This document shows positions 1 to 64,000 of a DNA stretch of 64,000 nucleotides, one piece after another. Location: the NCBI RefSeq assembly GCF_007197735.1, contig NZ_CP041637.1, forward strand, positions 2,637,001 to 2,701,000, written 5' to 3'. Origin of the DNA: Formosa sediminum. Its GTDB lineage: Bacteria > Bacteroidota > Bacteroidia > Flavobacteriales > Flavobacteriaceae. The translations under genes were made by a program, and so were the position numbers. Each line of letters starts with the position of its first letter. Positions within the stretch are counted from its first letter, which is position 1. The notes beneath the pieces are model-generated. The model searched no databases. It was not told the DNA's origin and saw only the letters and a list, made by a program, of their open reading frames with translations.

Positions 1-1
1 C

Positions 2-1174
2 ATGTATATATATATGGGACACATGAAGTTTGAGCACACCAAACCATATGAAGATTGGTTCTGGGAAAAAAACAGAATTGGGCTTAAAAGAGGAGTGGTT
101 ACACAGGTTAATACGCAAACGAAAACCCTTTATCTTTCTGATGGAGAAACTCTTACATACGATAAGCTTGTTGTCGCTACGGGAAGTAAACCTAATAAAT
201 TTGGATGGCCAGGTCAAGATTTAAAAGGTGTTATGGGAATGTATCACAAGCAAGATTTAGATAATTTAGAGACCTATGCACCGAATAACAAGGTTTGCAA
301 ACGTGCCGTTATTGTAGGGGGCGGATTAATAGGGATTGAGATGGCTGAAATGCTTAGCAGTCGTAGTATTCCAGTAACTTTTTTAGTTAGAGAACACAGT
401 TTTTGGAATGGAGTTTTGCCAAGTGGTGAAAGTGAAATGATTAATCGTCATATTAAAAATCATCATATAGATTTGCGTTTAGCTACCAATTTAAAAGAAA
501 TCAAATCGGATGAAAAGGGGCAAGTAAAATCTGTAATTATAGAAGAAACAGGAGAAGAAATTCCGTGTCAGGTGGTAGGGCTAACAGCAGGAGTAACGCC
601 AAACATAGAGTTTTTAAAAGATTCTGGTATAGCTTTAGGTCGAGGTGTAAAAGTCAATCGCTTTTTAGAAACCAATATTCCTGATGTTTATGCTATTGGT
701 GATTGTGCAGAACAACATGAAGCTATTGGTAACAGGCGTCCAATAGAGGCGGTTTGGTATACAGGCCGTATGATGGGAGAAGTTTTAGCACAAACTATAT
801 GCGGAAATAGAATGGAATATAAACCTGGGCATTGGTTTAACTCTGCGAAATTTTTAGATATCGAATATCAAACTTATGGTTGGGTGTTTAGTGATAGAAA
901 TAAAACAGAGTATGAGCAACATTTTCATTGGAAACATTCAGACGATACTAAATGTATTACGGTAGCCTATAATAAAGATACCCATCAGTTTTTAGGAATT
1001 AATACGTTTGGCATACGTATGCGTCATGAAGTATTTGACCGTTGGCTTACCGAAAATAAAACTTTAGATTATGTGATGAAACATCTTCCGGAAGCTAACT
1101 TTGATCCCGAATTTTATTCAAAATTTGAAAACGAAATTTTACAAGCATATACTAACCAATTTCAGACTGTATAA
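2..1174 (+). CDS. FAD/NAD(P)-dependent oxidoreductase, 5' truncated by window edge
   Basis: This is the C-terminal 390 residues of a pyridine nucleotide-disulphide-type oxidoreductase. The reading frame is open to the window edge, and the N-terminal FAD-binding GxGxxG that the family needs is not present, so the real start lies upstream. Visible motifs are ATGSKP (residues 59-64), the NAD(P)-binding GGGLIG (106-111), and the second FAD contact YAIGDCAE (230-237). The C-terminal 150 residues are family-specific and carry no extra cysteine centre. The stop is followed after 2 bases by an Fe-S membrane protein, so the two are almost certainly co-transcribed. I infer that this flavoprotein exchanges electrons between a nicotinamide nucleotide and that partner. 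The electron acceptor and physiological role are not visible. Confidence 0.85.
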   Translation: MYIYMGHMKFEHTKPYEDWFWEKNRIGLKRGVVTQVNTQTKTLYLSDGETLTYDKLVVATGSKPNKFGWPGQDLKGVMGMYHKQDLDNLETYAPNNKVCKRAVIVGGGLIGIEMAEMLSSRSIPVTFLVREHSFWNGVLPSGESEMINRHIKNHHIDLRLATNLKEIKSDEKGQVKSVIIEETGEEIPCQVVGLTAGVTPNIEFLKDSGIALGRGVKVNRFLETNIPDVYAIGDCAEQHEAIGNRRPIEAVWYTGRMMGEVLAQTICGNRMEYKPGHWFNSAKFLDIEYQTYGWVFSDRNKTEYEQHFHWKHSDDTKCITVAYNKDTHQFLGINTFGIRMRHEVFDRWLTENKTLDYVMKHLPEANFDPEFYSKFENEILQAYTNQFQTV

Positions 1175-1176
1175 AT

Positions 1177-2766
1177 ATGAGTAATAAAATAAATTATAGT
1201 ATGTCATTGGCTAAACCCGATGCATTAGGTATAAACAATACCCAGAAAATAGCCCTTGCAATAGGTGTAATAGGATTGTTTATTATGGCATTAGCGCTTT
1301 TTAATACCGATTTTCCTAATAAACCTTTGTTTTTAACCCTATCGTTAGCTTCTATTATAGGAGGCGTTGTATTGTATTCAAGAGAAGCCTATTTGACTAA
1401 AACGGAAGGTATAAAAAATGATGGCGTATGGTTTAAATCTATTTCTTCTCGAGGGATTCTAGGTTGGATTCTTGGAGTTGTATTGACTACATTTTACATT
1501 GTTTTATATTTTTTTCCAGAGTATTTGGGATTGGGTACAAATGGCGAACCCAACACAGGTTTAATAGCGCTTTTTGATCCTTTAAATCAGTTATTAAGTG
1601 GTAGAAACGCCAGTCAATGGTTTGTATATGGTGTTTTATATACCGTTGCTATTTTAGCTTTTGGTTATAAATACATTTTAAAATACAGACATAATCGATA
1701 TCAGCAACTACGTACAGGTTCGGTAATGTTTTTTCAATTGGGTTTTGCCTTTCTGATTCCCGAATTTATGTACGTTATGAATAACAAATTACCTTATTAC
1801 GACCTTAAAAGTATATGGCCTCTTAACTATTATATTTTTGATGAGTGGTCTGTAAAAGGCTTTCTTTCGGCAGGAAATATCGGCTTAGCGTTATTAATTT
1901 TTGGACTATTATCCATTTTTGTAATCACTCCAATTTTAACTTATAAATACGGTAAAAGATGGTATTGTTCGTGGGTTTGTGGCTGTGGCGGTTTAGCAGA
2001 AACAGCAGGAGACCCTTTTAGACAATTATCGTCTAAAAAGATGTATGCTTGGAAAATAGAACGTTGGTTAATACATACTGTTTTAGTGTTTTCTGTAGTA
2101 ATGACGGTGGCCATGGTGTATTCGTATTTAGGTTATGATAAAAATGATTTCTGGTTAACACGAGATGTGTTTATTTCTTTAGTAATAGGTTTGTTAACCG
2201 TAGTTTTTGTCGCAACACTGTACTTTAAGAAAGAAGAATTAGGTAAGGACGCTAAACTGGGAGCAATAGGCTATGCTGTTATTATTGCTTTGTTATTAAT
2301 TATGCATTTTACAGGAACTACAGATCATTTGTTTTTTATAAAATCCGGGACATTACGATCTGCTTATGGGCTGTATATTGGTTCTATTTTTTCTGGTGTG
2401 ATTGGTACAGGATTTTATCCTATTTTAGGAAACCGTTCGTGGTGTCGTTTTGGTTGCCCTATGGCCGCTATTTTAGGATTTCAACAACGTTTATTTTCTA
2501 AATTTAGAATTACAACTAATGGCGGACAATGTATTTCTTGTGGTAATTGCTCTAACAGTTGTGAGATGGGAATAGACGTGAGAGCGTATGCACAAAAAGG
2601 AGAGAATATTGTACGATCTAGCTGTGTTGGCTGTGGTGTATGTTCTGCTGTTTGCCCAAGAGGAGTTTTAAAATTAGAAAACGATACTATGAAAGGACGT
2701 ATTAACCCCACAGAAGTCCTTTTAGGAAACGATGTAGATTTAATGGACTTATTAAATAATAAATAA
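1177..2766 (+). CDS. NapH/NosR-like 4Fe-4S polytopic membrane protein
   Basis: This 529-residue protein has several hydrophobic spans between about residues 25 and 410 and two ferredoxin-type clusters at its C-terminus. The cytoplasmic loops carry the cysteine signatures of the NapH/NosR/RdxA type: WYCSWVCGCGG near residue 263 and RSWCRFGCP near 418. The C-terminal cysteine sets are CISCGNCSNSC (about 451-461) and CVGCGVCSAVCP (about 482-493). Each CxxCxxC group is complete. The family moves electrons across or along the cytoplasmic membrane to periplasmic or membrane partners. The gene follows the flavoprotein at 2 bases and is closed by a strong terminator, so the pair ends the operon. No copper or nitrous-oxide reductase gene is visible here, so NosR itself is not implied. 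Confidence 0.85.
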   Translation: MSNKINYSMSLAKPDALGINNTQKIALAIGVIGLFIMALALFNTDFPNKPLFLTLSLASIIGGVVLYSREAYLTKTEGIKNDGVWFKSISSRGILGWILGVVLTTFYIVLYFFPEYLGLGTNGEPNTGLIALFDPLNQLLSGRNASQWFVYGVLYTVAILAFGYKYILKYRHNRYQQLRTGSVMFFQLGFAFLIPEFMYVMNNKLPYYDLKSIWPLNYYIFDEWSVKGFLSAGNIGLALLIFGLLSIFVITPILTYKYGKRWYCSWVCGCGGLAETAGDPFRQLSSKKMYAWKIERWLIHTVLVFSVVMTVAMVYSYLGYDKNDFWLTRDVFISLVIGLLTVVFVATLYFKKEELGKDAKLGAIGYAVIIALLLIMHFTGTTDHLFFIKSGTLRSAYGLYIGSIFSGVIGTGFYPILGNRSWCRFGCPMAAILGFQQRLFSKFRITTNGGQCISCGNCSNSCEMGIDVRAYAQKGENIVRSSCVGCGVCSAVCPRGVLKLENDTMKGRINPTEVLLGNDVDLMDLLNNK

Positions 2767-2790
2767 ATTTTACTAAAATTTGTTCAAAAA

Positions 2791-2826
2791 AGTGCTTTAT
2801 ATCAATAATTATAAAGCACTTTTTTT
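2791..2826. terminator. bidirectional intrinsic terminator
   Basis: A 10-bp perfect stem (AGTGCTTTAT at 2791-2800, ATAAAGCACT at 2811-2820) with a 10-base loop has A-runs on its left and T-runs on its right. It therefore terminates the Fe-S gene on the plus strand and the converging Gcr-family gene on the minus strand. Confidence 0.85.
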
Positions 2827-2848
2827 GTGTAGAATTGAGGCTCTAGGG

Positions 2849-4531
2849 TTAATCTACATTGGTTAAAGGTTCTCTCTCAATTTTTATAATATAGTGTAAA
2901 GGATGAAAACACATATCTTTAAAAATACTATAAAGCACTTTAGGAAGTAATCTAAAATTAACACCTCTAGATTTAAGTGCTAAATAAAAAGTAATTGAAA
3001 AGCTTACTATAAAGTTTACTAATCCAATAAGTAAAGCGCCTACCAATCCTAAGATTATAGTTTTTAAATTAAAATCAAAATTCATGATTGCGTATCCTAA
3101 ATTAGCAGAACTAAAAGCAACGTGTCTAATATCAATTTCAAAAGGAGAAAAATGACTTAGTAAAAAAGAAGAACCAAGGAAAAATCCAAGACTAATATTT
3201 CCGAATAAAACGCCTGCTTTCTTTTCAAAAAATGTGGCTATTCTGTTACTATTAAATAAATTACTATTATTACGAATACGATGAGAGATTTTTGAGGCTA
3301 TTACTTTATTGTCTACATAACCAGAAATTAATCCCGATAATGCCAAGAAAAATCCAGCAATACCAGCATATAAAACCAACTGCGGAGTTGGAACAACTTT
3401 TTTTATGAGATATTCTGGTTTTACAATCCCTGATAAATCAATATTAAATTTTTGTATTAAGTACATTATGCCGCATGCAAACAGTATGGCCATTATAAAA
3501 TTTCCCATTATAGAAATAAACTGACTTCTAAATACTTTTCTAACAATAGTTGTAATACTTTTCATAGAATCGTATTTCAGGTTCCCTTCCTTATCAATGT
3601 TTTTCGCTATGGTTGTAGCCGTCATTGCGGGTTGTTTGGTTGCAATAATACCTCCTAATTCTTTTACAATAATAAAGCATAATGCGTAATTAATGCTAAA
3701 GAGCAAGGCATTGGTTAATTCTGGTAAATTATAAGATGTAATTATTAATTTAAATAAGGCAAATACTGCAATTATACTTCCTCCAAATAAAGATTTGTTG
3801 AAAAAATTCCAATAATCTTTTCCGTTCTCTGCAATATACTTTTGGCCTTTGCTTGAATTATGTTCAACAATTTCTATTGCAACTAAATCTGAATGTCTAC
3901 TAATATAACGTCTTACACTGTCTTTATATTTAGAGTATTCAATAAAATCTATTAAAAGGTTTTTCCAATATTTTTCAGAGGTAATATTTAGTTTTAAGAA
4001 TAATAATTCTTTAACTCGAGTTGTATACTCTAAAATTCTTCGAGTTGTTAGAGTGAAATGAAAACTAGTACCAATTTTATTTTTATTTTTTCTTAACTCA
4101 ATAATAAGCCGTTCTATAGCTTTTAAAGTATTTATGAGTTCTAGTGTTTCTTCTCGCTCACAATTATATAAGTAATTTATTTTTTCTAATAGAATTGTAA
4201 AGGGTTCGACGTCTAATTCAAGATAATCAATCTTAGCTTTAATTTGATTATCTAATCCAAAAGCAACCACTTTAGCGCATAAAGCTTTTATACTTAAATC
4301 TAATTGTTTCGCGGTATGGCTGGTAGATATAGTTTTAAAATCTATTAAATCTAAAACATATGGAATGGGGTTCTCTTGTTTTAATAAAACATATTCTACC
4401 GTATTCGTATCAGGGATGTTAGGAAGCATTTTTTTAAATATCCGGCTAACAATACCAGAGCTAAAACCATATTCCTCCATAAGTGAATATTTAGTGAAGA
4501 AAGAATAAAAATTTAAGTGTTCTAAACGCAT
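2849..4531 (-). CDS. Gcr-family ('site-specific recombinase') membrane protein
   Basis: This 560-residue protein has a soluble N-terminal half (to about residue 245) and a C-terminal half with six or so membrane spans. The segment TKQPAMTATTIAK, followed by more spans, is the conserved core of the Pfam family named site-specific recombinase Gcr. The name looks misleading: I see no tyrosine or serine recombinase catalytic residues, and the protein is clearly an integral membrane protein. Family members I recall are nearer 650-700 residues, so this one is somewhat short at the N-terminus. The start at 4531 is the first good ATG, with an AT-rich leader. The gene stands alone between convergent and divergent neighbours. 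Function is unknown. Confidence 0.65.
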   Translation of the reverse strand: MRLEHLNFYSFFTKYSLMEEYGFSSGIVSRIFKKMLPNIPDTNTVEYVLLKQENPIPYVLDLIDFKTISTSHTAKQLDLSIKALCAKVVAFGLDNQIKAKIDYLELDVEPFTILLEKINYLYNCEREETLELINTLKAIERLIIELRKNKNKIGTSFHFTLTTRRILEYTTRVKELLFLKLNITSEKYWKNLLIDFIEYSKYKDSVRRYISRHSDLVAIEIVEHNSSKGQKYIAENGKDYWNFFNKSLFGGSIIAVFALFKLIITSYNLPELTNALLFSINYALCFIIVKELGGIIATKQPAMTATTIAKNIDKEGNLKYDSMKSITTIVRKVFRSQFISIMGNFIMAILFACGIMYLIQKFNIDLSGIVKPEYLIKKVVPTPQLVLYAGIAGFFLALSGLISGYVDNKVIASKISHRIRNNSNLFNSNRIATFFEKKAGVLFGNISLGFFLGSSFLLSHFSPFEIDIRHVAFSSANLGYAIMNFDFNLKTIILGLVGALLIGLVNFIVSFSITFYLALKSRGVNFRLLPKVLYSIFKDMCFHPLHYIIKIEREPLTNVD

Positions 4532-4724
4532 ACATTTATTTTATTAATAGTAGTTTACTTTAAACGGTTCATATAAGTGTGAGTGTTTAGTTTTAAGCAA
4601 ACTTTACTGCATACTAAAATAGATAATGCGTAGCATTAAAAAGTGCTGCAATACGTTAATATTTAACTCGTAATAACAAAATTTTAATCAAATTCTATTC
4701 CTTAGGTTTTAAGTTAATTAAAGA

Positions 4725-4769
4725 TTAACAATGTTATCAAAACTTTATCAATTAAAATAAGCATAGGGG
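4725..4769 (+). promoter_or_regulatory. Pho-box-like triple repeat element (copy 1)
   Basis: Three 7-base direct repeats lie upstream of the phosphatase gene: TTAACAA (4725-4731), TTATCAA (4734-4740) and TTATCAA (4745-4751), spaced 9 and 11 bases start to start. After exactly 12 intervening bases comes TAGGGG (4764-4769), then a T-run and TATTTATAAA. A second copy with identical geometry sits at 9697-9741. The 7+4+7 pair with 11-base period matches the architecture of the proteobacterial PHO box, and the downstream gene is a phosphatase. That this is a PhoB-type site is inference. The rest of the 4532-4854 gap is AT-rich without other recognisable features. Confidence 0.6.
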
Positions 4770-4854
4770 CAAATCTGTTTTTTTATACTTATTTATAAAA
4801 TAATGTTTAGACTGGCTTAATTAGCTTTCAATTAAATAGTTTTCACTAGAACAT

Positions 4855-6504
4855 ATGATTAAAACAAGCACTTTTTTAGTAATCTTACTGTATTCAGTAT
4901 TTTCATTTTCGCAACAAGATGCAACTCCACATAAAAGCCTTACATCTGATTCAATTTCAGTAGTTGTAGAACGTGGGCCGTATTTACAAAGCGGATCGCC
5001 AACTCGTGTAATTGTAAAATGGAGAACCAATACTTCTACACCATCTGTGGTTAATTATGGCACCTCTTTAAATAATTTAGATCAGGTTGTTACAGACTCA
5101 GAATTAAACACAGAACATGAAATTATTTTAACAGATCTCAACCCTAACACCAAATATTATTACAATATTGGTACAGATACAACGGTGTTGTCTCAAAGTC
5201 TTTCTGGAGATATGTATGTAACTACAGCACCTAAGGTAGGCACAGATCAGTTTGTGCGTGCTTGGATTTTAGGCGATCCAGGAACAGCTAACAACCATCA
5301 GCGTACGGTAAGAGATGCGTATTATAATTATGTTAATACACACAAGAAGCATACAGGTATTACAGATATGATGTTGTTTTTAGGTGATAATGCATACAAT
5401 ACTGGAACAGATGCAGAATACCAAACTGCATTTTTTGATGTGTATAACACTATGTTTAAAAAATCTGTTGCGTGGTCGTGTTTAGGAAATCATGATGGTT
5501 ATTCGGCAGATTCAGATACACAATCGGGTCCGTATTTCGATATATTTTCCTTTCCTACACAAGGAGAATCTGGTGGTACAGCATCCGGAACAGAAGCATA
5601 TTATTCTTTTGATTATGCAAATATTCATTTTATAATTTTAGACTCTCATCATTCTAATAGAGCAGTAGGTGCACCCATGTATTACTGGGCTTTAACCGAT
5701 ATACAAAATACCACGCAAGATTGGATTGTTACTTTATTTCATCATCCTGCATATTCTAAAGGATCTCACGATTCTGATTACGAAGATAGATTAATAGATA
5801 TGAGGCAAAATTTTATGCCCATGCTAGAAGCTAATGGTGTAGACTTAATTTTAAATGGCCATAGTCATTCTTACGAGCGGTCTTATTTTTTAAATGGTCA
5901 CCACGGATTTTCTAATACTTTTAATCCTGAAAACACGACTAAAGGAGGCCATACTGTTGGAGCAGCAGGACATGGAGACGGAAAAGCAGATGGTGATGGT
6001 GTATATCAAAAAACAGAAAATGAAACAGCAGGAGCTGTTTATATTACAACGGGATCTGCAGGGCAAGTCTCTGGTGGTGATTTAAATCACCAAGCCATGT
6101 TTGTATCTTTAAACGAGCTCGGTTCTTGTGTTATGGAAATTGTAGCAGATGGATATGGCGGACAACATCTTAATATTAAATTTTTAAGAGAAACTGGAGA
6201 AATAGACGATTATTTCAGTATTCATAAATCAGGAATTGATTTTGAGAAACAAAAATCTTCAAATATCTCTAAATCAAATCAAGATCAGATGAGTTCTCAA
6301 TTAGTTCCAGTAAACGGTATACTTATAATTCCTATAGAGTCTTCAGAACGTCTTAAAAAAGTTAAGATATTTAATGATTTAGGAAAACAAGTTGCAAAGA
6401 GTAAGCAAGATAAAATTAATATTAACGATTTAGATTCTGGCATGTATATGGTTGAAATAAAAACAAATAAAACCACCTATTATAAATCGTTTACTGTAGA
6501 CTAA
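4855..6504 (+). CDS. Secreted purple acid phosphatase-like metallophosphoesterase with T9SS sorting domain
   Basis: This 549-residue exported phosphatase begins with a signal peptide (residues 1-20, ending FSFSQQ). It continues with a fibronectin-type-III-like domain of the purple acid phosphatase type (about 35-125), then a calcineurin-like metallophosphoesterase domain. Metal-ligand motifs occur in the expected order: GDPG (about 139), GDNAY (about 175), GNHD (about 210), HHPAYS (about 295) and GHSHSYERS (about 333). The last 75 residues form a type A T9SS sorting domain with LDSGMYMVEI, so the enzyme is probably secreted or surface-attached through the type IX system. It probably releases phosphate from organic esters. 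The upstream Pho-box-like repeats suggest induction by phosphate limitation. A terminator follows directly. Confidence 0.9.
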   Translation: MIKTSTFLVILLYSVFSFSQQDATPHKSLTSDSISVVVERGPYLQSGSPTRVIVKWRTNTSTPSVVNYGTSLNNLDQVVTDSELNTEHEIILTDLNPNTKYYYNIGTDTTVLSQSLSGDMYVTTAPKVGTDQFVRAWILGDPGTANNHQRTVRDAYYNYVNTHKKHTGITDMMLFLGDNAYNTGTDAEYQTAFFDVYNTMFKKSVAWSCLGNHDGYSADSDTQSGPYFDIFSFPTQGESGGTASGTEAYYSFDYANIHFIILDSHHSNRAVGAPMYYWALTDIQNTTQDWIVTLFHHPAYSKGSHDSDYEDRLIDMRQNFMPMLEANGVDLILNGHSHSYERSYFLNGHHGFSNTFNPENTTKGGHTVGAAGHGDGKADGDGVYQKTENETAGAVYITTGSAGQVSGGDLNHQAMFVSLNELGSCVMEIVADGYGGQHLNIKFLRETGEIDDYFSIHKSGIDFEKQKSSNISKSNQDQMSSQLVPVNGILIIPIESSERLKKVKIFNDLGKQVAKSKQDKININDLDSGMYMVEIKTNKTTYYKSFTVD

Positions 6505-6532
6505 TATAAAATGCATTTTTAAAATTGAAAGA

Positions 6533-6573
6533 AACCTCAACACAAACACTACTGTTAACTGTTGAGGTTTTTT
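6533..6573 (+). terminator. intrinsic terminator after phosphatase
   Basis: A 10-bp stem (AACCTCAACA at 6533-6542 with TGTTGAGGTT at 6560-6569) and a T-run follow the phosphatase stop by 28 bases. Confidence 0.85.
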
Positions 6574-6620
6574 AGATTACTTACTATTTTAATAGAATTA
6601 TAAATAAGGACGTTGCTTTT

Positions 6621-7247
6621 TTAAAATTCAGGCACCTCGTTTATTCTTACATAAGGATGCGTTTCTATTTTTTTTAAAGTATAATAACTGTTTAATCCAG
6701 AAATACCTACACTATGAGTTGTTTCTAAATCTATCTCTCTAGTGTTTAGTGCATGATCCGGGAGCTTTAAATATTCTATTTCCCCTATAACTAATGTTGT
6801 TCCATTAATTTTAATATCGATAGCTTCTTTAAAACGAAGTCCGATTTTAAAATGACTTTCCTTTACAAATGGAGCTTTAAACGAATCTATATACTCTTCG
6901 GTTAATTTGCATCTCTCAAATTCAGAAATATGTGATTCAAATTTAGCAGACGTATAATGTGCTTTTTTTATAAATTCTGGATGTACATGGTTTATGGTAT
7001 ATACCTCATTGTTTATAATATTACTCAGGGTGTGTCCTACATCTTTAGTTTGTGGCCTTGCAATAAAACCAATTAGAGCAGGGTTACTTCCTAGGTGTAC
7101 TACAGAACTAAAGATCGCAAGATTAGTCTGTCCCGTACTGTTAACAGTACCAATAAGGTTTGCTGGTTTAATGCCTGTAACGGCATTAATAATTTTTAAT
7201 CGCATAATACGATCAAGTTTAGCAATGTCTGTTTTAGTATAAATCAT
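6621..7247 (-). CDS. Flavin reductase family protein (FMN-binding split barrel)
   Basis: This 208-residue protein matches the flavin reductase-like (DIM6/NTAB) family, which binds FMN in a split barrel and either reduces flavin or uses it as cofactor. The characteristic N-terminal half is visible, with SSVVHLGSNPALIGFIARP (about 47-65) followed by HTLSNIINNEVYTINHV. The start codon overlaps the stop of the upstream DUF2805 gene in a TAATG, so translation is probably coupled. It is the last gene of a four-gene minus-strand operon beginning at 8123. The substrate is not predictable from sequence. Confidence 0.85.
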   Translation of the reverse strand: MIYTKTDIAKLDRIMRLKIINAVTGIKPANLIGTVNSTGQTNLAIFSSVVHLGSNPALIGFIARPQTKDVGHTLSNIINNEVYTINHVHPEFIKKAHYTSAKFESHISEFERCKLTEEYIDSFKAPFVKESHFKIGLRFKEAIDIKINGTTLVIGEIEYLKLPDHALNTREIDLETTHSVGISGLNSYYTLKKIETHPYVRINEVPEF

Positions 7248-7537
7248 TAGCGTTTACTTATGCGGTTTCCTGATATTGCAGTTTGTCTAGAACATTTAAA
7301 ACGTGTAATATCTGGATTTCTTTTTTTTAAATGTTTTTGGCTCACGCCACTATTTACGCGTTTACGCCAACGTTTAAAACTAGAAGGTTTTAATGTGTTA
7401 CGCATAATTTTAATCACATCCTTTTCTCTCAAATTAAATTGAAATAATAGAGCTTCAAAAGGTGTACGGTCTTCCCAAGCCATTTCTATAATACGATCAT
7501 GTTCTCGGGGTGTAAATTCTTTAAGTGTTGTTGGCAT
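7247..7537 (-). CDS. DUF2805 / TIGR03643 family protein
   Basis: This small basic protein of about 96 residues has the core FTPREHDRIIEMAWEDRTPF, diagnostic of the DUF2805 (TIGR03643) family. The motif, with its helical spacing and a lysine/arginine-rich tail, suggests a nucleic-acid-binding role, but none has been shown. I chose the ATG at 7537 because it places the family core close to the N-terminus and avoids overlap with the upstream stop. An ATG at 7573 would add 12 residues and overlap the upstream gene by 29 bases. It is translationally coupled to the flavin reductase gene through a TAATG. Confidence 0.8.
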   Translation of the reverse strand: MPTTLKEFTPREHDRIIEMAWEDRTPFEALLFQFNLREKDVIKIMRNTLKPSSFKRWRKRVNSGVSQKHLKKRNPDITRFKCSRQTAISGNRISKR

Positions 7538-7544
7538 AGATGGT

Positions 7545-7946
7545 TTAAATTTTTTCCCAAATCTGGTCTGCATTTAAATAGAAACTACCAAGTGAGTCAA
7601 AATTGCACTGTTCAGGTGCAATTATGGATAAAAAGGTCTCTCCATTTTCTCGTTTATACAGGTGGTAGATTTCTCCTAATACGGGTTCAAAAGTAAATTT
7701 AGCATTAAAGATAAGTTGGTTGTACTCGAATTGTTGCATCATCTTTTCATATTCAGCTTTTAGTTCTAAATACTTTGATTTTACCTTATGATTTATTTTA
7801 TTAATACTTCTATTTTTCCAAGGAGTATTATCTGTTGTCGTTATAGCAGGTGCACCAAGAGTACTGCCATAAGGCTTTATTGCAGCATCGTAAGATTTTG
7901 TTTCACTATTATACACAACATTATCTGGCTTTTTTTCTTCACTCAT
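7545..7946 (-). CDS. DUF2452 family protein
   Basis: This 133-residue soluble protein has no signal peptide. The segment PYGSTLGAPAITTTD near the N-terminus and the C-terminal part with EPVLGEIYHLY and LSIIAPEQC match the DUF2452 family, which has no assigned activity. A central basic helical stretch (about 55-75) precedes a compact C-terminal half. The gene lies 15 bases after a 53-residue Lacal_2735 gene and just before DUF2805, so all four genes form one operon. Confidence 0.8.
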   Translation of the reverse strand: MSEEKKPDNVVYNSETKSYDAAIKPYGSTLGAPAITTTDNTPWKNRSINKINHKVKSKYLELKAEYEKMMQQFEYNQLIFNAKFTFEPVLGEIYHLYKRENGETFLSIIAPEQCNFDSLGSFYLNADQIWEKI

Positions 7947-7961
7947 GTGTAAATTAAATAA

Positions 7962-8123
7962 CTACAGTTTTTCTAGTTGTTTTAAAACTTCTTCAGCTTC
8001 ATACATTTTTTGATCACTCATCTTTCTGTTAGTCGTAGATAACCGATGAGCCTCTTCTAAGAGTTTCTTATATTGAGATTCTAATTTCTCTTTTTCTGAT
8101 TTCTTTTTAAATAATCCGAACAT
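7962..8123 (-). CDS. Lacal_2735 family small protein (53 aa)
   Basis: Translating 8123 down to the TAG at 7962 gives a 53-residue protein starting MFGLFKKKSEKEKLE and ending with VLKQLEKL. This is the characteristic sequence of the Lacal_2735 family, a flavobacterial small protein of unknown function that is predicted to be one or two charged helices, possibly a coiled coil. It is the first gene of the operon. The start is secure because the first residues MFGLFKKKS are the most conserved part of the family. Confidence 0.85.
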   Translation of the reverse strand: MFGLFKKKSEKEKLESQYKKLLEEAHRLSTTNRKMSDQKMYEAEEVLKQLEKL

Positions 8124-8467
8124 GTTTTTATCTTAAAAATTACTTATAAAGATACGTAATGTTTAAATTATTACTGTAAATACTAATCTATAGACTGTGT
8201 TCGGGTTAATAATTTTACCGATAGCGTTATTTTAAGGCTTTTGTAAGCATATTGTATTTAAAACAAACTAAAGCGGTAATATTTTATTTTCCATACCTTA
8301 TATGTTTTCTCCTGATTAATATTACAAAAAGTAGAGTTTTTTAAGTCCATATCTAGAGTAAATATGTAGTTATGGTAAAAAAATTAGATGCAACTACAGA
8401 ACCTTAAGAAGCCATTGAAACTTTAGTTGGTACAGAAAAAATAAATTATAATTAGCGGATTAAGGAT
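8124..8467. other. 344-bp gap, AT-rich, no convincing gene
   Basis: This divergent region lies between the Lacal_2735 operon (minus) and the plus-strand membrane protein. A short plus-strand frame from ATG 8372 reads 11 codons to a TAA, then continues open to a TAG, as if a small gene had acquired a stop. It is too short to identify. Promoters for both sides should lie here, but I could not place them with confidence. Confidence 0.35.
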
Positions 8468-9049
8468 ATGATAACTATATTGTTATTATCTTTTGATGGT
8501 TTTATGAAAGACAAATTAAAAATTTCTACTTCAGAAAAATTAAAATTCATGAAAGTTGCATTGCAAAAAAACTCATGTATTTTAATATTACTTAGTTTTT
8601 TTTTATTCTTAGGGATTACAATAATAGGGTGCTCTTATGTGTATAATATTATTTTAATGGTGGCTTTTGGTGTATTTATTTTTGGCATGGCTTTATTTAC
8701 AATGTTATACACTATGCCATCAAGCCTCAGGTATCATTATGAAAATGAAATAATAAAAAAATATGGAGCATTTACTACTGCAATTATAACTAAAAAAGAA
8801 GTTGAAGATTACTCTTACATAGATACAGAAACTAAAAATAAAGTTGAAGAGTATGTTAATACAATTACATACGAGTTCAATTATAATTCCGAGCATTATT
8901 TAGGTGATGCTGTTATTGACGATAAAACGCTTTACCATTCTCTTACGGTTGGATTAGAGATTCCTATTAAATATTTAAAGACCAATCCCAATCAATCTTC
9001 AGTTCGGATAAAAAAACTTAAAAAATCACTTCTAAAAAAAATAGCATAG
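8468..9049 (+). CDS. Hypothetical membrane protein, two membrane spans
   Basis: This 193-residue protein is not recognised. Two adjacent hydrophobic segments (about 33-55 and 58-82) form a hairpin, followed by a soluble domain of about 110 residues rich in lysine, tyrosine and glutamate (for example EFNYNSEHYLGDAV). The layout resembles DUF3592-type proteins, but I cannot assign the family. ATGs at codons 14 and 28 are possible alternative starts that would still keep both spans. The gene ends 7 bases before the point where a truncated tyrosine phosphatase frame begins, so it occupies the place where the phosphatase N-terminal half should be. It may mark a deletion or insertion junction. Confidence 0.55.
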   Translation: MITILLLSFDGFMKDKLKISTSEKLKFMKVALQKNSCILILLSFFLFLGITIIGCSYVYNIILMVAFGVFIFGMALFTMLYTMPSSLRYHYENEIIKKYGAFTTAIITKKEVEDYSYIDTETKNKVEEYVNTITYEFNYNSEHYLGDAVIDDKTLYHSLTVGLEIPIKYLKTNPNQSSVRIKKLKKSLLKKIA

Positions 9050-9055
9050 GTTTAA

Positions 9056-9578
9056 CCAATAGGCGAATTAGGAAATAAAGCCGATATGAATAAAATGGTG
9101 GATACCATTACAAATGCCGACCCAGAAACTTTTGATGGTGGTAAATTAAAGGAAGAATTATCGGTAAAGTTTATAAATAGTAAAATCAATTTTAAAGCGC
9201 TTTTTGCCGAGCTTTTAAAAGACGATAATACTACTTTTACCTTTATTGTTTCATTGTACAGCAGGTAAAGACAGAACCGGATTTTCGTCAGCTTTTATCT
9301 TACGTGCGTTAGGTGTAGATAAACAAACCGTTTTAGATGAGTATGCCCTTTCTAATTTTTACAGATACGAATATAACGAAGAAACGATAGAAAAAGCCGC
9401 AAAGTTTTATGGCTTAGACCAACGTATTTTAAGACCAATGATGAGTGTAAGACCAGAATGGTTAGAAAAAGGTTTCGATGAAATTGATAAGCAATACGGT
9501 AATTTTGATAATTATTTATTAGAACTAGGGGTAGACTCTACAGCTAAATCTAAATTAAGAATGAAGTTTTTACAATAG
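9056..9578 (+). pseudogene. Truncated, frameshifted protein-tyrosine/serine phosphatase (Y_phosphatase3 type)
   Basis: The frame from 9056 reads PIGELGNKADMNKMV and continues to KDDNTTFTFI near 9245. The +1 frame then continues as FHCTAGKDRTGFSSAFILRA to the stop at 9578. The P-loop HCTAGKDRTG is the CX5R signature of the Y_phosphatase3 family. Two lesions are visible: a frameshift at about 9245-9250 immediately before the catalytic cysteine, and loss of the N-terminal half and start codon, whose place is taken by the hypothetical membrane protein. No functional phosphatase can be made. The C-terminal part is otherwise intact, suggesting recent decay. Confidence 0.85.
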
Positions 9579-9604
9579 CTAAATCATACATATTACTTAT
9601 AAAA

Positions 9605-9635
9605 AAACCTCTTTATTTTAAAGAGGTTTATTTTG
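9605..9635 (+). terminator. intrinsic terminator
   Basis: An 11-bp stem (AAACCTCTTTA at 9605-9615, TAAAGAGGTTT at 9619-9629) with a very short loop lies 26 bases after the phosphatase remnant. The tract after it is T-rich but interrupted. Confidence 0.75.
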
Positions 9636-9696
9636 TGTAAATCAGTAGCAATGTTTCCTTATTACGGTTATATCCTTATCTAATGTTATTTAAGTG

Positions 9697-9741
9697 TTAT
9701 CAAGGTTACCAAAACTTTATCATAAAAAAGTGGAGTAGGGG
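9697..9741 (+). promoter_or_regulatory. Pho-box-like triple repeat element (copy 2)
   Basis: The repeats TTATCAA (9697-9703), TTACCAA (9706-9712) and TTATCAT (9717-9723) are spaced 9 and 11 bases start to start and share the AACT linker with copy 1. TAGGGG (9736-9741) lies exactly 12 bases further on, as at copy 1. A T-run and TATTTGTAAA follow at nearly the same distance. The element sits 114 bases before the TPR gene. Shared geometry over about 45 bases at two unlinked promoters argues for one regulator and against chance. Confidence 0.6.
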
Positions 9742-9836
9742 AAACCTTTTTTTTGGGTACATATTTGTAAACGGTAATTCAGTTTAACTTAAAAAAGAGG
9801 TAAATACCCCTTAAAAATGCATTAAAGTAGTCGCAG

Positions 9837-10697
9837 ATGAGTTCTAATTTAATTATAAAAAAAATCTTTTATAAAAGACATATATTGTTTGTAATCTGTT
9901 TTTTACTGTTCATCAGTTCAGCTTTTCCTCATGGAGATTTATCGGTGCGTATTGCTCAAAAATCAGCCGAGATACAAAAGCATCCAAACAATCCCAACTT
10001 ATATTTTGAACGTGGTTTACTATATCAGCAGCACGTTGAGTACGAAAAGGCTTTAGACGATTATGTAAAATCTGAAGAATTAGGGAATACGACCAACGAA
10101 CTGGTTTATAGAATGGCAGAACTTAATTATTTAACCCATAATTATAAAGCAGCGCTAAGCAAAATTAAAGTGTATTTAATTACAGATCCTATAGCTGTAA
10201 AAGCGAAAAAATTAGAAGCTCAAATTTACTATAAATTAAAGCGCTATCAAGATGCCTCACAAGCTTACGCAAATGTTATGAATACAATGTTGGATATTAG
10301 GCCGGAAGATGTTTTAGAATATTGTGAGATTATTCTTGCTCAAAATCCAGAACATTATAATAAAGCCATACAAATTATAGACACAGGTTTAATTCAATTA
10401 GGAGAAAATACATTATCCCTTCAGCTTAAAAAACTAGATTATTTAATGTCCTCTAATCAACACGAACAGACCATAAAACAATTTGATTATTTTATTCAGC
10501 AATACAGAAGGAAAGAGTTTTGGTATTATAAAAAAGCGCTCTATTTAGTGCATATTAATAAGGTTAAAGACGCCAATATTGCTTTAAAATTGGCTACTTT
10601 TTCTATAGCACAATTAGAACCCAAATTTAAGAACATGACTTCTATTATTGAATTACAAGCACAAATAAAAATATTAGAACACACGCTTAATACTTAA
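9837..10697 (+). CDS. Secreted tetratricopeptide-repeat protein
   Basis: This 286-residue protein has a basic N-terminus and a hydrophobic signal (about 14-31, ending SSAFPHG), so it is probably periplasmic. The rest is alpha-helical with TPR-like units, for example NPNLYFERGLLYQQHVEYEK followed by ALDDYVKSEELG and repeats near 90-120 and 125-150. Such proteins are scaffolds for protein-protein contact, and no catalytic domain is present. I recall similar TPR proteins near T9SS phosphatases in flavobacteria. Here the promoter shares a detailed element with the phosphatase promoter 5 kb away, consistent with a common regulon. The start at 9837 is the first ATG after the element. Confidence 0.75.
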   Translation: MSSNLIIKKIFYKRHILFVICFLLFISSAFPHGDLSVRIAQKSAEIQKHPNNPNLYFERGLLYQQHVEYEKALDDYVKSEELGNTTNELVYRMAELNYLTHNYKAALSKIKVYLITDPIAVKAKKLEAQIYYKLKRYQDASQAYANVMNTMLDIRPEDVLEYCEIILAQNPEHYNKAIQIIDTGLIQLGENTLSLQLKKLDYLMSSNQHEQTIKQFDYFIQQYRRKEFWYYKKALYLVHINKVKDANIALKLATFSIAQLEPKFKNMTSIIELQAQIKILEHTLNT

Positions 10698-11099
10698 AAC
10701 TAAGATTAGAAAAGTGCAGCAGAAGCAGATGATTTTTTTTGAAACTTGTAAAACTACAAGTTCTAATTTAGACTTTTAACAAGATAGTTTTACAACATAT
10801 ATCTTGGTTTAAGATATAATATTCGAGGGAAATGTAATATGAAAGATGCAAAAGAATTAAGACGCTGATAATAATTGTTTTAAGAGTTTATTGGTAAGGG
10901 GTTACATTAACTGTAAGGCATGCATATACAATAGAAATTTTATAAAAAATCATCCAGATTCTGCTGACAATCGATTAAATATTAACTTGAATGATTAAAA
11001 AATAACACAGCACGCTTACTAAAATTAAGAGTGGCTACTACATTACATATCAGTAGTTTATATTCAATAAATAAGTAAGGAAAATCAATTACATTAAAT
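10698..11099. other. 402-bp gap with possible decayed small reading frame
   Basis: There is no intact gene. On the plus strand a short frame starting ATG at 10840 (MKDAKELRR) stops at once. The next frame from 10867 stays open to 10998 and reads like a TPR-protein tail (LLVRGYINCKACIYNR, then HPDSADNR), so a frameshifted remnant is possible. The promoter of the peroxidase gene probably lies in the last 100 bases. I found no copy of the Pho-like repeats here. Confidence 0.3.
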
Positions 11100-12977
11100 A
11101 TGAAACAAATAAGTCTTGTTTTACTCTCCGTTTTGGTATGTTTTGGTATGCTGTCGGGACAAAAAAACACAGTAAGCTATCAAGCAAATACTGTGATTAC
11201 AGAAGTGCAAGCGTGGTATGCACATAATTTTTACACCTTTCAAAACGAAGTAAATGGATTAGCACATTTAGCACAATCTGCAACATCTGTAACTGATGTG
11301 TCTAAACTAAAAATTCAGATTAAGAAAACACGATTAGCTTATAAGCAAATTGAATTTATATTTGATTATTACCAAACACCATATAACGGTACATATATTA
11401 ATGGCGCACCATTACCTAAAATTAGCGAGTATTTTGAAGCCGATCAAGTTATTCAGCCTTGTGGCTTACAGGCTTTAGACGAAGCTGCTTATGGCGATCA
11501 TTCTTTAGAACATTTAAATCATATAAAAGACTTGTCTCATAGACTTAAATTACGAGTAGATTTTATTGCCAACACACATTTACCCATACAAGTAAAGTCT
11601 AGTCAGCTTATTGAATGTATTCGGTCTGGCTTAGTACGTGTATTTACGTTAGGAATAACGGGTTATGATACACCAGGTTCTGTAAACGGAATAGAAGAAA
11701 GTTTACAAAGTATGAAAAGTATGGAACAGGCATTTTTATTTTTTGAAAATGGATTATATCCTGAAGCTAAATCGAAATTTAAGAGCATAAAGTTGAGGTT
11801 CAAAAGTGGACAAAACATGCTTCCTACTTCGGTTAATTTTGACGATTTTGATAGATTGAATTTTTTAATGGAAGTTGTAAATCCGTTATATGCCGAATTG
11901 TTAGCATTTCAAAATTTAAATCATATTACTTTAGAACCTTACAAAAAACACGCACAAAACTATCAAGCAAAGAATATTTTCGACATTGATTTTCTTAAAA
12001 CTGATTTTTTTTCAGAATTGGTGTATTTACCCTTAGATAACCCTAAAACTATTGCTTTAGGTGCATTGCTTTTTAACGATACCACGCTATCAGGTACTAA
12101 TATCATGTCTTGTGTTAGTTGCCATAATCCAGATAAAGCGTTTACAGATGGATTACCAAAAAGTAAATCTAATACCACTGGTGTTTTTACAGCAAGAAAT
12201 GCTCCTACCATTTTAAATTCAGGGTATGCTACACGCTATTTTTTAGATATGAGGGCTTTTAATTTGGAAAAACAAGTGATACATGTAGTTAATAATACTT
12301 TAGAGTTTAATACCGATTTTGAAACTATAATAAAAAAAATAAATTCTAATCCAGACTATATCGCCTTATTTAACTCGGCTTATGGAGGTATAAGTAAAAC
12401 GGCTGTAAATGAAAGGTCTATTAGTAATGCTTTAGCAGCGTATGTTAATTCTTTAAAATCTCAAAATAGTATATTTGATACCTATGTGAGGTATGAGACA
12501 GATACCTATCCGGAAGCTGCCAAACGTGGTTTTAATTTATTTATGGGTAAAGCAGCTTGTGGGAGCTGCCATTTTGCACCGATGTTTAACGGGACAATTC
12601 CGCCATTCTATTTAGATTCCGAATCGGAAGTTTTAGGGATTACTCAAGGATTAGATACTATTAACCCCATATTGGATACCGATTTAGGACGAATGGTAAA
12701 TGGATTACCTGGTGAGAAACACCCATTTTATAAACACTCATTTAAAACAGTTACGCTTAGAAATATTAATTTAACAGCACCTTATATGCATAATGGTTCT
12801 TTTGAAACGTTAGAAGATGTATTAGAATTTTATAATCTTGGAGGTGGAGCAGGGATGGGTCTAGATGTAGATAATCAGACATTACCTGAAACACCACTAA
12901 ATTTAACAAAACAAGAGATTAAAGACCTAATTGCTTTTATGGAAACACTTACAGATATTAAGGATTATGTAGATTAA
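11100..12977 (+). CDS. Diheme cytochrome c peroxidase (MauG/CcpA family) with helical N-terminal domain
   Basis: This 625-residue exported protein has a signal peptide (1-20). Residues 25-290 form an all-helical domain containing TYINGAPLPKISEYF and IQPCGLQALDEAAYGD, a fusion often seen in Bacteroidota peroxidases and reminiscent of imelysin-like helical bundles. The remainder is a bacterial diheme peroxidase: first haem site CVSCH (about 336-340), second CGSCH (about 489-493), and the distal APYMHNGSF loop with a methionine near 563. At about 625 residues it is nearly twice the usual 320-340, owing to the N-terminal domain. Its likely role is peroxide reduction or radical-based oxidation of a protein partner in the periplasm. 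It follows the TPR gene on the same strand after 402 bases. Confidence 0.85.
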   Translation: MKQISLVLLSVLVCFGMLSGQKNTVSYQANTVITEVQAWYAHNFYTFQNEVNGLAHLAQSATSVTDVSKLKIQIKKTRLAYKQIEFIFDYYQTPYNGTYINGAPLPKISEYFEADQVIQPCGLQALDEAAYGDHSLEHLNHIKDLSHRLKLRVDFIANTHLPIQVKSSQLIECIRSGLVRVFTLGITGYDTPGSVNGIEESLQSMKSMEQAFLFFENGLYPEAKSKFKSIKLRFKSGQNMLPTSVNFDDFDRLNFLMEVVNPLYAELLAFQNLNHITLEPYKKHAQNYQAKNIFDIDFLKTDFFSELVYLPLDNPKTIALGALLFNDTTLSGTNIMSCVSCHNPDKAFTDGLPKSKSNTTGVFTARNAPTILNSGYATRYFLDMRAFNLEKQVIHVVNNTLEFNTDFETIIKKINSNPDYIALFNSAYGGISKTAVNERSISNALAAYVNSLKSQNSIFDTYVRYETDTYPEAAKRGFNLFMGKAACGSCHFAPMFNGTIPPFYLDSESEVLGITQGLDTINPILDTDLGRMVNGLPGEKHPFYKHSFKTVTLRNINLTAPYMHNGSFETLEDVLEFYNLGGGAGMGLDVDNQTLPETPLNLTKQEIKDLIAFMETLTDIKDYVD

Positions 12978-13070
12978 ATGGTGTTAATTTTAATTTATAA
13001 AAAGATAAATACAACAGTGGAATATGTCTATTACTGTTTTTAAAATGTGGTTTGTATTTGGTATTTAGGA

Positions 13071-14144
13071 TTATTTAAATCCTTTTTTCTTAACACCAAA
13101 TCTGTATTGTAAACCAGTTAATATAAACCGTTGCTCGTCAGACAAACTATATTCACCTCTTAACATCCAATTTTTATTAATTTGCAAATTAAATCCCATT
13201 TGAAAAGTTACAGTTTGGGCAAGTTCTTTTCTGATCTCGTAATCTACTCGTGTAGAAAATAAACCACTTTCATTTACTTTTTCTTCTATAGTTGTTAAGG
13301 CTTGATTTTGTGCTTGTAATCTTATTTTTTCTGCAGCACTAGTTTCTGGTGCATTTATTATCTCTTCATTACTTGCTATTTTTGCATCTACAGCTTCATT
13401 AAAAGTGGCATCTAATTCAGGAAAAACTTCATCTAAACCAATGGCTCCTGTATTGCCTTTAGCGCCAACAAAATTTCTGTACATGGCACCCGCATAAGGC
13501 GCAATAAATAAATCTGAGTTTCTTTTAGAAAGGCCAAAACGATATCCAGCTCTTGCCGATAATGTAGCATAGCCTACTTGGTTTTCTAATAACTCTGTAT
13601 TGGTACGAGAATAGTTAAAATCTGTACTTAAAAAATAATTATTCCACCCAAATACTAAAGTTGTTCCTATACCATACGTTGTTGCATCAAACTCGACTTC
13701 TGAAGAAAATGCTGGTAATTGTAAAATAACTTCACCAGTAGCGTCTGTCCATGTAGGCTGAAGAGCAACTTGCGTACCTCCGGTAACTCTGGAAAAAAGA
13801 GTATAAACATTTAAAAATGGTAAAATCCAAGCATCTGCTCTAAGATTAACACCGTTAGTTGTTGCACTAACTTGAGTAAAGTTTAAGGTTTCAACATTTA
13901 AAACATCAGAAAAATCTTTGCCATTAACTTCCAATCCAAATTCTGTAATTTCTAAATCCATAAACACATTTACATAGTTTAGATTTACTCCAAAAGGCAG
14001 TTGTAATTGGTCGGCCATTCCTCTGTCAGCAACTTCTTGTCCCCAAATAGGTAATACATATGGGTATGCAATTGAATCTTTTTCTTGTGAATAAGTAGAG
14101 GATATACAAAATAAGGCGAAAAAAAAGAGCGAAATTGATTTCAT
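13071..14144 (-). CDS. Outer-membrane beta-barrel protein, uncharacterised
   Basis: This 357-residue protein has a signal peptide (about 1-19, ending TYSQ) and alternating aromatic/polar strands throughout, ending in LTGLQYRFGVKKKGFK. The terminal strand is consistent with an outer-membrane barrel. An internal glutamate/alanine-rich helical segment (about 235-290) probably forms an extracellular or periplasmic insertion. I recognise no named family. It is transcribed alone and converges on the peroxidase gene. Function is unknown; passive transport or adhesion are possible but unsupported. Confidence 0.6.
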   Translation of the reverse strand: MKSISLFFFALFCISSTYSQEKDSIAYPYVLPIWGQEVADRGMADQLQLPFGVNLNYVNVFMDLEITEFGLEVNGKDFSDVLNVETLNFTQVSATTNGVNLRADAWILPFLNVYTLFSRVTGGTQVALQPTWTDATGEVILQLPAFSSEVEFDATTYGIGTTLVFGWNNYFLSTDFNYSRTNTELLENQVGYATLSARAGYRFGLSKRNSDLFIAPYAGAMYRNFVGAKGNTGAIGLDEVFPELDATFNEAVDAKIASNEEIINAPETSAAEKIRLQAQNQALTTIEEKVNESGLFSTRVDYEIRKELAQTVTFQMGFNLQINKNWMLRGEYSLSDEQRFILTGLQYRFGVKKKGFK

Positions 14145-14286
14145 ATGTATTAAAATGGTTGGTTTATTTATGATTAATTTAGGGGTGTAATTTATATAAC
14201 CTTTTGATACAAAACAAATGGACTATTATAAATCTATAGTCTTAGAGTGTATGGTTAAATTTTAATTACAGTTCATTCTTTAATAT

Positions 14287-14325
14287 AAAAAAACGACCAA
14301 TTTCCATAACTTGGTAAATTGGTCG
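14287..14325 (-). terminator. intrinsic terminator after S9 peptidase
   Basis: A 10-bp stem (CGACCAATTT at 14294-14303, AAATTGGTCG at 14316-14325) ends, on the minus strand, in a T-run (plus-strand A-run 14287-14293). It lies 32 bases beyond the peptidase stop. Confidence 0.85.
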
Positions 14326-14356
14326 CTTGAGTTATAATTGGTGAACGGTTACAATA

Positions 14357-17170
14357 CTAATTTTCCATTAATTCGTACCCTTGATTTATACCTTTTTCTA
14401 TTGCAGGTACTCCGCGTTCCATCCACATTGGTTTAGCAGCACCTTTTAAATAATAATCAAAAAATTGAGCTAACCTGATGTTAAAATCCTTACGATTTTG
14501 AAATTGTAATGGCCAGTGGGGTTCTCCGTTATAATTTAGTAACCAAGAGGGTTTTCCTAAACGGCGTAATCCAACAAAAAATTCTATACCTTGGTACCAT
14601 GGTACGTGTCCATCTGCATCGTTATGCATTATTAATACTGGAGTATTAACTTTATCTAAGTAAAAGATAGGCGAGTTTTCAATATAACGCATAGGATATT
14701 CCCAAGGAGTTCCGCCAATTCTACTTTGTGTGTGTTCGTATTGAAACTGTCTGCTTAATCCTGTTCCCCAACGAATACCTCCATAAGCACTAATCATATT
14801 AGGCACTGGAGCTCCAGATTCTACAGCTTTAAATAAATCGGTTTTAGTGACTAAATACGCAATTTGGTAGCCTCCCCAGCTATGACCTTGAAGTCCAATA
14901 TTATCTTGATCTACAAATCCCTTTGCAATCAGTGAAGCAACTCCAGGCATTAAGCAATTATATGCACTTTCTCCTGGATAGCCATCTTTATATTCAATAT
15001 CTGGATTAAAAATTAGATACCCTCTGCTGGCATAAAAACTGTAGTTTATAGTAGAGCGCCCATAAGCAGGTGCTTTATGGCGAAACAATCCATCTGAACT
15101 TTTTTCATAGAAGTTCACAATCATCGGGTATTTTTTATTTGGATCGAAATTTTCAGGTTTAACCAGCATTCCTGTTAGTGGTTTCCCGTCTAAAGATGTC
15201 CAATTAACAAGTTCTACAGTCCCCCAATTATAGTCTTTTTGTTGTGGGTTTGCATCACTTATTTGGATGTCTTTTTTAAAACTTAAATTAGAATATCTAA
15301 GATTAGGAAACTCTGTAAACGATTCTTTAGTGAAAATTACATCTGTGTTGTTTAAAGCTTTTATAGGTTTAGAATACCTATAAGGCCCATCTACAAGCTG
15401 TTCTCCTTTTTTACGTTTAGCGTTGTAAGCATAATACCCCGAATGTTTAGTATCTTCATTAAAAGTAGTAAATAACCATAGAGAACTTGTGTCTAGGAAA
15501 CGTGCTTCATCATCTAATTCTACATATCTGTATTGAGTTTTAGAAGCTCTTCCATTAGTGAGTTTAGTCATGGTTCCAGAATCAGGATTAATAGACCATA
15601 CATCGTACCTATCGTACACTAATAAGGCGGCATCATTTTCTGTCCATCCTGCAACACCGTAAGATCTTGGGTAATTTGGAGTGTCGTTTAATTCGTTATA
15701 AAAGACTTTGCCTTTAGTTAAGTTTAATTCTTTTCCTGTATTTATATTATAGCTTACCCAAGTACTATCTATTAAATCGTAACCATACACGTATTTAGCA
15801 TTTGGACTTAAACGCATACCTCCTGCGATATTGGTCATAATTTTTTTAGTTTCGCCTGTGTTTACATTTACAAGCGCATAATCTGAAGCTCGTAAAGCGG
15901 TCCATTGACGCGCTAATTCGTAAGGTTCTGGATTACTTACTAAAGCCACATTAGCATTACCTTCATCACCAATGTTTGCATTTGGATATTTAGTAGAACC
16001 TAACTGTACAATTGCATTTGTGTCTAGATGTAAAACAGTTTGAAAAGATTGTTTGCGATCTCTTTTTACATTGTTTTCCTGTACTGTATATAATCTAGGT
16101 TCATTATAAGTCCAAACTTCAACGTTTACAATTTCTTCATCAATTAAAGTAGTGTCTTTTAAAATTGAAGGTGTTGCTAAACCAAAATAGAGTTTAGATT
16201 CATTTTTAGAAAAACTCAATCTGCCGTCAGACGAAACACGGTAGCCTTTAGGTGCAGAAGTATTATTAATAATTTCTTGGGCAGTCGCATCTCCAGATTT
16301 CCAAACATATAATGCATTAGGACGTTCTTGTACTTTAGTAGAATCTAAATCTGCTATAAAACCTAATTTTTCCCCAGTATCACTAAAGTGTAGTTGATAA
16401 TATTTAGCCTGATCATGGCTCGAGAAAACTTGAGTGGTTTGGTTATTTTCTAGATTTATAACATAAGCTCCAGCAGCAGTTGTATTGGTCTCTCCTGTAG
16501 TTGTATATCCAAAACGTTTGCCTTCTTTAGCAAAAGTAAAGTTGGTAACATATTTTATAGTATCTTCTTTTTGTGTAATTAAGTTTCTAAGCACTAAGTG
16601 ATAGCCATTATCTTTATCTACTTTTTTAGGACCTTTTTTCTTTTTCCCTTTAGCTATAGTGTCTTTTACTTTGTCTTTAGAAAGTGAATCTTTACTTTTC
16701 TTTTTATCTTGTTTTACATCTTCTAAAACATAGGCCACATAACCAGACCATTTTTCTGGTACTTTATAAGATTTTACATTGGCTATTTTTGCAATGTCTT
16801 TAGATGCTAAATTATAGATGGCTAGCGTGTCTTTTGGTAAATCTTTTTTCTTAACTTTTTTCCGTTTTAATTCTGTAATACTGTCTTTCCATGCATTTAC
16901 AGTAAAGAGAGCATATTTAGAATCGTTCGTAAATATGCCATTTTTAGCTCTATCATGTTCAAAAATAAGTTTGCCTTTAGCATCTTTAATTTTTAAGAAT
17001 AGATCTTTTTCGCCTTGGTTAAGTGTGTACATCACAAAATCTCCATTAGGGGAAATGGTTTCGTCGTCTATAGTTCTCCAAAGACCAATATCAGATTGTT
17101 CAAGGGCTTTTTTTTGTGCGTAACTAAATAAGCTACAACAGACTAATAGTGTAGTAAAAATTATTTTCAT
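14357..17170 (-). CDS. S9 family prolyl oligopeptidase-like peptidase
   Basis: This 937-residue exported peptidase has a signal peptide (1-18). A long N-terminal beta-propeller-like region includes a lysine-rich insertion (about 155-185, KKGPKK), and a C-terminal alpha/beta-hydrolase domain follows. The catalytic triad is visible: serine in GHSWGGYQ (about 763), aspartate in HNDADGHVPW (about 848) and histidine in GEPHWP (about 882). The family cleaves peptides, often after proline or as dipeptidyl aminopeptidases, and related flavobacterial enzymes are periplasmic or lipid-anchored. Here no lipobox is seen, so it is probably soluble in the periplasm. It is monocistronic with its own terminator. 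Confidence 0.9.
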   Translation of the reverse strand: MKIIFTTLLVCCSLFSYAQKKALEQSDIGLWRTIDDETISPNGDFVMYTLNQGEKDLFLKIKDAKGKLIFEHDRAKNGIFTNDSKYALFTVNAWKDSITELKRKKVKKKDLPKDTLAIYNLASKDIAKIANVKSYKVPEKWSGYVAYVLEDVKQDKKKSKDSLSKDKVKDTIAKGKKKKGPKKVDKDNGYHLVLRNLITQKEDTIKYVTNFTFAKEGKRFGYTTTGETNTTAAGAYVINLENNQTTQVFSSHDQAKYYQLHFSDTGEKLGFIADLDSTKVQERPNALYVWKSGDATAQEIINNTSAPKGYRVSSDGRLSFSKNESKLYFGLATPSILKDTTLIDEEIVNVEVWTYNEPRLYTVQENNVKRDRKQSFQTVLHLDTNAIVQLGSTKYPNANIGDEGNANVALVSNPEPYELARQWTALRASDYALVNVNTGETKKIMTNIAGGMRLSPNAKYVYGYDLIDSTWVSYNINTGKELNLTKGKVFYNELNDTPNYPRSYGVAGWTENDAALLVYDRYDVWSINPDSGTMTKLTNGRASKTQYRYVELDDEARFLDTSSLWLFTTFNEDTKHSGYYAYNAKRKKGEQLVDGPYRYSKPIKALNNTDVIFTKESFTEFPNLRYSNLSFKKDIQISDANPQQKDYNWGTVELVNWTSLDGKPLTGMLVKPENFDPNKKYPMIVNFYEKSSDGLFRHKAPAYGRSTINYSFYASRGYLIFNPDIEYKDGYPGESAYNCLMPGVASLIAKGFVDQDNIGLQGHSWGGYQIAYLVTKTDLFKAVESGAPVPNMISAYGGIRWGTGLSRQFQYEHTQSRIGGTPWEYPMRYIENSPIFYLDKVNTPVLIMHNDADGHVPWYQGIEFFVGLRRLGKPSWLLNYNGEPHWPLQFQNRKDFNIRLAQFFDYYLKGAAKPMWMERGVPAIEKGINQGYELMEN

Positions 17171-17360
17171 TAAATAGGGGTTTGAATTAAGTTTCTAAAT
17201 ATAATATAAAAGAAAAGAATACTCAATAATACAGTTATATCCGATGAAAATTAACACTTGAACAGTCAATAGTTTAGTATTTAATAGAATAATATATTAA
17301 AACGAAATAATATACTGATTCTGGAAAAGGCTATAGGATTAGTCGTATACTTTTAAAATT

Positions 17361-17403
17361 AATTATTGATAAACAGTAATTAAATTATTGTTTATCAATA
17401 ATT
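17361..17403 (+). promoter_or_regulatory. 15-bp perfect inverted repeat upstream of DUF2975/XRE pair
   Basis: The arm AATTATTGATAAACA (17361-17375) is exactly complementary to TGTTTATCAATAATT (17389-17403), with a 13-base spacer. The repeat ends 35 bases before the DUF2975 start and abuts a candidate -7 region (TATTTTTAC, 17409-17417). There is no G/C-rich stem with a T-run as in a terminator, so an operator for a dimeric regulator is more likely. The XRE protein encoded two genes on is the obvious candidate. Confidence 0.6.
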
Positions 17404-17438
17404 TTTGTATTTTTACAACTTAACATTTATTTCTAAAA

Positions 17439-17936
17439 ATGAAAAAAACAAGTATATTTAAAACATTAGTAGATCTACTCTATGTATTGCACTTTTGTGG
17501 ATTAATAGGTATATTTTTTATATTACCCTCAGGAATAGTAAATATTAATCAAGCCAATCTTAATGTTGAAGATTGGAATGTATGGGAATGGAGTATTGTC
17601 GTGCTCAATCTTATAGCCTATTTAATATTTTTAAGAGGATTATTTTTTTTAAGAAAAATGGCAAAATTTTTACTGTCTAAAAAATACTTTTCTAATCAGG
17701 TCATCACTAATTTAAAACATTCCGGCTATTATTTTGTGTTTACAGCTATAATGACTTGTTGTATACAAATTCTAATTTTTATGAAGAAGCTTTATTTGGG
17801 TAGATTAGAATTTATTTTTGATGCCAATATGTTTATTATTCTTTTTTTATTTACAATTGGTTTATTTTTTATAATTCAGAGTCATACGTTACTTATGGCT
17901 AAGCATTTTAAGGAAGAACACGAATTAACGATTTAA
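17439..17936 (+). CDS. DUF2975 family membrane protein
   Basis: This 165-residue integral membrane protein has four predicted spans (about 13-32, 50-68, 97-117, 130-152) with short loops. This size and topology match DUF2975. In many Bacteria the family is encoded directly upstream of a small YozG-like XRE regulator, and the same pairing is seen here with 3 bases between the genes. Function is unknown; a membrane sensor that works with the regulator is a reasonable guess. A 15-bp perfect inverted repeat precedes the gene. Confidence 0.75.
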   Translation: MKKTSIFKTLVDLLYVLHFCGLIGIFFILPSGIVNINQANLNVEDWNVWEWSIVVLNLIAYLIFLRGLFFLRKMAKFLLSKKYFSNQVITNLKHSGYYFVFTAIMTCCIQILIFMKKLYLGRLEFIFDANMFIILFLFTIGLFFIIQSHTLLMAKHFKEEHELTI

Positions 17937-17939
17937 GTT

Positions 17940-18149
17940 ATGGCTATACGTATCAATCTTGATGTGATGCTCGCTAGGCGTAAAATGAAGAGTAAGGATT
18001 TAGCAAAAGCGATTGGCATAACTACGGCCAATATTTCAATTTTAAGATCGGGTAAAGCAAAAGCTATTAGATTTTCTACATTGGAGGCTATATGTAAAAC
18101 GTTGGATTGCCAACCAGCAGATATACTTGAATATGTAGACACTGAATAA
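17940..18149 (+). CDS. XRE/Cro-C1 family small regulator
   Basis: This 69-residue protein is essentially a single helix-turn-helix domain: MLARRKMKSKDLAKAIGIT then ANISILRSGKAKAIRFSTL, ending in LDCQPADILEYV. This is the YozG-like XRE group that accompanies DUF2975 genes. It starts 3 bases after the DUF2975 stop, so it is in the same operon. It probably binds as a dimer and may autoregulate through the inverted repeat at 17361-17403. Confidence 0.85.
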   Translation: MAIRINLDVMLARRKMKSKDLAKAIGITTANISILRSGKAKAIRFSTLEAICKTLDCQPADILEYVDTE

Positions 18150-18183
18150 AGAATGGTTATGAATGTACTAATAATTTAATCAA

Positions 18184-19638
18184 TTGACAACTCAGCAAAA
18201 AACAACATCTTATTGGAGCGACTGTAAGGCTTGCAAAGGGCGCGGTAAACAGCGCCGAAAGCTAAGTAAGAAAGCTAAACAGCTATACCAAACAGCATGC
18301 CTACACTATGAAGCATCAGGAGGTAAAGGTGTAGCGCCCGAAAAACCTAAAGCCGATTTATATACATGTAAGTCGTGTTCTGGTACGGGTTTAGTAGCAT
18401 CTAGTTGTTTACCTAAACCCAATATAAGACAGTATCCCAAACTTGCAATTATTGGTGGTGGAATTGGTGGAGTTGCTTTAGCTGTGGCATGTTTGCACCG
18501 AGGTATACCTTTTACGCTTTATGAGCGCGACACTTGTTTTAATGCCCGTTCCCAAGGTTATGGTTTAACTTTACAGCAAGCCAGTAAAGCCATTTCTGGT
18601 TTTGGAATTTCTAAATTACATGCCGGAGTGGTCTCTACACGGCATGTCGTACATACTACCGATGGAACTGTAATCGGTGAATGGGGAATGCGAAAATGGT
18701 TAGATAGAGAACCTCCTGCATCTAAAAAGAATAATATACATATTGCAAGACAAGCTCTACGTTTAGCGCTTTTAAATCAGCTTGGAGAAGCAGATGTTAT
18801 AAAATGGAACTATCAATTTTTAAATTATAAGACTTTAGAAGGGGAAGGTGTACAACTACACTTTAAAGTAAATGATGACATTGTGCATGACAAAGCAGAT
18901 TTAGTAGTTGGAGCAGATGGTATTCGTAGCACAGTACGAAAATTACTTTTAGGAGAAAATAAGACCCCATTACGCTATTTGGGTTGTATAGTAATTTTAG
19001 GTATTTGTCCGTTACAAGCACTTAAAGGATTAGAATCTCGGCTACTAGATGGAGCTACTGTATTTCAGACTGCTAATGGTAATGAACGTATATATGTGAT
19101 GCCTTATAACTCCGATACAATTATGTGGCAACTAAGTTTTCCTATGGAAGAAGCAGATGCAATAACATTGAGTAGCAAAGGACCTAAAGCATTAAAATTA
19201 GAAGCAATAAAGCGTACACAATGGCACACACCTATACCACAAATTGTTACTGCGACTGTAGCATCTAAAATTTCAGGTTATCCAGTATACGATCGAACTT
19301 TGCTTACTTCAGAATTATTAGAGCAGGAAGATCAAGTTACCCTCTTAGGAGATGCGGCTCATCCTATGAGTCCGTTTAAAGGACAGGGAGCAAATCAAGC
19401 CTTACTAGATGCCTTGTCTTTGGCGCGTGCAATAACAGCGGGTAGTGGTTTTAAAACAGATTGGAAAACAAAAGGTTTAAGAGCTACTATTTTAAGACCT
19501 TTTGAAACAGAAATGTTAACGCGCAGTGCCAAAAAAGTTAAAGATTCTGCTGCTGCCGCTAAATTTTTACATTCAGAAATTGTGCTTCAAGAAGTGAATG
19601 CGCCCCGCGGACAAGTATTCACAAAAAAAGGAGATTAA
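18184..19638 (+). CDS. FAD-dependent monooxygenase with N-terminal DnaJ-type cysteine module
   Basis: This 484-residue protein combines two parts. Residues 14-72 contain two CxxCxGxG sequences (CKACKGRG at 14-21 and CKSCSGTG at 62-69), the zinc-binding pattern of the DnaJ cysteine-rich domain, with a basic helical stretch between. From residue 86 a PHBH-type FAD monooxygenase follows: GGGIGG (91-96), DLVVGADGIRSTVR (about 240) and LLGDAAHPMSPFKGQGAN (about 394). The start is a TTG at 18184, since the frame is closed at 18172 and no ATG precedes the first cysteine pair. The substrate is unknown. TetX-like antibiotic inactivation cannot be deduced. It is preceded by the XRE gene at 34 bases and appears otherwise independent. 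Confidence 0.8.
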   Translation: MTTQQKTTSYWSDCKACKGRGKQRRKLSKKAKQLYQTACLHYEASGGKGVAPEKPKADLYTCKSCSGTGLVASSCLPKPNIRQYPKLAIIGGGIGGVALAVACLHRGIPFTLYERDTCFNARSQGYGLTLQQASKAISGFGISKLHAGVVSTRHVVHTTDGTVIGEWGMRKWLDREPPASKKNNIHIARQALRLALLNQLGEADVIKWNYQFLNYKTLEGEGVQLHFKVNDDIVHDKADLVVGADGIRSTVRKLLLGENKTPLRYLGCIVILGICPLQALKGLESRLLDGATVFQTANGNERIYVMPYNSDTIMWQLSFPMEEADAITLSSKGPKALKLEAIKRTQWHTPIPQIVTATVASKISGYPVYDRTLLTSELLEQEDQVTLLGDAAHPMSPFKGQGANQALLDALSLARAITAGSGFKTDWKTKGLRATILRPFETEMLTRSAKKVKDSAAAAKFLHSEIVLQEVNAPRGQVFTKKGD

Positions 19639-19777
19639 TACGAGAAAGTTTCAAGTTTATAGTCATTCGTTTTGTTTCCATTTATTGATATGCAAAGCAT
19701 GTCTTATGTATAGAAGTTTTAGTATTTTTAACTGAAAATAAGTCTATCAATTCTCAAATATAAGTGATTTAACTATT

Positions 19778-20266
19778 ATGATAAGAACAATGACTGATGC
19801 AGATGGATCAAGAGTTCTAGAGATTTATAAAATGGGATTAGATTCTAGAAATGCCACATTCGAAATTAACGTTCCGCTTTGGTCTATTTGGGATACTAAA
19901 CATTTAGCGCACTCTAGATTTGTTTATGAAAACAATGGTCTTATACTCGGTTGGATTGCATTAACTCCAGTGTCTAGCAGAGAAATATATCAAGGCGTTG
20001 CCGAAGTTAGTGTGTATTTAGATCCTTCTGCTTTTAAAAAAGGGATTGGATCTCAATTAATGGATCGTGTGATACAGTCTTCTGAAAGCCATAACATCTG
20101 GACTTTATATTCAAGTATTTTTCCTGAAAACAAAGGCACTGTTAAACTACATGAAAAATTTAATTTTAGACTTATTGGATTTAGAGAAAAAATTGCAAAA
20201 CTGGATGGAGTTTGGAGAAATACATTGTTGCTAGAACGTAGAAGTAAAATTGTAGGAATTGATTAA
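19778..20266 (+). CDS. GNAT family N-acetyltransferase (phosphinothricin acetyltransferase-like)
   Basis: This 162-residue protein has GNAT motif A in AEVSVYLDPSAFKKGIGSQL (about 75-95), where GIGSQL binds acetyl-CoA pyrophosphate. The C-terminal FPENKGTVKLHEKFNFRLIG is typical of the phosphinothricin acetyltransferase (PAT/YncA) subgroup. Such enzymes acetylate small amines, including methionine sulfoximine-like compounds. The real substrate cannot be read from sequence. It stands alone on the plus strand with AT-rich flanks. Confidence 0.85.
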   Translation: MIRTMTDADGSRVLEIYKMGLDSRNATFEINVPLWSIWDTKHLAHSRFVYENNGLILGWIALTPVSSREIYQGVAEVSVYLDPSAFKKGIGSQLMDRVIQSSESHNIWTLYSSIFPENKGTVKLHEKFNFRLIGFREKIAKLDGVWRNTLLLERRSKIVGID

Positions 20267-20397
20267 TTATTAAAATGTTAAAAATTAAATGTGTTTTAGT
20301 TTATTCAATTTAATATATTGATAATTAGTTGTGTATTGTTTGGGTTATATTATAGTAAGTTACTCAATTAGTTAAGGCCTCAATTAACACCAATTTT

Positions 20398-20670
20398 TAA
20401 CAAACAACTTTAACTTTATATACATTAGCAACTTCAGCAATTACAAATTAAGAAGCTGTATTATGGCCTAATTCAGCTGCACATACTATATATTTAAAAG
20501 GTGCTAATACCTATAAAATCTTGACTATTTATGATGCTGTAGGTAAAACCATTTTAAATAAAAAGATAGAAGGAGAAGCGGTAGATATATCAAAATTAAA
20601 TTCTGGTATTTATATTTTTAGGCTCACCGTAGACCATGATTCAATTACTAAACGTATTATAAAAAAATAA
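20398..20670 (+). pseudogene. Orphan T9SS type A sorting domain (remnant of a secreted protein)
   Basis: In one frame from 20398 to 20670 the translation is TTLTLYTLATSAITN, then a TAA at 20449, then EAVLWPNSAAHTIYLKG, then VDISKLNSGIYIFRLTV and a C-terminal KRIIKK. This is a recognisable C-terminal sorting domain (normally xYPNPA...LxSGIYxxxV) with the stop in front and the PNP turn changed to PNS. No upstream catalytic domain remains within 130 bases of the GNAT gene. It is therefore the 3' end of a lost T9SS cargo gene. Confidence 0.75.
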
Positions 20671-20690
20671 AATCATACGCATTTATTAAA

Positions 20691-20724
20691 AAAGGCAGTA
20701 GAAAATTGTTTTCTACTGCCTTTT
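20691..20724. terminator. bidirectional intrinsic terminator
   Basis: AAAGGCAGTAGAAAA (20691-20705) pairs with TTTTCTACTGCCTTT (20709-20723). The stem is long with a minimal loop and has A- and T-rich flanks. It serves the decayed sorting-domain gene (plus) and the DUF2147 gene (minus). Confidence 0.85.
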
Positions 20725-20747
20725 ATTTGTTAAGTTTTAATAACTAT

Positions 20748-21176
20748 TTATTTTTTTCTCAACCAATACTGAGTTCTTCCAAAAAGTGACACACCAAGAA
20801 ATCCTCTTACTTTCAGTTTATCGGTATTTACTAATTTTAAATAACAACTGTAAACATCGCCAGATTCTGGATCTAGAATAGTACCATCATTATATTCATC
20901 GTCATCTTTTTTAATGTCTTCAATAATAACCAAACCTATAATAGGTTTATTTTTTTTATCTCCTTCACATTTTTCGCAAACAGAATCCATATCTCCTACA
21001 TATTTATCAATAATTTTAGCTGAATACGTATCGTTGGTTTTAGATATTTCTATCAGTGCTTTTTTTTCATTGGTTTTATCGTCATACGTTTCCCACTGAC
21101 CAATAATGGATTGTGCATTTGTTGTAATACTAATAGTTATTAATAAAAGGGCACATAGTTGTTTCATGTAGTTCAT
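20748..21176 (-). CDS. DUF2147 family secreted protein
   Basis: This 142-residue protein has a signal peptide (MKQLCALLLITISITTNAQ after a possible second start at codon 4). It then has the family core IGQWETYDD, a DPESGDVYSCYLKL segment and the terminal LKVRGFLGVSLFGRTQYW, all characteristic of DUF2147. A CEKCEGDKK loop (about 68-76) resembles the C-x-x-C insertion common in Bacteroidota members. It is probably a small periplasmic beta-barrel of lipocalin-like fold. Function is unknown. Monocistronic, with a terminator after it. Confidence 0.85.
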   Translation of the reverse strand: MNYMKQLCALLLITISITTNAQSIIGQWETYDDKTNEKKALIEISKTNDTYSAKIIDKYVGDMDSVCEKCEGDKKNKPIIGLVIIEDIKKDDDEYNDGTILDPESGDVYSCYLKLVNTDKLKVRGFLGVSLFGRTQYWLRKK

Positions 21177-21420
21177 GCTTTTAGTTGGTTTAATGTTATG
21201 TAATATTTAAAATTAAGGGTTAAAATATATTAAATTATTAATAAAAGCAATGTTTTGTTGTGAAAACGTGTGAATTTGATGTTGGGAGTGTATGTGTATA
21301 GGATATTAAACCATTAAAAAGCTGTAGTGTAATGTTAAAGATTACTTAAAAGCGCAAACCTGATTAAACCTTTATTTAAATTCGTTATCCTATATGTTAT
21401 AAAAATCTCACTATAATAGA

Positions 21421-21924
21421 ATGAACATCCGAAAATTCATGTTAAGCATCACCATGCTGTGTATTACATTAAGTTGTGTGAGTTTATCTGCGCAAACCAC
21501 TGCTAAAACCATACCTGTTTATAACTTTGATGAGATAGAACCTTTGCTATATACAGATTCTGATACCATACATATCGTTAATTTTTGGGCTATGTGGTGT
21601 GCACCTTGTGTAAAAGAATTACCAATTATTAAGGATTATGAAGCGCAACATCCTAATGTTAAAGTACTATTAGTAAGTATGGATTTTCCAGAAAATATTA
21701 CATCTGAACTCTTACCTTTTCTTAATGAAAAGAAAATTACTTCTAAAGTGGTAATGTTAGATGATCCAGATGCTAATACTTGGATAGATAAAATAGACCC
21801 CAATTGGTCTGGAGCCATACCATTTACCATTATTTTTAATAAAAATAAACGTACGTTTCATGAACGCGCATTTAAAAATTTAGAAGATTTAGAACAAGAG
21901 ATTAATAACACATTTAATAATTAA
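21421..21924 (+). CDS. TlpA-like periplasmic thioredoxin
   Basis: This 167-residue exported protein has a signal peptide (about 1-25) and a thioredoxin fold with active site WAMWCAPC (C60 and C63) followed by the KELP stretch. The cis-proline region is AIPFTIIF. TlpA/ResA-type proteins reduce periplasmic disulphides, for example in cytochrome maturation or redox homeostasis. It is followed after 5 bases by a second thioredoxin-fold gene, so the two are a pair. That pair recurs in Bacteroidota, and its targets are not known to me. Confidence 0.85.
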   Translation: MNIRKFMLSITMLCITLSCVSLSAQTTAKTIPVYNFDEIEPLLYTDSDTIHIVNFWAMWCAPCVKELPIIKDYEAQHPNVKVLLVSMDFPENITSELLPFLNEKKITSKVVMLDDPDANTWIDKIDPNWSGAIPFTIIFNKNKRTFHERAFKNLEDLEQEINNTFNN

Positions 21925-21929
21925 TAAGA

Positions 21930-22604
21930 ATGAAAACAAAACACATAGCATTTGCAGTCGCTTTTTTATTTAGTAGCGTATTTATTCCTTTTAGTGCTAG
22001 TGCACAAGATAGAAAAGGACCACCACCAAGAGGCGGTCACAGCCCTGTGCAAACAGAAACTTTAGAGGAAGCAGGTGGGTATTTAATAGGAGATGTTGCT
22101 ACAGATTTTGCTTTAAAAAATGTAGATGGTAAGCTATTTTCTTTATCAGATATTAAAAATGCTAAGGGATATATTGTGGTTTTCACCTGTAATGAATGTC
22201 CGTTTGCAAAAATGTATGAAGATCGCTTGATTAGTTTGCATAATACTTATGCTTCTAAAGGGTATTCAGTAGTTGCAATTAATCCAAATGTGAGTGCTAC
22301 TAATGAAAAGGAGAGTTTTGCTGCTATGCAAAAACGTGCTAAAGAAAAAAACTTTCCTTTTGTATATTTAGCAGATGAAGGACAAAAAATATTCCCTCAA
22401 TACGGAGCATTAAGAACACCTCATGTATTTTTATTAGATCAAGATAAAACCGTACAATATATTGGTACCATAGATGACAATGCACGATCTGCTAATGATG
22501 TTAAAGTAAAATATGTTGAAAATGCAATTAAAGCTTTGGAAGAAGGTGCTAAACCCAACCCTAACTTTACAAAAGCTATAGGTTGTCCTGTAAAAGCTAT
22601 TTAG
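21930..22604 (+). CDS. Redoxin / AhpC-TSA family thioredoxin-like protein
   Basis: This 224-residue protein has a signal peptide (about 1-25), a short PPPRGG linker and a thioredoxin fold. The active site lies in FTCNECPFAKMYEDR (C87 and C90), in which CxxCP replaces the WCGPC of classical thioredoxins, as in a Bacteroidota redoxin subgroup. The cis-proline region is LRTPHVFLLD. It is likely to act in the periplasm with the TlpA-like protein encoded 5 bases upstream. A terminator follows 26 bases after the stop. Confidence 0.85.
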   Translation: MKTKHIAFAVAFLFSSVFIPFSASAQDRKGPPPRGGHSPVQTETLEEAGGYLIGDVATDFALKNVDGKLFSLSDIKNAKGYIVVFTCNECPFAKMYEDRLISLHNTYASKGYSVVAINPNVSATNEKESFAAMQKRAKEKNFPFVYLADEGQKIFPQYGALRTPHVFLLDQDKTVQYIGTIDDNARSANDVKVKYVENAIKALEEGAKPNPNFTKAIGCPVKAI

Positions 22605-22630
22605 ATTTAATACTAAGTTAAATTAAAAAG

Positions 22631-22669
22631 CATCCGTTTGGTCATATACTAAACGGATGTTTCTTTTTT
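22631..22669 (+). terminator. intrinsic terminator after thioredoxin pair
   Basis: CATCCGTTT (22631-22639) pairs with AAACGGATG (22651-22659), followed by a T-rich tract. Confidence 0.8.
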
Positions 22670-23000
22670 AATTTTAGTCTATAATTTTTATACTTAAAAT
22701 AATAAGATTATAATGTATGAGTGGGTACTATTATTTGAAACAGAACGATTAGATGTAAAATCGTTTAATAAAGAAAGATAGAGCTTTTTTAACAATTTGT
22801 TTATAGTTTTTTTTAATTAGATAAATATAATTGTAAAGGATTTAATTATATTAAAATAATTATTAATCAGTATGTTAGTGTTTGGTTTTTTTTTAATTTA
22901 ATAAAAACTTATAACTGAATATGATTTAATGATTAGACTAAGTAGTACATTTGGCATATCATTTTTAAGCTAAAAAGCTTTTAATAAAAAAATAAAAGAT
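22670..23000. other. 331-bp AT-rich gap
   Basis: No gene is supported. A 22-codon frame at 22713-22781 (MYEWVLLFETERLDVKSF) resembles the first residues of a GNAT protein but stops at once, so it could be a scrap of a lost gene or chance. The remainder is very AT-rich and probably holds the promoter of the SHOCT-domain gene. Confidence 0.3.
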
Positions 23001-23792
23001 ATGAATGCAATATTTACAGATACTAGTTTCCAAAACATAATAAATATAGCAAATCGTTTTGGGATAAGTGTAAATGCGGTTACAGAGCTAACGCATTCAC
23101 TCATGCTAAGTAATGGGACTATGGCGCAATTTAACATTCCTGAATTAGGAGGTGGAGGTCAATGGATGCAAGGCGGAATGACTATGGTTGGAGATATGTT
23201 TAACAATCAGTTAAAATATACTGTAGATGGACTGTGTATGGAATTATCTAATTTAATAAATCAGGGATCTATACAATATAAACCATTGCCTAAAATACAG
23301 AATCAAAATGGGACACAGTTTTCTGGAAATTGGTGGGGAGATTTAGGTGTTCCTAATTCTACAGGAAGTCAGAATGGAACAAGTTATGCTATTTTTTATA
23401 ACATACACCGTTTAGCCATTCAAGACAATGGAAAAGTGACTGTTTTTAACACTCTAGATCACCAAATTGGTGGTGTAGGGCAGCAGCAAGGAGGTCAGTA
23501 TAATGTTACATTTACAAGTCAATATGGCACTGTAGATTTAAGCACTCTACCAGTTGTTTCTGATGATAATAATCAGCAATCAATACCAACTCACGTTCAA
23601 GACGCTCCTCAAAATCAAGCTGATTCTCAGACTCTAGATCCTGAATTTCAAAATGCTTCACAGGGCAGTACTTCAGAATTAGAGGAAGATATTTTTGCTA
23701 AAATTGAAAAGTTATCAGGTTTAAGAGACAAAGGTATCCTTACTGAAGACGAATTTAATAGTAAAAAAATAGATTTATTAAATAGATTATAA
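23001..23792 (+). CDS. SHOCT-domain protein, cytoplasmic
   Basis: This 263-residue protein has no signal peptide or membrane span. The C-terminal 35 residues (KIEKLSGLRDKGILTEDEFN then KKIDLLNRL) form a SHOCT domain, a short helical oligomerisation or targeting module. The rest is glycine-, asparagine- and glutamine-rich with aromatic motifs such as SGNWWGDLGVP (about 107-117) and GGVGQQQGGQY (about 157-167), ending in a low-complexity linker (about 185-225). I do not recognise the N-terminal domain. It stands alone between two terminators. Confidence 0.65.
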   Translation: MNAIFTDTSFQNIINIANRFGISVNAVTELTHSLMLSNGTMAQFNIPELGGGGQWMQGGMTMVGDMFNNQLKYTVDGLCMELSNLINQGSIQYKPLPKIQNQNGTQFSGNWWGDLGVPNSTGSQNGTSYAIFYNIHRLAIQDNGKVTVFNTLDHQIGGVGQQQGGQYNVTFTSQYGTVDLSTLPVVSDDNNQQSIPTHVQDAPQNQADSQTLDPEFQNASQGSTSELEEDIFAKIEKLSGLRDKGILTEDEFNSKKIDLLNRL

Positions 23793-23818
23793 TTAACATG
23801 ATGTTATAAAAGAATAAA

Positions 23819-23848
23819 AAAGCGAGGCCATCGAGTCTCGCTTTTTTA
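23819..23848 (+). terminator. intrinsic terminator after SHOCT gene
   Basis: AAAGCGAG (23819-23826) pairs with CTCGCTTT (23837-23844), followed by Ts. Confidence 0.75.
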
Positions 23849-23888
23849 TTTGTATTACATATTCGATTTTATAAGAGGTTTAAAGTAA

Positions 23889-24112
23889 TTAATTGGCATT
23901 TCTAACCAAACACACATAGTTTGTAATACGTTCTTCGTTTTGCACAGCAGGTCCATCTTTTATTTTAGTATCAAAACGAAGGCACCAGTACCATGTATAT
24001 CTTCTCCATCGTGATCTACAGCATATCCAAAAGCGACATAATCTGCAAAATATAATCCGCTAACACGTTCAGTACCTGCAGAAGTACTACTCCAAAAATA
24101 CGTATAAACTTT
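23889..24112 (-). pseudogene. Remnant of a secreted DUF1566/FISUMP-type domain protein
   Basis: Reading the minus strand gives YFWSSTSAGTERVSGLYFAD, then YVAFGYAVDHDGED. A frameshift near 23975 follows, then DTKIKDGPAVQNEERITNYV ending CLVRNAN and a stop at 23889. The YWSST opening and a closing VRCVR-like strand are typical of Lcl C-terminal (DUF1566) and Fibrobacter major paralogous (FISUMP) domains. Only the C-terminal third is left, with no start codon. The stretch 24113-24290 holds nothing else I can recognise. Confidence 0.6.
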
Positions 24113-24290
24113 ATGTCTAGTCTTATTTGTGTTTCAGTATATTTAATTTCTGTAACATTATTCCTAATTGTTACGCAATCATTTGTCTAAATTAAACTGT
24201 AACATTTCTTAAAAATAAAATTTAATAAAAATAAGTAATTAAAATTTGAAGCCAATTTTATTAGTGCAACTTACATTAGCGGTATAAAAA

Positions 24291-24321
24291 AAGCTCATAA
24301 GTTTTAAATTTATGAGCTTTT
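24291..24321 (-). terminator. intrinsic terminator after PepSY-like gene
   Basis: AAGCTCATAA (24291-24300) pairs with TTATGAGCTT (24310-24319). On the minus strand it ends in a T-run (plus-strand A-run just left of 24291), 23 bases past the gene. Confidence 0.75.
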
Positions 24322-24343
24322 AAAAACTAATATGGTGTATTAA

Positions 24344-24808
24344 TTAATCTTTGTCTAAACGGATAAATTCACCTTCTAAATCAAATTCTAACTCATACCC
24401 ATTATTCAATTCTACTTGTTGGTAATTGGTTTCTAATTCCCAATCTGTAATTACATTATTAGGGTAATTTGTAGTAACATATTCTAAAATTAACTCAGGA
24501 ATTACAGAATCTGGCAATTGTGAAGTACCGTCTATTTCTGTAACTTCAAAATCACTATTAAATTCTAATTCTACATTTAAATCCAATAGAATATCGTAAG
24601 TAATTTTACTGTTTTCAGTTTCCTTTTCTGCTCTAGTAATGGTAGATGTGTCGAAATGAGTTGATACATAGGTGGTGATTTCTGTAGGAATATCATCGTC
24701 TGTTAATAAAACTTCATTTGAATTTCCGTCATCATCACTACTACAAGCTGTAAAAAATGTTAAACCAGCTAGAAATGATAAAACTGTTGTCTTTGTTACT
24801 GTTTTCAT
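24344..24808 (-). CDS. PepSY-like lipoprotein
   Basis: This 154-residue lipoprotein has a signal ending LTFFTACSSDDD, with cysteine 22 lipidated and an acidic stretch after it. The mature part contains two similar alpha/beta units, DDIPTEITTYVSTHF (about 38-52) and DSVIPELILEYVTTNYP (about 101-117), each followed by beta strands. This is the PepSY-like (DUF2874, BLIP-like) layout. Such proteins are often encoded beside a two-component system. Here the histidine kinase and response regulator lie directly upstream on the same strand (163-base gap), so it is a likely target or accessory sensor. Ligand unknown. Confidence 0.75.
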   Translation of the reverse strand: MKTVTKTTVLSFLAGLTFFTACSSDDDGNSNEVLLTDDDIPTEITTYVSTHFDTSTITRAEKETENSKITYDILLDLNVELEFNSDFEVTEIDGTSQLPDSVIPELILEYVTTNYPNNVITDWELETNYQQVELNNGYELEFDLEGEFIRLDKD

Positions 24809-24971
24809 AGAAATTTTGTGTCTTTTAATTAAAAATTAATCTGATAAAAAATAAGCTAGTATTGCTATACTTATTTTAAAAATTCAGATGTCTGGGTATT
24901 ACTTTTTTTCTTTATGTACACAAATATGGTATGTAAATCTGGAAAGAATTTGGAATTTAATTTATAGCAAT

Positions 24972-26243
24972 TTAATTTTTAAATTGTATAGAAAAATGAT
25001 GTTCATTTTGAATAAACTGGTAACTTAATTGATACTTATAGAGATCGCAAATAGCACTACAGACGGCGAGACCTAAACCAGTACTTTTGCTTTTAGATTC
25101 GTTTTTAGTAAATCTATTGAATATAGATGTAGCATCTAGAGGTGTAGTTTGCCCCGTGTTTATAAGCGTTAATTTTTGATGCGCTATTAAAATGATAATT
25201 CTACCCTGTTCTATGTTATGAAAAATGGCATTTTTAATTAAGTTAGAGATTAGAATATCTGCTAAAGCACTATTTATATTAACATATAAATTAGTAGCTT
25301 CTTCTATTTTTATTTCAATGTGCTTATACTCTGTATATTCAATAAATTGATTGCAGAACGTATGAACGCAGTTGTTTATAGAGACATTGTCCTGCTTTAA
25401 AAATTGTTTGTTTTCAATTTTTGTAAGTAATAATAGTGTTTTATTTAGTTTTTTCAGGCGGTCTGCCATACTTATAACTTCTGTAATAGTTTGTGCATCA
25501 TCATTATTTAAATGGTCAGATTCTAACAACAATTCCAGTTTGTTAATGATAATTGCTATAGGTGTTTGCAGCTCATGAGATGCATTTTCTGTAAACTCTT
25601 TTTGAGCTATAAATGCTTTAGTGGTGTGTGCAATTAAGGTATTGGTTGCATCCTGTAATTGGATAAATTCTTTGGTTTGTGTCGTTACATTAATAGGGGT
25701 GTTTTGCGTACTTAATTTGTAGTTTTTTAGTTTGTTAAGTATGTCGTAAAACGGATGCCACACTTTTCTCAATACCATATTATTAATAATAAATATGCTG
25801 CATATAAGTATGATAAATAGCCAAAGTAAACTGTAAAACGCATCTTCAATTAAATCGTCTTCTTCAATTAAAGACGAAATAACTTTTAAGTGATAAAATT
25901 GATTTTTATGTTTAAATGTAGAGTGTAATATACGTACAGGTTCTAAATCATCCTCATTGTGGCGATACATTAAGGTGTCTTTATAAACATCTTTTTTATA
26001 GCCTATATTTGGATTTTTTATGGGGTGAATTTCAAAGTTATTTCCTCCAAATTCATGCTGTGCAAGTAAAGTAGAGTCTGTTTGTACTTTTAAATAAATT
26101 AGAAGTTTATTATTCTCTAAACCATCATCAATACTATCTCTGATTTCATCTTTAATATTAATATAAAATACTATAGACCATACTCCAATAATAAGGAAGA
26201 AAGCCACAGAAAGATAAGTTAAAGATTGGTTAAGCAGTTTCAT
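24972..26243 (-). CDS. Two-component sensor histidine kinase
   Basis: This 423-residue membrane kinase has spans at about 8-28 and 138-158 bracketing a 110-residue periplasmic sensor domain. A linker leads to the HisKA domain with the phospho-acceptor in FTENASHELQTPIAII (about 218-233). The HATPase domain follows with an N-box ILISNLIKNAIFHN and a G-box STGLGLAVCSAI. It overlaps the response regulator stop by 4 bases (ATGA type). The PepSY-like lipoprotein lies downstream. The signal is not predictable. Confidence 0.9.
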   Translation of the reverse strand: MKLLNQSLTYLSVAFFLIIGVWSIVFYINIKDEIRDSIDDGLENNKLLIYLKVQTDSTLLAQHEFGGNNFEIHPIKNPNIGYKKDVYKDTLMYRHNEDDLEPVRILHSTFKHKNQFYHLKVISSLIEEDDLIEDAFYSLLWLFIILICSIFIINNMVLRKVWHPFYDILNKLKNYKLSTQNTPINVTTQTKEFIQLQDATNTLIAHTTKAFIAQKEFTENASHELQTPIAIIINKLELLLESDHLNNDDAQTITEVISMADRLKKLNKTLLLLTKIENKQFLKQDNVSINNCVHTFCNQFIEYTEYKHIEIKIEEATNLYVNINSALADILISNLIKNAIFHNIEQGRIIILIAHQKLTLINTGQTTPLDATSIFNRFTKNESKSKSTGLGLAVCSAICDLYKYQLSYQFIQNEHHFSIQFKN

Positions 26244-26917
26244 TTTTCTATTAATTTGTAACCAATACCATACACGGTTTCAATACAGATTTTGGCATTA
26301 GCATCTTCTAATTTTTTTCTTAAATTTTTTATTTGATAATATATAAAATCAAAGTTATCTGCTTGATCTATATGGTCTCCCCAAACATATTCTGCCAATG
26401 CAGATTTTGTAATTAAACGGTTTTTATTTAATGAGAAATAATTAAGAATATCAAATTCTTTTCGATTTAAATGAACCATTTCAGAGTTTATTTCTAAGGT
26501 GCGTTCTAGCACATCTATTGTACAATTTCCAATTTGTACTTGTGTGGATCCATTAAAATTTTTTCGACGTAATACAGCTGTAATTCGTGCTGTAAGTTCA
26601 GCAATATGAAAGGGTTTTGTTAAGTAATCGTCTGCTCCTAAAGTGAGTCCATTTATTTTATCGTCTAATGAGTTTTTGGCCGAAATGATAATCACATTTT
26701 CAGACTTTCCAAGTTGTTTTAAGTGTTTTAATAGATGTAAGCCATTTCCTTTAGGTAGCATTATATCTAAAAGAATACAATCGTATTGATACATCGATAT
26801 TTTATCGAAAGCAGTCGTGTAATCGTTAGCTGTCTCTACTGTGTAGTGCTCCTTAATAAGCGATTTTTTTATCGTGTCTTGTAACTCTGTTTCGTCTTCA
26901 ACAATTAAAATCTTCAT
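26240..26917 (-). CDS. OmpR/PhoB-family response regulator
   Basis: This 225-residue protein has a receiver domain (MKILIVEDETELQD, phospho-acceptor aspartate about 51 in CILLDIMLP, lysine in LTKPF about 101) and a C-terminal winged-helix DNA-binding domain (about 125-223, with LNRKEFDILNYF and ETVYGIGYKL). It is the first gene of the operon with the overlapping kinase. Although OmpR/PhoB-like by fold, nothing links it specifically to the Pho-like repeats elsewhere in the window. The neighbouring PepSY-like lipoprotein is a more probable target. Confidence 0.92.
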   Translation of the reverse strand: MKILIVEDETELQDTIKKSLIKEHYTVETANDYTTAFDKISMYQYDCILLDIMLPKGNGLHLLKHLKQLGKSENVIIISAKNSLDDKINGLTLGADDYLTKPFHIAELTARITAVLRRKNFNGSTQVQIGNCTIDVLERTLEINSEMVHLNRKEFDILNYFSLNKNRLITKSALAEYVWGDHIDQADNFDFIYYQIKNLRKKLEDANAKICIETVYGIGYKLIEK

Positions 26918-26964
26918 TTTACAAAAGTAATATTGAAATTTGAAACGTATTGGTTATGGAGAGA

Positions 26965-27996
26965 TTATTTATTTGACTTAATTAAAAAAAGTAAGCTTTT
27001 ATTTTTAGGAGCACGTAAAACTTCTTGTATAGAGATAATATTTAAAGGAAACTCTAGTAGTACATGTAAAAAACTAAGAAAATACAACGCTATTAAGCCC
27101 GTATTAAAATCGTAAATGCAGAGTGATACAGCGCAAATCCATATTGCTAGAATTATGATGGCATTTTTTTTTGTGATAGATTTTCGCCACCCAATAATTG
27201 ATGTTTTAGAAAACCAATTTAAATAATGATAGGTATAAGCAAAAGATACAAAAATCTGAATTCTAATTCCAATTTCCGATAAAGTTACATAAGTACCGTC
27301 TTTAAAGTTATTTAACACTTTGGCTATAAAAGCAAAGATGCCATTCATGTTTAAACTATTAATATTATCGAAAGTCGTTTTGGAAGGTGTATAATAGGTA
27401 TAATTAAATGGAATGAAAGCAATAATAAATGGCACACAAAGTAATGTTAAACCTAAATAGATGCCTAATGTACTTTTAGCTTTTATGGCACCATATATTA
27501 TAAAGAAAAATGTGAATATGTAAACATGTATAAGTGTAGGTAAAAAAGCACCAATTAAAAAGAAAGGCTTAGGTATGTAAGTAATAGTTAAAAAAGTTAC
27601 TAAGGTTATAACTATTAAAGCTAGTGCTAGATGTTTATTGCGTTTTAAAAATATTAAGCTAAGAGCAAACAAAAAACCAATAATTAAGAATATTTTGGTT
27701 TGTTTTCCTAATATAATAAGGGCTTGTTCTAAGGCGGGATTAAGGGTAATATTACTAAATTGAACTATAGGTGCTATAGCGATACATAGGGATAATATAA
27801 TAAAGACGTATACCCAATTTTTATGTGCACTGAAAAAGTAATTTTTTTCTCTTAGCCATGTAATTTCTGTTAAGTAATGCAAAGGTCCTAAGATTGCATA
27901 GGAAAACAAAAACAACTCAAAAGGGATTATAATGGCAATGAGCAAAGACATAACGATGAGTAAAATATTAAGAGTATCTATATGCCTTGTGTTCAT
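26965..27996 (-). CDS. Polytopic membrane protein of unknown function
   Basis: This 343-residue protein has about nine or ten hydrophobic spans. Conserved-looking histidines occur at membrane edges: GPLHYLTEITW (about 37-47), LIHVYIFTFFF, TYHYLNWFSK and FLHVLLEFPLN. Such an arrangement can bind a metal or haem, but I cannot match a family. A distant look of Brp/Blh-type carotene-cleaving membrane proteins was considered but the specific motifs are missing. It ends a three-gene minus-strand operon with the FAD oxidoreductase (42-base gap) and the HAD phosphatase. Confidence 0.5.
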   Translation of the reverse strand: MNTRHIDTLNILLIVMSLLIAIIIPFELFLFSYAILGPLHYLTEITWLREKNYFFSAHKNWVYVFIILSLCIAIAPIVQFSNITLNPALEQALIILGKQTKIFLIIGFLFALSLIFLKRNKHLALALIVITLVTFLTITYIPKPFFLIGAFLPTLIHVYIFTFFFIIYGAIKAKSTLGIYLGLTLLCVPFIIAFIPFNYTYYTPSKTTFDNINSLNMNGIFAFIAKVLNNFKDGTYVTLSEIGIRIQIFVSFAYTYHYLNWFSKTSIIGWRKSITKKNAIIILAIWICAVSLCIYDFNTGLIALYFLSFLHVLLEFPLNIISIQEVLRAPKNKSLLFLIKSNK

Positions 27997-28038
27997 AAAT
28001 TAAAGTGTATGGTCTAATGTAAGTTGAACTGTATGTTA

Positions 28039-29493
28039 TTATGTTATGTCATTATTAATTTTATTTTTTTCTATAACTAATTTAGAGAGTGCCCCTGGAT
28101 ATCCGCGTTCTTCAGCCAATTGTTTTGCTAGAAGATCAATATCTTGTGTATTGATGCTGTCAAGTAATGCATTGGTTTTAATGTGGTTAGTGATTTTTGT
28201 AACAATACCTTCATCCTCAATATTATCAATGATTTGATTGGCGACTGTTAGGGCAGAAGAAGCTTTAATAATTTCACTTCTCGCATAGCATTTACTAGGG
28301 AAACGTACTTCGCCTACACGTAAACTGGGATCGTCTCCAGAGATTTGCTGGGCTCCATACATTGGTGGTCCTCCTACGGTTGCGGTGGTAAATGATGGGA
28401 TATATTTTCCAACAAATTCTATTGCATTTTCTGTTCTAATTTTAATTTCATTTGCATCCCAATCGTGTTGTAATTTTTGAGTAATTCCATCGTTAAATTC
28501 AGGTTGCACCATATCTGCTTTAGATTGTACTAATCCGTTTTTAAACAGCGTGATATTCTCTGTCATACCATGAATTTGATAATATGAATCACAATAAGGC
28601 GTTAATTGAGCCATACCATGAGGTGTTCCACGTTCACCATGAAAAATAAGCTCAGGAATCAAACCCGGAATGGGGTGCCATTTAGAGACATAAGCGGCTT
28701 TAAATTCTATTAAACGTTCGGAGTTAATATGTAAAGATTCATCAATAGTGCCTGTTTTAAATCCGCTTGAGTTAACCAGATATTTCACATTATATACTGC
28801 ATCTGCTGTACAAATTTCCCAATTATGTTCCAGATTTAAAGTTCTTACATCTTTAATGTCTGTAACAAATGTATTGGTTTTTAAATTACAATGTTCTGAT
28901 TTATTTAAAGCCAATTGAGCTTGAGCAGCTAATCTAAATAAATTCCAACCATATTCTTGGACTAAGATTACAGGTGTTTTAAGTTGTTTATAATCTACTA
29001 ATTTAATGGCATTAGTCATCCATTGGTCTGCAGTGATTGGGCGTTTAACTGTAGGCAGATCTACTAAGGTATTTAAGTCGGTTTTAGAATATATTTTATA
29101 GTAATCCTTTGGGTCACCTAAAATTTTATTTTTAGGATCTTCTTGAATGAGAGATTTGTAGTAATCTACCAGCATATCCAGACGGCTTTGTATATTTTCT
29201 ACGGTATACTTTTCTGTTTTAGGAATACTAATAAACGTTGGCCTTTCATCTATAGATTGTGGAAATAGCCTAGCCATCTCTATAGACTGCTTCATGAGTA
29301 AACGGCATTGCTCATCAGATATATCTGGATAGAGATTTCCGCCAGCATGTAAATGACAAAACGGTGGGCCGTTAACCACACTTTGTTCTTGCTCAAACAA
29401 AATATTATTTATGCCATATTTAGCTAATTCAAGTGCTATTACAACACCAGAAACACCACCACCTATAATACCAACATTGTAAATTTTACTCAT
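28039..29493 (-). CDS. FAD-dependent oxidoreductase (DAO-like), uncharacterised
   Basis: I place the start at ATG 29493, giving MSKIYNVGIIGGGVSGVVIA, with the FAD-binding GGGVSG directly at the N-terminus. A longer form from 29520 would overlap the upstream gene. From there the protein has 484 residues. The segment FCHLHAGGNLYPDIS (about 45-60) is unusual and resembles the substrate-facing loop of malate:quinone-type and DAO oxidoreductases. SGFKTGTID and a C-terminal GGPPMYGAQQISGDDPSLR may also contact FAD. The HAD gene ends 1 base before this start (TAATATG), so the two are tightly coupled. Substrate unknown; a role in making a lipid or secondary metabolite with the membrane protein is speculation. 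Confidence 0.65.
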   Translation of the reverse strand: MSKIYNVGIIGGGVSGVVIALELAKYGINNILFEQEQSVVNGPPFCHLHAGGNLYPDISDEQCRLLMKQSIEMARLFPQSIDERPTFISIPKTEKYTVENIQSRLDMLVDYYKSLIQEDPKNKILGDPKDYYKIYSKTDLNTLVDLPTVKRPITADQWMTNAIKLVDYKQLKTPVILVQEYGWNLFRLAAQAQLALNKSEHCNLKTNTFVTDIKDVRTLNLEHNWEICTADAVYNVKYLVNSSGFKTGTIDESLHINSERLIEFKAAYVSKWHPIPGLIPELIFHGERGTPHGMAQLTPYCDSYYQIHGMTENITLFKNGLVQSKADMVQPEFNDGITQKLQHDWDANEIKIRTENAIEFVGKYIPSFTTATVGGPPMYGAQQISGDDPSLRVGEVRFPSKCYARSEIIKASSALTVANQIIDNIEDEGIVTKITNHIKTNALLDSINTQDIDLLAKQLAEERGYPGALSKLVIEKNKINNDIT

Positions 29494-29494
29494 A

Positions 29495-30169
29495 TTAAAA
29501 TAGATCTTGTAAGTCTGCAAATTGATTTGCTACCACTGTAGGATTGTAATCTGCAATATTTTCGTTATAGTTATAACCATAACTTACACCAATACTATCC
29601 ATTTTTGCATGTTGTGCCGCTAAAATATCATTTTTAGAGTCTCCAACCATTACACTTTTAGCAACAGTGGTTTGCATGGTTTCAACTAAATGTAAAAGTG
29701 GTAAAGCATCAGGTTTTTTCTTAGGTAAAGAATCTTCTCCAACCCAAGTTTTAAAATAATCTTTAATTCCTAGAGTCTCTAGTATGGGAGCTATAAATCC
29801 ATACGGTTTATTGGTACAAATCACTAAAGTATAGCCTTTGCTTTTTAAATACTTTAAAGTCTCTAAAACTCCTGGATACATGAAAGTGTCTTTACAAGTT
29901 TCCGCTTTGTAGGCAGAAAAATAGACGTTAAAGGCTTCCTCTAAAAATGTATCAGATAAATCGGTATCAGGCATAGCACGTATTATAGCGCGTTTTACTA
30001 ACGGCTTTGCGCCATTTCCTATAAAAGGTGTTACATCTTCAATAGTTAATGGAGGTGCATTATAGTGTGCTAACATTTTATTAATAGCCAAAGTTAAATC
30101 TGGAATACTATTAATTAATGTACCATCAAAATCAAATATAATAAGGTCTTTATCTTTGAAATTCACCAT
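29495..30169 (-). CDS. HAD hydrolase, phosphoglycolate phosphatase-like
   Basis: This 224-residue protein has the HAD motifs DFDGTLINS (nucleophile D13), an ICTNKPYG motif II, a lysine in KKKPDALPLL, and GDSKNDILAA. The cap region includes TPFIGNGAKPLVKRA, a segment shared by phosphoglycolate phosphatases (Gph). The enzyme probably dephosphorylates a small phospho-metabolite, and 2-phosphoglycolate is the default guess. It is the first gene of a tight operon with an FAD oxidoreductase and a membrane protein, so a pathway-specific substrate is equally possible. Confidence 0.8.
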   Translation of the reverse strand: MVNFKDKDLIIFDFDGTLINSIPDLTLAINKMLAHYNAPPLTIEDVTPFIGNGAKPLVKRAIIRAMPDTDLSDTFLEEAFNVYFSAYKAETCKDTFMYPGVLETLKYLKSKGYTLVICTNKPYGFIAPILETLGIKDYFKTWVGEDSLPKKKPDALPLLHLVETMQTTVAKSVMVGDSKNDILAAQHAKMDSIGVSYGYNYNENIADYNPTVVANQFADLQDLF

Positions 30170-30331
30170 GCTTGTTTTTTATAACAAATATGGGGAAGTT
30201 TTAATAAAATTGAGCCTATTTAAGACCCCAACCGGACTTTCGCTTTAAGTTTTTAGATTATTATAATTTATGGTATAAATAAATAATAATTTCTCATTAA
30301 TTAGATTAAATAGGTGAAATATTATATTGTT

Positions 30332-31093
30332 TTAATCTCTACTTTTTGATTTACCTAGTAACCTTAAAATTTCTAGATAAAGCCAAATTAGAGTTACCAT
30401 TAACCCAAATGCGGCATACCATTCCATGTATTTTGGAGCTTTTAATTCAGCTCCTTTCTCTATAAAATCGAAATCTACTACTAAATTTAAGGCTGCAATA
30501 ATAACAACAAATAAAGAAAATAGAATGCCACTTATAGAATTATCGTGTATAAATGGAAGGTTAAACCCAAAGAAACTTCCAAATACAGAGATAATATAAT
30601 ACAGCGCTATTCCTGATGTTGCAGAAGCTATAACAAGTTTGAAGTTCTCTGTTGCTTTAATAATACCTAGTTTGTAAATAGTTAGCAAACTAAAGAGTAT
30701 GCCAAAAGTTAATAGTATAGCTTGTATAACTATACCAGGAAATCTTTCTTCCATTAAGGCAGATAATCCACCAATGGCTAAGCCTTGTAATGCACAATAT
30801 ATAGGAGCAAGGTAAGGAGCTAAAGTTTTTTTGTAAATTATAATTACAGCTACTCCAAATGCTGCTAATGAGCCCGTTAGTATATAGGGTTGGATACGAC
30901 CTAAATCTAAATTTTCTTGATACATATTCCAAGTCACCATAGCGGCAGCGAGTACAATTATACCTAATAAGGCCGTTTTGTTAACGGTACCATTAATAGT
31001 CATAACAGATTCTATATGTGCAGGATTTAAGGTTTTAGCTTTTGTGAAAATTTCAGCTTTTAAAGCAGGGTTTTTAGATTTAAAAAGGGCCAT
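30332..31093 (-). CDS. Bax inhibitor-1 / YccA family membrane protein
   Basis: This 253-residue protein has seven predicted spans from about residue 40 to 245. The cytoplasmic start MALFKSKNPALKAEIFTKA and the C-terminal end VVDFDFIEKGAELKAPKYME, then WYAAFGLMVTLIWLYLEILR, are typical of the bacterial Bax inhibitor-1/YccA group (YBHL-like, extended N-terminus). Bacterial relatives act as pH-sensitive calcium leak channels or as FtsH modulators. It is monocistronic with AT-rich flanks. Confidence 0.9.
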   Translation of the reverse strand: MALFKSKNPALKAEIFTKAKTLNPAHIESVMTINGTVNKTALLGIIVLAAAMVTWNMYQENLDLGRIQPYILTGSLAAFGVAVIIIYKKTLAPYLAPIYCALQGLAIGGLSALMEERFPGIVIQAILLTFGILFSLLTIYKLGIIKATENFKLVIASATSGIALYYIISVFGSFFGFNLPFIHDNSISGILFSLFVVIIAALNLVVDFDFIEKGAELKAPKYMEWYAAFGLMVTLIWLYLEILRLLGKSKSRD

Positions 31094-31237
31094 TTTATGT
31101 AATCTCAGGTTAAATTTGTTATATAATAAATTGTGGCTTGCTAAGTGGGGGTATAATTACATTAGGAAACCTGTTTAGATTTATTTTTAGAGATGGTTAT
31201 CTAGGTATAACCGTTTATTTGGTTCTGTATTTTTAGT

Positions 31238-31819
31238 TTACAATAAATTCAACGTATATGCATTTAAAGATTCTAATTTTTTAGCGATCAAAACATTCCA
31301 TTTTTGTTGTGCATCTTTGATTGTAGAATGTTTAGTTTCTGTATCGTATAATTTTTGAAAATTTATATAGTCTTGGAATAATGTTTTATGAATCCGTCTA
31401 TAATCCGTTTCTAAAACAGTCCCAGAACGTTGTTTTACTAAATGGATTTCTTGCCTCATTTTTCTAGCAAACAGTTCAGCAATGTCAAAATGTAATTGTT
31501 CATGGTCTAAAATGTAATTACTGTCTGTATTTATCCAGGACAGTTTTTTATAAAATTTAGCTAAAACCTGATATTGATATTTCCCGTTGTTATACGTATA
31601 CGGAATTATAATAATATTAGCACCTGTTAAGGCTTTGCCAGAAGCCTTAGATTTTGTTTTACCTAGAAAATCTGATGTTTTTAATTTTCTATTAGCTGTC
31701 CAAATAATACCATCTTCCGTTTCTAATTGTATGGGTTTAACATGTTGTGCCTGCACAGACATTGTAAAACCTATATAGGTAATTATAATGTAAAGTGCGT
31801 GTATAAAGCGGTATTTCAT
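31238..31819 (-). CDS. DUF922 secreted protein, putative zinc peptidase
   Basis: This 193-residue protein has a signal peptide (about 1-24, ending SVQAQ). The motif LDHEQLHFDIAELFARKM (about 105-122) contains HEQLH, an HExxH-type zinc site, within a segment matching DUF922. The N-terminal strand region IIWTANRKLKTSDF and YNNGKYQYQVLAKFYKKLSW are also family-like. A peptidase activity is inferred from the motif only. It lies 43 bases after the stop of the upstream secreted protein, so they may be co-transcribed. Confidence 0.75.
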   Translation of the reverse strand: MKYRFIHALYIIITYIGFTMSVQAQHVKPIQLETEDGIIWTANRKLKTSDFLGKTKSKASGKALTGANIIIIPYTYNNGKYQYQVLAKFYKKLSWINTDSNYILDHEQLHFDIAELFARKMRQEIHLVKQRSGTVLETDYRRIHKTLFQDYINFQKLYDTETKHSTIKDAQQKWNVLIAKKLESLNAYTLNLL

Positions 31820-31862
31820 ACAAAATTGATACAGCGTGTTTTATAGTGGTAGATTCTTAAAA

Positions 31863-32456
31863 TTATAATCTATCAATTAATGTTTTAGGTAATATTTTTT
31901 CCAAAATTATTTTTTGGCTTTTTTCTATCACTAAAAATTTCCAATCTGTTTTTCCATTTTCAGATATGGCATAAGCATCTTTAACAGCATTTATATTATA
32001 AACACCTGTTTCTGTATTATAAGATACATTTTCTGCGCCAAATGTTTGTTCGAAAGAAGCTTTAGTTAAGCTTAGTCTATTGTTTTCTTGCGTTTCAGTT
32101 TCTTCAGCTGAGCTATTAATTTTAATATTCATCTCACTAGAATAAGAAAGAATTGCATAATGTTTAGAATCAATTTTTTCAGCATCTGCTACCGATATTA
32201 TTTTGGGGTTAATAATCTCAAATTCCATGGATGGATTATTAAAAGTTTGCTCCATAATTGTAATTAATTGTGTTTTTGGGATGATTTCAAAAAATTCTGG
32301 AGTGATATATTCCATAGATTTTTCAAAATCCATATTAACAATTGAGTTCAAATAATCATTAAATTCAGATTCAATATTCTTTTTATAGTCTTGTGCAAAT
32401 CCAACGGTGCAGAAGCTTAAAAATAAAACGGTAAGGATGCTGTTTTTAAAAGTCAT
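31863..32456 (-). CDS. Secreted protein of unknown function
   Basis: This 197-residue protein has a signal peptide (1-21, ending VGFAQ). The mature part is predicted alpha+beta, beginning with a helix IESEFNDYLNSIVNMDFEKS then MEYITPEFFEIIP, a layout reminiscent of NTF2-like small domains. It ends DWKFLVIEKSQKIILEKILP. I recognise no named family. It may form a two-gene unit with the downstream DUF922 gene. Confidence 0.6.
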   Translation of the reverse strand: MTFKNSILTVLFLSFCTVGFAQDYKKNIESEFNDYLNSIVNMDFEKSMEYITPEFFEIIPKTQLITIMEQTFNNPSMEFEIINPKIISVADAEKIDSKHYAILSYSSEMNIKINSSAEETETQENNRLSLTKASFEQTFGAENVSYNTETGVYNINAVKDAYAISENGKTDWKFLVIEKSQKIILEKILPKTLIDRL

Positions 32457-32583
32457 AGTACATTTTTTTGTTTTGTATTGCTAAAATACCGAATACAAAA
32501 CTTTTAAAATGGAAATTGTAAAAATAATGATTGAAAATTTGAAAATTCAGATTGTTAAGTGAAGTCGTAAAATCATTAAATAT

Positions 32584-32636
32584 AAAAACTCATTATACCT
32601 AATTATTGCATTTTAATTCTATATAATGAGTTTTTT
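32584..32636. terminator. bidirectional intrinsic terminator
   Basis: AAAAACTCATTATA (32584-32597) pairs with TATAATGAGTTTTT (32622-32635), with a 24-base loop. It follows the GH13 stop on the minus strand by 14 bases. Confidence 0.75.
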
Positions 32637-32649
32637 ATCCTTTTAAAAA

Positions 32650-34416
32650 TTAATTACTTACATACAACCTAGCCTCCCAAGGTTGTAGTTTGATTGTTTG
32701 TGAATCTATAGTTTGCAATTCTTCTGTGAGGTTACTTATTACTAAATTATAACCTTTGTATTGTTTATTAATTTTAAAATCTACTGTAGATCTGGACATA
32801 TTTAAAACGACTAAGTAAGTTTTGTTTTTCCCCGTTCTTGTATATGCAAAAATTTCAGGATGATTTATTGCGATATCATTATAGTCTCCATATATTAAAT
32901 TGTCGTTATTTTTTCGGATATCGAGTATTTTACGATAAAAATGAAAAATAGAATTTGAATCTGAAAGATTATGTTCTACATTAATTGCTTTAAAATTAGG
33001 GTTGATCCCAAGCCAAGTTGTGTTTCCAGAAGTGAAACCAGCTTGTTTTTGATCTGACCATTGCATAGGAGTACGTGCATGATCTCTAGCCATTTTATTT
33101 AAATCTTCTAAATAGGATTCTGGACTTTCTCCATTGGCTATAATTTTGTCGTAATTACCTTTAATTTCTACATCATCAAATTGATCAAAAGACGTAAACG
33201 GATAATTAGTCATCCCAATTTCATCTCCTTGATATAGAAATGCAGTACCTCGCTGAGTTAATAATAACATGGCTAATAATTTTGCAGATGGGATTCTATA
33301 TTCAGGAGTATCGTCTCCAAACTTACTTACAGCCCTTGGATTATCATGATTAGATAGAAAAAAAGTGGGCCAATTGTGGTAGCTAACATCACTTTGAGTT
33401 TTTACAAGTTTTTTAAATTCCGGTAAAGTCCAATCATTTTGTTTAAAGTTGTCTCTACCCACGCGCACGGCATCAAACCAAAAAGCGAGATCAATTTCAT
33501 TATTACGCTCATCAGTAATTTCCAATGTTTTTTCTGCGTTTCCCCCATAAGCTTCACCCACAGTCATGACATCATAATTAGAGAGCACTTCTTTATTCAT
33601 CTCTTTTAAAAATTCATTTAATCTTGGACCGTATGCGTATGTATATTCTGGATGTTTTAATCCTTCAACATCCATATCTTTAAAGTCTGTAGGTTTAGAA
33701 ATAAGAGCGATAACATCCATTCTAAAACCATCTACACCTTTATCTAGCCAAAATCTCATGAGATCATATACTTCAGCTCTTAGTTTAGGGTTTTCCCAAT
33801 TTAAATCAGGTTGTTTTTTAGCAAAGTAATGTAAATAATATTCGCCATCTGGACCTGCTTTTTCCCAAGCTGAACCACCAAAGAATGAAGTCCAATTGTT
33901 TGGTGGATTACCTTCTTTTCCCGGTTTCCAAATGTAATAATCCCTATATGGACTCTCTTTTGATGCCATACTTTCTTGAAACCATTTATGCTCATCACTT
34001 GAGTGATTAATCACTAAATCTATAATAAGTTTTATTCCACGTTCATGTAAACCATTTAGTAAAGTGTCAAAGTCTTCTATTGTGCCAAATTCTTTCATTA
34101 CTTTTCGATAATCTCGAATATCATAACCATTATCGGCATTTGGAGAATCAAAATGTGGACTTAGCCATACGACATCTATTCCCAATGCCTCCAGATAATC
34201 CAATTTTGAAATAATGCCAGGAATATCTCCGATACCATCTCCATCTGAATCTTTAAATGAACGTGGATAAATTTGATATACGACTGCTTCCTTCCACCAT
34301 TCTTTTTTTATAGTTTGAGTGGTCTCATTTTTTAAATTTGAGTGTTCTTTTTCGTTGTTTTGTTTACATCCTGTAATAAGAAAAAGCACACTAAGAATTA
34401 AAATTTTAAATTTCAT
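32650..34416 (-). CDS. GH13 alpha-glucosidase, lipoprotein
   Basis: This protein of about 588 residues starts at ATG 34416 (MKFKILILSVLFLITGCKQ), where LITGC is a lipobox. An ATG 8 codons upstream would spoil the signal. The mature protein is a GH13 alpha-amylase-superfamily enzyme of the alpha-glucosidase/oligo-1,6-glucosidase type: WWKEAVVYQIYPRSFKDSDG, VINHSSDEH, the nucleophile in GVDGFRMDVIALI, the acid/base in TVGEAYGG, and FFLSNHDNPRA. It should cleave terminal alpha-glucose from oligosaccharides at the cell envelope. The upstream gene encodes a GH65 enzyme, so the pair probably degrades alpha-glucosides. No SusC/SusD or regulator is adjacent. Confidence 0.9.
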   Translation of the reverse strand: MKFKILILSVLFLITGCKQNNEKEHSNLKNETTQTIKKEWWKEAVVYQIYPRSFKDSDGDGIGDIPGIISKLDYLEALGIDVVWLSPHFDSPNADNGYDIRDYRKVMKEFGTIEDFDTLLNGLHERGIKLIIDLVINHSSDEHKWFQESMASKESPYRDYYIWKPGKEGNPPNNWTSFFGGSAWEKAGPDGEYYLHYFAKKQPDLNWENPKLRAEVYDLMRFWLDKGVDGFRMDVIALISKPTDFKDMDVEGLKHPEYTYAYGPRLNEFLKEMNKEVLSNYDVMTVGEAYGGNAEKTLEITDERNNEIDLAFWFDAVRVGRDNFKQNDWTLPEFKKLVKTQSDVSYHNWPTFFLSNHDNPRAVSKFGDDTPEYRIPSAKLLAMLLLTQRGTAFLYQGDEIGMTNYPFTSFDQFDDVEIKGNYDKIIANGESPESYLEDLNKMARDHARTPMQWSDQKQAGFTSGNTTWLGINPNFKAINVEHNLSDSNSIFHFYRKILDIRKNNDNLIYGDYNDIAINHPEIFAYTRTGKNKTYLVVLNMSRSTVDFKINKQYKGYNLVISNLTEELQTIDSQTIKLQPWEARLYVSN

Positions 34417-34567
34417 ATTTATTGTTTTTTTGCTGTACATGTATGTTTAGTTATTTTATAATAAACTTTAAAATTCGTTGTAAAACGAATTATGTTATCG
34501 AGCACATTTTGTGATTAATATATAATTAGCCCTATACTATGTATGTTTTATATCTTTAAAAATACAA

Positions 34568-36604
34568 TTATTTTTCTATTTTAAACGTTTTACGTTCTAA
34601 TCCAACACCTTTTATTGTTAACGATTTCCAGTGTTTAGGAAGTATTGGGTTTTTCTGAATAATGCCTTGATCTGTAAATTCTAAACCTCCAAAACCAAAA
34701 ATTATACTTTGTAACAATCCCCCAGCACCAGTAGCAAAGTAAGATCTATTAGATGTAGTTGTTTCTGATAATGCTCCAAAAGGAGGTCGCATATTTGGTA
34801 TGTAACTGTCTTTAAATAATCTATAAGCATTATCAACATCACCTAGTCTAGCATATATAATTGAAAAAATAGACTTTCCCATAGCAGGACCATTTTTTGA
34901 TAATTTTGGTTCGTAATAAATTAAATCTTTTAATACATTTTCTTTATCTCTAACAATATTTAAAGGGTAGGAAAGTAGATTAGCATCTGCTTGTTTAATT
35001 ATTTCACCTTTATATTTTTCATGTTCTTTAGTCGTACCATCTGTAAGTTTCAAGATTTTTATATGCTCAGAGACTAATTTCCATTTAGGGTTAGGTGTTA
35101 TACCAATCTCAAGGGCTGCTTTAGTAGCGTATTCTAAAGCTGTGATAGCAGCACCATTAGTAAAAGCATTATCATTTACATTTGGTGCATATTCATTAGC
35201 GCCAACAACATTGTTTATAGAATAACTCCCATCATTATTTGCTTTAACTCGGCTAATCCAAAAATCTGCAATTTCTTTAAGTACTGGAAATCCTTTATCG
35301 GTTAGCCATTTTTTATCTTTAGTCACGCGATAATAATTCCAGAAAGCAATACCTATATCTGCTGTAATGTGATGCTCAAAAGGTCCAGTAAGTGCAAATG
35401 GAGGTGTAGCTTCTTCGCCTGTGTCATCACTTTCCCAAGGAAACATTGCACCTTTATAGCCATAGTTTATAGCTCTTTCTTTAGCTGCTTGTAAGCGATC
35501 AAATCTATAATTAACTAATGAACGTGCAATGTCTTGATTTAGCATAAGAAGCGGAGGAAACATCCAAAGTTCTGTATCCCAAAAAATATGTCCATTATAA
35601 GGAACTTGTAATGAAAGTCCCATGGGAGCAATACTTAAATCAGAATCTCCACGGCTAAAAGCGTACAAATGATATAATGCCAAGCGTGCATCTAGTTGAG
35701 ACTGTAAATCTCCTTCAATTATGATATCTCCTTGCCATAACTCATGCCATAGCGATTTATGCTGATCTAAAAGAACATCTTTAGGTGTTAGTAAATTATA
35801 AATTACCATTCTCTCTGATTCTGATTTGGGATCAGAAAAATTTTTACTTGTACATTCTGCACCTGTCCATGAAAAATTTAAGCTTTCATTTTTACTTATG
35901 GTCGTATTAAAAGATAAAGTGTTTTCATAATCTGATACAACATTATGGGTTAATTTAGGACGTAAGTTCTCATTTGTAGAATTTATATGATGCCAAATAA
36001 AAGTCCCGGAAGTACTTACATAATGCTTGTTGTGAGGGCTCATTGCTTTATTTTGCAATACTGGCATTGTAATGTCATTATCCTTTATAATTTCAAAAGT
36101 ATTTTCGGGAGTTTTAAATGTATTGGGTGTTAATATTTTACCGGTGACTTTTATATTGATATTTGATTTTGCTTGCACATTAAAATCTATATATGCCGAG
36201 TATTGCAAATTACGAAGTGCATACATTGTATAACTAATTTTAGCTTTGTTATTGTACTCAAAACTAGTAGTAAGCGCTGCATTTTTCATATCTAGGGTTT
36301 GCGACCAATTGGTTATATTTTTTTCAGATACTTTTTCATCATCAATGTACATCTCTAGATTTCCAAAATTCATGCCATGAAGAATTTGACTTACTTTATG
36401 TTTTGGATCTATATCATACACGTTATTTAATACAATATGTTTAATTTCAAAAGGTTTTGGAGAAGATAATAAACCAATTCTACCGTTAGCTATAGATATT
36501 CCTGTATAATCAGAATTTTCTGTAGCAGTTATATGCCATCCATCGTTTTGGGCACTGCCGTAAAAGACAAAGAAAAGGAGTATAAATTTGAGTAATTTTT
36601 TCAT
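34568..36604 (-). CDS. GH65 family glycoside hydrolase, secreted
   Basis: This 678-residue exported protein has a signal peptide (1-18, FVFYGSAQN). Domains in order are an N-terminal beta-sandwich (about 20-270), a short linker, and an (alpha/alpha)6 barrel with HIFWDTELWMFPPLL (about 340-354) and VVGANEYAPNVNDNAFTN, where the glutamate (about 468) is the general acid. The C-terminal AMGKSIFSIIYARLGD and a final small sheet fit GH65. The export signal and lack of an obvious phosphorylase Ser/His pair suggest a hydrolase and not a phosphorylase. A GH65 kojibiose hydrolase is known from Flavobacterium johnsoniae, so alpha-1,2-glucoside or trehalose cleavage is plausible. It is coupled functionally to the downstream GH13 gene (152-base gap). 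Confidence 0.85.
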   Translation of the reverse strand: MKKLLKFILLFFVFYGSAQNDGWHITATENSDYTGISIANGRIGLLSSPKPFEIKHIVLNNVYDIDPKHKVSQILHGMNFGNLEMYIDDEKVSEKNITNWSQTLDMKNAALTTSFEYNNKAKISYTMYALRNLQYSAYIDFNVQAKSNINIKVTGKILTPNTFKTPENTFEIIKDNDITMPVLQNKAMSPHNKHYVSTSGTFIWHHINSTNENLRPKLTHNVVSDYENTLSFNTTISKNESLNFSWTGAECTSKNFSDPKSESERMVIYNLLTPKDVLLDQHKSLWHELWQGDIIIEGDLQSQLDARLALYHLYAFSRGDSDLSIAPMGLSLQVPYNGHIFWDTELWMFPPLLMLNQDIARSLVNYRFDRLQAAKERAINYGYKGAMFPWESDDTGEEATPPFALTGPFEHHITADIGIAFWNYYRVTKDKKWLTDKGFPVLKEIADFWISRVKANNDGSYSINNVVGANEYAPNVNDNAFTNGAAITALEYATKAALEIGITPNPKWKLVSEHIKILKLTDGTTKEHEKYKGEIIKQADANLLSYPLNIVRDKENVLKDLIYYEPKLSKNGPAMGKSIFSIIYARLGDVDNAYRLFKDSYIPNMRPPFGALSETTTSNRSYFATGAGGLLQSIIFGFGGLEFTDQGIIQKNPILPKHWKSLTIKGVGLERKTFKIEK

Positions 36605-36836
36605 GTAATAGGTGTTGTTTAATTATTAAATTTTAAAGCTTTTAGTTGTTAATTTTGAATTGATATGATCTAAATTGAATTATAAATGTAGTATTAGTAA
36701 TATATTTATCTATAATTAATCATTATTTTAACATTAGATAATATAAGGTCTTACTTGTATTGTTATATGTAATGTGCTCAATTATAGATTGCTAATGAGA
36801 ATTATGAGTTTTAATTTAATTGCACGAGTGTTCTGA

Positions 36837-36872
36837 ATAAAAAAAGGGCTTATTCAAATTAAGAATAAGCCC
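36837..36872 (-). terminator. intrinsic terminator within the 36605-36901 gap
   Basis: GGGCTTATTC (36846-36855) pairs with GAATAAGCCC (36863-36872). The minus-strand transcript ends in Ts (plus A-run 36838-36845), terminating the 36902-37837 gene. The rest of the gap (36605-36836) is AT-rich and should hold the GH65 promoter; nothing else is visible. Confidence 0.85.
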
Positions 36873-36901
36873 CAAGAGTTACTGTTTATAGATTAAGACA
36901 C

Positions 36902-37837
36902 TTAATGAACTAATTTTAATTCATCTCGTTTTGCTTCATCTGCAATACTTTTTTGATTCCAATACGGTTCTAATAAACTAGATTTTAATGTGGCAGTGGT
37001 TATTAAGCCATCGCCATCATCTTCTGTCCATTTCATAATTTTATAGGGAAATTTATTCTCGACATCAAGGGTTATTGTTCTGTCTAATTCTGCATAACGT
37101 ATTGTATATTGTATGGTGTCCTCGGTTAATGTTTTACTAATATTAGCTTTGGCAGCAGCCATATTTTTGTGTGAAAAACGGCTATGAATTGTAGACGGAA
37201 TTAATGTTATATCTCCAGTAGCTAATGTTCCATTTTGTATACGAATTCGTGTCATTAAATCTTCTTCAAGCAATGCCACGTCAATATCTTGAGTCTCATC
37301 TCCTTCAGATTCAAAATAAGAGAAGTGTTTAAAATTATAAGTCGCTCCGTTTAAATTTAATTGCGTAAATGTTTGTCCGCACCATTCCTGAATACTTGTT
37401 GTAGATTTTAATGTGTAAGGATGTGCTTTATAGTCGATTGGAGTAAAAGTTGACGTCAGAATTGAGTAATCGTATATTCCGGTTGTAAATTTACGGACTT
37501 GGTTTAGTTTCATTACTGTAATCTTATCGTCGCCTGCATCATTTGGGCGGTCTAATTTTACGTGTTTGCTTAACGAAAAAGGCTCTGTAACAAATATTAA
37601 TACGATTTCTCCTTCACGAATTTTTCCATATTTAGACTGTTTTAATTCGTAGCTACTTAACTCAGCTTTCCCACCATACCAATACGATTTAAAATCTGTT
37701 GGTTTTGGAGTTTCATTAGCAGGTTTAGCTTGTGATGTTGTTGTGGTAACACGCTCTACAGGTGTTTGTTGCTCTTGTTTAGACTGACAAGAAATTATAA
37801 TAAAGAGACTGAAGACTAGGCATATAAATGTTTTCAT
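36902..37837 (-). CDS. Conserved lipoprotein (often mislabelled 'septum formation inhibitor Maf')
   Basis: This 311-residue lipoprotein has a signal ending LFIIISCQSK, with cysteine 17 as lipidation site. A proline/threonine-rich linker (about 22-47) precedes a beta-rich domain beginning SYWYGGKAELSSYELKQ and including TSTFTPIDY, SIQEWCGQTFTQLNL and SYFESEGDE. This domain is conserved in Bacteroidetes and is often annotated as Maf, but it has none of the Maf pyrophosphatase motifs. Function is unknown; a beta-barrel periplasmic domain facing the outer membrane is the best description. Confidence 0.7.
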   Translation of the reverse strand: MKTFICLVFSLFIIISCQSKQEQQTPVERVTTTTSQAKPANETPKPTDFKSYWYGGKAELSSYELKQSKYGKIREGEIVLIFVTEPFSLSKHVKLDRPNDAGDDKITVMKLNQVRKFTTGIYDYSILTSTFTPIDYKAHPYTLKSTTSIQEWCGQTFTQLNLNGATYNFKHFSYFESEGDETQDIDVALLEEDLMTRIRIQNGTLATGDITLIPSTIHSRFSHKNMAAAKANISKTLTEDTIQYTIRYAELDRTITLDVENKFPYKIMKWTEDDGDGLITTATLKSSLLEPYWNQKSIADEAKRDELKLVH

Positions 37838-37992
37838 AAGATAAAGGTTTTAAATATTTAAACTAGTACGTGCTTTGCTTACTAGTTATAAATGTAGACG
37901 TAATTTTAAAACGGTTATTACAAAAATAAGTATATGTTATAACGTAATAGGCTTTAATATAGGTTTTTATCGCTATATTTTTTTAAATTATA

Positions 37993-38466
37993 TTAGCCTT
38001 TTTTATAACGGGATGTTTCTTTAGCTATAAAAAAATCGATTTCAGATTGCTGTAATTTAGCTTTTGGTATATTTATAGCAAAGGGACGAGCTTCATTAAG
38101 TATAAGCCAAATGCTGTCTTTTTTAAGATCTATTTGCTTTACCCAATTCCAGTTTTTTGTTTCTACGAGATCTTTATTTGTATATTTTATTATAATCTCT
38201 TCTTGAGTAAATGTTACTAAAGCATCAAAATGAAACTGTTTCTGCATCGTTTTAGCACTATAAAATTGTAAGGGCCATAGTATAAGCATAACGATTAGAA
38301 AATATATTGCGGCAGATACTACTGGGTGCGTGCCATACATAGGTAAAATAATACCCATAATGCCTGTTAAAATTATATATCTCCAAACAGATTTTTTTAA
38401 AAAGAAATAAATTTTGGCTCTTATAATAGTATTAAAATCTAAGACTAATCTGTGTTCACTCCTCAT
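37993..38466 (-). CDS. YcxB-like membrane protein
   Basis: This 157-residue protein has two hydrophobic spans (about 27-45 and 51-70) followed by a small soluble domain with VTFTQEEIIIKYTNKDLVET and WVKQIDLKKDSIWLIL. This is the layout of YcxB-like proteins, in which a membrane hairpin precedes a PH-like beta domain. It lies between two lipoprotein genes on the same strand with gaps of over 120 bases, so it is probably transcribed alone. Function unknown. Confidence 0.6.
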   Translation of the reverse strand: MRSEHRLVLDFNTIIRAKIYFFLKKSVWRYIILTGIMGIILPMYGTHPVVSAAIYFLIVMLILWPLQFYSAKTMQKQFHFDALVTFTQEEIIIKYTNKDLVETKNWNWVKQIDLKKDSIWLILNEARPFAINIPKAKLQQSEIDFFIAKETSRYKKG

Positions 38467-38591
38467 AATTTTTTATAAAATTGAACGGGTTACAATTTTG
38501 TATAAGATACTTTAGAAATTTGATGTTTAATTGTTTTGATATACATCAAGAGAAAAGTATAGATGTTTCTAGCTCTAATAGCAGTAACATC

Positions 38592-39791
38592 TTAATATGT
38601 ATCAAAGCTATTAATAATATCTTTTAGCTTTAATTTAAGATCTTCTCCAGTATCAAATATCATTTGCTCATTACTTGGAAAAGCCATGGGTCTATTTCGT
38701 AGCAGTTCAAGCTCTGCTTTGGTAAGTGCTCGCTCGTCTTTTTGATCGTATCTATTTTTTCTATAGTATTCTGCGTAAATGTTTTCAAAAATAAAACCAC
38801 TATCTATGGGGAAATTTTCAATAATTTGTTTTGTTTTTAAATCGGTGTATACCACATTTGCTAAAATGTGAGCCTCTTTACTTTGTACAGTTTCTATATA
38901 CCTGTAATTAATATCTATAATTTTATCTTCTTTAATAAAATTTCCTAGACTATCTTTTACAGGGTTACCTTTTCGGTCTGTTTTATACGTTGTACCATCT
39001 ATAATTTTTCGTTCTCTAAAAATTTCACGCTGATTGATACGTTCTGGAGAAACATTAATTTGTTTTAAATTAAGTTGCATCGCATAATCGTAATTTACAT
39101 TTTGCACTTTTTGTGCATGATATACGCTCCATTGTTTATCTAATCCATAGGTGTCAAAATTTAATAAATCCTGTTGTAATCGAGATGGTATAATTTGGCG
39201 GGTTTGATTGTTTATTGTAACTAATATAAAATCTATACCACGTCGCTCTGCATCGTTAATAAGCTGATATGTGTTTTTGTAATTAGGTGAAATTTCGTTT
39301 AAATACACCAAATTATCGTAGGCCATACGAATGTCTGATTTATTTTTAGAAGCGAGTAATTTCACACTACTAGTATATATGTAACTAGAGAGATTATTTT
39401 TTGCAGCAAGTGTTAATGCATTATAATCTTTAAAGTTAAAAGCGACGTTTTTCCCATTAATTTGTAAAGGTAATAGCGGTCTAATGGCTTCTTGTCTAGA
39501 ATTTAAAGTGGTATATAAATCAAAAATTTCTTGAAAATGTACAGGATTACCATCCATTTTTAAATAGTTAATCCGATTTAAATCTCTTGCTTCTCCTTTA
39601 GTAAAAGCATCTTCAAGCATTACAATAAATTCTTGTTTACTCTTTTTGTCTTTATTGTTTTTAAGCTTATCTACCGCTGTAGTAATAGCATAATCGTAAT
39701 CTCCTGAATACACTGCTTTTTCAACTTGTTTTGCAGTATTACACGCCAGAAAATTATACGCTAAACATAATATAAGTAAAGTTTTTTTCAT
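38592..39791 (-). CDS. Lipoprotein of unknown function
   Basis: This 399-residue protein has a lipoprotein signal ending AYNFLACNTAK, then an alpha-helical region (about 20-190) of TPR-like character (VYSGDYDYAITTAVDKLKNN). A more beta-rich C-terminal half contains repeated R/E-rich segments (EIFRERKIIDGTTYKTDRKG). I recognise no named family, though similar proteins occur widely in Flavobacteriaceae. An envelope scaffold role is possible, but I do not assign it. Confidence 0.6.
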   Translation of the reverse strand: MKKTLLILCLAYNFLACNTAKQVEKAVYSGDYDYAITTAVDKLKNNKDKKSKQEFIVMLEDAFTKGEARDLNRINYLKMDGNPVHFQEIFDLYTTLNSRQEAIRPLLPLQINGKNVAFNFKDYNALTLAAKNNLSSYIYTSSVKLLASKNKSDIRMAYDNLVYLNEISPNYKNTYQLINDAERRGIDFILVTINNQTRQIIPSRLQQDLLNFDTYGLDKQWSVYHAQKVQNVNYDYAMQLNLKQINVSPERINQREIFRERKIIDGTTYKTDRKGNPVKDSLGNFIKEDKIIDINYRYIETVQSKEAHILANVVYTDLKTKQIIENFPIDSGFIFENIYAEYYRKNRYDQKDERALTKAELELLRNRPMAFPSNEQMIFDTGEDLKLKLKDIINSFDTY

Positions 39792-39928
39792 AGTCTTAGA
39801 AATGTAATGATATCAATTACATGTCAATAGTAACGCCAAAAAAACAATTTTTTAATTAATTGGAATAGTGTTTTTTCTTGATATGTTTTATTTAAGGTGT
39901 AGTTAGTTGTAAATTAGGTTTTTACTTT

Positions 39929-40948
39929 TTATGGTGTGATGAAGGTTTCGTCGCTTAAAGTATTTAAAAATGAAATTAAATTGTTTTTTTCTGTTTCTGT
40001 AAGCGGAATGCGATTATTGTTTGCTTTTAAAATAGGGTCTAAGTTGTCGGCATCTAAAACACCTGCATCTAAATAATCTAATACTTCCTTAAGTGTTTTA
40101 AACTGACCGAAACTTCCATAAGGCGCAGTGTAAGCAATGTTACGTAAAGAGGGAACACGAAAACTCATATAATCGTCTGTTTGTAAAGTTACTCGAGCAC
40201 GACCACCTTCTTCAGAATCTGGATTTAGAGGAAAACCAATGTTTCTAAAACTTTGATCTGTAAATAATTCTGTACTATGGCAACTTATACATTTGTCTTG
40301 AAATACGGCATAGCCTGCAGCTTCATCTGCTGTAAATGTTTCACCTTCATTGCGTTTTATCTTATCATATTTACTATTTGCAGAGATTAAGGTATACTCG
40401 TATTGAGCAATACTATTGTAAATATTATCGGCAGTAATACCTTCACCATTAAACGCTTTGTTAAACAGTTCTTCATAAGTGCCATCGGCTTCGAGTTTGG
40501 CTATAACTTCTAAAATAGACGAGTCCATTTCTTCATAAGTTATAATTGGTACTAGCGGTTGTTTTTCTAATTGAAGTTTACTTCCATCCCAATTGTAAAA
40601 ATTCATAAAAGCCATATTTTGTATAGGTGGAGGATTACGAAGTCCAATTCTACTTTCAATACCTATTGCTTTCTCGTTATGATCTGCAAAAGCATGTTCT
40701 TGCATATGGCAGTTTGCACAAGATATAGTATTATCTGTACTAAGCTTTTTTTCATGAAATAGTTTTTCTCCCAATGCTACACCATAGGTTGTTGGGACAT
40801 TGGTGTAAACTGCGCTGTTAAATTCGGGGAACCCAAATGGAATATTAAGAGTAATTTCTGGATTTATATAAGAAACAGGTTCAGATTGGTCCTCACTACA
40901 TCCAGATAAGATTAAGAGTAAAGCAATATTTCTTATAATGAGTTTCAT
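39929..40948 (-). CDS. MbnH/MauG-like diheme cytochrome c peroxidase, lipoprotein
   Basis: This 339-residue lipoprotein (lipobox LILSGC, cysteine 17) has two covalent haem sites, CANCH (77-81) and CISCH (220-224). A conserved NMAFMNFYNWDG segment (about 111-122) and the distal loop TAPYGSFGQFKTL complete the bacterial diheme peroxidase/MauG layout at the usual length. The next gene upstream encodes an MbnP protein. In methanotrophs the MauG-like enzyme MbnH oxidises a tryptophan of MbnP to kynurenine, so this gene is best read as the MbnH counterpart. A terminator hairpin lies between the two genes and would lower expression of this one relative to MbnP. Confidence 0.85.
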   Translation of the reverse strand: MKLIIRNIALLLILSGCSEDQSEPVSYINPEITLNIPFGFPEFNSAVYTNVPTTYGVALGEKLFHEKKLSTDNTISCANCHMQEHAFADHNEKAIGIESRIGLRNPPPIQNMAFMNFYNWDGSKLQLEKQPLVPIITYEEMDSSILEVIAKLEADGTYEELFNKAFNGEGITADNIYNSIAQYEYTLISANSKYDKIKRNEGETFTADEAAGYAVFQDKCISCHSTELFTDQSFRNIGFPLNPDSEEGGRARVTLQTDDYMSFRVPSLRNIAYTAPYGSFGQFKTLKEVLDYLDAGVLDADNLDPILKANNNRIPLTETEKNNLISFLNTLSDETFITP

Positions 40949-40970
40949 GTTTATAAAGGCGTATGAGTAT

Positions 40971-41010
40971 AAAAAAAGAGTCGGTTAGAGGTTTGTACTT
41001 AACCGACTCC
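40971..41010 (-). terminator. internal terminator between MbnP and MbnH-like genes
   Basis: GAGTCGGTTA (40979-40988) pairs with TAACCGACTC (41001-41010). The minus-strand RNA then runs into a T-tract (plus-strand As 40972-40978). It sits in the 75-base space between the MbnP stop and the diheme gene start, so it should attenuate transcription of the latter. Confidence 0.8.
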
Positions 41011-41023
41011 GAATTATATGTTT

Positions 41024-41887
41024 TTAGTTTTCTACTTCAATAATAGAGAACATTCCTGTAAGGTCTGTACTACCATTACCGCCAATATTATCTACAAATT
41101 TTTCCATTTCTGTAGCTGTATGTGCGCTTGGTGTAGCATTATTTGTAATATCGTCTGTAGTTACTAGTGTAATGGTATAACTGTTACCGCTTAATAAATA
41201 ATCAAAATCAGCTTCAATTTTAATTGTTGGTCCGTTACTTCCAACAATAGCTGTAGTTGGTAAGTCTAGTGTAATATCTCTATAAGCATCTACACCTTGT
41301 GTATAGCTACCTTCTTCACCTTCTACAGTGCTACCAGAATGGAACGATAGCTCTTTGTTATCGGCATCGTAAAAACCTTCAATTTTAGTAAAACGATATC
41401 CGGTTCCCCATTCCCAATGCATTTGAGTGTCGTTAGCTCCAGCAGTTGCATAAAATTCAGGGAAACTAACTTGGTCTAAAGTATTTAAATCAGATCTTAC
41501 ACCTAATCCAAACTTTATTTGGCTGTACTCATCTGTAGGAATATCACTTAATATATACTGTAATGTTTCTTCTTTAGATTGATCTATAACAGTTGCTCCA
41601 GTATCCAGATTGTTGGTGTTATATGGAATTTCTGTTCCATCTGTTTTAATTAAACGAATGTTACTAATAACATATTTTAATTCTTCAAAATGATGTTCTT
41701 GACCTGCGTCTGAAGTGTTCACAGTGGCTTCTGTAGAAGTCGCATCTCCTAACACTATTGTAGTTCCAGAAAATGTATTTGTAAATTCTAAAGTAACTTC
41801 GTTTGCCACAGGCATATCATCGTCACTACAAGAAACTAAAGCTAATAACGCTAAAGCAGATAGGGCATAAATTTTTAGATTTTTCAT
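41024..41887 (-). CDS. MbnP family copper-associated lipoprotein
   Basis: This 287-residue lipoprotein has the signal LALLALVSCSDDD (cysteine 20). The mature domain matches MbnP: VTLEFTNTFSGTTIVLGD, the histidine pair EHHFEELKYVISNIRLI (about 64-80), FGLGV at about 126-130, and the tryptophan-rich block MHWEWGTGYRFTKIEG (156-171). The partner MbnH-type enzyme is known to convert a tryptophan of MbnP to kynurenine, after which MbnP binds Cu(I). Here an MbnH-like gene lies just downstream and a copper-type TonB receptor just upstream (40-base gap). The exact tryptophan and copper ligands cannot be proved from sequence alone. Confidence 0.85.
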   Translation of the reverse strand: MKNLKIYALSALALLALVSCSDDDMPVANEVTLEFTNTFSGTTIVLGDATSTEATVNTSDAGQEHHFEELKYVISNIRLIKTDGTEIPYNTNNLDTGATVIDQSKEETLQYILSDIPTDEYSQIKFGLGVRSDLNTLDQVSFPEFYATAGANDTQMHWEWGTGYRFTKIEGFYDADNKELSFHSGSTVEGEEGSYTQGVDAYRDITLDLPTTAIVGSNGPTIKIEADFDYLLSGNSYTITLVTTDDITNNATPSAHTATEMEKFVDNIGGNGSTDLTGMFSIIEVEN

Positions 41888-41927
41888 TTTTTTGATTTAA
41901 TAGTTGATTGTAATTTTGAGTTGTTTT

Positions 41928-43913
41928 TTATAAATTAATTTTTAAAGATGTAAATATATTACGTCCCATTCTTGGAATGTTTCCCCAATCTGCATACGTA
42001 CTGTAGTAAGTATCAAATACATTTTCTGCACCAACTTGTAAGATTGTTTTATTGTTTTTAATGTAAAACGTATAATCAGCAGAGACATTCCAATTGGTGT
42101 AAGACGAGGTTTCGTCTTCACCATATTCTGGACTGTAATCTATTTGTTTTAAATCGCCATTAAGGGATGTTGAGATTCCGACTTTCTGATATGAAAAATG
42201 TAAAGCCGTTTGGTAACTTAGTGGACGAATAAATGGTAAATTGTTTTTGTTTTCGTCTAAACCTCTTGCATATGTTACTGTGCCTTTCCAATGCAAATTT
42301 TGTAAAATACTATAATCTGCACTTAACGAAAAATTGAATAATGTAGCATGATCTAAAGAGGTGTAGCCTTTTACACCAACCGATTGGTAGTTCATGGGGC
42401 TTCCTGAACTTAAAATGCGACCAATAATATAATTTTTGATATAGAAATAGTTTACTTTGGCTTGAATACTTCCTTTTGTATGGGAAAAACCAGCACTAGC
42501 ATTACCTTCATAAGAGATTTCATTTTCTAAATCGGGATCGCCAATATAATCGTATCTATCAAAACTATTGTATATGTAGTAGCCATACCCTTCGGAAACA
42601 GAAGGTGCTCTATGACCATAACCACCACCAACAGATGCATTAAATCCGTCAATATTTAATTGATAGCCTGCATACAGATTTGGTAAAAAGCGGGTCTTTT
42701 CTTGAGAAGCACCTGGATGAAAAATGCGATTAAATTCTATGTATTTAGAATAATTATAATTTACTCCTAAAGTACCGCCAAAATTTAAGGTACTGCGGTC
42801 TGAGATATCCCAAGCATTACTCGTAGATAATCCAGCATAACGTGTGGTAACCCATGGCCAACTGTAAGCAAACATGGTTGTTTCGCTATAATCTTGCGGG
42901 TACATTCGCATTTCTGCAATAGCTAAATTATCGTAGGCATTTAATTGTATTTCTGAAGCGTAATTGTTATGTTTTATATTAATTTTAGACACCAAACCAT
43001 ATGTGGTACTCCAACCAGGCATATCCATATGCACCAAGTTTTCTGGGCGGGTAGTATCGTCCATATAATGTTCTATAGTATTAAAGTAGACTTTTGTATC
43101 CCAGACTTTAATGAGTTTGTTTTCAAAAAATTGCTTGTAAGCTACAGATGTAATTAATGCTCTAGATAGTGATAAATCCATTGGTAACGCAGGATACCCT
43201 ACATCTTCAGCCTTATCAAAAATGGCATCTACTCGTACAGATGATAAATCGCTTGTTTTATAGGCTATGCCTAAAGACGTATTGAATTTTGTAAACTGAG
43301 AATGTAAGACTTCATTACCATTTCCATCGGTATAATTTCCAGCATCTCTAAACGATATGCTTCCATCTGCAACCAGTTTATTACTCGTAAATGCTACATT
43401 TCCTAGGTTAAAAAACTGATTGTTATTAAATTCATAACCAGCTTGATACGCTCCGCTCCAGTTTTTATCAGGTGTAAATGCAGAACTTTTTCGTTTTAAA
43501 TCAATACTTCCTGCTACAGTTGCGCCATGTAAACTGCCTTCTTGTCCAGATTTAATATCAATTTCAGATAGATTATTACTTTCTATATAAGATGTTACTG
43601 GATCCATTTTATCTGTACAAGCACCAAACACATGCATACCATCTATAGTAACTGTAGAGCGTTCTGTACTCATGTTATTTAATAAGGGTTCCCATGCATA
43701 AGCACCACGTTTTATAAAACTAATGTTGTCAGACGAGGCTAAGAATTCATCTACAGTAACAGCCATTTTCATAGCGGTTTCTATTTTGTTTTTCTTTGCA
43801 GCAATTACCAGAACTTCATCTAAAACCACATCTGAACTGTCCCTAACAATGGGGGTGTTTTGTGCATTAGCTATACTTCCTAATATTAGTAAAATTAATG
43901 TAAGTTGTTTCAT
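41928..43913 (-). CDS. TonB-dependent receptor with OprC-type copper-binding residues
   Basis: This 661-residue outer-membrane receptor has a signal peptide (1-18), a plug domain (about 30-145) and a 22-strand barrel ending NIFTSLKINL with a terminal L. The plug contains FGACTDKMDPVTSYIE (96-111), in which C99 and M103 form CxxxM. The barrel contains IEHYMDDTTRP, in which H282 and M284 form HxM. In the structurally characterised copper importer OprC of Pseudomonas aeruginosa, CxxxM and HxM ligands 180 residues apart bind copper; the spacing here is 183. I therefore call it a copper importer of the OprC/NosA type. It is 4 bases downstream of the YtkA-like lipoprotein gene and upstream of MbnP. 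No SusD partner is present. Confidence 0.85.
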   Translation of the reverse strand: MKQLTLILLILGSIANAQNTPIVRDSSDVVLDEVLVIAAKKNKIETAMKMAVTVDEFLASSDNISFIKRGAYAWEPLLNNMSTERSTVTIDGMHVFGACTDKMDPVTSYIESNNLSEIDIKSGQEGSLHGATVAGSIDLKRKSSAFTPDKNWSGAYQAGYEFNNNQFFNLGNVAFTSNKLVADGSISFRDAGNYTDGNGNEVLHSQFTKFNTSLGIAYKTSDLSSVRVDAIFDKAEDVGYPALPMDLSLSRALITSVAYKQFFENKLIKVWDTKVYFNTIEHYMDDTTRPENLVHMDMPGWSTTYGLVSKINIKHNNYASEIQLNAYDNLAIAEMRMYPQDYSETTMFAYSWPWVTTRYAGLSTSNAWDISDRSTLNFGGTLGVNYNYSKYIEFNRIFHPGASQEKTRFLPNLYAGYQLNIDGFNASVGGGYGHRAPSVSEGYGYYIYNSFDRYDYIGDPDLENEISYEGNASAGFSHTKGSIQAKVNYFYIKNYIIGRILSSGSPMNYQSVGVKGYTSLDHATLFNFSLSADYSILQNLHWKGTVTYARGLDENKNNLPFIRPLSYQTALHFSYQKVGISTSLNGDLKQIDYSPEYGEDETSSYTNWNVSADYTFYIKNNKTILQVGAENVFDTYYSTYADWGNIPRMGRNIFTSLKINL

Positions 43914-43917
43914 TGCT

Positions 43918-44847
43918 TCAGAATAAAATATCTATATGTAGTTCGCTACGTTCGCCTTCTATTCCTGGTGTAAATTCTGTAGATACTTCTGTGCCTTTAA
44001 TCGTGTTTCCATCGGGATCCTGAAAAATAAAGTTTAGGGTCCATTCTCCTGTCATGGTATAATTTACAACACCATAATATAAACTATCGCTTGCTTGCGT
44101 TAAGTCTTGATTGTTGGGTGAAGAATGATTCCCCATTGAGGGTTCTGGCATTCTTGGGTCTAACAATAAGGTGTGATTTTTAACAATAGAATAGGAGTAT
44201 TGCGTTAAGTCCGGAAATGTTCCTGCTTCTTGTTCTGGTTTGTTGTATTTATAAATACCTGCAACCAATTCGTTTTCTGCTACACTTGGACTTTGGGGTG
44301 CGACTAAGGCAATAAAATATTGTTCGTCGTCATTACCAGTAAAAGCAGTCATATTAAGATTCATGTTTGTTTGCTCTTCAATTGTAATGGGTTGATTAAT
44401 AGCGTACGATTGAGAACTGTCTTGAAAATCTATATATAACTGCCAATTTACTGTGGTATCACTTTCGCTAGTAAAAACAGCATAACCTGAGTAATATTTT
44501 TCTGTTGCATTATACTCTAAAGTATATTGATGCGGACACGAGGTTTTATTACCATTGGCATCTGTTAGTATAGGTAAAAAGGTAACTTCAGAATCTTCTA
44601 AAACCGCACTGGTTTGGGTATCGGTAATTTTTAGATGAATTTCATTGTATCCTTTATATAGTGTACCATTTAAGGCTTCAATACGTATGGTGTAACCGTC
44701 ACTAGTCGTAGACGTTACTTCTTCATATTCAATATATTCTGTGGTGTCTGTGCTTAATTCCGCATCATAATCTGTTTTTTCAACAGTACAAGACGTAGCC
44801 ACACAAATAACACCTAGCGCCATTACAATATGTTGTAAAAGTTTCAT
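43918..44847 (-). CDS. Lipoprotein with two YtkA/FixH-like repeats
   Basis: This 309-residue lipoprotein (ICVATSC, cysteine 20) appears to contain two similar beta-sandwich units (about 50-142 and 172-300). The second carries DPRMPEPSMGNHSSPN (230-245) and YYGVVNYTMTGEWTLNFIF, the MPxMxxH plus Y-x-G-x-x-x-x-TMxGxW pattern of YtkA/FixH-type domains. The first has a weaker version with KTSCPHQY (about 101-108) and YYSGYAVFTSE then NWQLYIDF. The methionines M233 and M238 and histidine H241 are plausible copper ligands. The gene ends 4 bases before the TonB receptor and is therefore in the same operon. I infer a copper-binding outer-membrane lipoprotein. Confidence 0.7.
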   Translation of the reverse strand: MKLLQHIVMALGVICVATSCTVEKTDYDAELSTDTTEYIEYEEVTSTTSDGYTIRIEALNGTLYKGYNEIHLKITDTQTSAVLEDSEVTFLPILTDANGNKTSCPHQYTLEYNATEKYYSGYAVFTSESDTTVNWQLYIDFQDSSQSYAINQPITIEEQTNMNLNMTAFTGNDDEQYFIALVAPQSPSVAENELVAGIYKYNKPEQEAGTFPDLTQYSYSIVKNHTLLLDPRMPEPSMGNHSSPNNQDLTQASDSLYYGVVNYTMTGEWTLNFIFQDPDGNTIKGTEVSTEFTPGIEGERSELHIDILF

Positions 44848-44881
44848 AGGTTATGCTGTTTAATTATAAACGTTTATAAAG

Positions 44882-44968
44882 CGGTAAACGAGGCCATACA
44901 ATTCTTCTTTAAAAAATAATAAGAATGCACAATAGTTTTTATGCCATACCAATAGGCAAGGTTTACCG
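44882..44968 (-). promoter_or_regulatory. Hairpin-rich leader upstream of the copper-type operon
   Basis: An 8-bp outer stem (CGGTAAAC at 44882-44889, GTTTACCG at 44961-44968) encloses a smaller stem (ATTCTT and AAGAAT, about 44901-44926) and a short imperfect one over TTGCC...TGGCA. On the minus strand it ends 34 bases before the YtkA-like lipoprotein start. A separate inverted repeat (CTAAACAT 45090-45097, ATGTTTAG 45112-45119) lies further upstream, just past the small CNGTC gene. This could be an RNA leader that controls the operon, or a partial terminator; neither is shown. A 64-codon frame (44860-45054, minus) also crosses this gap, but I do not call it a gene. Confidence 0.4.
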
Positions 44969-45153
44969 TTTACGAGATGTGAGTAGAACGCACGCTTAAC
45001 ACAGGAGCCTAATTTGGAACGATTTTGTAATAGCAGCTCTGATACATAATACATTTAAATTTTAAAAATAAATGTATAATCAGTGACTACTAAACATATA
45101 TATTTAGTCCAATGTTTAGCCTAGAGTTTTGGTGTTTCTGAAGATGTTAATAA

Positions 45154-45522
45154 TTAAACGAGTGGTGGGTGAAATACAAAATCCATATATTGGAACTTGT
45201 AAATATTATGATAAGAAGTATCTATGTTTGAATTTTGTTCTTGTGGAATAAATAATGCAAAGTTGAATTTTGAATCTTGAAAAAAGACTAAAGAATTTTC
45301 GAAAGTTATAGAGCTACTTTTGTCATTATTTCCTTTTTCTGTATCTGAAGCTTTGGCTAATTGATCTTTTAGATGACAGGTTCCGTTACATTGTAATTCC
45401 GGTTCATCTTTATTAACACAGAGTTCATTTACAATATAATCGTAAAATGCAGCATATTCCACTAAAGGGATTAGTGGTTTTACCATTAGAAATAGCGCTA
45501 AAAATATACTTGCAGTTTTCAC
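45154..45522 (-). CDS. Small envelope protein with CNGTC motif
   Basis: This 122-residue protein has one N-terminal hydrophobic segment (about 3-22, possibly a signal peptide) and the cysteine-containing stretch NELCVNKDEPELQCNGTCHL followed by KDQLAKA (about 32-60). The C-terminus is acidic then hydrophobic, ending in FHPPLV. I recall similar C-x-G-x-C-x-L-K proteins next to metal-related TonB receptors in flavobacteria, although I know no assigned function. It is the first gene of the minus-strand group leading to the YtkA-like, TonB, MbnP and MbnH genes, 306 bases upstream of the next. Metal binding by the three cysteines and the histidine is plausible. Confidence 0.65.
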   Translation of the reverse strand: MKTASIFLALFLMVKPLIPLVEYAAFYDYIVNELCVNKDEPELQCNGTCHLKDQLAKASDTEKGNNDKSSSITFENSLVFFQDSKFNFALFIPQEQNSNIDTSYHNIYKFQYMDFVFHPPLV

Positions 45523-45762
45523 GCCCCAAATTTCAACATTTTTTTTAAAGTTTCCTAGTCTTATATCGTCTATAAAAGTTAATGTTTTAATTACAATTTA
45601 AAAATAATTTGAATTTTATTTATTTTAGATTCTGATTGTTAATAGGTTAAAGTCATTGGTGTTAAGTACTGGTTATAATGATAATAAAAGACTATTTAAT
45701 CTTTTTTAAGCTATGAATTTAGATTGTTTAACCCATTCCATTCTTTATTTTTTAGGAATCTA

Positions 45763-46011
45763 TTATTTTAATCTTCGTGCATGTAGTAACCTGTTGACTT
45801 CTTTATATTCTTTAGAACGATCTGCCAATTTATATATCAAGACTAAGGGAATTAAGGTTACTAATCCTATAGTATGCGCAAAAACACTATAGATAACCAC
45901 TCCAATCATAATGCCTATTAAAAAGGTGTTTATAGTGGTATATGATTTTAATGCTTTGGCTTTATCTAACAATTCTTGGTCTGATAAATTATGAAGTGCT
46001 TTCTCTTTCAA
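45763..46011 (-). CDS. Small two-span membrane protein
   Basis: This 82-residue protein has a charged N-terminal helix (HNLSDQELLDKAKALKSY) and two hydrophobic spans (about 28-46 and 49-66) ending in a basic tail KEVNRLLHARRLK. Similar small proteins are frequent in Bacteroidota under non-informative names. No function can be assigned. It is followed downstream by the lipoprotein cluster on the same strand, and the region between its start and 45522 on the other side is AT-rich. Confidence 0.55.
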   Translation of the reverse strand: MKEKALHNLSDQELLDKAKALKSYTTINTFLIGIMIGVVIYSVFAHTIGLVTLIPLVLIYKLADRSKEYKEVNRLLHARRLK

Positions 46012-46038
46012 TAAAGTAATGTTAGGTTTTAAGAATGT

Positions 46039-46530
46039 TTAATCGCGTTTAAATTTTGCATCTATAACTTTATGATCTTCATTATAAAAAGTGACATCAA
46101 TTTTTATCTTCCATGAGTTATCAGACAGTTTTTCACCACTTATAGTGCCTACCGGATCTACATCTTTAGCTTCATCATATTCAAAATAGCAAAAACATGA
46201 CTTTGTGTATACAGCATCGATAGTTAATAATTCATCATCGGTATAAGAAAAACGTTCTAACTCAGGATCTATTTCAAAGCGTATCCATTCTGTAAATCCA
46301 GCATCGTAAGTAGCTAAATCTTCTCCGGCATCATATCTATACTTAAAAACTAGTTTTTCTCCGGGTTGTACTTCGCCATATTTAATATAGGTTTCTGTAT
46401 CGTATGAGACCACGGTTAGTTCACTATTTTCAGTAAAAATATAGTCATATGTTGGTCCATAGCCATCATCGTCATTGTTACAGGCAACTAAAAATAAACT
46501 GAATATTGCAATAAAGTAATAATTTTTCAT
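46039..46530 (-). CDS. Lipoprotein of unknown function
   Basis: This 163-residue lipoprotein has the signal FSLFLVACNNDDD. The mature part is beta-rich with FRYD-like segments (VFKYRYDAGEDLATYDAGFT) and a KSCFCYFEYDEA stretch containing a CFC pair (about 110-120). It looks like a small immunoglobulin-like or transthyretin-like domain, but I cannot match a family. It lies 44 bases after the stop of the next lipoprotein gene upstream, and the two may be one unit. Confidence 0.6.
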   Translation of the reverse strand: MKNYYFIAIFSLFLVACNNDDDGYGPTYDYIFTENSELTVVSYDTETYIKYGEVQPGEKLVFKYRYDAGEDLATYDAGFTEWIRFEIDPELERFSYTDDELLTIDAVYTKSCFCYFEYDEAKDVDPVGTISGEKLSDNSWKIKIDVTFYNEDHKVIDAKFKRD

Positions 46531-46574
46531 GTTTTTATCGTTTAAAGATTAGAATTGAATTTAAACAAATTGGT

Positions 46575-46994
46575 TTACTCTGTTTTTATTAATTTATATG
46601 TATATTGTCCGATATTGTTTTTAAATGCAGTGAAAACTAATGAATCTTCTGTTTTTGTATACTTATAGCTACCGTTTAAAATGAGGTTCCAATCAAAGTT
46701 TGCAGTCCAAAAATTTTCATCGTTATACTCTAAAATCGTTGAATTACTGCTAAAACTACCACTTCCACCTGCAGGAAAATAATTTTCATTTCCGCTAGAT
46801 CTATAAGTGTTATCTGTATTTAATTGTAAAGTTACGGGGTTAGAATAAATTGTACTGTCGTTATATATTACGGTAAACTCACCCTCGTAATTTCCGTAAA
46901 GGAGGTCATTATTAGGTGTGTTATCGTCTCTTTCGCATGCAAAACTTAGACATAAGAAGACACAGCATAGAAACGGATATAAATGTTTCATCAT
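46575..46994 (-). CDS. Small lipoprotein, lipocalin-like
   Basis: This 139-residue protein has a signal ending in FLCLSFAC (lipidated cysteine 20). It then has alternating beta strands typical of small lipocalin-like envelope proteins: LLYGNYEGEFTVIYNDSTI, LQLNTDNTYRSSGNE, and NGSYKYTKTEDSLVFTAFKN. I recognise no named family. The N-terminal double methionine leaves two possible starts one codon apart. It probably accompanies the adjacent lipoprotein gene downstream. Confidence 0.6.
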   Translation of the reverse strand: MMKHLYPFLCCVFLCLSFACERDDNTPNNDLLYGNYEGEFTVIYNDSTIYSNPVTLQLNTDNTYRSSGNENYFPAGGSGSFSSNSTILEYNDENFWTANFDWNLILNGSYKYTKTEDSLVFTAFKNNIGQYTYKLIKTE

Positions 46995-47064
46995 TGCTTT
47001 TTATTTATAGATGGCAATGCATGAGAAAGGTTGCGTTATAAACGTAATTAATTTTGTTAATGCG

Positions 47065-47979
47065 TTAAAATATAGAAAGTTTAGTTTGAGTAGTAAAGGC
47101 TTCTAAAAAAGCCATGCCTTTAAACGAATTTCCATTTTTATTTAGTTTTGGGCTCCAAACCGCAATAGTATATTGGTCTGGATGTACAGCAACAATACCG
47201 CCGCCAACACCACTTTTTCCGGGTAAGCCAACTTCAAAAGCAAATTCTCCAGATTCATCGTAAAATCCACACGTTTGCATTAAGGCATTTATACGTTTAG
47301 ATTGACGTTCGGTAAGAATTTCTTCTTTACTATAGGTACAACAGCCATTATTTGATAAGAATAAAAAGAGTTCAGACAGTTCTTTACAGTTCATCTCTAG
47401 CGAACATAAATTAAAATAAAAATCTAATACCTCGTCAGGTTCATTATTAATATTTCCTAAAGACTTAATAAAATTACATAAGGCAATATTTCTGTAGCCT
47501 ACTTTTTTCTCTGATTCTGCAATTTTACTACAATAGTTAATATTTGGATTATTAGAAATGCGTTTTACAAATTCTAAAAAGTCTTGTTTAGGATGCTTTA
47601 ATTCAGATACTAATATGTCTGAAATCACTAAGGCACCAGCGTTTATAAAGGGATTTCTCGGAATACCGTTTTCAACCTCTAATTGTAATAGTGAATTAAA
47701 TGCATTCCCAGACGGTTCTACATCAACACGTTCCCAGATTTTTTTACCTAATAATTTATAGGCTAGTACAAGTGATAAAACTTTAGCAATACTCTGAATT
47801 GAGAATTTTTCAAGTGCATTTCCCATACCAAATCCTTGCTGATCCATCGTGGTAATATGTACTCCAAACTTTTCAGGATCAATATTTGCCAATTCTGGAA
47901 TATAAGCTGCTAAATGGCCTTCGTTTTCTATGTCTTTAATCTGATTGTAGCAGTCTGTGATAATGTCTTTAAAATTCAC
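47065..47979 (-). CDS. glsA: Glutaminase
   Basis: This 304-residue protein is a serine-dependent glutaminase of the GlsA family, which hydrolyses glutamine to glutamate and ammonia. The catalytic SxxK is FSIQSIAKVLSL (S63 and K66). Other family blocks visible are PSGNAFNSLLQLE, the segment GIPRNPFINAGALVIS, a central SNPNINYCSKIAESE and the C-terminal GLPGKSGVGGGIVAVHPDQY. Length and motifs agree with bacterial glutaminases, and no signal peptide is present, so it is cytoplasmic. It is monocistronic. Confidence 0.93.
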   Translation of the reverse strand: MNFKDIITDCYNQIKDIENEGHLAAYIPELANIDPEKFGVHITTMDQQGFGMGNALEKFSIQSIAKVLSLVLAYKLLGKKIWERVDVEPSGNAFNSLLQLEVENGIPRNPFINAGALVISDILVSELKHPKQDFLEFVKRISNNPNINYCSKIAESEKKVGYRNIALCNFIKSLGNINNEPDEVLDFYFNLCSLEMNCKELSELFLFLSNNGCCTYSKEEILTERQSKRINALMQTCGFYDESGEFAFEVGLPGKSGVGGGIVAVHPDQYTIAVWSPKLNKNGNSFKGMAFLEAFTTQTKLSIF

Positions 47980-48109
47980 GGTTGTTTATGGTATTGAGTA
48001 AATCGCGTATAAAAATATACGAATGTAATACTTTGAAACGGAATTTTATTTAAATCATAGAATTAGCAATTAACTTTTAGTATTGTATTAGTACGTGCAA
48101 AGGTGTTTA

Positions 48110-49075
48110 TTATAGGTCATTAAATACTAAATAAGAGGTATACATAAGGTAAAAACACAATAAGATAAAAGCCTCCCAACGGTCTATTTTTTTTCTTTTT
48201 CCCGTAAACATCGCAAGCATTAGAAAGCAAGACCCGCCAATTAATATATATACATCTTGATTAAAAAGTGGCTTATAATTTATTGGGTGTATAAATGCAC
48301 TAATTGAAAGTATAAGTAAAATATTAAAAATATTAGAGCCTATAACATTTCCGATTGCGATATCGCTATTTTTTTTCAGTGCAGCAACTACTGAAGTCAC
48401 TAATTCTGGTAAAGACGTCCCTGCAGCAACTATAGTTAAACCTATTATTTTTTCGCTTACGCCTAAATGTTCTGCAATATGTATACTGTGGTCTACTACT
48501 AATTTTCCGCCAAGAATTAAACCTGTAATACCAATACTTATTAAAAACCAAATGGTTGTATTAGATTTGATTTTTACTGCTGTAACTTGGGTCTGGTCTT
48601 GTTTAAGCTGATTAAAAATGTAATAGATAAAGATTACAAAACACCCTAATAGAATACAACCGTCTAATCTTGAAATACTAAAATTTTCGTTTATAAAAGC
48701 ATTATTAGCAAGTATTAAGAGTAAGATAGCACTACATAAGGCAATAGGTATTTCCCGCCAAGCTGTAGAAGATTGCACTGTAATGGGATATATTAATCCT
48801 ACAATACCAAGAATAATAAATAAGTTAAAATTATTACTACCAATAATATTTCCGAATACAATATCTGAATAGCCATTATAAGATGCCACAGCGTTTACAA
48901 CCAATTCTGGAGCAGAAGTTCCAAAGGCTACTATAGTTAGTCCGATAACTAAATCTGAAATGTGTTTCTTTTTAGCTAAGGCAGAAGCCCCAGTAACAAG
49001 CCAATTTGCACCTAAAATTAAGCTTGTAAACCCTAGAATAATTACTAGTATTGAACTTATCATATCGCGCAGCAT
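48110..49075 (-). CDS. Calcium/sodium antiporter (CaCA family, YrbG-like)
   Basis: This 321-residue protein has about ten membrane spans in two inverted repeats, each with the alpha-repeat motif of the Ca2+/cation antiporter superfamily: FGTSAPELVVNAVAS with GNIIGSNNFNLF (first), and AGTSLPELVTSVVAA with GNVIGSNIFNILL (second). It should exchange Ca2+ for Na+ or K+ across the inner membrane. The start at 49075 gives four extra residues before MISS; either is possible. It stands alone. Confidence 0.92.
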   Translation of the reverse strand: MLRDMISSILVIILGFTSLILGANWLVTGASALAKKKHISDLVIGLTIVAFGTSAPELVVNAVASYNGYSDIVFGNIIGSNNFNLFIILGIVGLIYPITVQSSTAWREIPIALCSAILLLILANNAFINENFSISRLDGCILLGCFVIFIYYIFNQLKQDQTQVTAVKIKSNTTIWFLISIGITGLILGGKLVVDHSIHIAEHLGVSEKIIGLTIVAAGTSLPELVTSVVAALKKNSDIAIGNVIGSNIFNILLILSISAFIHPINYKPLFNQDVYILIGGSCFLMLAMFTGKRKKIDRWEAFILLCFYLMYTSYLVFNDL

Positions 49076-49168
49076 ATAAGTTGTTTCTACACTGTAATGT
49101 TACTCTATTTTTAGATATGTATTTAAAAAAAGTAGTAAATTTTTTTCTATTTCACCCTAAAAAAGAAA

Positions 49169-49549
49169 CTAATGTTTAAGTGTGTAAATGTTTGTATAGC
49201 AGTCGTTACAATCGCCAGTTAAAATGAGAGTATCATTGGAGATTTTAATAATTTGTTTATACCCATTATTTTGAATGCGCATTTCTCGCGTGTTGTTAAA
49301 CAGCACATATGTTTGAGACCTAATAGTGTATGCCGTTTTAAACTCTAAGGCTTAGTTTTTATAACTTTTTAAAGTGTCTGCTAAGATAATAAGCATTCTT
49401 TGTTCTCCTGTATTTTCAGGCGTAATTGTACTGCCCATGACACCTCCAGATGTACTTTGCCATTACCAATTTCCTGTTATTTCTGAAGTAAAATTACTCT
49501 CGTCAGACTCCGAACAATTGTAAAAAAATAACGTAAATAGAAGCTTGAT
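49169..49549 (-). pseudogene. Decayed small lipoprotein gene
   Basis: On the minus strand one frame reads KLLFTLFFYNCSESDESN (a lipoprotein signal with cysteine), then ITGNW, a TAA, WQSTSGGVMGSTITPENTGE, ADTLKSYKN, a TAA, ALEFKTAYTIRSQTYV, and IQNNGYKQIIKISNDTLILT to the stop at 49169. The triplet where the start codon should be is ATC (49549-49547). So a start loss plus two nonsense changes lie in an otherwise coherent lipocalin-like lipoprotein reading. The gene is inactive. Confidence 0.75.
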
Positions 49550-49583
49550 TTAATTGGATTACTTATTTTTATGTCTCACTATT

Positions 49584-50451
49584 TTAATACAAAATCTTGA
49601 GTTTTTGCTGGTCTTCAACTTTAAATGTTCCAGAATTAAACAAAGTATTGTTGGTTTCGTGGTTGTTTTTTTCTCCCCAAAGTACTGCTACATGTGCTAC
49701 CGGATTATTGGTAAAAGTATTGTTGTTTAGCTGTACATTTATAATACCTTTAGTATTTATTAAAATTCCGCTGTTAGTTGTAGCACCAGAATTTGTAAAG
49801 TTGCTGTGTGTTACACTTAACACACCACCAATGGTAGACTCGTCGTAACCACCACGATAAACGTTTATTACATTATCGCGTACATTATCAAACTGGCAGT
49901 GCTCTATAGTGAGGAATTCTACATTATAATCTCCTTTGTCTTCTGCGGTTAAAACAAAACCGTTGTTAGAATCTTTTAAAGTTGAATTTTTAAAAGAAAT
50001 TGTATCAGCAAAAGTAGCTTTATAGGCTTTTAATATGTAATTAAAATCAGTTAGTGTAATACATTGTATGCCGATGCCATATGTTCTTGTAAAGGTGAGA
50101 AGGCCCTATTATTACTGTTACCTTGTATATTAATATGTTGCATGTAAAGTTTCCCTTTTGGATGCAGGTTAAAAGCAGCTGTATTTGCAGCTCCGGTATA
50201 TAACAGTTGTACTTTAGCAGTCGTATGTTCAGCCCGAAGTATTATGGTTTTATCAATATGTAACGGTGAAGTAAGGGTAATAGTGTCTCCAGATTTTACT
50301 GTTTTTAAAGTTTCTGCTAATGCTCGAGCAGTATGTGCAGATAGCGTGTTAGGTTGTGCCGTTTTTGGTTGTGTCGTATTTGTAGTGTTGGATCTTTGGC
50401 ACAAGTGCAGGGCAGGAGCCTAGCACTTATAAAAATCATTGCTTTTTTCAT
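49584..50451 (-). pseudogene. Frameshifted secreted beta-helix protein related to PL6 polysaccharide lyase
   Basis: From ATG 50451 the minus strand encodes a signal (MKKAMIFISARLL...CTC). A frameshift occurs near 50400, then the beta-helix sequence SGDTITLTSPLHIDKTIILR and onward, and a second frameshift near 50060. The reading resumes as CITLTDFNYILKAYKATFA, NVINVYRGGYDESTIGGVLS and NTFTNNPVAHVAVLWGEKNN to the stop at 49584. These rungs match the second beta-helix domain of PL6-type (alginate/chondroitinase B-like) lyases. The catalytic first domain is absent, so even the ancestral gene was probably a partial or binding-type protein. It is not functional now. Confidence 0.7.
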
Positions 50452-50586
50452 GTATTAGTTTTGTTTGTTTGTAAGGTAACATTCAGCCGTTATGGTGTTT
50501 ATTGTGCCTGGTTAGGTTATGGCAGAAAAACAAGTTAAATGAAGGCTGTTTGCCGTATTGAAAAATTTACTAGACTTTAAAAGTAA

Positions 50587-50621
50587 TAAAAAAAGCGTAA
50601 GACAAGTATGACTTACGCTTT
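50587..50621 (-). terminator. intrinsic terminator after VOC gene
   Basis: AAAGCGTAAG (50592-50601) pairs with CTTACGCTTT (50612-50621). On the minus strand the T-run comes from the plus-strand As at 50588-50591. It lies 23 bases past the stop. Confidence 0.8.
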
Positions 50622-50644
50622 ATAGTATGTATTAAAAATAAGGC

Positions 50645-51157
50645 TTATTTAGTATAAGCACCAGAAGAATAGGTTAATTCGTAACTGTGTGTGTAAATTT
50701 CGAAAACAATTCCAAAAGGATCTTCTACATAACACATTTTATAAGGTTTTTCACCCGGATAATATGCTCTAATAGGCATACGTTGTTTTCCGCCGTAAGC
50801 CACTATTTTATCAATTAAGGTTTCAATATTTGGATCCTGAATACTAAAATGAAATAACCCTGTGTTAAACGGACTAAATTCTGGAGCTTCTTTAACGCCG
50901 TGAGGAAATGAGAAAATTTCTACACCGACGCCGTCTGAAGTGGATAAGTGTGCAATTTCAAACTCTTCCCAATCGTCTCCAAATACATCAATACACATAA
51001 TACCTATGGCTGTCTCTTTTTCTTTTTTAATCTTAGATGGTTCCATGATGGTATACCAACCCATAACTTCTGTATAAAATTTTACAGCCTTATTAATATC
51101 TGGAACTGTAATTCCAATATGGGAAAATGATTTTGGGTAATCTGTTTTTTCTGACAT
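50645..51157 (-). CDS. VOC superfamily (glyoxalase/dioxygenase-fold) protein
   Basis: This 170-residue protein has two beta-alpha-beta-beta-beta units. The first opens FSHIGITVPDINKAVKFYTE (about 10-29) with H12 and the second FHFSIQDPNIETLIDKIVAY (about 98-117), ending DPFGIVFEIYTHSYEL with a glutamate near 156. These provide the usual metal-binding His/Glu set. The activity (glyoxalase, dioxygenase, resistance protein) is not predictable. The divergent HxlR gene 80 bases away and an imperfect palindrome between them suggest that this gene is the regulator's target. Confidence 0.85.
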   Translation of the reverse strand: MSEKTDYPKSFSHIGITVPDINKAVKFYTEVMGWYTIMEPSKIKKEKETAIGIMCIDVFGDDWEEFEIAHLSTSDGVGVEIFSFPHGVKEAPEFSPFNTGLFHFSIQDPNIETLIDKIVAYGGKQRMPIRAYYPGEKPYKMCYVEDPFGIVFEIYTHSYELTYSSGAYTK

Positions 51158-51206
51158 AATATCTTATTTAGATTTCAAATTTACGCTATATTTGCCAACT
51201 AGACAA

Positions 51207-51232
51207 TAACTTACCAAAAAGGTTTATAGTTA
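51207..51232. promoter_or_regulatory. Imperfect palindrome in divergent VOC/HxlR intergenic region
   Basis: TAACTTACC (51207-51215), five As, and GGTTTATAGTTA (51221-51232) form an imperfect inverted repeat with outer arms TAACT/AGTTA and inner ACC/GGT. It lies only a few bases before the HxlR start and about 50 bases before the VOC start. HxlR proteins bind such dyads as dimers. The assignment is inference. Confidence 0.4.
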
Positions 51233-51237
51233 CCAAA

Positions 51238-51600
51238 ATGAGTAAATTGTTGATTATTAATAATATAAAATATAATTTTTTGATTAAAGAAATTAACTGT
51301 CCGTTAAATTATACTATGAATTTAATAGGAACGAAATGGAAACCCTTAATATTATTTCATTTATTAGAAGGTGATTTGCGTTCTGGCATTTTACAAAAGC
51401 ACATTGAAGGGATTTCTAATAAAATGTTTACGCAAACCGTGAGAGAGTTAGAAAAAGATGGTTTAATTTCTAGAACTGTTTATCCTGTTGTACCTCCAAA
51501 AGTAGAATATGGTTTAACGCCAAGAGGAAAATCTTTAGAAGTAATATTAAAACACCTTGATGCTTGGGGTGCAAATGATGCTAAATTGCATAAGGTTTAG
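51238..51600 (+). CDS. HxlR family winged-helix regulator
   Basis: This 120-residue protein matches HxlR/DUF24: NCPLNYTMNLIGTKWKPLIL (about 20-39, with the conserved cysteine), then LRSGILQKHIEGISNKMFTQ, a recognition helix, and the wing VPPKVEYGLTPRGKSLEVIL. Many family members sense electrophiles or oxidants through the N-terminal cysteine, present here at about residue 21. It is divergent from a VOC gene, the expected target. The last 40 codons end close to the converging ArsG gene. Confidence 0.9.
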   Translation: MSKLLIINNIKYNFLIKEINCPLNYTMNLIGTKWKPLILFHLLEGDLRSGILQKHIEGISNKMFTQTVRELEKDGLISRTVYPVVPPKVEYGLTPRGKSLEVILKHLDAWGANDAKLHKV

Positions 51601-51618
51601 GTTGTAAGTTCGCTATAT

Positions 51619-52320
51619 TCACATTAAAAATATAGCAACATAATACACACCTGTTAATATAAAAACGATACCCGCAGTTTTACGCATGATGTTCTCTATT
51701 TTAGTGATTTTGTTATAAAATAGTCCTAATTTTCCCGCTGTAAATGCCAAGAGATAGGTAAATATTATAACAGGTAATCCTGTGCCTAAAGCAAACACAA
51801 TGGGTAAAAATAATCCGTCTGAAGAAGTCATAGTCATAGGTATAAGTATACCAAAAAATAAAGCTCCGCTATAAGGGCAAAAGGCTAAAGCAAAGACTAG
51901 ACCAATTAGAAAAGCACCCCAAATGCCTTTATCTTTAAATTTAATAGAGAGTTGTTCCTGAACACTAGATTTTCCTAAAAAATTAAGTTTAATAATGTTT
52001 AACATAATTAATCCGATAACGATTAATAGCGGCCCTAAATATTTTTCGCCATTTTGATTGAAAAATCTTGCGATATGGAATTTACTGGCTCCAAAGTATA
52101 AGATTAATCCAATTGTAGTATAACTAAATCCTCTTCCTAAAGAATATGAGAGTCCGCTTATAAACACCTTTTTTTTACTAGCAATATTTTTAGATATAAA
52201 AGCAGTAGCGGTAATGTTAGTTGCTAGAGGACACGGACTAATGGCTGTCATTAGTCCGAGTATAAATGCCGATACTATAGGAATATTGTATTGCGAAATT
52301 AATGTTTGAAGTGCATCCAT
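51619..52320 (-). CDS. ArsG family organoarsenical efflux permease
   Basis: This 233-residue membrane protein of about six spans resembles CcdA/DsbD-type transporters. Two conserved cysteine motifs lie in the membrane: TAISPCPLATNITATAFISK (about 25-44) and FALAFCPYSGALFFGILIP (about 143-161). This is the pattern of the ArsG family, described in Bacteroidota as an efflux permease for aromatic aminobenzyl arsenicals. It starts directly at the stop of the ArsF-like gene, with no gap. The substrate is inferred from family membership. Confidence 0.85.
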   Translation of the reverse strand: MDALQTLISQYNIPIVSAFILGLMTAISPCPLATNITATAFISKNIASKKKVFISGLSYSLGRGFSYTTIGLILYFGASKFHIARFFNQNGEKYLGPLLIVIGLIMLNIIKLNFLGKSSVQEQLSIKFKDKGIWGAFLIGLVFALAFCPYSGALFFGILIPMTMTSSDGLFLPIVFALGTGLPVIIFTYLLAFTAGKLGLFYNKITKIENIMRKTAGIVFILTGVYYVAIFLM

Positions 52321-52758
52321 TTACAATGTTTTTAGTGCAGATGCTATTTTAGCTTGCAATCCTTTAGAAAATGCGGCTTGGTTTGTACCATTCATAAATG
52401 CAAAATCTGTTAAATCTATTGTTTGTTCTTCACCGTTTTTTATAACATTTAGCATTAATGCTGTGCCTGCTGCTTCAAATTTTTCAGCTATTTTTTCATT
52501 GGCTTTATCGTCTACATTTATTACCTGAAAGGTAATTGTATTATTGTTTAGTTCGGTAATAAAATAAGTGTTTAAGGTATATTCTGTATTAGCTTCAATA
52601 GCTTTACAGGTCATACACCTGTGTGTAGAGTGGAAATCTAATACTTCTATTTTAGAGCCCTCTTGGTTTACAATCTCATTTGAAGTTTTGGTTTGTCCAT
52701 TACAACTCGATAATGTATATATAATGGCTAATACGGCTAAAAATTTAATAGTTTTCAT
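52321..52758 (-). CDS. ArsF family protein (nitrophenyl-arsenical reductase subunit-like), lipoprotein
   Basis: This 145-residue lipoprotein has the signal AIIYTLSSCNGQ. The mature part is a thioredoxin-like fold with VLDFHSTHRCMTCKAIEANT (about 39-58), in which CMTC is the redox pair. This matches the ArsF family, named as a subunit of a nitrophenyl-compound nitroreductase and linked to ArsG. It is encoded immediately upstream of ArsG with zero gap. I infer that the CxxC hands electrons to or from a membrane partner, perhaps ArsG's cysteines. Confidence 0.8.
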   Translation of the reverse strand: MKTIKFLAVLAIIYTLSSCNGQTKTSNEIVNQEGSKIEVLDFHSTHRCMTCKAIEANTEYTLNTYFITELNNNTITFQVINVDDKANEKIAEKFEAAGTALMLNVIKNGEEQTIDLTDFAFMNGTNQAAFSKGLQAKIASALKTL

Positions 52759-52774
52759 AATGAATAGATGTTAA

Positions 52775-53452
52775 TTATTTACAAGTAGTTATGTTTTTAT
52801 TTAAGATGTCTGTTTTTGTATAATTATGCTTTTCTAGAGGCAACCATTTAAAATAGGTAAGTTCTGTAACTGTAAAATTAGTTTCAGGATCTGAGGTCAG
52901 TAAATAATCTGCAAATTGATCTTCTAAAGATTTAAGTTTATCTAGATCGCAGGCCGATAATGTACCTTTAATCGCTTGTGCTCCTAATAAATCTATTTCC
53001 GGTGGTTTTACATCTGGCTTTAATTGAATTTTTACAGTTTTATGTTGATCTATGCTTTGCATAATGTAAAAACCATCTTTAAGCGAATCGTCTACATAAA
53101 AAGTATTATATTGGTAACGGGCTCCTGTAAGATAAATAGCTGCATCTGTAAGGCAAGGTGAACTTTTACTAACAATTCTGGTGTTGGTTCTATCTAATAT
53201 TCCGTTCGGATAAAGAACATGCAGACCTACTTTAATACCTAAAAACCCTTGAACAAGTCCGTCACATAAATGGCCGTGAAATCGCTCTACATCTTTTAAA
53301 TTGATAGTCTGTTTTAGCGTTAATCTGCCTTTAGAGAAATCGGTATCTATAACTGTAATTTCTGGATTTGTTGATTGATTTAGAGTTTCCTTTATCTTTG
53401 TTTCACAGCTCCCCAGTAAAAGCACAGTTAGTATGGCGAAAATTGTTTTCAT
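52775..53452 (-). CDS. FmdE-like (formylmethanofuran dehydrogenase subunit E family) lipoprotein
   Basis: This 225-residue protein carries a lipoprotein signal (VLLLGSCETK). The core KDVERFHGHLCDGLVQGFLG (about 53-72) with a histidine pair and a cysteine is the FmdE family signature. SSPCLTDAAIYLTGA (about 97-111) and LSACDLDKLKSLE (about 176-188) hold two more cysteines. FmdE proteins bind a zinc or similar metal. In this locus it lies between the ArsP-type permease (4-base overlap) and the ArsF-like gene, so it seems to belong to arsenic handling and not to methanogenesis. Its biochemical role there is unknown to me. Confidence 0.8.
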   Translation of the reverse strand: MKTIFAILTVLLLGSCETKIKETLNQSTNPEITVIDTDFSKGRLTLKQTINLKDVERFHGHLCDGLVQGFLGIKVGLHVLYPNGILDRTNTRIVSKSSPCLTDAAIYLTGARYQYNTFYVDDSLKDGFYIMQSIDQHKTVKIQLKPDVKPPEIDLLGAQAIKGTLSACDLDKLKSLEDQFADYLLTSDPETNFTVTELTYFKWLPLEKHNYTKTDILNKNITTCK

Positions 53453-54423
53453 AGCACCATATTAAATAAGAACCCCGAAAAAATAATGGCTAAAGTAACC
53501 ACTCCAAAAAATATAGCAATAAGCTTTAAAGACATTACTTTTTTTAGTAATGTAGCTTCAGGTAATGATAAGCCAACAGTTCCCATCATAAATGCAATTG
53601 CTGTTCCTAGAGGGACACCTTTTGCTACAAAAACCTGAATTATAGGGACCACCCCCGCAGCATTTGCATACATGGGTACCGCCAAAATAACAGCCAAAGG
53701 AACCGTCCACCACTGTCCGCCACCTAAAAATGAATTAAAAAAGTTTTCAGGCACATAGCCGTGTATTACACCACCTATAGCAACTCCAATAACAATATAA
53801 ATAAGTACGCCTTTTATAATGTCCCATGCACTTTGGGTAATCTCAGGAAGACGTTGTTTAAAAGTTCTTTTTTCTGCTTTAAAGTCTGAGTTTTGAGTTT
53901 TATTTTCAATAATGTTTTTAACCCAATCAGAGAGCAATGGTGATAAATTAAATTTTCCTAATACCCAACCTCCAATTGTACCTAAGATAATACCAGAACC
54001 GGCATAAATTAAAGTTGCTTTAACTCCAAACATACTTAAAAACATAGCTAGTGCAACTTCGTTTACTAATGGCGAAGTAATTAAAAACGAAAATGTAACC
54101 CCTAACGGAATACCACCTTGCACAAAACCTATAAATAAAGGTACCGAAGAGCATGAGCAAAAAGGGGTAATAGCCCCAAAGATGGAAGACAATAGGTATT
54201 CTAAACCGTATAATTTATTCTTGTTTAGGTAATTTTTTAAACGTTCAATAGGGAAATAAGTATTAATAATTCCCATAAAAAACACAATAATAAACAGTAG
54301 AATAAGTATTTTAATTGTATCGTAAACAAAGAAGTTTAAAGCTGTTCCTAAGTGTGTATCTGCTCCAATTCCGAATGTGGAGTAAATCAACCAATCTGCG
54401 AAATGTTGCAACCAATCAAACAT
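53449..54423 (-). CDS. Permease of the ArsP/YraQ (UPF0718) family
   Basis: This 324-residue membrane protein has eight or so spans with family motifs GAITPFCSCSSVPLFIGFV (about 88-106, with the CSCSS thiols) and NAAGVVPIIQVFVAKGVPLG (about 253-272). Related ArsP permeases export trivalent organoarsenicals, and the paired cysteines are functionally important there. Its position between OsmC (1-base gap) and FmdE (4-base overlap) puts it firmly in the arsenic operon. Substrate range is inferred. Confidence 0.85.
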   Translation of the reverse strand: MFDWLQHFADWLIYSTFGIGADTHLGTALNFFVYDTIKILILLFIIVFFMGIINTYFPIERLKNYLNKNKLYGLEYLLSSIFGAITPFCSCSSVPLFIGFVQGGIPLGVTFSFLITSPLVNEVALAMFLSMFGVKATLIYAGSGIILGTIGGWVLGKFNLSPLLSDWVKNIIENKTQNSDFKAEKRTFKQRLPEITQSAWDIIKGVLIYIVIGVAIGGVIHGYVPENFFNSFLGGGQWWTVPLAVILAVPMYANAAGVVPIIQVFVAKGVPLGTAIAFMMGTVGLSLPEATLLKKVMSLKLIAIFFGVVTLAIIFSGFLFNMVL

Positions 54424-54424
54424 G

Positions 54425-54826
54425 TTACACTTTTTTTATAGTTCCAGTAATTGTACAAGATAATTTTACTGTATTGTAGATTGTTCCATGTTTTTCGATA
54501 TTTTTTTGGAGTAAATCTAGATTTAGTTTTTTATCTGTACTGTATATTTTTAAATCGTAATGAATATGATCCAGTCTTGGAGGATTTTCTAGACGTTTTG
54601 TGTGAACATCTACAGTAGCTTTTGTATAAGAAAATTTCATCATTTTAGAAAAACGTTCTACATTTTTAAGCATACAAGCAGAAAATGCACCCAAGAATAA
54701 TTCAGCTGGATTAGGTAAAATGTTTGCTGTTCCAGCTGTTGTACCAAAATTTATATTAGCCTCTTTAATTTGAAGCTCAGCATCTTGGTTCGCTCTTGAA
54801 TTTGCACTAATTTGATACTCCATCAT
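54425..54826 (-). CDS. OsmC family protein
   Basis: This 133-residue protein has the OsmC/Ohr fold with two expected cysteines: AFSACMLKNVERFSK (C54) and NTVKLSCTITG near the C-terminus. OsmC/Ohr proteins reduce organic hydroperoxides through a thiolate pair. It is encoded 3 bases after the stop of the thioredoxin-like gene and 1 base before the permease. In this arsenic operon it may detoxify peroxides or handle thiol-reactive arsenicals. Two consecutive ATGs are possible starts. Confidence 0.85.
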   Translation of the reverse strand: MMEYQISANSRANQDAELQIKEANINFGTTAGTANILPNPAELFLGAFSACMLKNVERFSKMMKFSYTKATVDVHTKRLENPPRLDHIHYDLKIYSTDKKLNLDLLQKNIEKHGTIYNTVKLSCTITGTIKKV

Positions 54827-54829
54827 TTT

Positions 54830-55066
54830 TTATTTTAACAGTGCAATAACCTCATTTTTAGAAGGTACTCTCCCTTTAATAGTTATAACTTCATTTATTA
54901 CTAATGCAGGGGTACTCATAACATTGTATCTTATAATGTCCTCAATATTTTCAATTTTTTCAACTGTGGCATCAATGTGTTGTTCTGCTATAACATCTTT
55001 TACAATACCTGTCATTGCTTGACATTTTGGACAACCGGTTCCTAGAATTTTAATTACATGACTCAT
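54830..55066 (-). CDS. Thioredoxin-like redox-active disulphide protein (TM0996/MTH895 type)
   Basis: This 78-residue protein has a complete small thioredoxin fold with the CPKC active site in KILGTGCPKCQAMTG (C12 and C15) and a cis-proline region VMSTPALVINE. The family name TM0996/MTH895 glutaredoxin-like fits its size. It is the second gene of the ars operon, 51 bases after ArsR. It may supply electrons to an arsenate reductase or to the ArsF/ArsG pair, but no ArsC reductase gene is seen in the window. Confidence 0.9.
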   Translation of the reverse strand: MSHVIKILGTGCPKCQAMTGIVKDVIAEQHIDATVEKIENIEDIIRYNVMSTPALVINEVITIKGRVPSKNEVIALLK

Positions 55067-55117
55067 AATATTTAAGTTTGTTTATCGCCAATAAACGATA
55101 AGATTATTAAAAAAATA

Positions 55118-55423
55118 TCAATCAAAAAAGTCTTGAAATAATGACTTAGCACGTTTCCAATTGTCTTGATTAATACAGTATTTTATTTTTGGAGGTTTTA
55201 ATTCACCTTGAATTAATCCCGCATTTTTTAATTCTTTTAAATGTTGAGAAATAGTAGATTGAGCTAAAGGGAATACTTCTACTAAGTCTCCTGTAAAACA
55301 ACACGACTGTGTATCTAAGTGTTTTAAAATGGCAATACGTGTTGGGTGTGCTAATGCTTTTGCAAACGTTGCTAGAGCTTCGGTATCTTCTTTGTATTCT
55401 ATATGTTCTAAACTTCTTTTCAT
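55118..55423 (-). CDS. ArsR family metalloregulator
   Basis: This 101-residue winged-helix repressor has ALAHPTRIAILKHLDTQSCC (about 24-43) and then FTGDLVEVFPLAQSTISQHL (about 44-63), the recognition helix, with the final basic wing GELKPPKIKYC. The paired cysteines C42 and C43 sit where ArsR proteins bind As(III) or Sb(III) in the third helix. It heads the minus-strand operon of seven genes. A dyad (55431-55446) directly upstream overlaps the candidate promoter, so it is likely to be autorepressed. Confidence 0.9.
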   Translation of the reverse strand: MKRSLEHIEYKEDTEALATFAKALAHPTRIAILKHLDTQSCCFTGDLVEVFPLAQSTISQHLKELKNAGLIQGELKPPKIKYCINQDNWKRAKSLFQDFFD

Positions 55424-55430
55424 AACTTAT

Positions 55431-55446
55431 ATCGCAAATATACGAT
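55431..55446 (-). promoter_or_regulatory. Candidate ArsR operator overlapping -7 element
   Basis: ATCGCAAATATACGAT (55431-55446) has inverted ATCG/CGAT arms separated by 8 bases. On the minus strand it contains TATATTTG, which fits the Bacteroidetes -7 consensus TAnnTTTG. It lies 8 to 23 bases ahead of the arsR start. An ArsR dimer bound here would occlude RNA polymerase. The short leader is unusual but not rare in this phylum. Confidence 0.55.
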
Positions 55447-55463
55447 TGGATTTTGAGTTAATT

Positions 55464-55479
55464 TGTGACTTATGTCACA
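55464..55479. promoter_or_regulatory. Perfect TGTGA-N6-TCACA palindrome (CRP/FNR type)
   Basis: TGTGACTTATGTCACA is a perfect 16-base palindrome apart from its central TTAT. TGTGA-N6-TCACA is exactly the consensus half-site arrangement of CRP-family sites. It lies about 40 bases upstream of arsR and 287 bases upstream of arsM. The rest of the 343-base gap (55424-55765) is AT-rich; a promoter for arsM must lie in its right half. Confidence 0.5.
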
Positions 55480-55765
55480 TAACTAATTTTTTATAAAAAT
55501 AATTAATATTATTGGATAGACCTAGATGCATAGTTTTTAACATTTTAAGTATATGAGTTTATTATGCGTTTGTTTTTTAAGTATTTATGTTTTTTTTAAT
55601 TTTAAATAATTTGAAAATTTAAATATTAATCGTAATATTACAATGAATATGAGAATGGTGTTTTTACTAGGTAATTGCACCTAAATTTATATTTCTAATC
55701 TTAATTTTAAAATCTTTATAAGGGTTTTAAAAAAAGACTTTATTAAATACAAATACTTTAATATC

Positions 55766-56650
55766 ATGAATAAAGAACAAGAGTTAAAAGACATTGTTAA
55801 GGCTCGTTACACTAAAATTGCAGAACAGGGTAAAGCTGAAAATGCATCGTCGTGTTGTGGTGCCACACCCACAACAAATAAAGTGTATAATATTATGATG
55901 GACGATTATTCTGAAACGCAAGGTTACGTTGAAGATGCCGATTTAGGTTTAGGTTGTGGTTTACCTACCCAATTCGCTAAAATTAAAGCAGGTGATACTG
56001 TAATTGACTTAGGATCTGGTGCAGGAAATGATTGTTTTGTAGCACGTCATGAAACAGGTGCAGAAGGTAAAGTTATAGGTATAGATTTTACGCCTATAAT
56101 GATTAAAAAGGCCAGATTGAATGCAGAAAAATTAGGATATAATAACGTCGAGTTTAGAGCAGGCGACATAGACGATATGCCTGTAAATAATGATGTTGCA
56201 GATGTTATAGTTAGTAATTGTGTTTTAAATTTGGTTCCAAACAAACAGAAAGTTATTAGTGAAATTTATAGAGTATTAAAACCAGGGGGGCATTTTAGTA
56301 TTTCTGATGTTGTATTAAAAGGGCATTTACCTAAATCTTTACAAGAAGATGCAGAGATGTATGCTGGTTGTGTCGCAGGTGCCATACAGCGTACAGATTA
56401 TTTACAATTTATCACTAATCAAGGATTTAAAAACATACAAATACAAAAGGAGAAACCTATTATAATCCCTAATGATATTTTAAGTAAATATTTATCTGTT
56501 GATGAAGTAAGTGCTTTTAATAATGGTGGTGCAGGTATTTTTAGTATTACAGTTTATGCTGAAAAACCTGGAACTCTGGAAGACCAAAACCCTGTTACGT
56601 TTTCCGAGGCACAAACATCGTGTTGTTCGCCATCTTCTGGATGTTGTTAA
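55766..56650 (+). CDS. arsM: Arsenite S-adenosylmethionine methyltransferase ArsM
   Basis: This 294-residue cytoplasmic methyltransferase has SAM motif I VIDLGSGAGNDCF (about 79-91) and the three cysteines needed for As(III) binding: C64 in LGLGCGLP, C152 in VSNCVLNL and C202 in YAGCVAGA, corresponding to the triad of characterised ArsM enzymes. Extra cysteines occur at ASSCCGAT (C30, C31) and at the end (TSCCSPSSGCC), as commonly seen. It methylates arsenite to trivalent methylarsenicals, which the adjacent permeases could export. It is divergent from the arsR operon and closed by a terminator. Confidence 0.95.
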   Translation: MNKEQELKDIVKARYTKIAEQGKAENASSCCGATPTTNKVYNIMMDDYSETQGYVEDADLGLGCGLPTQFAKIKAGDTVIDLGSGAGNDCFVARHETGAEGKVIGIDFTPIMIKKARLNAEKLGYNNVEFRAGDIDDMPVNNDVADVIVSNCVLNLVPNKQKVISEIYRVLKPGGHFSISDVVLKGHLPKSLQEDAEMYAGCVAGAIQRTDYLQFITNQGFKNIQIQKEKPIIIPNDILSKYLSVDEVSAFNNGGAGIFSITVYAEKPGTLEDQNPVTFSEAQTSCCSPSSGCC

Positions 56651-56667
56651 TTTTTTAAAATATACAC

Positions 56668-56704
56668 AAGCCACTAAACTTAGATAATGTTTAGTGGCTT
56701 TTTA
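56668..56704. terminator. intrinsic terminator after arsM
   Basis: AAGCCACTAAAC (56668-56679) pairs with GTTTAGTGGCTT (56689-56700), followed by Ts. It may also serve the converging minus-strand gene. Confidence 0.85.
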
Positions 56705-56718
56705 TTTTGAATAATATA

Positions 56719-57360
56719 TTAGAGGTTATAGCCTTTTTTATCTAGCTCCAAAGCCTTCTTATAAAAAGCTCTAAAGACTATAGGATTGTATTTTGCTCGC
56801 ATAGCCGATAGTACATCATGTAGCCCTAAACTACACCAATCCCATAACATTGTATCAAAATTATAAGCATACATTTGTGTTTCAACTTCTTGTCTGATGG
56901 CTTCAATTTCTTCTTTAAGAAAACCTTTATCAGTGAGTCTTTTTAAAGTGTTTTTTTCGTTTTCTGGGGTAAATTCTGTATCTAAATAAGGTTCTAAAAT
57001 CCAATCCCAATTCCAACGGTGTGGTATTAATTTAATATTATAACGTGTAGCAAATAATTTTAATTTGTCTTTATATTCAGAAGAAATAAATACAATATCA
57101 TCTGCAATTTCTAAAGTACACATTCCAAAATCAATACTTATAGCATCTATGTCTTTAGGTAAAAAGCGCTTGTTAGGAAAAGCAATCGAAGGCTCAAACG
57201 GATAGTTTGTAATAATAATATCTAGCTCATTAATTTCAGCATAACCAACCCCACAAAGTAACGATAATCCGTTACTATTTTTGGTGGTATGAAAATCGTC
57301 TAAAATTGATTTTTTAGATTTGGTCTTAAATATGTGTTTAAAAACATTTAAAAATTTCAA
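56719..57360 (-). CDS. Hypothetical cytoplasmic protein
   Basis: This 213-residue protein has no signal peptide or spans. The N-terminal half is beta-rich (SLLCGVGYAEINELDIIITN; DIDAISIDFGMCTLEIADD) and the C-terminal half helical with aromatic content (HRWNWDWILEPYLDTEF; FDTMLWDWCSLGLHDVLSAM). I do not recognise a family. It starts 11 bases after the stop of the upstream nucleotide pyrophosphatase gene, so they are likely in one transcript. Confidence 0.55.
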   Translation of the reverse strand: MKFLNVFKHIFKTKSKKSILDDFHTTKNSNGLSLLCGVGYAEINELDIIITNYPFEPSIAFPNKRFLPKDIDAISIDFGMCTLEIADDIVFISSEYKDKLKLFATRYNIKLIPHRWNWDWILEPYLDTEFTPENEKNTLKRLTDKGFLKEEIEAIRQEVETQMYAYNFDTMLWDWCSLGLHDVLSAMRAKYNPIVFRAFYKKALELDKKGYNL

Positions 57361-57371
57361 TCGTGTTGTTT

Positions 57372-58649
57372 TTATTTTAAAACAGCTTGTATGGGTTCTA
57401 GTTTTCCATCGACTTCACTTGGAACCTTAAGATCTAAAATTTCACACATTAATGGATAAATATGAATGTTTTGTATAGAAGGTATCACAAAACCTGATTT
57501 AAAAGCCGGTCCGTTTGCATAAAAAATACCATGCATATCTTTTTCAATAGGATTGTAACCATGTACACCTACAGCAGAAATTCCTGCTTTTTTCATATCC
57601 GAAATGCGTTGTGATTTTCCGAAATAATATCCAAAATCAGGTATTATTTGTACTTTTCCCCAATCTTCATTTTTGGGTGTATATTCAAATCCAGGTGTCT
57701 CCGCTGTTTTATATACCTTAAAATGATCTTGTTTTGGAGTTAAATATGCCATTATTTCATCTACAGAAACTCCTGCGTTAGGATGTATATCTAACATGGC
57801 ACCATTGTCTATAAGAGTGTACAAGTTGGTGTTTGTAACCGACTCTGTTGGTATGTAATGGTTAGGTGTAACTGCAGTCATGCCGTGGTCTGATACAATA
57901 ATAATATTAACATCTAAACCTGTGGCAGCGACACCATCAAATAAACGGCCTAAATTGTCGTCTAATTTTAAAAGTTTATCTCTTAATTTATCATGTGCAT
58001 TGGGACTGTAACGGTGTCCTACATCATCCATATCAGAGAAATACATGGTAATTATATGTGGCCTTTTTTGTTCTGGAAGTTTTAGCCAATTTAAAGCTTC
58101 GGTTACGCGAGTTTCATTTTTAATTTTACTATCGTAAATGTGATAATAAGTTGGTTTTACGCCTTGTATATTAGCTTCTGATCCTACAAAAAAATAACTT
58201 GCAGAAACCATATTATTTTTGTCGGCATTCACCCATATGGGTGTCCCTCCATAGAATGTGCCATCTTCTACCAATGCTCGATCTCTAATGTTATAAGTAA
58301 CTTCTTTTTTATAGCTATAAAATGAGTTTCCGATTAACCCATGATGATCTGGATACATTCCAGTAGCTATAGTATAATGGTTTGGAAAAGTTTTAGACGG
58401 AAATGCAGGAATAAGAGATTCTGCTTTTACACCATGTTCTATAAATTTTGTGAGATGTGGCGGTTTATATAAATCGACATAATCCCAACGAAATCCATCA
58501 AGCGAAACTAAAATTACATATGGTTTTTTTTGAGAGGCCTTAGAGTTTGTGGTTATTGTCTCGCTTCCTAAAGTTTTACTGGATGTACAGGAGTAAAAAC
58601 TAAAAATCATTAAAACTAAAAGTAGGAGGGAGCAGATTTTTTTATTCAT
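57372..58649 (-). CDS. Ectonucleotide pyrophosphatase/phosphodiesterase (NPP, alkaline phosphatase superfamily), lipoprotein
   Basis: This 425-residue lipoprotein (MIFSFYSC) belongs to the NPP branch of the alkaline phosphatase superfamily. The first metal ligand region is VSLDGFRWDYVD (about 47-58), and the nucleophile threonine lies in FPSKTFPNHYTIATGMYPDH (about 81-100). Later ligands are SDMDDVGHRYSP, IVSDHGMTAV and VGVHGYNP. It hydrolyses phosphodiester or pyrophosphate bonds of nucleotides or related compounds in the periplasm. A single Pho-like half element lies upstream (near 58750), but the full triple repeat seen elsewhere is missing. Confidence 0.9.
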   Translation of the reverse strand: MNKKICSLLLLVLMIFSFYSCTSSKTLGSETITTNSKASQKKPYVILVSLDGFRWDYVDLYKPPHLTKFIEHGVKAESLIPAFPSKTFPNHYTIATGMYPDHHGLIGNSFYSYKKEVTYNIRDRALVEDGTFYGGTPIWVNADKNNMVSASYFFVGSEANIQGVKPTYYHIYDSKIKNETRVTEALNWLKLPEQKRPHIITMYFSDMDDVGHRYSPNAHDKLRDKLLKLDDNLGRLFDGVAATGLDVNIIIVSDHGMTAVTPNHYIPTESVTNTNLYTLIDNGAMLDIHPNAGVSVDEIMAYLTPKQDHFKVYKTAETPGFEYTPKNEDWGKVQIIPDFGYYFGKSQRISDMKKAGISAVGVHGYNPIEKDMHGIFYANGPAFKSGFVIPSIQNIHIYPLMCEILDLKVPSEVDGKLEPIQAVLK

Positions 58650-58762
58650 CGGTGATAATATAAATGTATATTTTATGGCTTCTATATAGTGATGTATACA
58701 AATCTACAGATATTTTTAGTTATTGGTTTTTAAGAAGACTTAAAATTTTGATAAGGATTAAT

Positions 58763-59065
58763 TTATTTAGGTGTATTAAGTTTAAGAGTTATCCATTTTA
58801 CTACTATTAATCCCAAAGCACCTCCAACAGCAGAAACAATACAATTAGTTATAAATCGTAAATTATGAAAATTACCATGATCCATAATAGACCACGGATC
58901 GAATCCTAGGCGTCCAAAAGACTTGACTAAAAAGATGCTTGCAAATACACCAATTAGTGTGTTTCCTGTAAAACCAAATGAAAATTTAGGTTTAAAATAG
59001 CCCATTAAATTAGCCGAAATAATGCCTACAAATATGCTAATTAATGAAATTAAAGTCCCTGTCAT
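58763..59065 (-). CDS. Small membrane protein downstream of cydB
   Basis: This 100-residue protein has three hydrophobic spans (about 4-22, 31-50, 70-88) with a DPWSIMDHGNFHN loop between the second and third. It follows cydB after 18 bases, so it is probably the third gene of the cytochrome bd operon. In Bacteroidetes I recall similar small proteins in this position. It is not like CydX, which is much smaller, and I cannot give a function. Confidence 0.6.
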   Translation of the reverse strand: MTGTLISLISIFVGIISANLMGYFKPKFSFGFTGNTLIGVFASIFLVKSFGRLGFDPWSIMDHGNFHNLRFITNCIVSAVGGALGLIVVKWITLKLNTPK

Positions 59066-59083
59066 TACGCTGTAAATTCACCA

Positions 59084-60160
59084 TTAATGTTCGCCGTAAC
59101 CTACATCATCCATTTTACCACTAAATACTTTATATTGAATAAACATATACGCAGCTACTAAAACCACAGCAATAGCAAACCAATATATTCCAATGTTTAA
59201 TCCATATTCATGAGCTGCAACATTATACAAAGTTAAATCAGGATTGATGTTGTTTGTTGATGGTAAAACTTTTGGAAAAATAGAAGCCACTGTAGACGTT
59301 AATCCGCCTAATAGAAATAAAGACGAAAATAAAAACCCGATACCATGTTTTTTAAATGACTTGACTTTAAAAGTACCAAATAAACCAGTAAGCATTATTA
59401 AAGGAAAAATCCATAGCATAGGTGTTTTTATAAAATTATGAAACGGATTAGGCTCAATAATATGCCAAATGGTTACAGAAATAATGACTAAAGCTACCAG
59501 AGCAATATTCAAATTAAAGACTACTGTTTTAAGTTTTTCGTTTAAATCGGAGTTGGTTTTATAGATAATCCAATTCGCACCATGAATGGTTAATGCAACC
59601 ACACTAATAATTCCTAATAATAAAGTAAACCAATCTATAACACCGAGTTCTTCGGAATGCGGACTAAAACTAGGGTTCCATAGGGGCAGAAAGAAATAAT
59701 GTGCTTCGTGAGTCGAAACTCCGTCTACAACACCACCTAAATTTACACCACGGACCACATTTCCTAATGCCACGCCAAAAAATAATGCTAATAATAAACT
59801 AGAAATCCCGAAAGCTTTATCCCATACTGCTTCCCACATTTTATTGTGTACTTGGCCTCTTAACTCTAAACCAATGGCTCTAAAAATAAGCAACCATAAA
59901 ATCATCATTAATGGTAAATAAAAGCCGCTAAAGGAAGAGGCATATAGCGTAGGAAATGCAAAAAATAAAACACCTCCAGAAGCGATAAGCCACACTTCAT
60001 TAGCATCCCAAAACGGACCAATAGCATTAGTGATGGCTTTTTTGTCTTGTTCAGTTTTCGAAAAAAATAAGTGCACTATACCAGCTCCAAAATCGTAACC
60101 ATCTAAAATTACATATACGGCCAACATTGTCATTAATACGATATACCAAAATAATTCCAT
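59084..60160 (-). CDS. cydB: Cytochrome bd ubiquinol oxidase subunit II
   Basis: This 358-residue membrane protein has about eight spans. Family motifs are AVYVILDGYDFGAGIVHLFF (about 14-33), AIGPFWDANEVWLIASGGVL (about 46-65) and LIFRAIGLELRGQV. It forms the heterodimer with CydA, which reduces oxygen to water with high affinity, using quinol. It starts 3 bases after cydA's stop, so both are one transcript. Confidence 0.95.
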   Translation of the reverse strand: MELFWYIVLMTMLAVYVILDGYDFGAGIVHLFFSKTEQDKKAITNAIGPFWDANEVWLIASGGVLFFAFPTLYASSFSGFYLPLMMILWLLIFRAIGLELRGQVHNKMWEAVWDKAFGISSLLLALFFGVALGNVVRGVNLGGVVDGVSTHEAHYFFLPLWNPSFSPHSEELGVIDWFTLLLGIISVVALTIHGANWIIYKTNSDLNEKLKTVVFNLNIALVALVIISVTIWHIIEPNPFHNFIKTPMLWIFPLIMLTGLFGTFKVKSFKKHGIGFLFSSLFLLGGLTSTVASIFPKVLPSTNNINPDLTLYNVAAHEYGLNIGIYWFAIAVVLVAAYMFIQYKVFSGKMDDVGYGEH

Positions 60161-60163
60161 AAT

Positions 60164-61498
60164 TTAAGCGTGTTTTTCTAGTTCTGGTCCTTTATTAATT
60201 ATTTTTCCGGCTAACATTAAAAATAATAAACCGAGGAGTAAATATAATCCAATAAAACCAAGTAATGTAAATAACGTATTTCCTGAAGATACAGTTGGAG
60301 AAGCACCTTCTGAAGTACGTAACAAGTTATACACTAACCAAGGTTGTCTACCAAGTTCTGCAGTATACCAACCTGTAGTATTTGCGATATATGGAAAGGG
60401 TAACATAAATACAATGGCCCATAAAATCCACTTTGTGGTATATAATTTTTTTCTGAATAATTGTAGGGTAGCCAAAAGCATTAAACCTATAAAAATGGTT
60501 CCTAAGCCAACCATAATGTGATAAGCATAATATAATCCTGGAATATTTGTTGGATACACATCAGGATCAAACTGATCTAACCCCTTAATTTCGGCATTCC
60601 AATCTTGATAAGTTAGGAAGCTTAATATATTTGGAACAGCAATTTTATTATCTAATTTTTTTTCGCGTATGTTAGGTTGCCCTATTAGTACAATTTCAGA
60701 ACCGCCATCTTCAGTATGAAATATCCCTTCCATTGCTGCAAAGGTTACAGGCTGATGTTTAACTACATTTTTAGCTGCTAAATCTCCCGTAGGAAAAGCG
60801 ACTAATAGACTAGAAATTAAACCGAAAATAACTCCAGTTTTTACAAAAAGTTTACCAAATTCATGGTGTTTATTATTTAAGATATAAAATGCTCCTATGG
60901 CGGCAACAACAAAGGATGATGTTACCATTGATGCTGCTTGATTGTGTAAGTAAGAGGGTAATAACCAAGGATTAGAAAAGAGTGCTCCAAAATTATTTAA
61001 TACAAATTTTCCGTTTTCTAACACCTCATAGCCAACAGGATATTGCATCCAAGAATGTGTGGCTATAATTAAATATCCGCTTGCCCATGAACCTAAAAAT
61101 ACTAAAAAACCTGTAAGGAAATGTAGTTTATGTCCTAGTAGTTTTTCTCCGAATAAAAAGAGTCCTAAAAATGAAGATTCTAAAAAGAAAGAAAACATAC
61201 CTTCCATAGCTAAAGTCTGACCTATTATACCTCCAGTAAGTTCTGAAAATTTGGCCCAATTGGTTCCAAATTGAAACTCCATAGGAATACCCGTAACCAC
61301 ACCCATAGCAAAATTAAGTGCAAAAATTTTCATCCAAAATTTTGCAGCATCATTATATTTATCAATATGTGTTCTAAGGAATTTCCATTTAAAATAGACA
61401 ATCAATAAAGACAGTCCCATGGTTAATTGCGGAAAAAGGTAGTGGAATGTAATAGTAAATGCGAATTGCATTCTATCATAAAAGAGCATGTCTTCCAT
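60164..61498 (-). CDS. cydA: Cytochrome bd ubiquinol oxidase subunit I
   Basis: This 444-residue membrane protein carries the three haems of the bd oxidase. The N-terminal region DRMQFAFTITFHYLFPQLTM includes H19, the haem b595 ligand position in E. coli CydA. LPSYLHNQAASMVTSSF (about 180) and AELGRQPWLVYNLLRTSEGAS (about 378) are family blocks. At 444 residues it is shorter than E. coli CydA, which fits the short Q-loop type. It is the first gene of the cyd operon; a palindrome near 61587 may be an operator. Confidence 0.95.
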   Translation of the reverse strand: MEDMLFYDRMQFAFTITFHYLFPQLTMGLSLLIVYFKWKFLRTHIDKYNDAAKFWMKIFALNFAMGVVTGIPMEFQFGTNWAKFSELTGGIIGQTLAMEGMFSFFLESSFLGLFLFGEKLLGHKLHFLTGFLVFLGSWASGYLIIATHSWMQYPVGYEVLENGKFVLNNFGALFSNPWLLPSYLHNQAASMVTSSFVVAAIGAFYILNNKHHEFGKLFVKTGVIFGLISSLLVAFPTGDLAAKNVVKHQPVTFAAMEGIFHTEDGGSEIVLIGQPNIREKKLDNKIAVPNILSFLTYQDWNAEIKGLDQFDPDVYPTNIPGLYYAYHIMVGLGTIFIGLMLLATLQLFRKKLYTTKWILWAIVFMLPFPYIANTTGWYTAELGRQPWLVYNLLRTSEGASPTVSSGNTLFTLLGFIGLYLLLGLLFLMLAGKIINKGPELEKHA

Positions 61499-61586
61499 AT
61501 TCTGAGTTTTAGACTATAAAAATACAAAGCAACAATTAATTAAGAGGTAACTTTTATTACAATATGTATATTCTTTTGCAATTATT

Positions 61587-61600
61587 TGTCACAGTGTGAT
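61587..61600. promoter_or_regulatory. Palindrome TCACA-G-TGTGA upstream of cydA
   Basis: TTTGTCACAGTGTGATTTG contains TCACA (61589-61593) and TGTGA (61595-61599) arranged as an inverted repeat with one central base. It lies about 90 bases upstream of the cydA start. It has the half-site sequence of CRP/FNR-family sites but the reverse order and a much shorter spacer, so an unrelated operator is equally possible. Confidence 0.3.
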
Positions 61601-61646
61601 TTGCATATTAAATTGCATGTGTTTTATAAGTTTGTAGACTTTAAAT

Positions 61647-62252
61647 TTAAAGTTTCGTTCCAACAAAACGGATAACTTTTGCCTCTCCTTGATGAAATTC
61701 ACCTTCGGATAACGTAATTTTTGTCTCTTTTAATATTGAAAATTCTAGGTTAGGGAATTCTGATTTAACTTCTTCTAAGGAAAATAACATAGCATTGTCT
61801 TTTGGTCCGCCAGAGTTATAATTTAATTGTCTTTTAGCAAAGCATTCAAAAATCATAGTTCCGCCAGGTTTTAGTAAATTTATAAGATGTAAATGAGCTT
61901 GTTTTCGTATGGATATAGGAAAATGCGTGTAACATAATCCAATAACATCAAACAGATTTGTATTATTATATTCAAGAATTCCTGTTACTTCATACTCAAT
62001 AGAAACCTTATGTCTTTCAGCTAATAACTCTGCTTTGCGCTTTGCTTGTTCACTAATATCAAATGCTGAAACCTTCCAACCTTGTAAAGTAGCATACACA
62101 GCATTTCGTCCTTCGCCTTCAGCAGGAAGCAGTAATGTTCCTGGTTTTAAGCAGTCTAATTGTGTTTTAAAAAAAGCATTAGGATTTGTACCATATGCAA
62201 AAGTATCTTGACCATAACGGTCGTTCCAAAAGTCTAGAGGTGTTTGCTTCAT
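61647..62252 (-). CDS. Class I SAM-dependent methyltransferase (TehB/TPMT-like)
   Basis: This 201-residue protein has the SAM-binding motifs LLLPAEGEGRNAVYATLQGW (about 40-59) and VSAFDISEQAKRKAE (about 61-75), with the acidic residue in FDIS. The start PLDFWNDRYGQDTFAYGTNP is typical of the tellurite resistance TehB/thiopurine methyltransferase-like group in Bacteroidota. The substrate is unknown. It is 6 bases from the preceding isoprenylcysteine methyltransferase-like gene, so the two genes are co-transcribed. Confidence 0.85.
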   Translation of the reverse strand: MKQTPLDFWNDRYGQDTFAYGTNPNAFFKTQLDCLKPGTLLLPAEGEGRNAVYATLQGWKVSAFDISEQAKRKAELLAERHKVSIEYEVTGILEYNNTNLFDVIGLCYTHFPISIRKQAHLHLINLLKPGGTMIFECFAKRQLNYNSGGPKDNAMLFSLEEVKSEFPNLEFSILKETKITLSEGEFHQGEAKVIRFVGTKL

Positions 62253-62258
62253 AATAAA

Positions 62259-62711
62259 TTAGATGAATCGTCTTGTTTTACGCTTGTAAGCGGCGTATTC
62301 TGGGAACTTTTTTATTAATAATTGCTCTTCGTATTTAGATTTAAAGTAAAATAAAACGAGTAATAGAAAAGCTAACAGTAATTTAAATAGCGAGGTGGTA
62401 TATAGCCCATAACCTATTGTTATTGCTAATATTCCAGTATAAATAGGATGTCTAGACATCTTAAAAGCACCGTTTGTATGCAATGTTGTATTTAGTTTTG
62501 GCGTAGGGAAAGGCGATAATTTTGTGTTTATTTGTAATAATGCAATACCGCTTAAACTAAACCCTAAAAGCATTAATAATATACTAAAATAATATAGCCC
62601 ATTAATTAAATTAAACCGTATTAAGTTAATAGGAAGTATATAAATGAATAGTAGTATAAGCTGAAGGCCGACAAATAGATAATCTTTAAGTAATTTTTGT
62701 TCTGAGTTCAC
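62259..62711 (-). CDS. Isoprenylcysteine carboxyl methyltransferase-like membrane protein
   Basis: This 150-residue membrane protein has four spans and the conserved C-terminal block LHTNGAFKMSRHPIYTGILA (about 80-99), followed by KSKYEEQLLIKKFPEYAAYK (about 123-142). These are the SAM-binding elements of the ICMT/PEMT-like (NnrU-adjacent) family. The methyl acceptor is not known for bacterial members. It sits between the cytochrome c/DUF3365 gene (13 bases) and the methyltransferase gene (6 bases), indicating a single operon. Confidence 0.85.
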   Translation of the reverse strand: MNSEQKLLKDYLFVGLQLILLFIYILPINLIRFNLINGLYYFSILLMLLGFSLSGIALLQINTKLSPFPTPKLNTTLHTNGAFKMSRHPIYTGILAITIGYGLYTTSLFKLLLAFLLLVLFYFKSKYEEQLLIKKFPEYAAYKRKTRRFI

Positions 62712-62724
62712 TGTCTCGTTTTTA

Positions 62725-63717
62725 CTATTTATTAAAAGTCACACTCCAAATACCTCTAACTTCATTTTCTGTATAGCCTATAGCTTTATCGTTAGGATAT
62801 AATTGTTTTATTTTGTGTAAGGTATTTGCTTTTAAAGTTTCATTAGGTTTACCATGACATTGTAAACACATGGTATTGGTAGTTATTGGGTAATAAAATT
62901 TTACTTGATTTTCTTGAGTTATAATTATAGGTTCCGATTGTACATTATTTGTGTTTAATGTTTTAAATATTTTAATGTATTCCAGTTCTTCTGGGCTTAC
63001 CATATTACTCTTATTGCGTGGTTTATCTGTAACTCGTTTTATAGATGCATTATGTTTTGCAGCCATGCTATCTGTTAACGGATAAGCTTTTTCGTTACAA
63101 AAGGATAACGCCTCCAATAATCCTTGTTTTTCAATAGCTTCTATTAGATTTTTACCGAGTACATTTTGTGTGGTTGAAACGTAATTTAAACCCCGAGCTT
63201 TAGGTGTTAAGGTTTGATTATTGCGATAGGATTGTTGCTTTTGCTTCATGCCCATACCTGGTTGTAAGCCTTGTCTGTTTTGTTGCTGATAGTGGTCTTC
63301 AAACCATTCTGGCTGTTCAATATCAAAACGGTACATATAATCTGCAATTTGTGTAATGGTTTCTTCAGGATATACTAGTTTAGGCATTACTCCATAACGT
63401 TGTACGGCACCATACATAAGGGCTTTATCTTTACTAGGTTGATTTGTCCAAGTAAGCATCGCCTGTATAAAATCTTCTTTAGTGGTATTATTGGTTATAT
63501 ATCTTCTTTTAATGGCAACCATTGGTGGACCATTTCTATTGTATTCATCTGCTGTTGGACTGTGGCAGACGTAACAGTTGGTTTCCATTAATTTTTTTCC
63601 AGGATGCTCTGATTGCGATAGGTTTGAACTTGCTAATTCTGTTGTGTTTTTCTTTTTAGAAAAATTACAACCTACTAAAAGCATCGCTAGTAACAGTACT
63701 GTAAAACTGTTTTTCAT
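62725..63717 (-). CDS. Cytochrome c with C-terminal DUF3365 (Tll0287-like) haem domain, lipoprotein
   Basis: This 330-residue lipoprotein (LLVGCNFSK) combines an N-terminal monohaem cytochrome c domain with CYVCH (48-52) and a C-terminal DUF3365 domain that carries CLQCH (284-288) near the end. A methionine/glutamine-rich linker MGMKQKQQSYRNNQ (about 155-168) joins the two. DUF3365 proteins bind a haem c in a Per-Arnt-Sim-like fold and are proposed redox sensors. A perfect 14-base palindrome lies upstream. Together with cydAB nearby, a role in respiratory redox sensing or electron transfer is plausible but unproven. Confidence 0.85.
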   Translation of the reverse strand: MKNSFTVLLLAMLLVGCNFSKKKNTTELASSNLSQSEHPGKKLMETNCYVCHSPTADEYNRNGPPMVAIKRRYITNNTTKEDFIQAMLTWTNQPSKDKALMYGAVQRYGVMPKLVYPEETITQIADYMYRFDIEQPEWFEDHYQQQNRQGLQPGMGMKQKQQSYRNNQTLTPKARGLNYVSTTQNVLGKNLIEAIEKQGLLEALSFCNEKAYPLTDSMAAKHNASIKRVTDKPRNKSNMVSPEELEYIKIFKTLNTNNVQSEPIIITQENQVKFYYPITTNTMCLQCHGKPNETLKANTLHKIKQLYPNDKAIGYTENEVRGIWSVTFNK

Positions 63718-63764
63718 CTTAAAGAGAATTTAGATGAAATTACAATCTATAGTTTAAAAAATCA

Positions 63765-63778
63765 GTAACTTAAGTTAC
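63765..63778 (-). promoter_or_regulatory. Perfect palindrome GTAACTTAAGTTAC upstream of cytochrome gene
   Basis: The 14-base sequence is its own reverse complement and lies 47 bases upstream of the cytochrome/DUF3365 start. With flanking bases it reads AGTAACTTAAGTTACA. The GTAAC-N4-GTTAC layout is the kind seen for CRP/FNR-superfamily sites in Bacteroidetes, suggesting oxygen or NO control, but the regulator is not identified here. Confidence 0.45.
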
Positions 63779-63796
63779 ATTATAAGATAAAATGTG

Positions 63797-64000
63797 CTAT
63801 TTATATGTATTCTGCATTAGGTCTGAAACTGCATCCCAAAGGGCAACTCTTTTTTCTAATGCTTGTTTAGCTACGTGTAATGCTTCATCCCATTTTATAT
63901 CATCTGCTCCACAAAGTTCAGAAACCATTTTTAAAGAAAGCGGACCGTGTTCATCTCCATCTAATTCAATATGGCGTTGCAAATAATACTTGAATTTGCT
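63797..64000 (-). CDS. DUF3050 family protein, 5' part beyond the window
   Basis: The last 67 codons of a protein whose frame stays open to the window edge read [20 protein letters not shown] (from the edge), then [11 protein letters not shown] and [20 protein letters not shown]. This is the conserved C-terminus of the DUF3050 family, a haem-oxygenase-like helical fold of about 250 residues. The histidine of [11 protein letters not shown] and the acidic residues beside it suggest metal binding. The complete gene starts outside the window. Confidence 0.8.

Follow-up and report, generated by a model that had tools for sequence, protein, structure and literature searches.

The window, the whole 64,000-nucleotide stretch analyzed from Formosa sediminum (assembly GCF_007197735.1, contig NZ_CP041637.1, positions 2,637,001-2,701,000, forward strand), contains five consecutive genes, all on the minus strand, running in the order leader-like gene, lipoprotein, receptor, MbnP-like protein and MbnH-like protein. 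The leader-like gene is separated from the lipoprotein gene by 306 nt, and the remaining intervals are 4 nt between lipoprotein and receptor, 40 nt between receptor and MbnP-like gene, and 75 nt between the MbnP-like and MbnH-like genes. The features are located as follows (window coordinates).

45154..45522, minus strand: leader-like small, putatively exported protein 'hcx', 122 amino acids, first gene of the operon
45376..45390, minus strand: C45-N-G-T-C49 (CxxxC) of the leader-like protein
45163..45168, minus strand: P119-P120 (HPP-LV-stop) of the leader-like protein, putative stalling motif
44848..45153, minus strand: leader-lipoprotein gap of 306 nt, candidate attenuation region, with the A/T palindrome GTTTATAATTAAAC within it
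43918..44847, minus strand: lipoprotein, putative copper-binding partner, with a YtkA-like C-terminal region and the motif DPRMPEPSMGNHSSPNN
41928..43913, minus strand: OprC-type TonB-dependent receptor, 661 amino acids, assigned from homology, ligands, fold and tree
43605..43619, minus strand: C99-x-x-x-M103, plug half of the predicted copper site
43062..43070, minus strand: H282-x-M284, barrel half of the predicted copper site
41024..41887, minus strand: MbnP-like lipoprotein (Pfam MbnP), with W158-E-W160 at nt 41408-41416
39929..40948, minus strand: MbnH-like di-haem protein of the MauG/cytochrome c peroxidase family (Pfam CCP_MauG), with CxxCH at residues 77 and 220

Downstream of the operon, at window positions 32650-36604, two genes resemble, on inspection by eye, those of an alpha-amylase and another glycoside hydrolase and appear unrelated to it. 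At 51619-52320 a membrane protein with an ISPCPL motif resembles, also by eye, the CcdA/DsbD group.

Relatives of the receptor are present in 59 of the 151 genomes of the family that were searched and fall into three bands of identity, termed class I (60-81%), class II (36-44%) and class III (22-30%). A class-wide search scored four candidates per genome and underestimates receptor frequency, so no rate is taken from it. One class II locus of flavobacterial type (L145, CALPUN020000002.1) lies in a metagenome-assembled genome labelled Bifidobacterium breve, which is probably mislabelled or contaminated.

The receptor has a single cysteine (C99), a single CxxxM motif (residues 99-103) and a single HxM motif (residues 282-284). 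The original prediction had read C99, M103, H282 and M284, with 183 residues from cysteine to histidine, as the ligand set of OprC, and all four residues and the spacing are exactly as it gave them. In OprC of Pseudomonas aeruginosa copper is bound by C143 and M147 in the plug and by H323 and M325 in the barrel (PMC8610252), a cysteine-to-histidine distance of 180 residues. A phmmer comparison of the receptor with all PDB chains returns only OprC entries at E ≤0.01, with values down to 1e-8, and the resulting alignment places C99, M103, H282 and M284 one to one onto C143, M147, H323 and M325. Because OprC is the sole sequence relative in the PDB and all four ligands are aligned, the resemblance is one of homology and not of chance spacing, and the match to the OprC set proposed at the outset stands.

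Conservation was examined in 41 homologues found via whole-protein similarity, drawn from classes I, II and III and extending to ~22% identity. Variation of the ligands among relatives was looked for and none is seen, the cysteine, both methionines and the histidine being invariant in 41/41 sequences from all three classes. The complete set is likewise found in 80/80 loci of a second collection, assembled from named genomes (the closest being Formosa algae, 89%), for which the HxM half alone is an independent test because part of the CxxxM motif was included in the search pattern. OprC-type receptors of Pandoraea, Thioclava, Acetobacter, Azospirillum and Novosphingobium also carry it.

The AlphaFold2 model of the receptor, calculated from 52 sequences, has a mean pLDDT of 82 and a pTM of 0.81, with pLDDT values of ~50 at residues 101-110, which form the ligand loop, and ~70 at residues 281-290. 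A Foldseek search places OprC chains as the top 28 PDB fold matches (E 9e-35 to 1e-30, TM 0.80-0.82), with PhuR and ZnuD following. The receptor and OprC share the TonB-receptor fold and the plug CxxxM and barrel HxM at aligned positions (PDB codes 6FOK and 6Z8Q; PMC8610252); the Formosa receptor differs in being shorter, in its low identity to OprC (~18% in the structural alignment) and in lying in an operon with a lipoprotein and MbnP/MbnH. Its best NCBIfam match is TonB-copper (TIGR01778, 3e-25), with the haemoglobin/transferrin subfamily TonB-hemlactrns scoring nearly as well. The score of 89 bits is far beneath the TIGR01778 equivalog cut-off of 472, and the protein is therefore named OprC-type rather than a member of TIGR01778. 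In the maximum-likelihood tree the class I receptors are monophyletic (100/100) and lie inside class II, and class III groups with three proteobacterial OprC-type sequences (86/81), the deeper joins being unsure with long branches; OprC-type receptors as a whole are separate from the other receptor types sampled. The CxxxM-HxM motif has been published for a flavobacterial TonB receptor from Bizionia argentinensis (G2EC70, 21.8% identity to OprC; PMC11213822), so the motif itself is not new. For the Bizionia receptor the neighbours given are ccoG, a P-type ATPase and nosL, and no MbnP/MbnH pair is reported there (PMC11213822), unlike in the Formosa operon.

The lipoprotein encoded immediately upstream of the receptor is a Met/His protein whose C-terminal region matches Pfam PF13115 (YtkA-like) with an E value of 0.0016, under the gathering score, and which carries the motif DPRMPEPSMGNHSSPNN at residues ~230-246. 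The segment DPRMPxMGNHSSPNN is near-invariant between classes I and II; a Met/His cluster (e.g. HMTEMMHSCP) is present in class II and missing from class I.

The MbnP-like protein scores 117.8 bits against Pfam MbnP (PF20243; cut-off 27) and 56 bits against NCBIfam TIGR04052, under the equivalog cut-off of 140, and it is consequently assigned to the Pfam family only. It contains the WxW motif as W158-E-W160, and the surrounding WEWGTGYRF is invariant among eight class I members. The adjoining gene product scores 162.7 bits against Pfam CCP_MauG and has two CxxCH motifs; its best NCBIfam match is TIGR04039 (MbnH) at 196 bits, below the equivalog cut-off of 363, and it is for this reason called MbnH-like. 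MbnP is found downstream of the receptor in 57/80 loci, nearly always with MbnH; class I has MbnP, and class II loci are without it. The neighbours had been expected to be copper-handling proteins, and the assignment of the two downstream genes to the MbnP and MbnH families by Pfam and NCBIfam agrees with this. Within these families, MbnH converts a tryptophan of MbnP to kynurenine, creating a copper site. The arrangement resembles that of methanobactin operons in having an adjacent pair, conserved tryptophan residues in MbnP, a MauG-like di-haem partner and a TonB receptor near by (PMC3621798), and differs in the OprC-type receptor and in both proteins falling below the NCBIfam equivalog cut-offs. 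The MbnP/MbnH pair is conserved well outside methanobactin producers (PMC3621798).

The product of the first gene has a hydrophobic N terminus (19-residue mean of 2.05) and no convincing match to a Pfam or NCBIfam model. The family alignment contains seven invariant columns, C35, C45, G47, C49, L51, P119 and P120. CxGxC is present in 203/204 distinct homologues, and a PP pair lies within the last 12 residues in 196/204, compared with 0.5-1.6% of other ORFs. The Cys motif and the PP pair are separated by 66.5 residues with a standard deviation of only 2.1 over these 204 homologues, across a stretch that is not conserved. To guard against a bias introduced by the profile, loci fetched via the receptor were scanned with an HMM that lacks the C-terminal half; PP falls within the last 15 residues in 137 of its 141 matches. 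Of the four exceptions, two carry a longer tail after PP, and the other two are short ORFs ending near the Cys motif.

These properties are close to those of two known copper-linked leaders. CruR of Bordetella, a DUF2946 protein with CXXC and with RAPP three residues from its end, precedes the receptor gene bfrG and mediates a Rho-dependent shut-off by copper (PMC9426467), and in Proteobacteria DUF2946 leaders are located ahead of OprC-type receptors and of MbnPH genes (PMC9426467, PMC9973294), as they are in loci L240, L243 and L244 here. Like the CruR-BfrG operon (PMC9426467), the Formosa TonB receptor operon is headed by a small, putatively exported protein that has a Cys motif and ends in PP, with a long gap before the next gene and a bias of C over G ahead of the stop codon. 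In the leader genes of the present family C clearly outweighs G over the last 120 nt (C 0.21-0.31, G 0.13-0.15), and in control gene ends G equals or exceeds C; the bias is partly due to amino acid composition and may hint at a Rho site. Membership of the DUF2946/CruR family itself was considered and rejected. There is no Pfam match to DUF2946 (PF11162), an hhalign comparison with five leaders taken from plasmid records gives a probability of 0.3%, and the motifs are CxGxC (a CxxxC) and xPP spaced by ~66 residues compared with CXXC and RAPP spaced by 45. DUF2946 gives no match in the F. sediminum genome and is near-absent from Bacteroidia (2/247 genomes).

CutF of Rhodobacter capsulatus promotes, with copper, translation of the next gene through an mRNA stem-loop, and rule-based selection has picked many CutF-like proteins in Bacteroidota (PMC9973294). 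Under the operational rules for such proteins, the Formosa leader has 122 amino acids (<150), C45-C49, P119-P120 (PP ≤15 residues from the end) and a same-strand next gene 306 nt away (≤1000 nt). CutF-like proteins share with it the CxxxC motif, a Pro-rich C terminus, a length below 150 amino acids and a position upstream of copper genes; CutF differs in its spacing of 45 and in controlling an oxidase and not an importer (PMC9973294). According to a 2024 study, experimental proof of ribosome arrest is still due for both CruR and CutF (PMC10987492).

The gap between leader and lipoprotein shows no intrinsic terminator downstream of the leader and no Rfam family. It folds slightly better than shuffled sequences (z -1.84) and, except at its end, aligns poorly among relatives (45% mean identity), which leaves a mechanism based on RNA structure without support. 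At window positions 44848-44880, directly before the lipoprotein gene, is the short conserved A/T palindrome GTTTATAATTAAAC, which is similar in relatives and is possibly a regulator site or a second promoter.

The leader-like family occurs in 132/247 Bacteroidia genomes, approximately half, and a member lies upstream of the OprC-type receptor in 75/80 loci. Among 64 loci fetched by the leader alone, a same-strand gene follows in 62, and MbnP or MbnH is encoded within five ORFs after the leader in 30. The very next gene encodes MbnP in 15 of the 62 and TonB-receptor domains in 10. A second leader-like copy is placed directly 3' of the receptor gene and before MbnP in 23/80 loci, and in other genomes leader-MbnP-MbnH stands alone with no receptor nearby. 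From these two observations we infer that class I arose by fusion of a leader-lipoprotein-receptor module, the form seen in class II, with a leader-MbnP-MbnH module, the second leader having been lost in the lineage of the window.

A second type of TonB receptor is found behind the leader in seven loci (L181:5576-7711, L185:2148-4313, L201:1964-4276, L207:4399-6765, L217:4483-6774, L234:2107-4473 and L238:1809-4217). CxxxM is missing from it, and its conserved motifs are NEQHxMxIRQP, which puts an HxM into the plug, and FNHN. After this receptor, L181 and L185 encode a PepSY_TM protein, as the Bordetella bfrG operon does, and L201, L217 and L238 encode a BNR-repeat protein. This could be another copper receptor. 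In L187, L189, L197, L209, L214 and similar loci the leader adjoins proteins of ~300 amino acids without a Pfam match, followed in several by a protein of ~130 amino acids and MbnP/MbnH.

Taken from its sequence relationships, the receptor very likely transports copper, and it is likely that the operon as a whole serves copper acquisition through an OprC-type importer, MbnP/MbnH and a cis-acting leader. The receptor would import ionic copper over the outer membrane in the manner of OprC, with Cu(I) or Cu(II) caught between C99/M103 of the plug and H282/M284 of the barrel, and a TonB-driven movement of the plug would then give the periplasm access to this site. Copper may be bound, ahead of the receptor or after it, by the lipoprotein and the MbnP-like protein. 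In the latter, a tryptophan of the WEW motif is probably oxidized by the MbnH-like di-haem enzyme, which would build the copper site; the likelihood of this modification is somewhat better than even.

The original prediction of a copper importer, and not a siderophore or glycan receptor, is supported by homology, ligand conservation, the fold search and the neighbours, transport being the step that these suggest. Siderophore and glycan roles are rejected, as no solved structure is closer to the receptor than OprC and neither siderophore nor SusD-like genes are among its neighbours. Two other cargoes were weighed. Because MbnT-type receptors in methanobactin operons adjoin MbnP/MbnH pairs (PMC3621798), the receptor might import a copper-metallophore complex, such as a methanobactin-like chalkophore of its own or foreign origin, with the C/M/H/M residues contacting the complexed metal; we consider this improbable, since the receptor retains every ligand with which OprC holds naked copper, none of the ORFs between 34 and 52 kb of the window is recognized as a methanobactin biosynthesis gene, and MbnP/MbnH and leader-like genes also occur without a nearby receptor. 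A still smaller likelihood attaches to a different cargo within the OprC fold group, either a soft metal such as silver or zinc or a haem-like ligand. That ZnuD, PhuR and haem receptors come next after OprC in the fold search and that the TonB-hemlactrns score is close to that of TonB-copper would fit such a cargo, but the invariant Cys/Met/His/Met set is typical of copper and not of zinc or haem, and the partner genes belong to copper-associated families.

For the first gene, comparative analysis moderately favours a copper-controlled leader. It would act in cis as a copper sensor, the exported nascent chain binding copper via the Cys motif and copper binding altering how ribosomes pause at the closing Pro-Pro; the importer would then be made under copper scarcity. 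Opposite effects of copper are reported for CruR and CutF, and the direction at the Formosa leader cannot be read from them; repression by copper is an evenly balanced expectation. Alternatively, the product could act as a finished protein, as an ordinary copper chaperone that is anchored in the membrane or resides in the periplasm, given that its Cys motif may bind copper, that the gene is conserved and that receptor-adjacent proteins of such size are often accessory factors. We find a chaperone rather unlikely, although less so than either of the other cargoes. Beyond the Cys region invariance is limited to the two end prolines, held at near-constant spacing over an unconserved stretch; the gene heads otherwise unrelated operons (MbnP/MbnH and two receptor types); the next gene begins only after a long gap (class I median 268 nt); and a second copy lies inside 23 operons, between the receptor gene and MbnP. 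The leader reading also has a wider form, which we put forward tentatively and with slightly less than even confidence: the first gene may represent a family of nascent-chain regulators that sense copper throughout Bacteroidota, built independently of DUF2946 with a Cys motif ~66 residues ahead of a terminal xPP, and that control copper acquisition by OprC-type receptors, MbnP/MbnH and the second receptor type, the window operon being two fused leader-headed modules.

What is new here is the leader-like family, which has no Pfam or NCBIfam model and heads MbnP/MbnH or receptor operons, together with the operon design, and both are of more interest than the receptor motif. Neither the leader-like gene nor the earlier publication of the motif in a flavobacterium figured in the original prediction. 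Copper acquisition and sensing in Bacteroidota are poorly known, and the locus supplies a concrete candidate importer with predicted ligands. It ties OprC-type receptors to MbnP/MbnH outside methanobactin producers, and it brings forward a small, testable leader family that is present in about half of the sampled Bacteroidia genomes and is described by neither Pfam nor NCBIfam.
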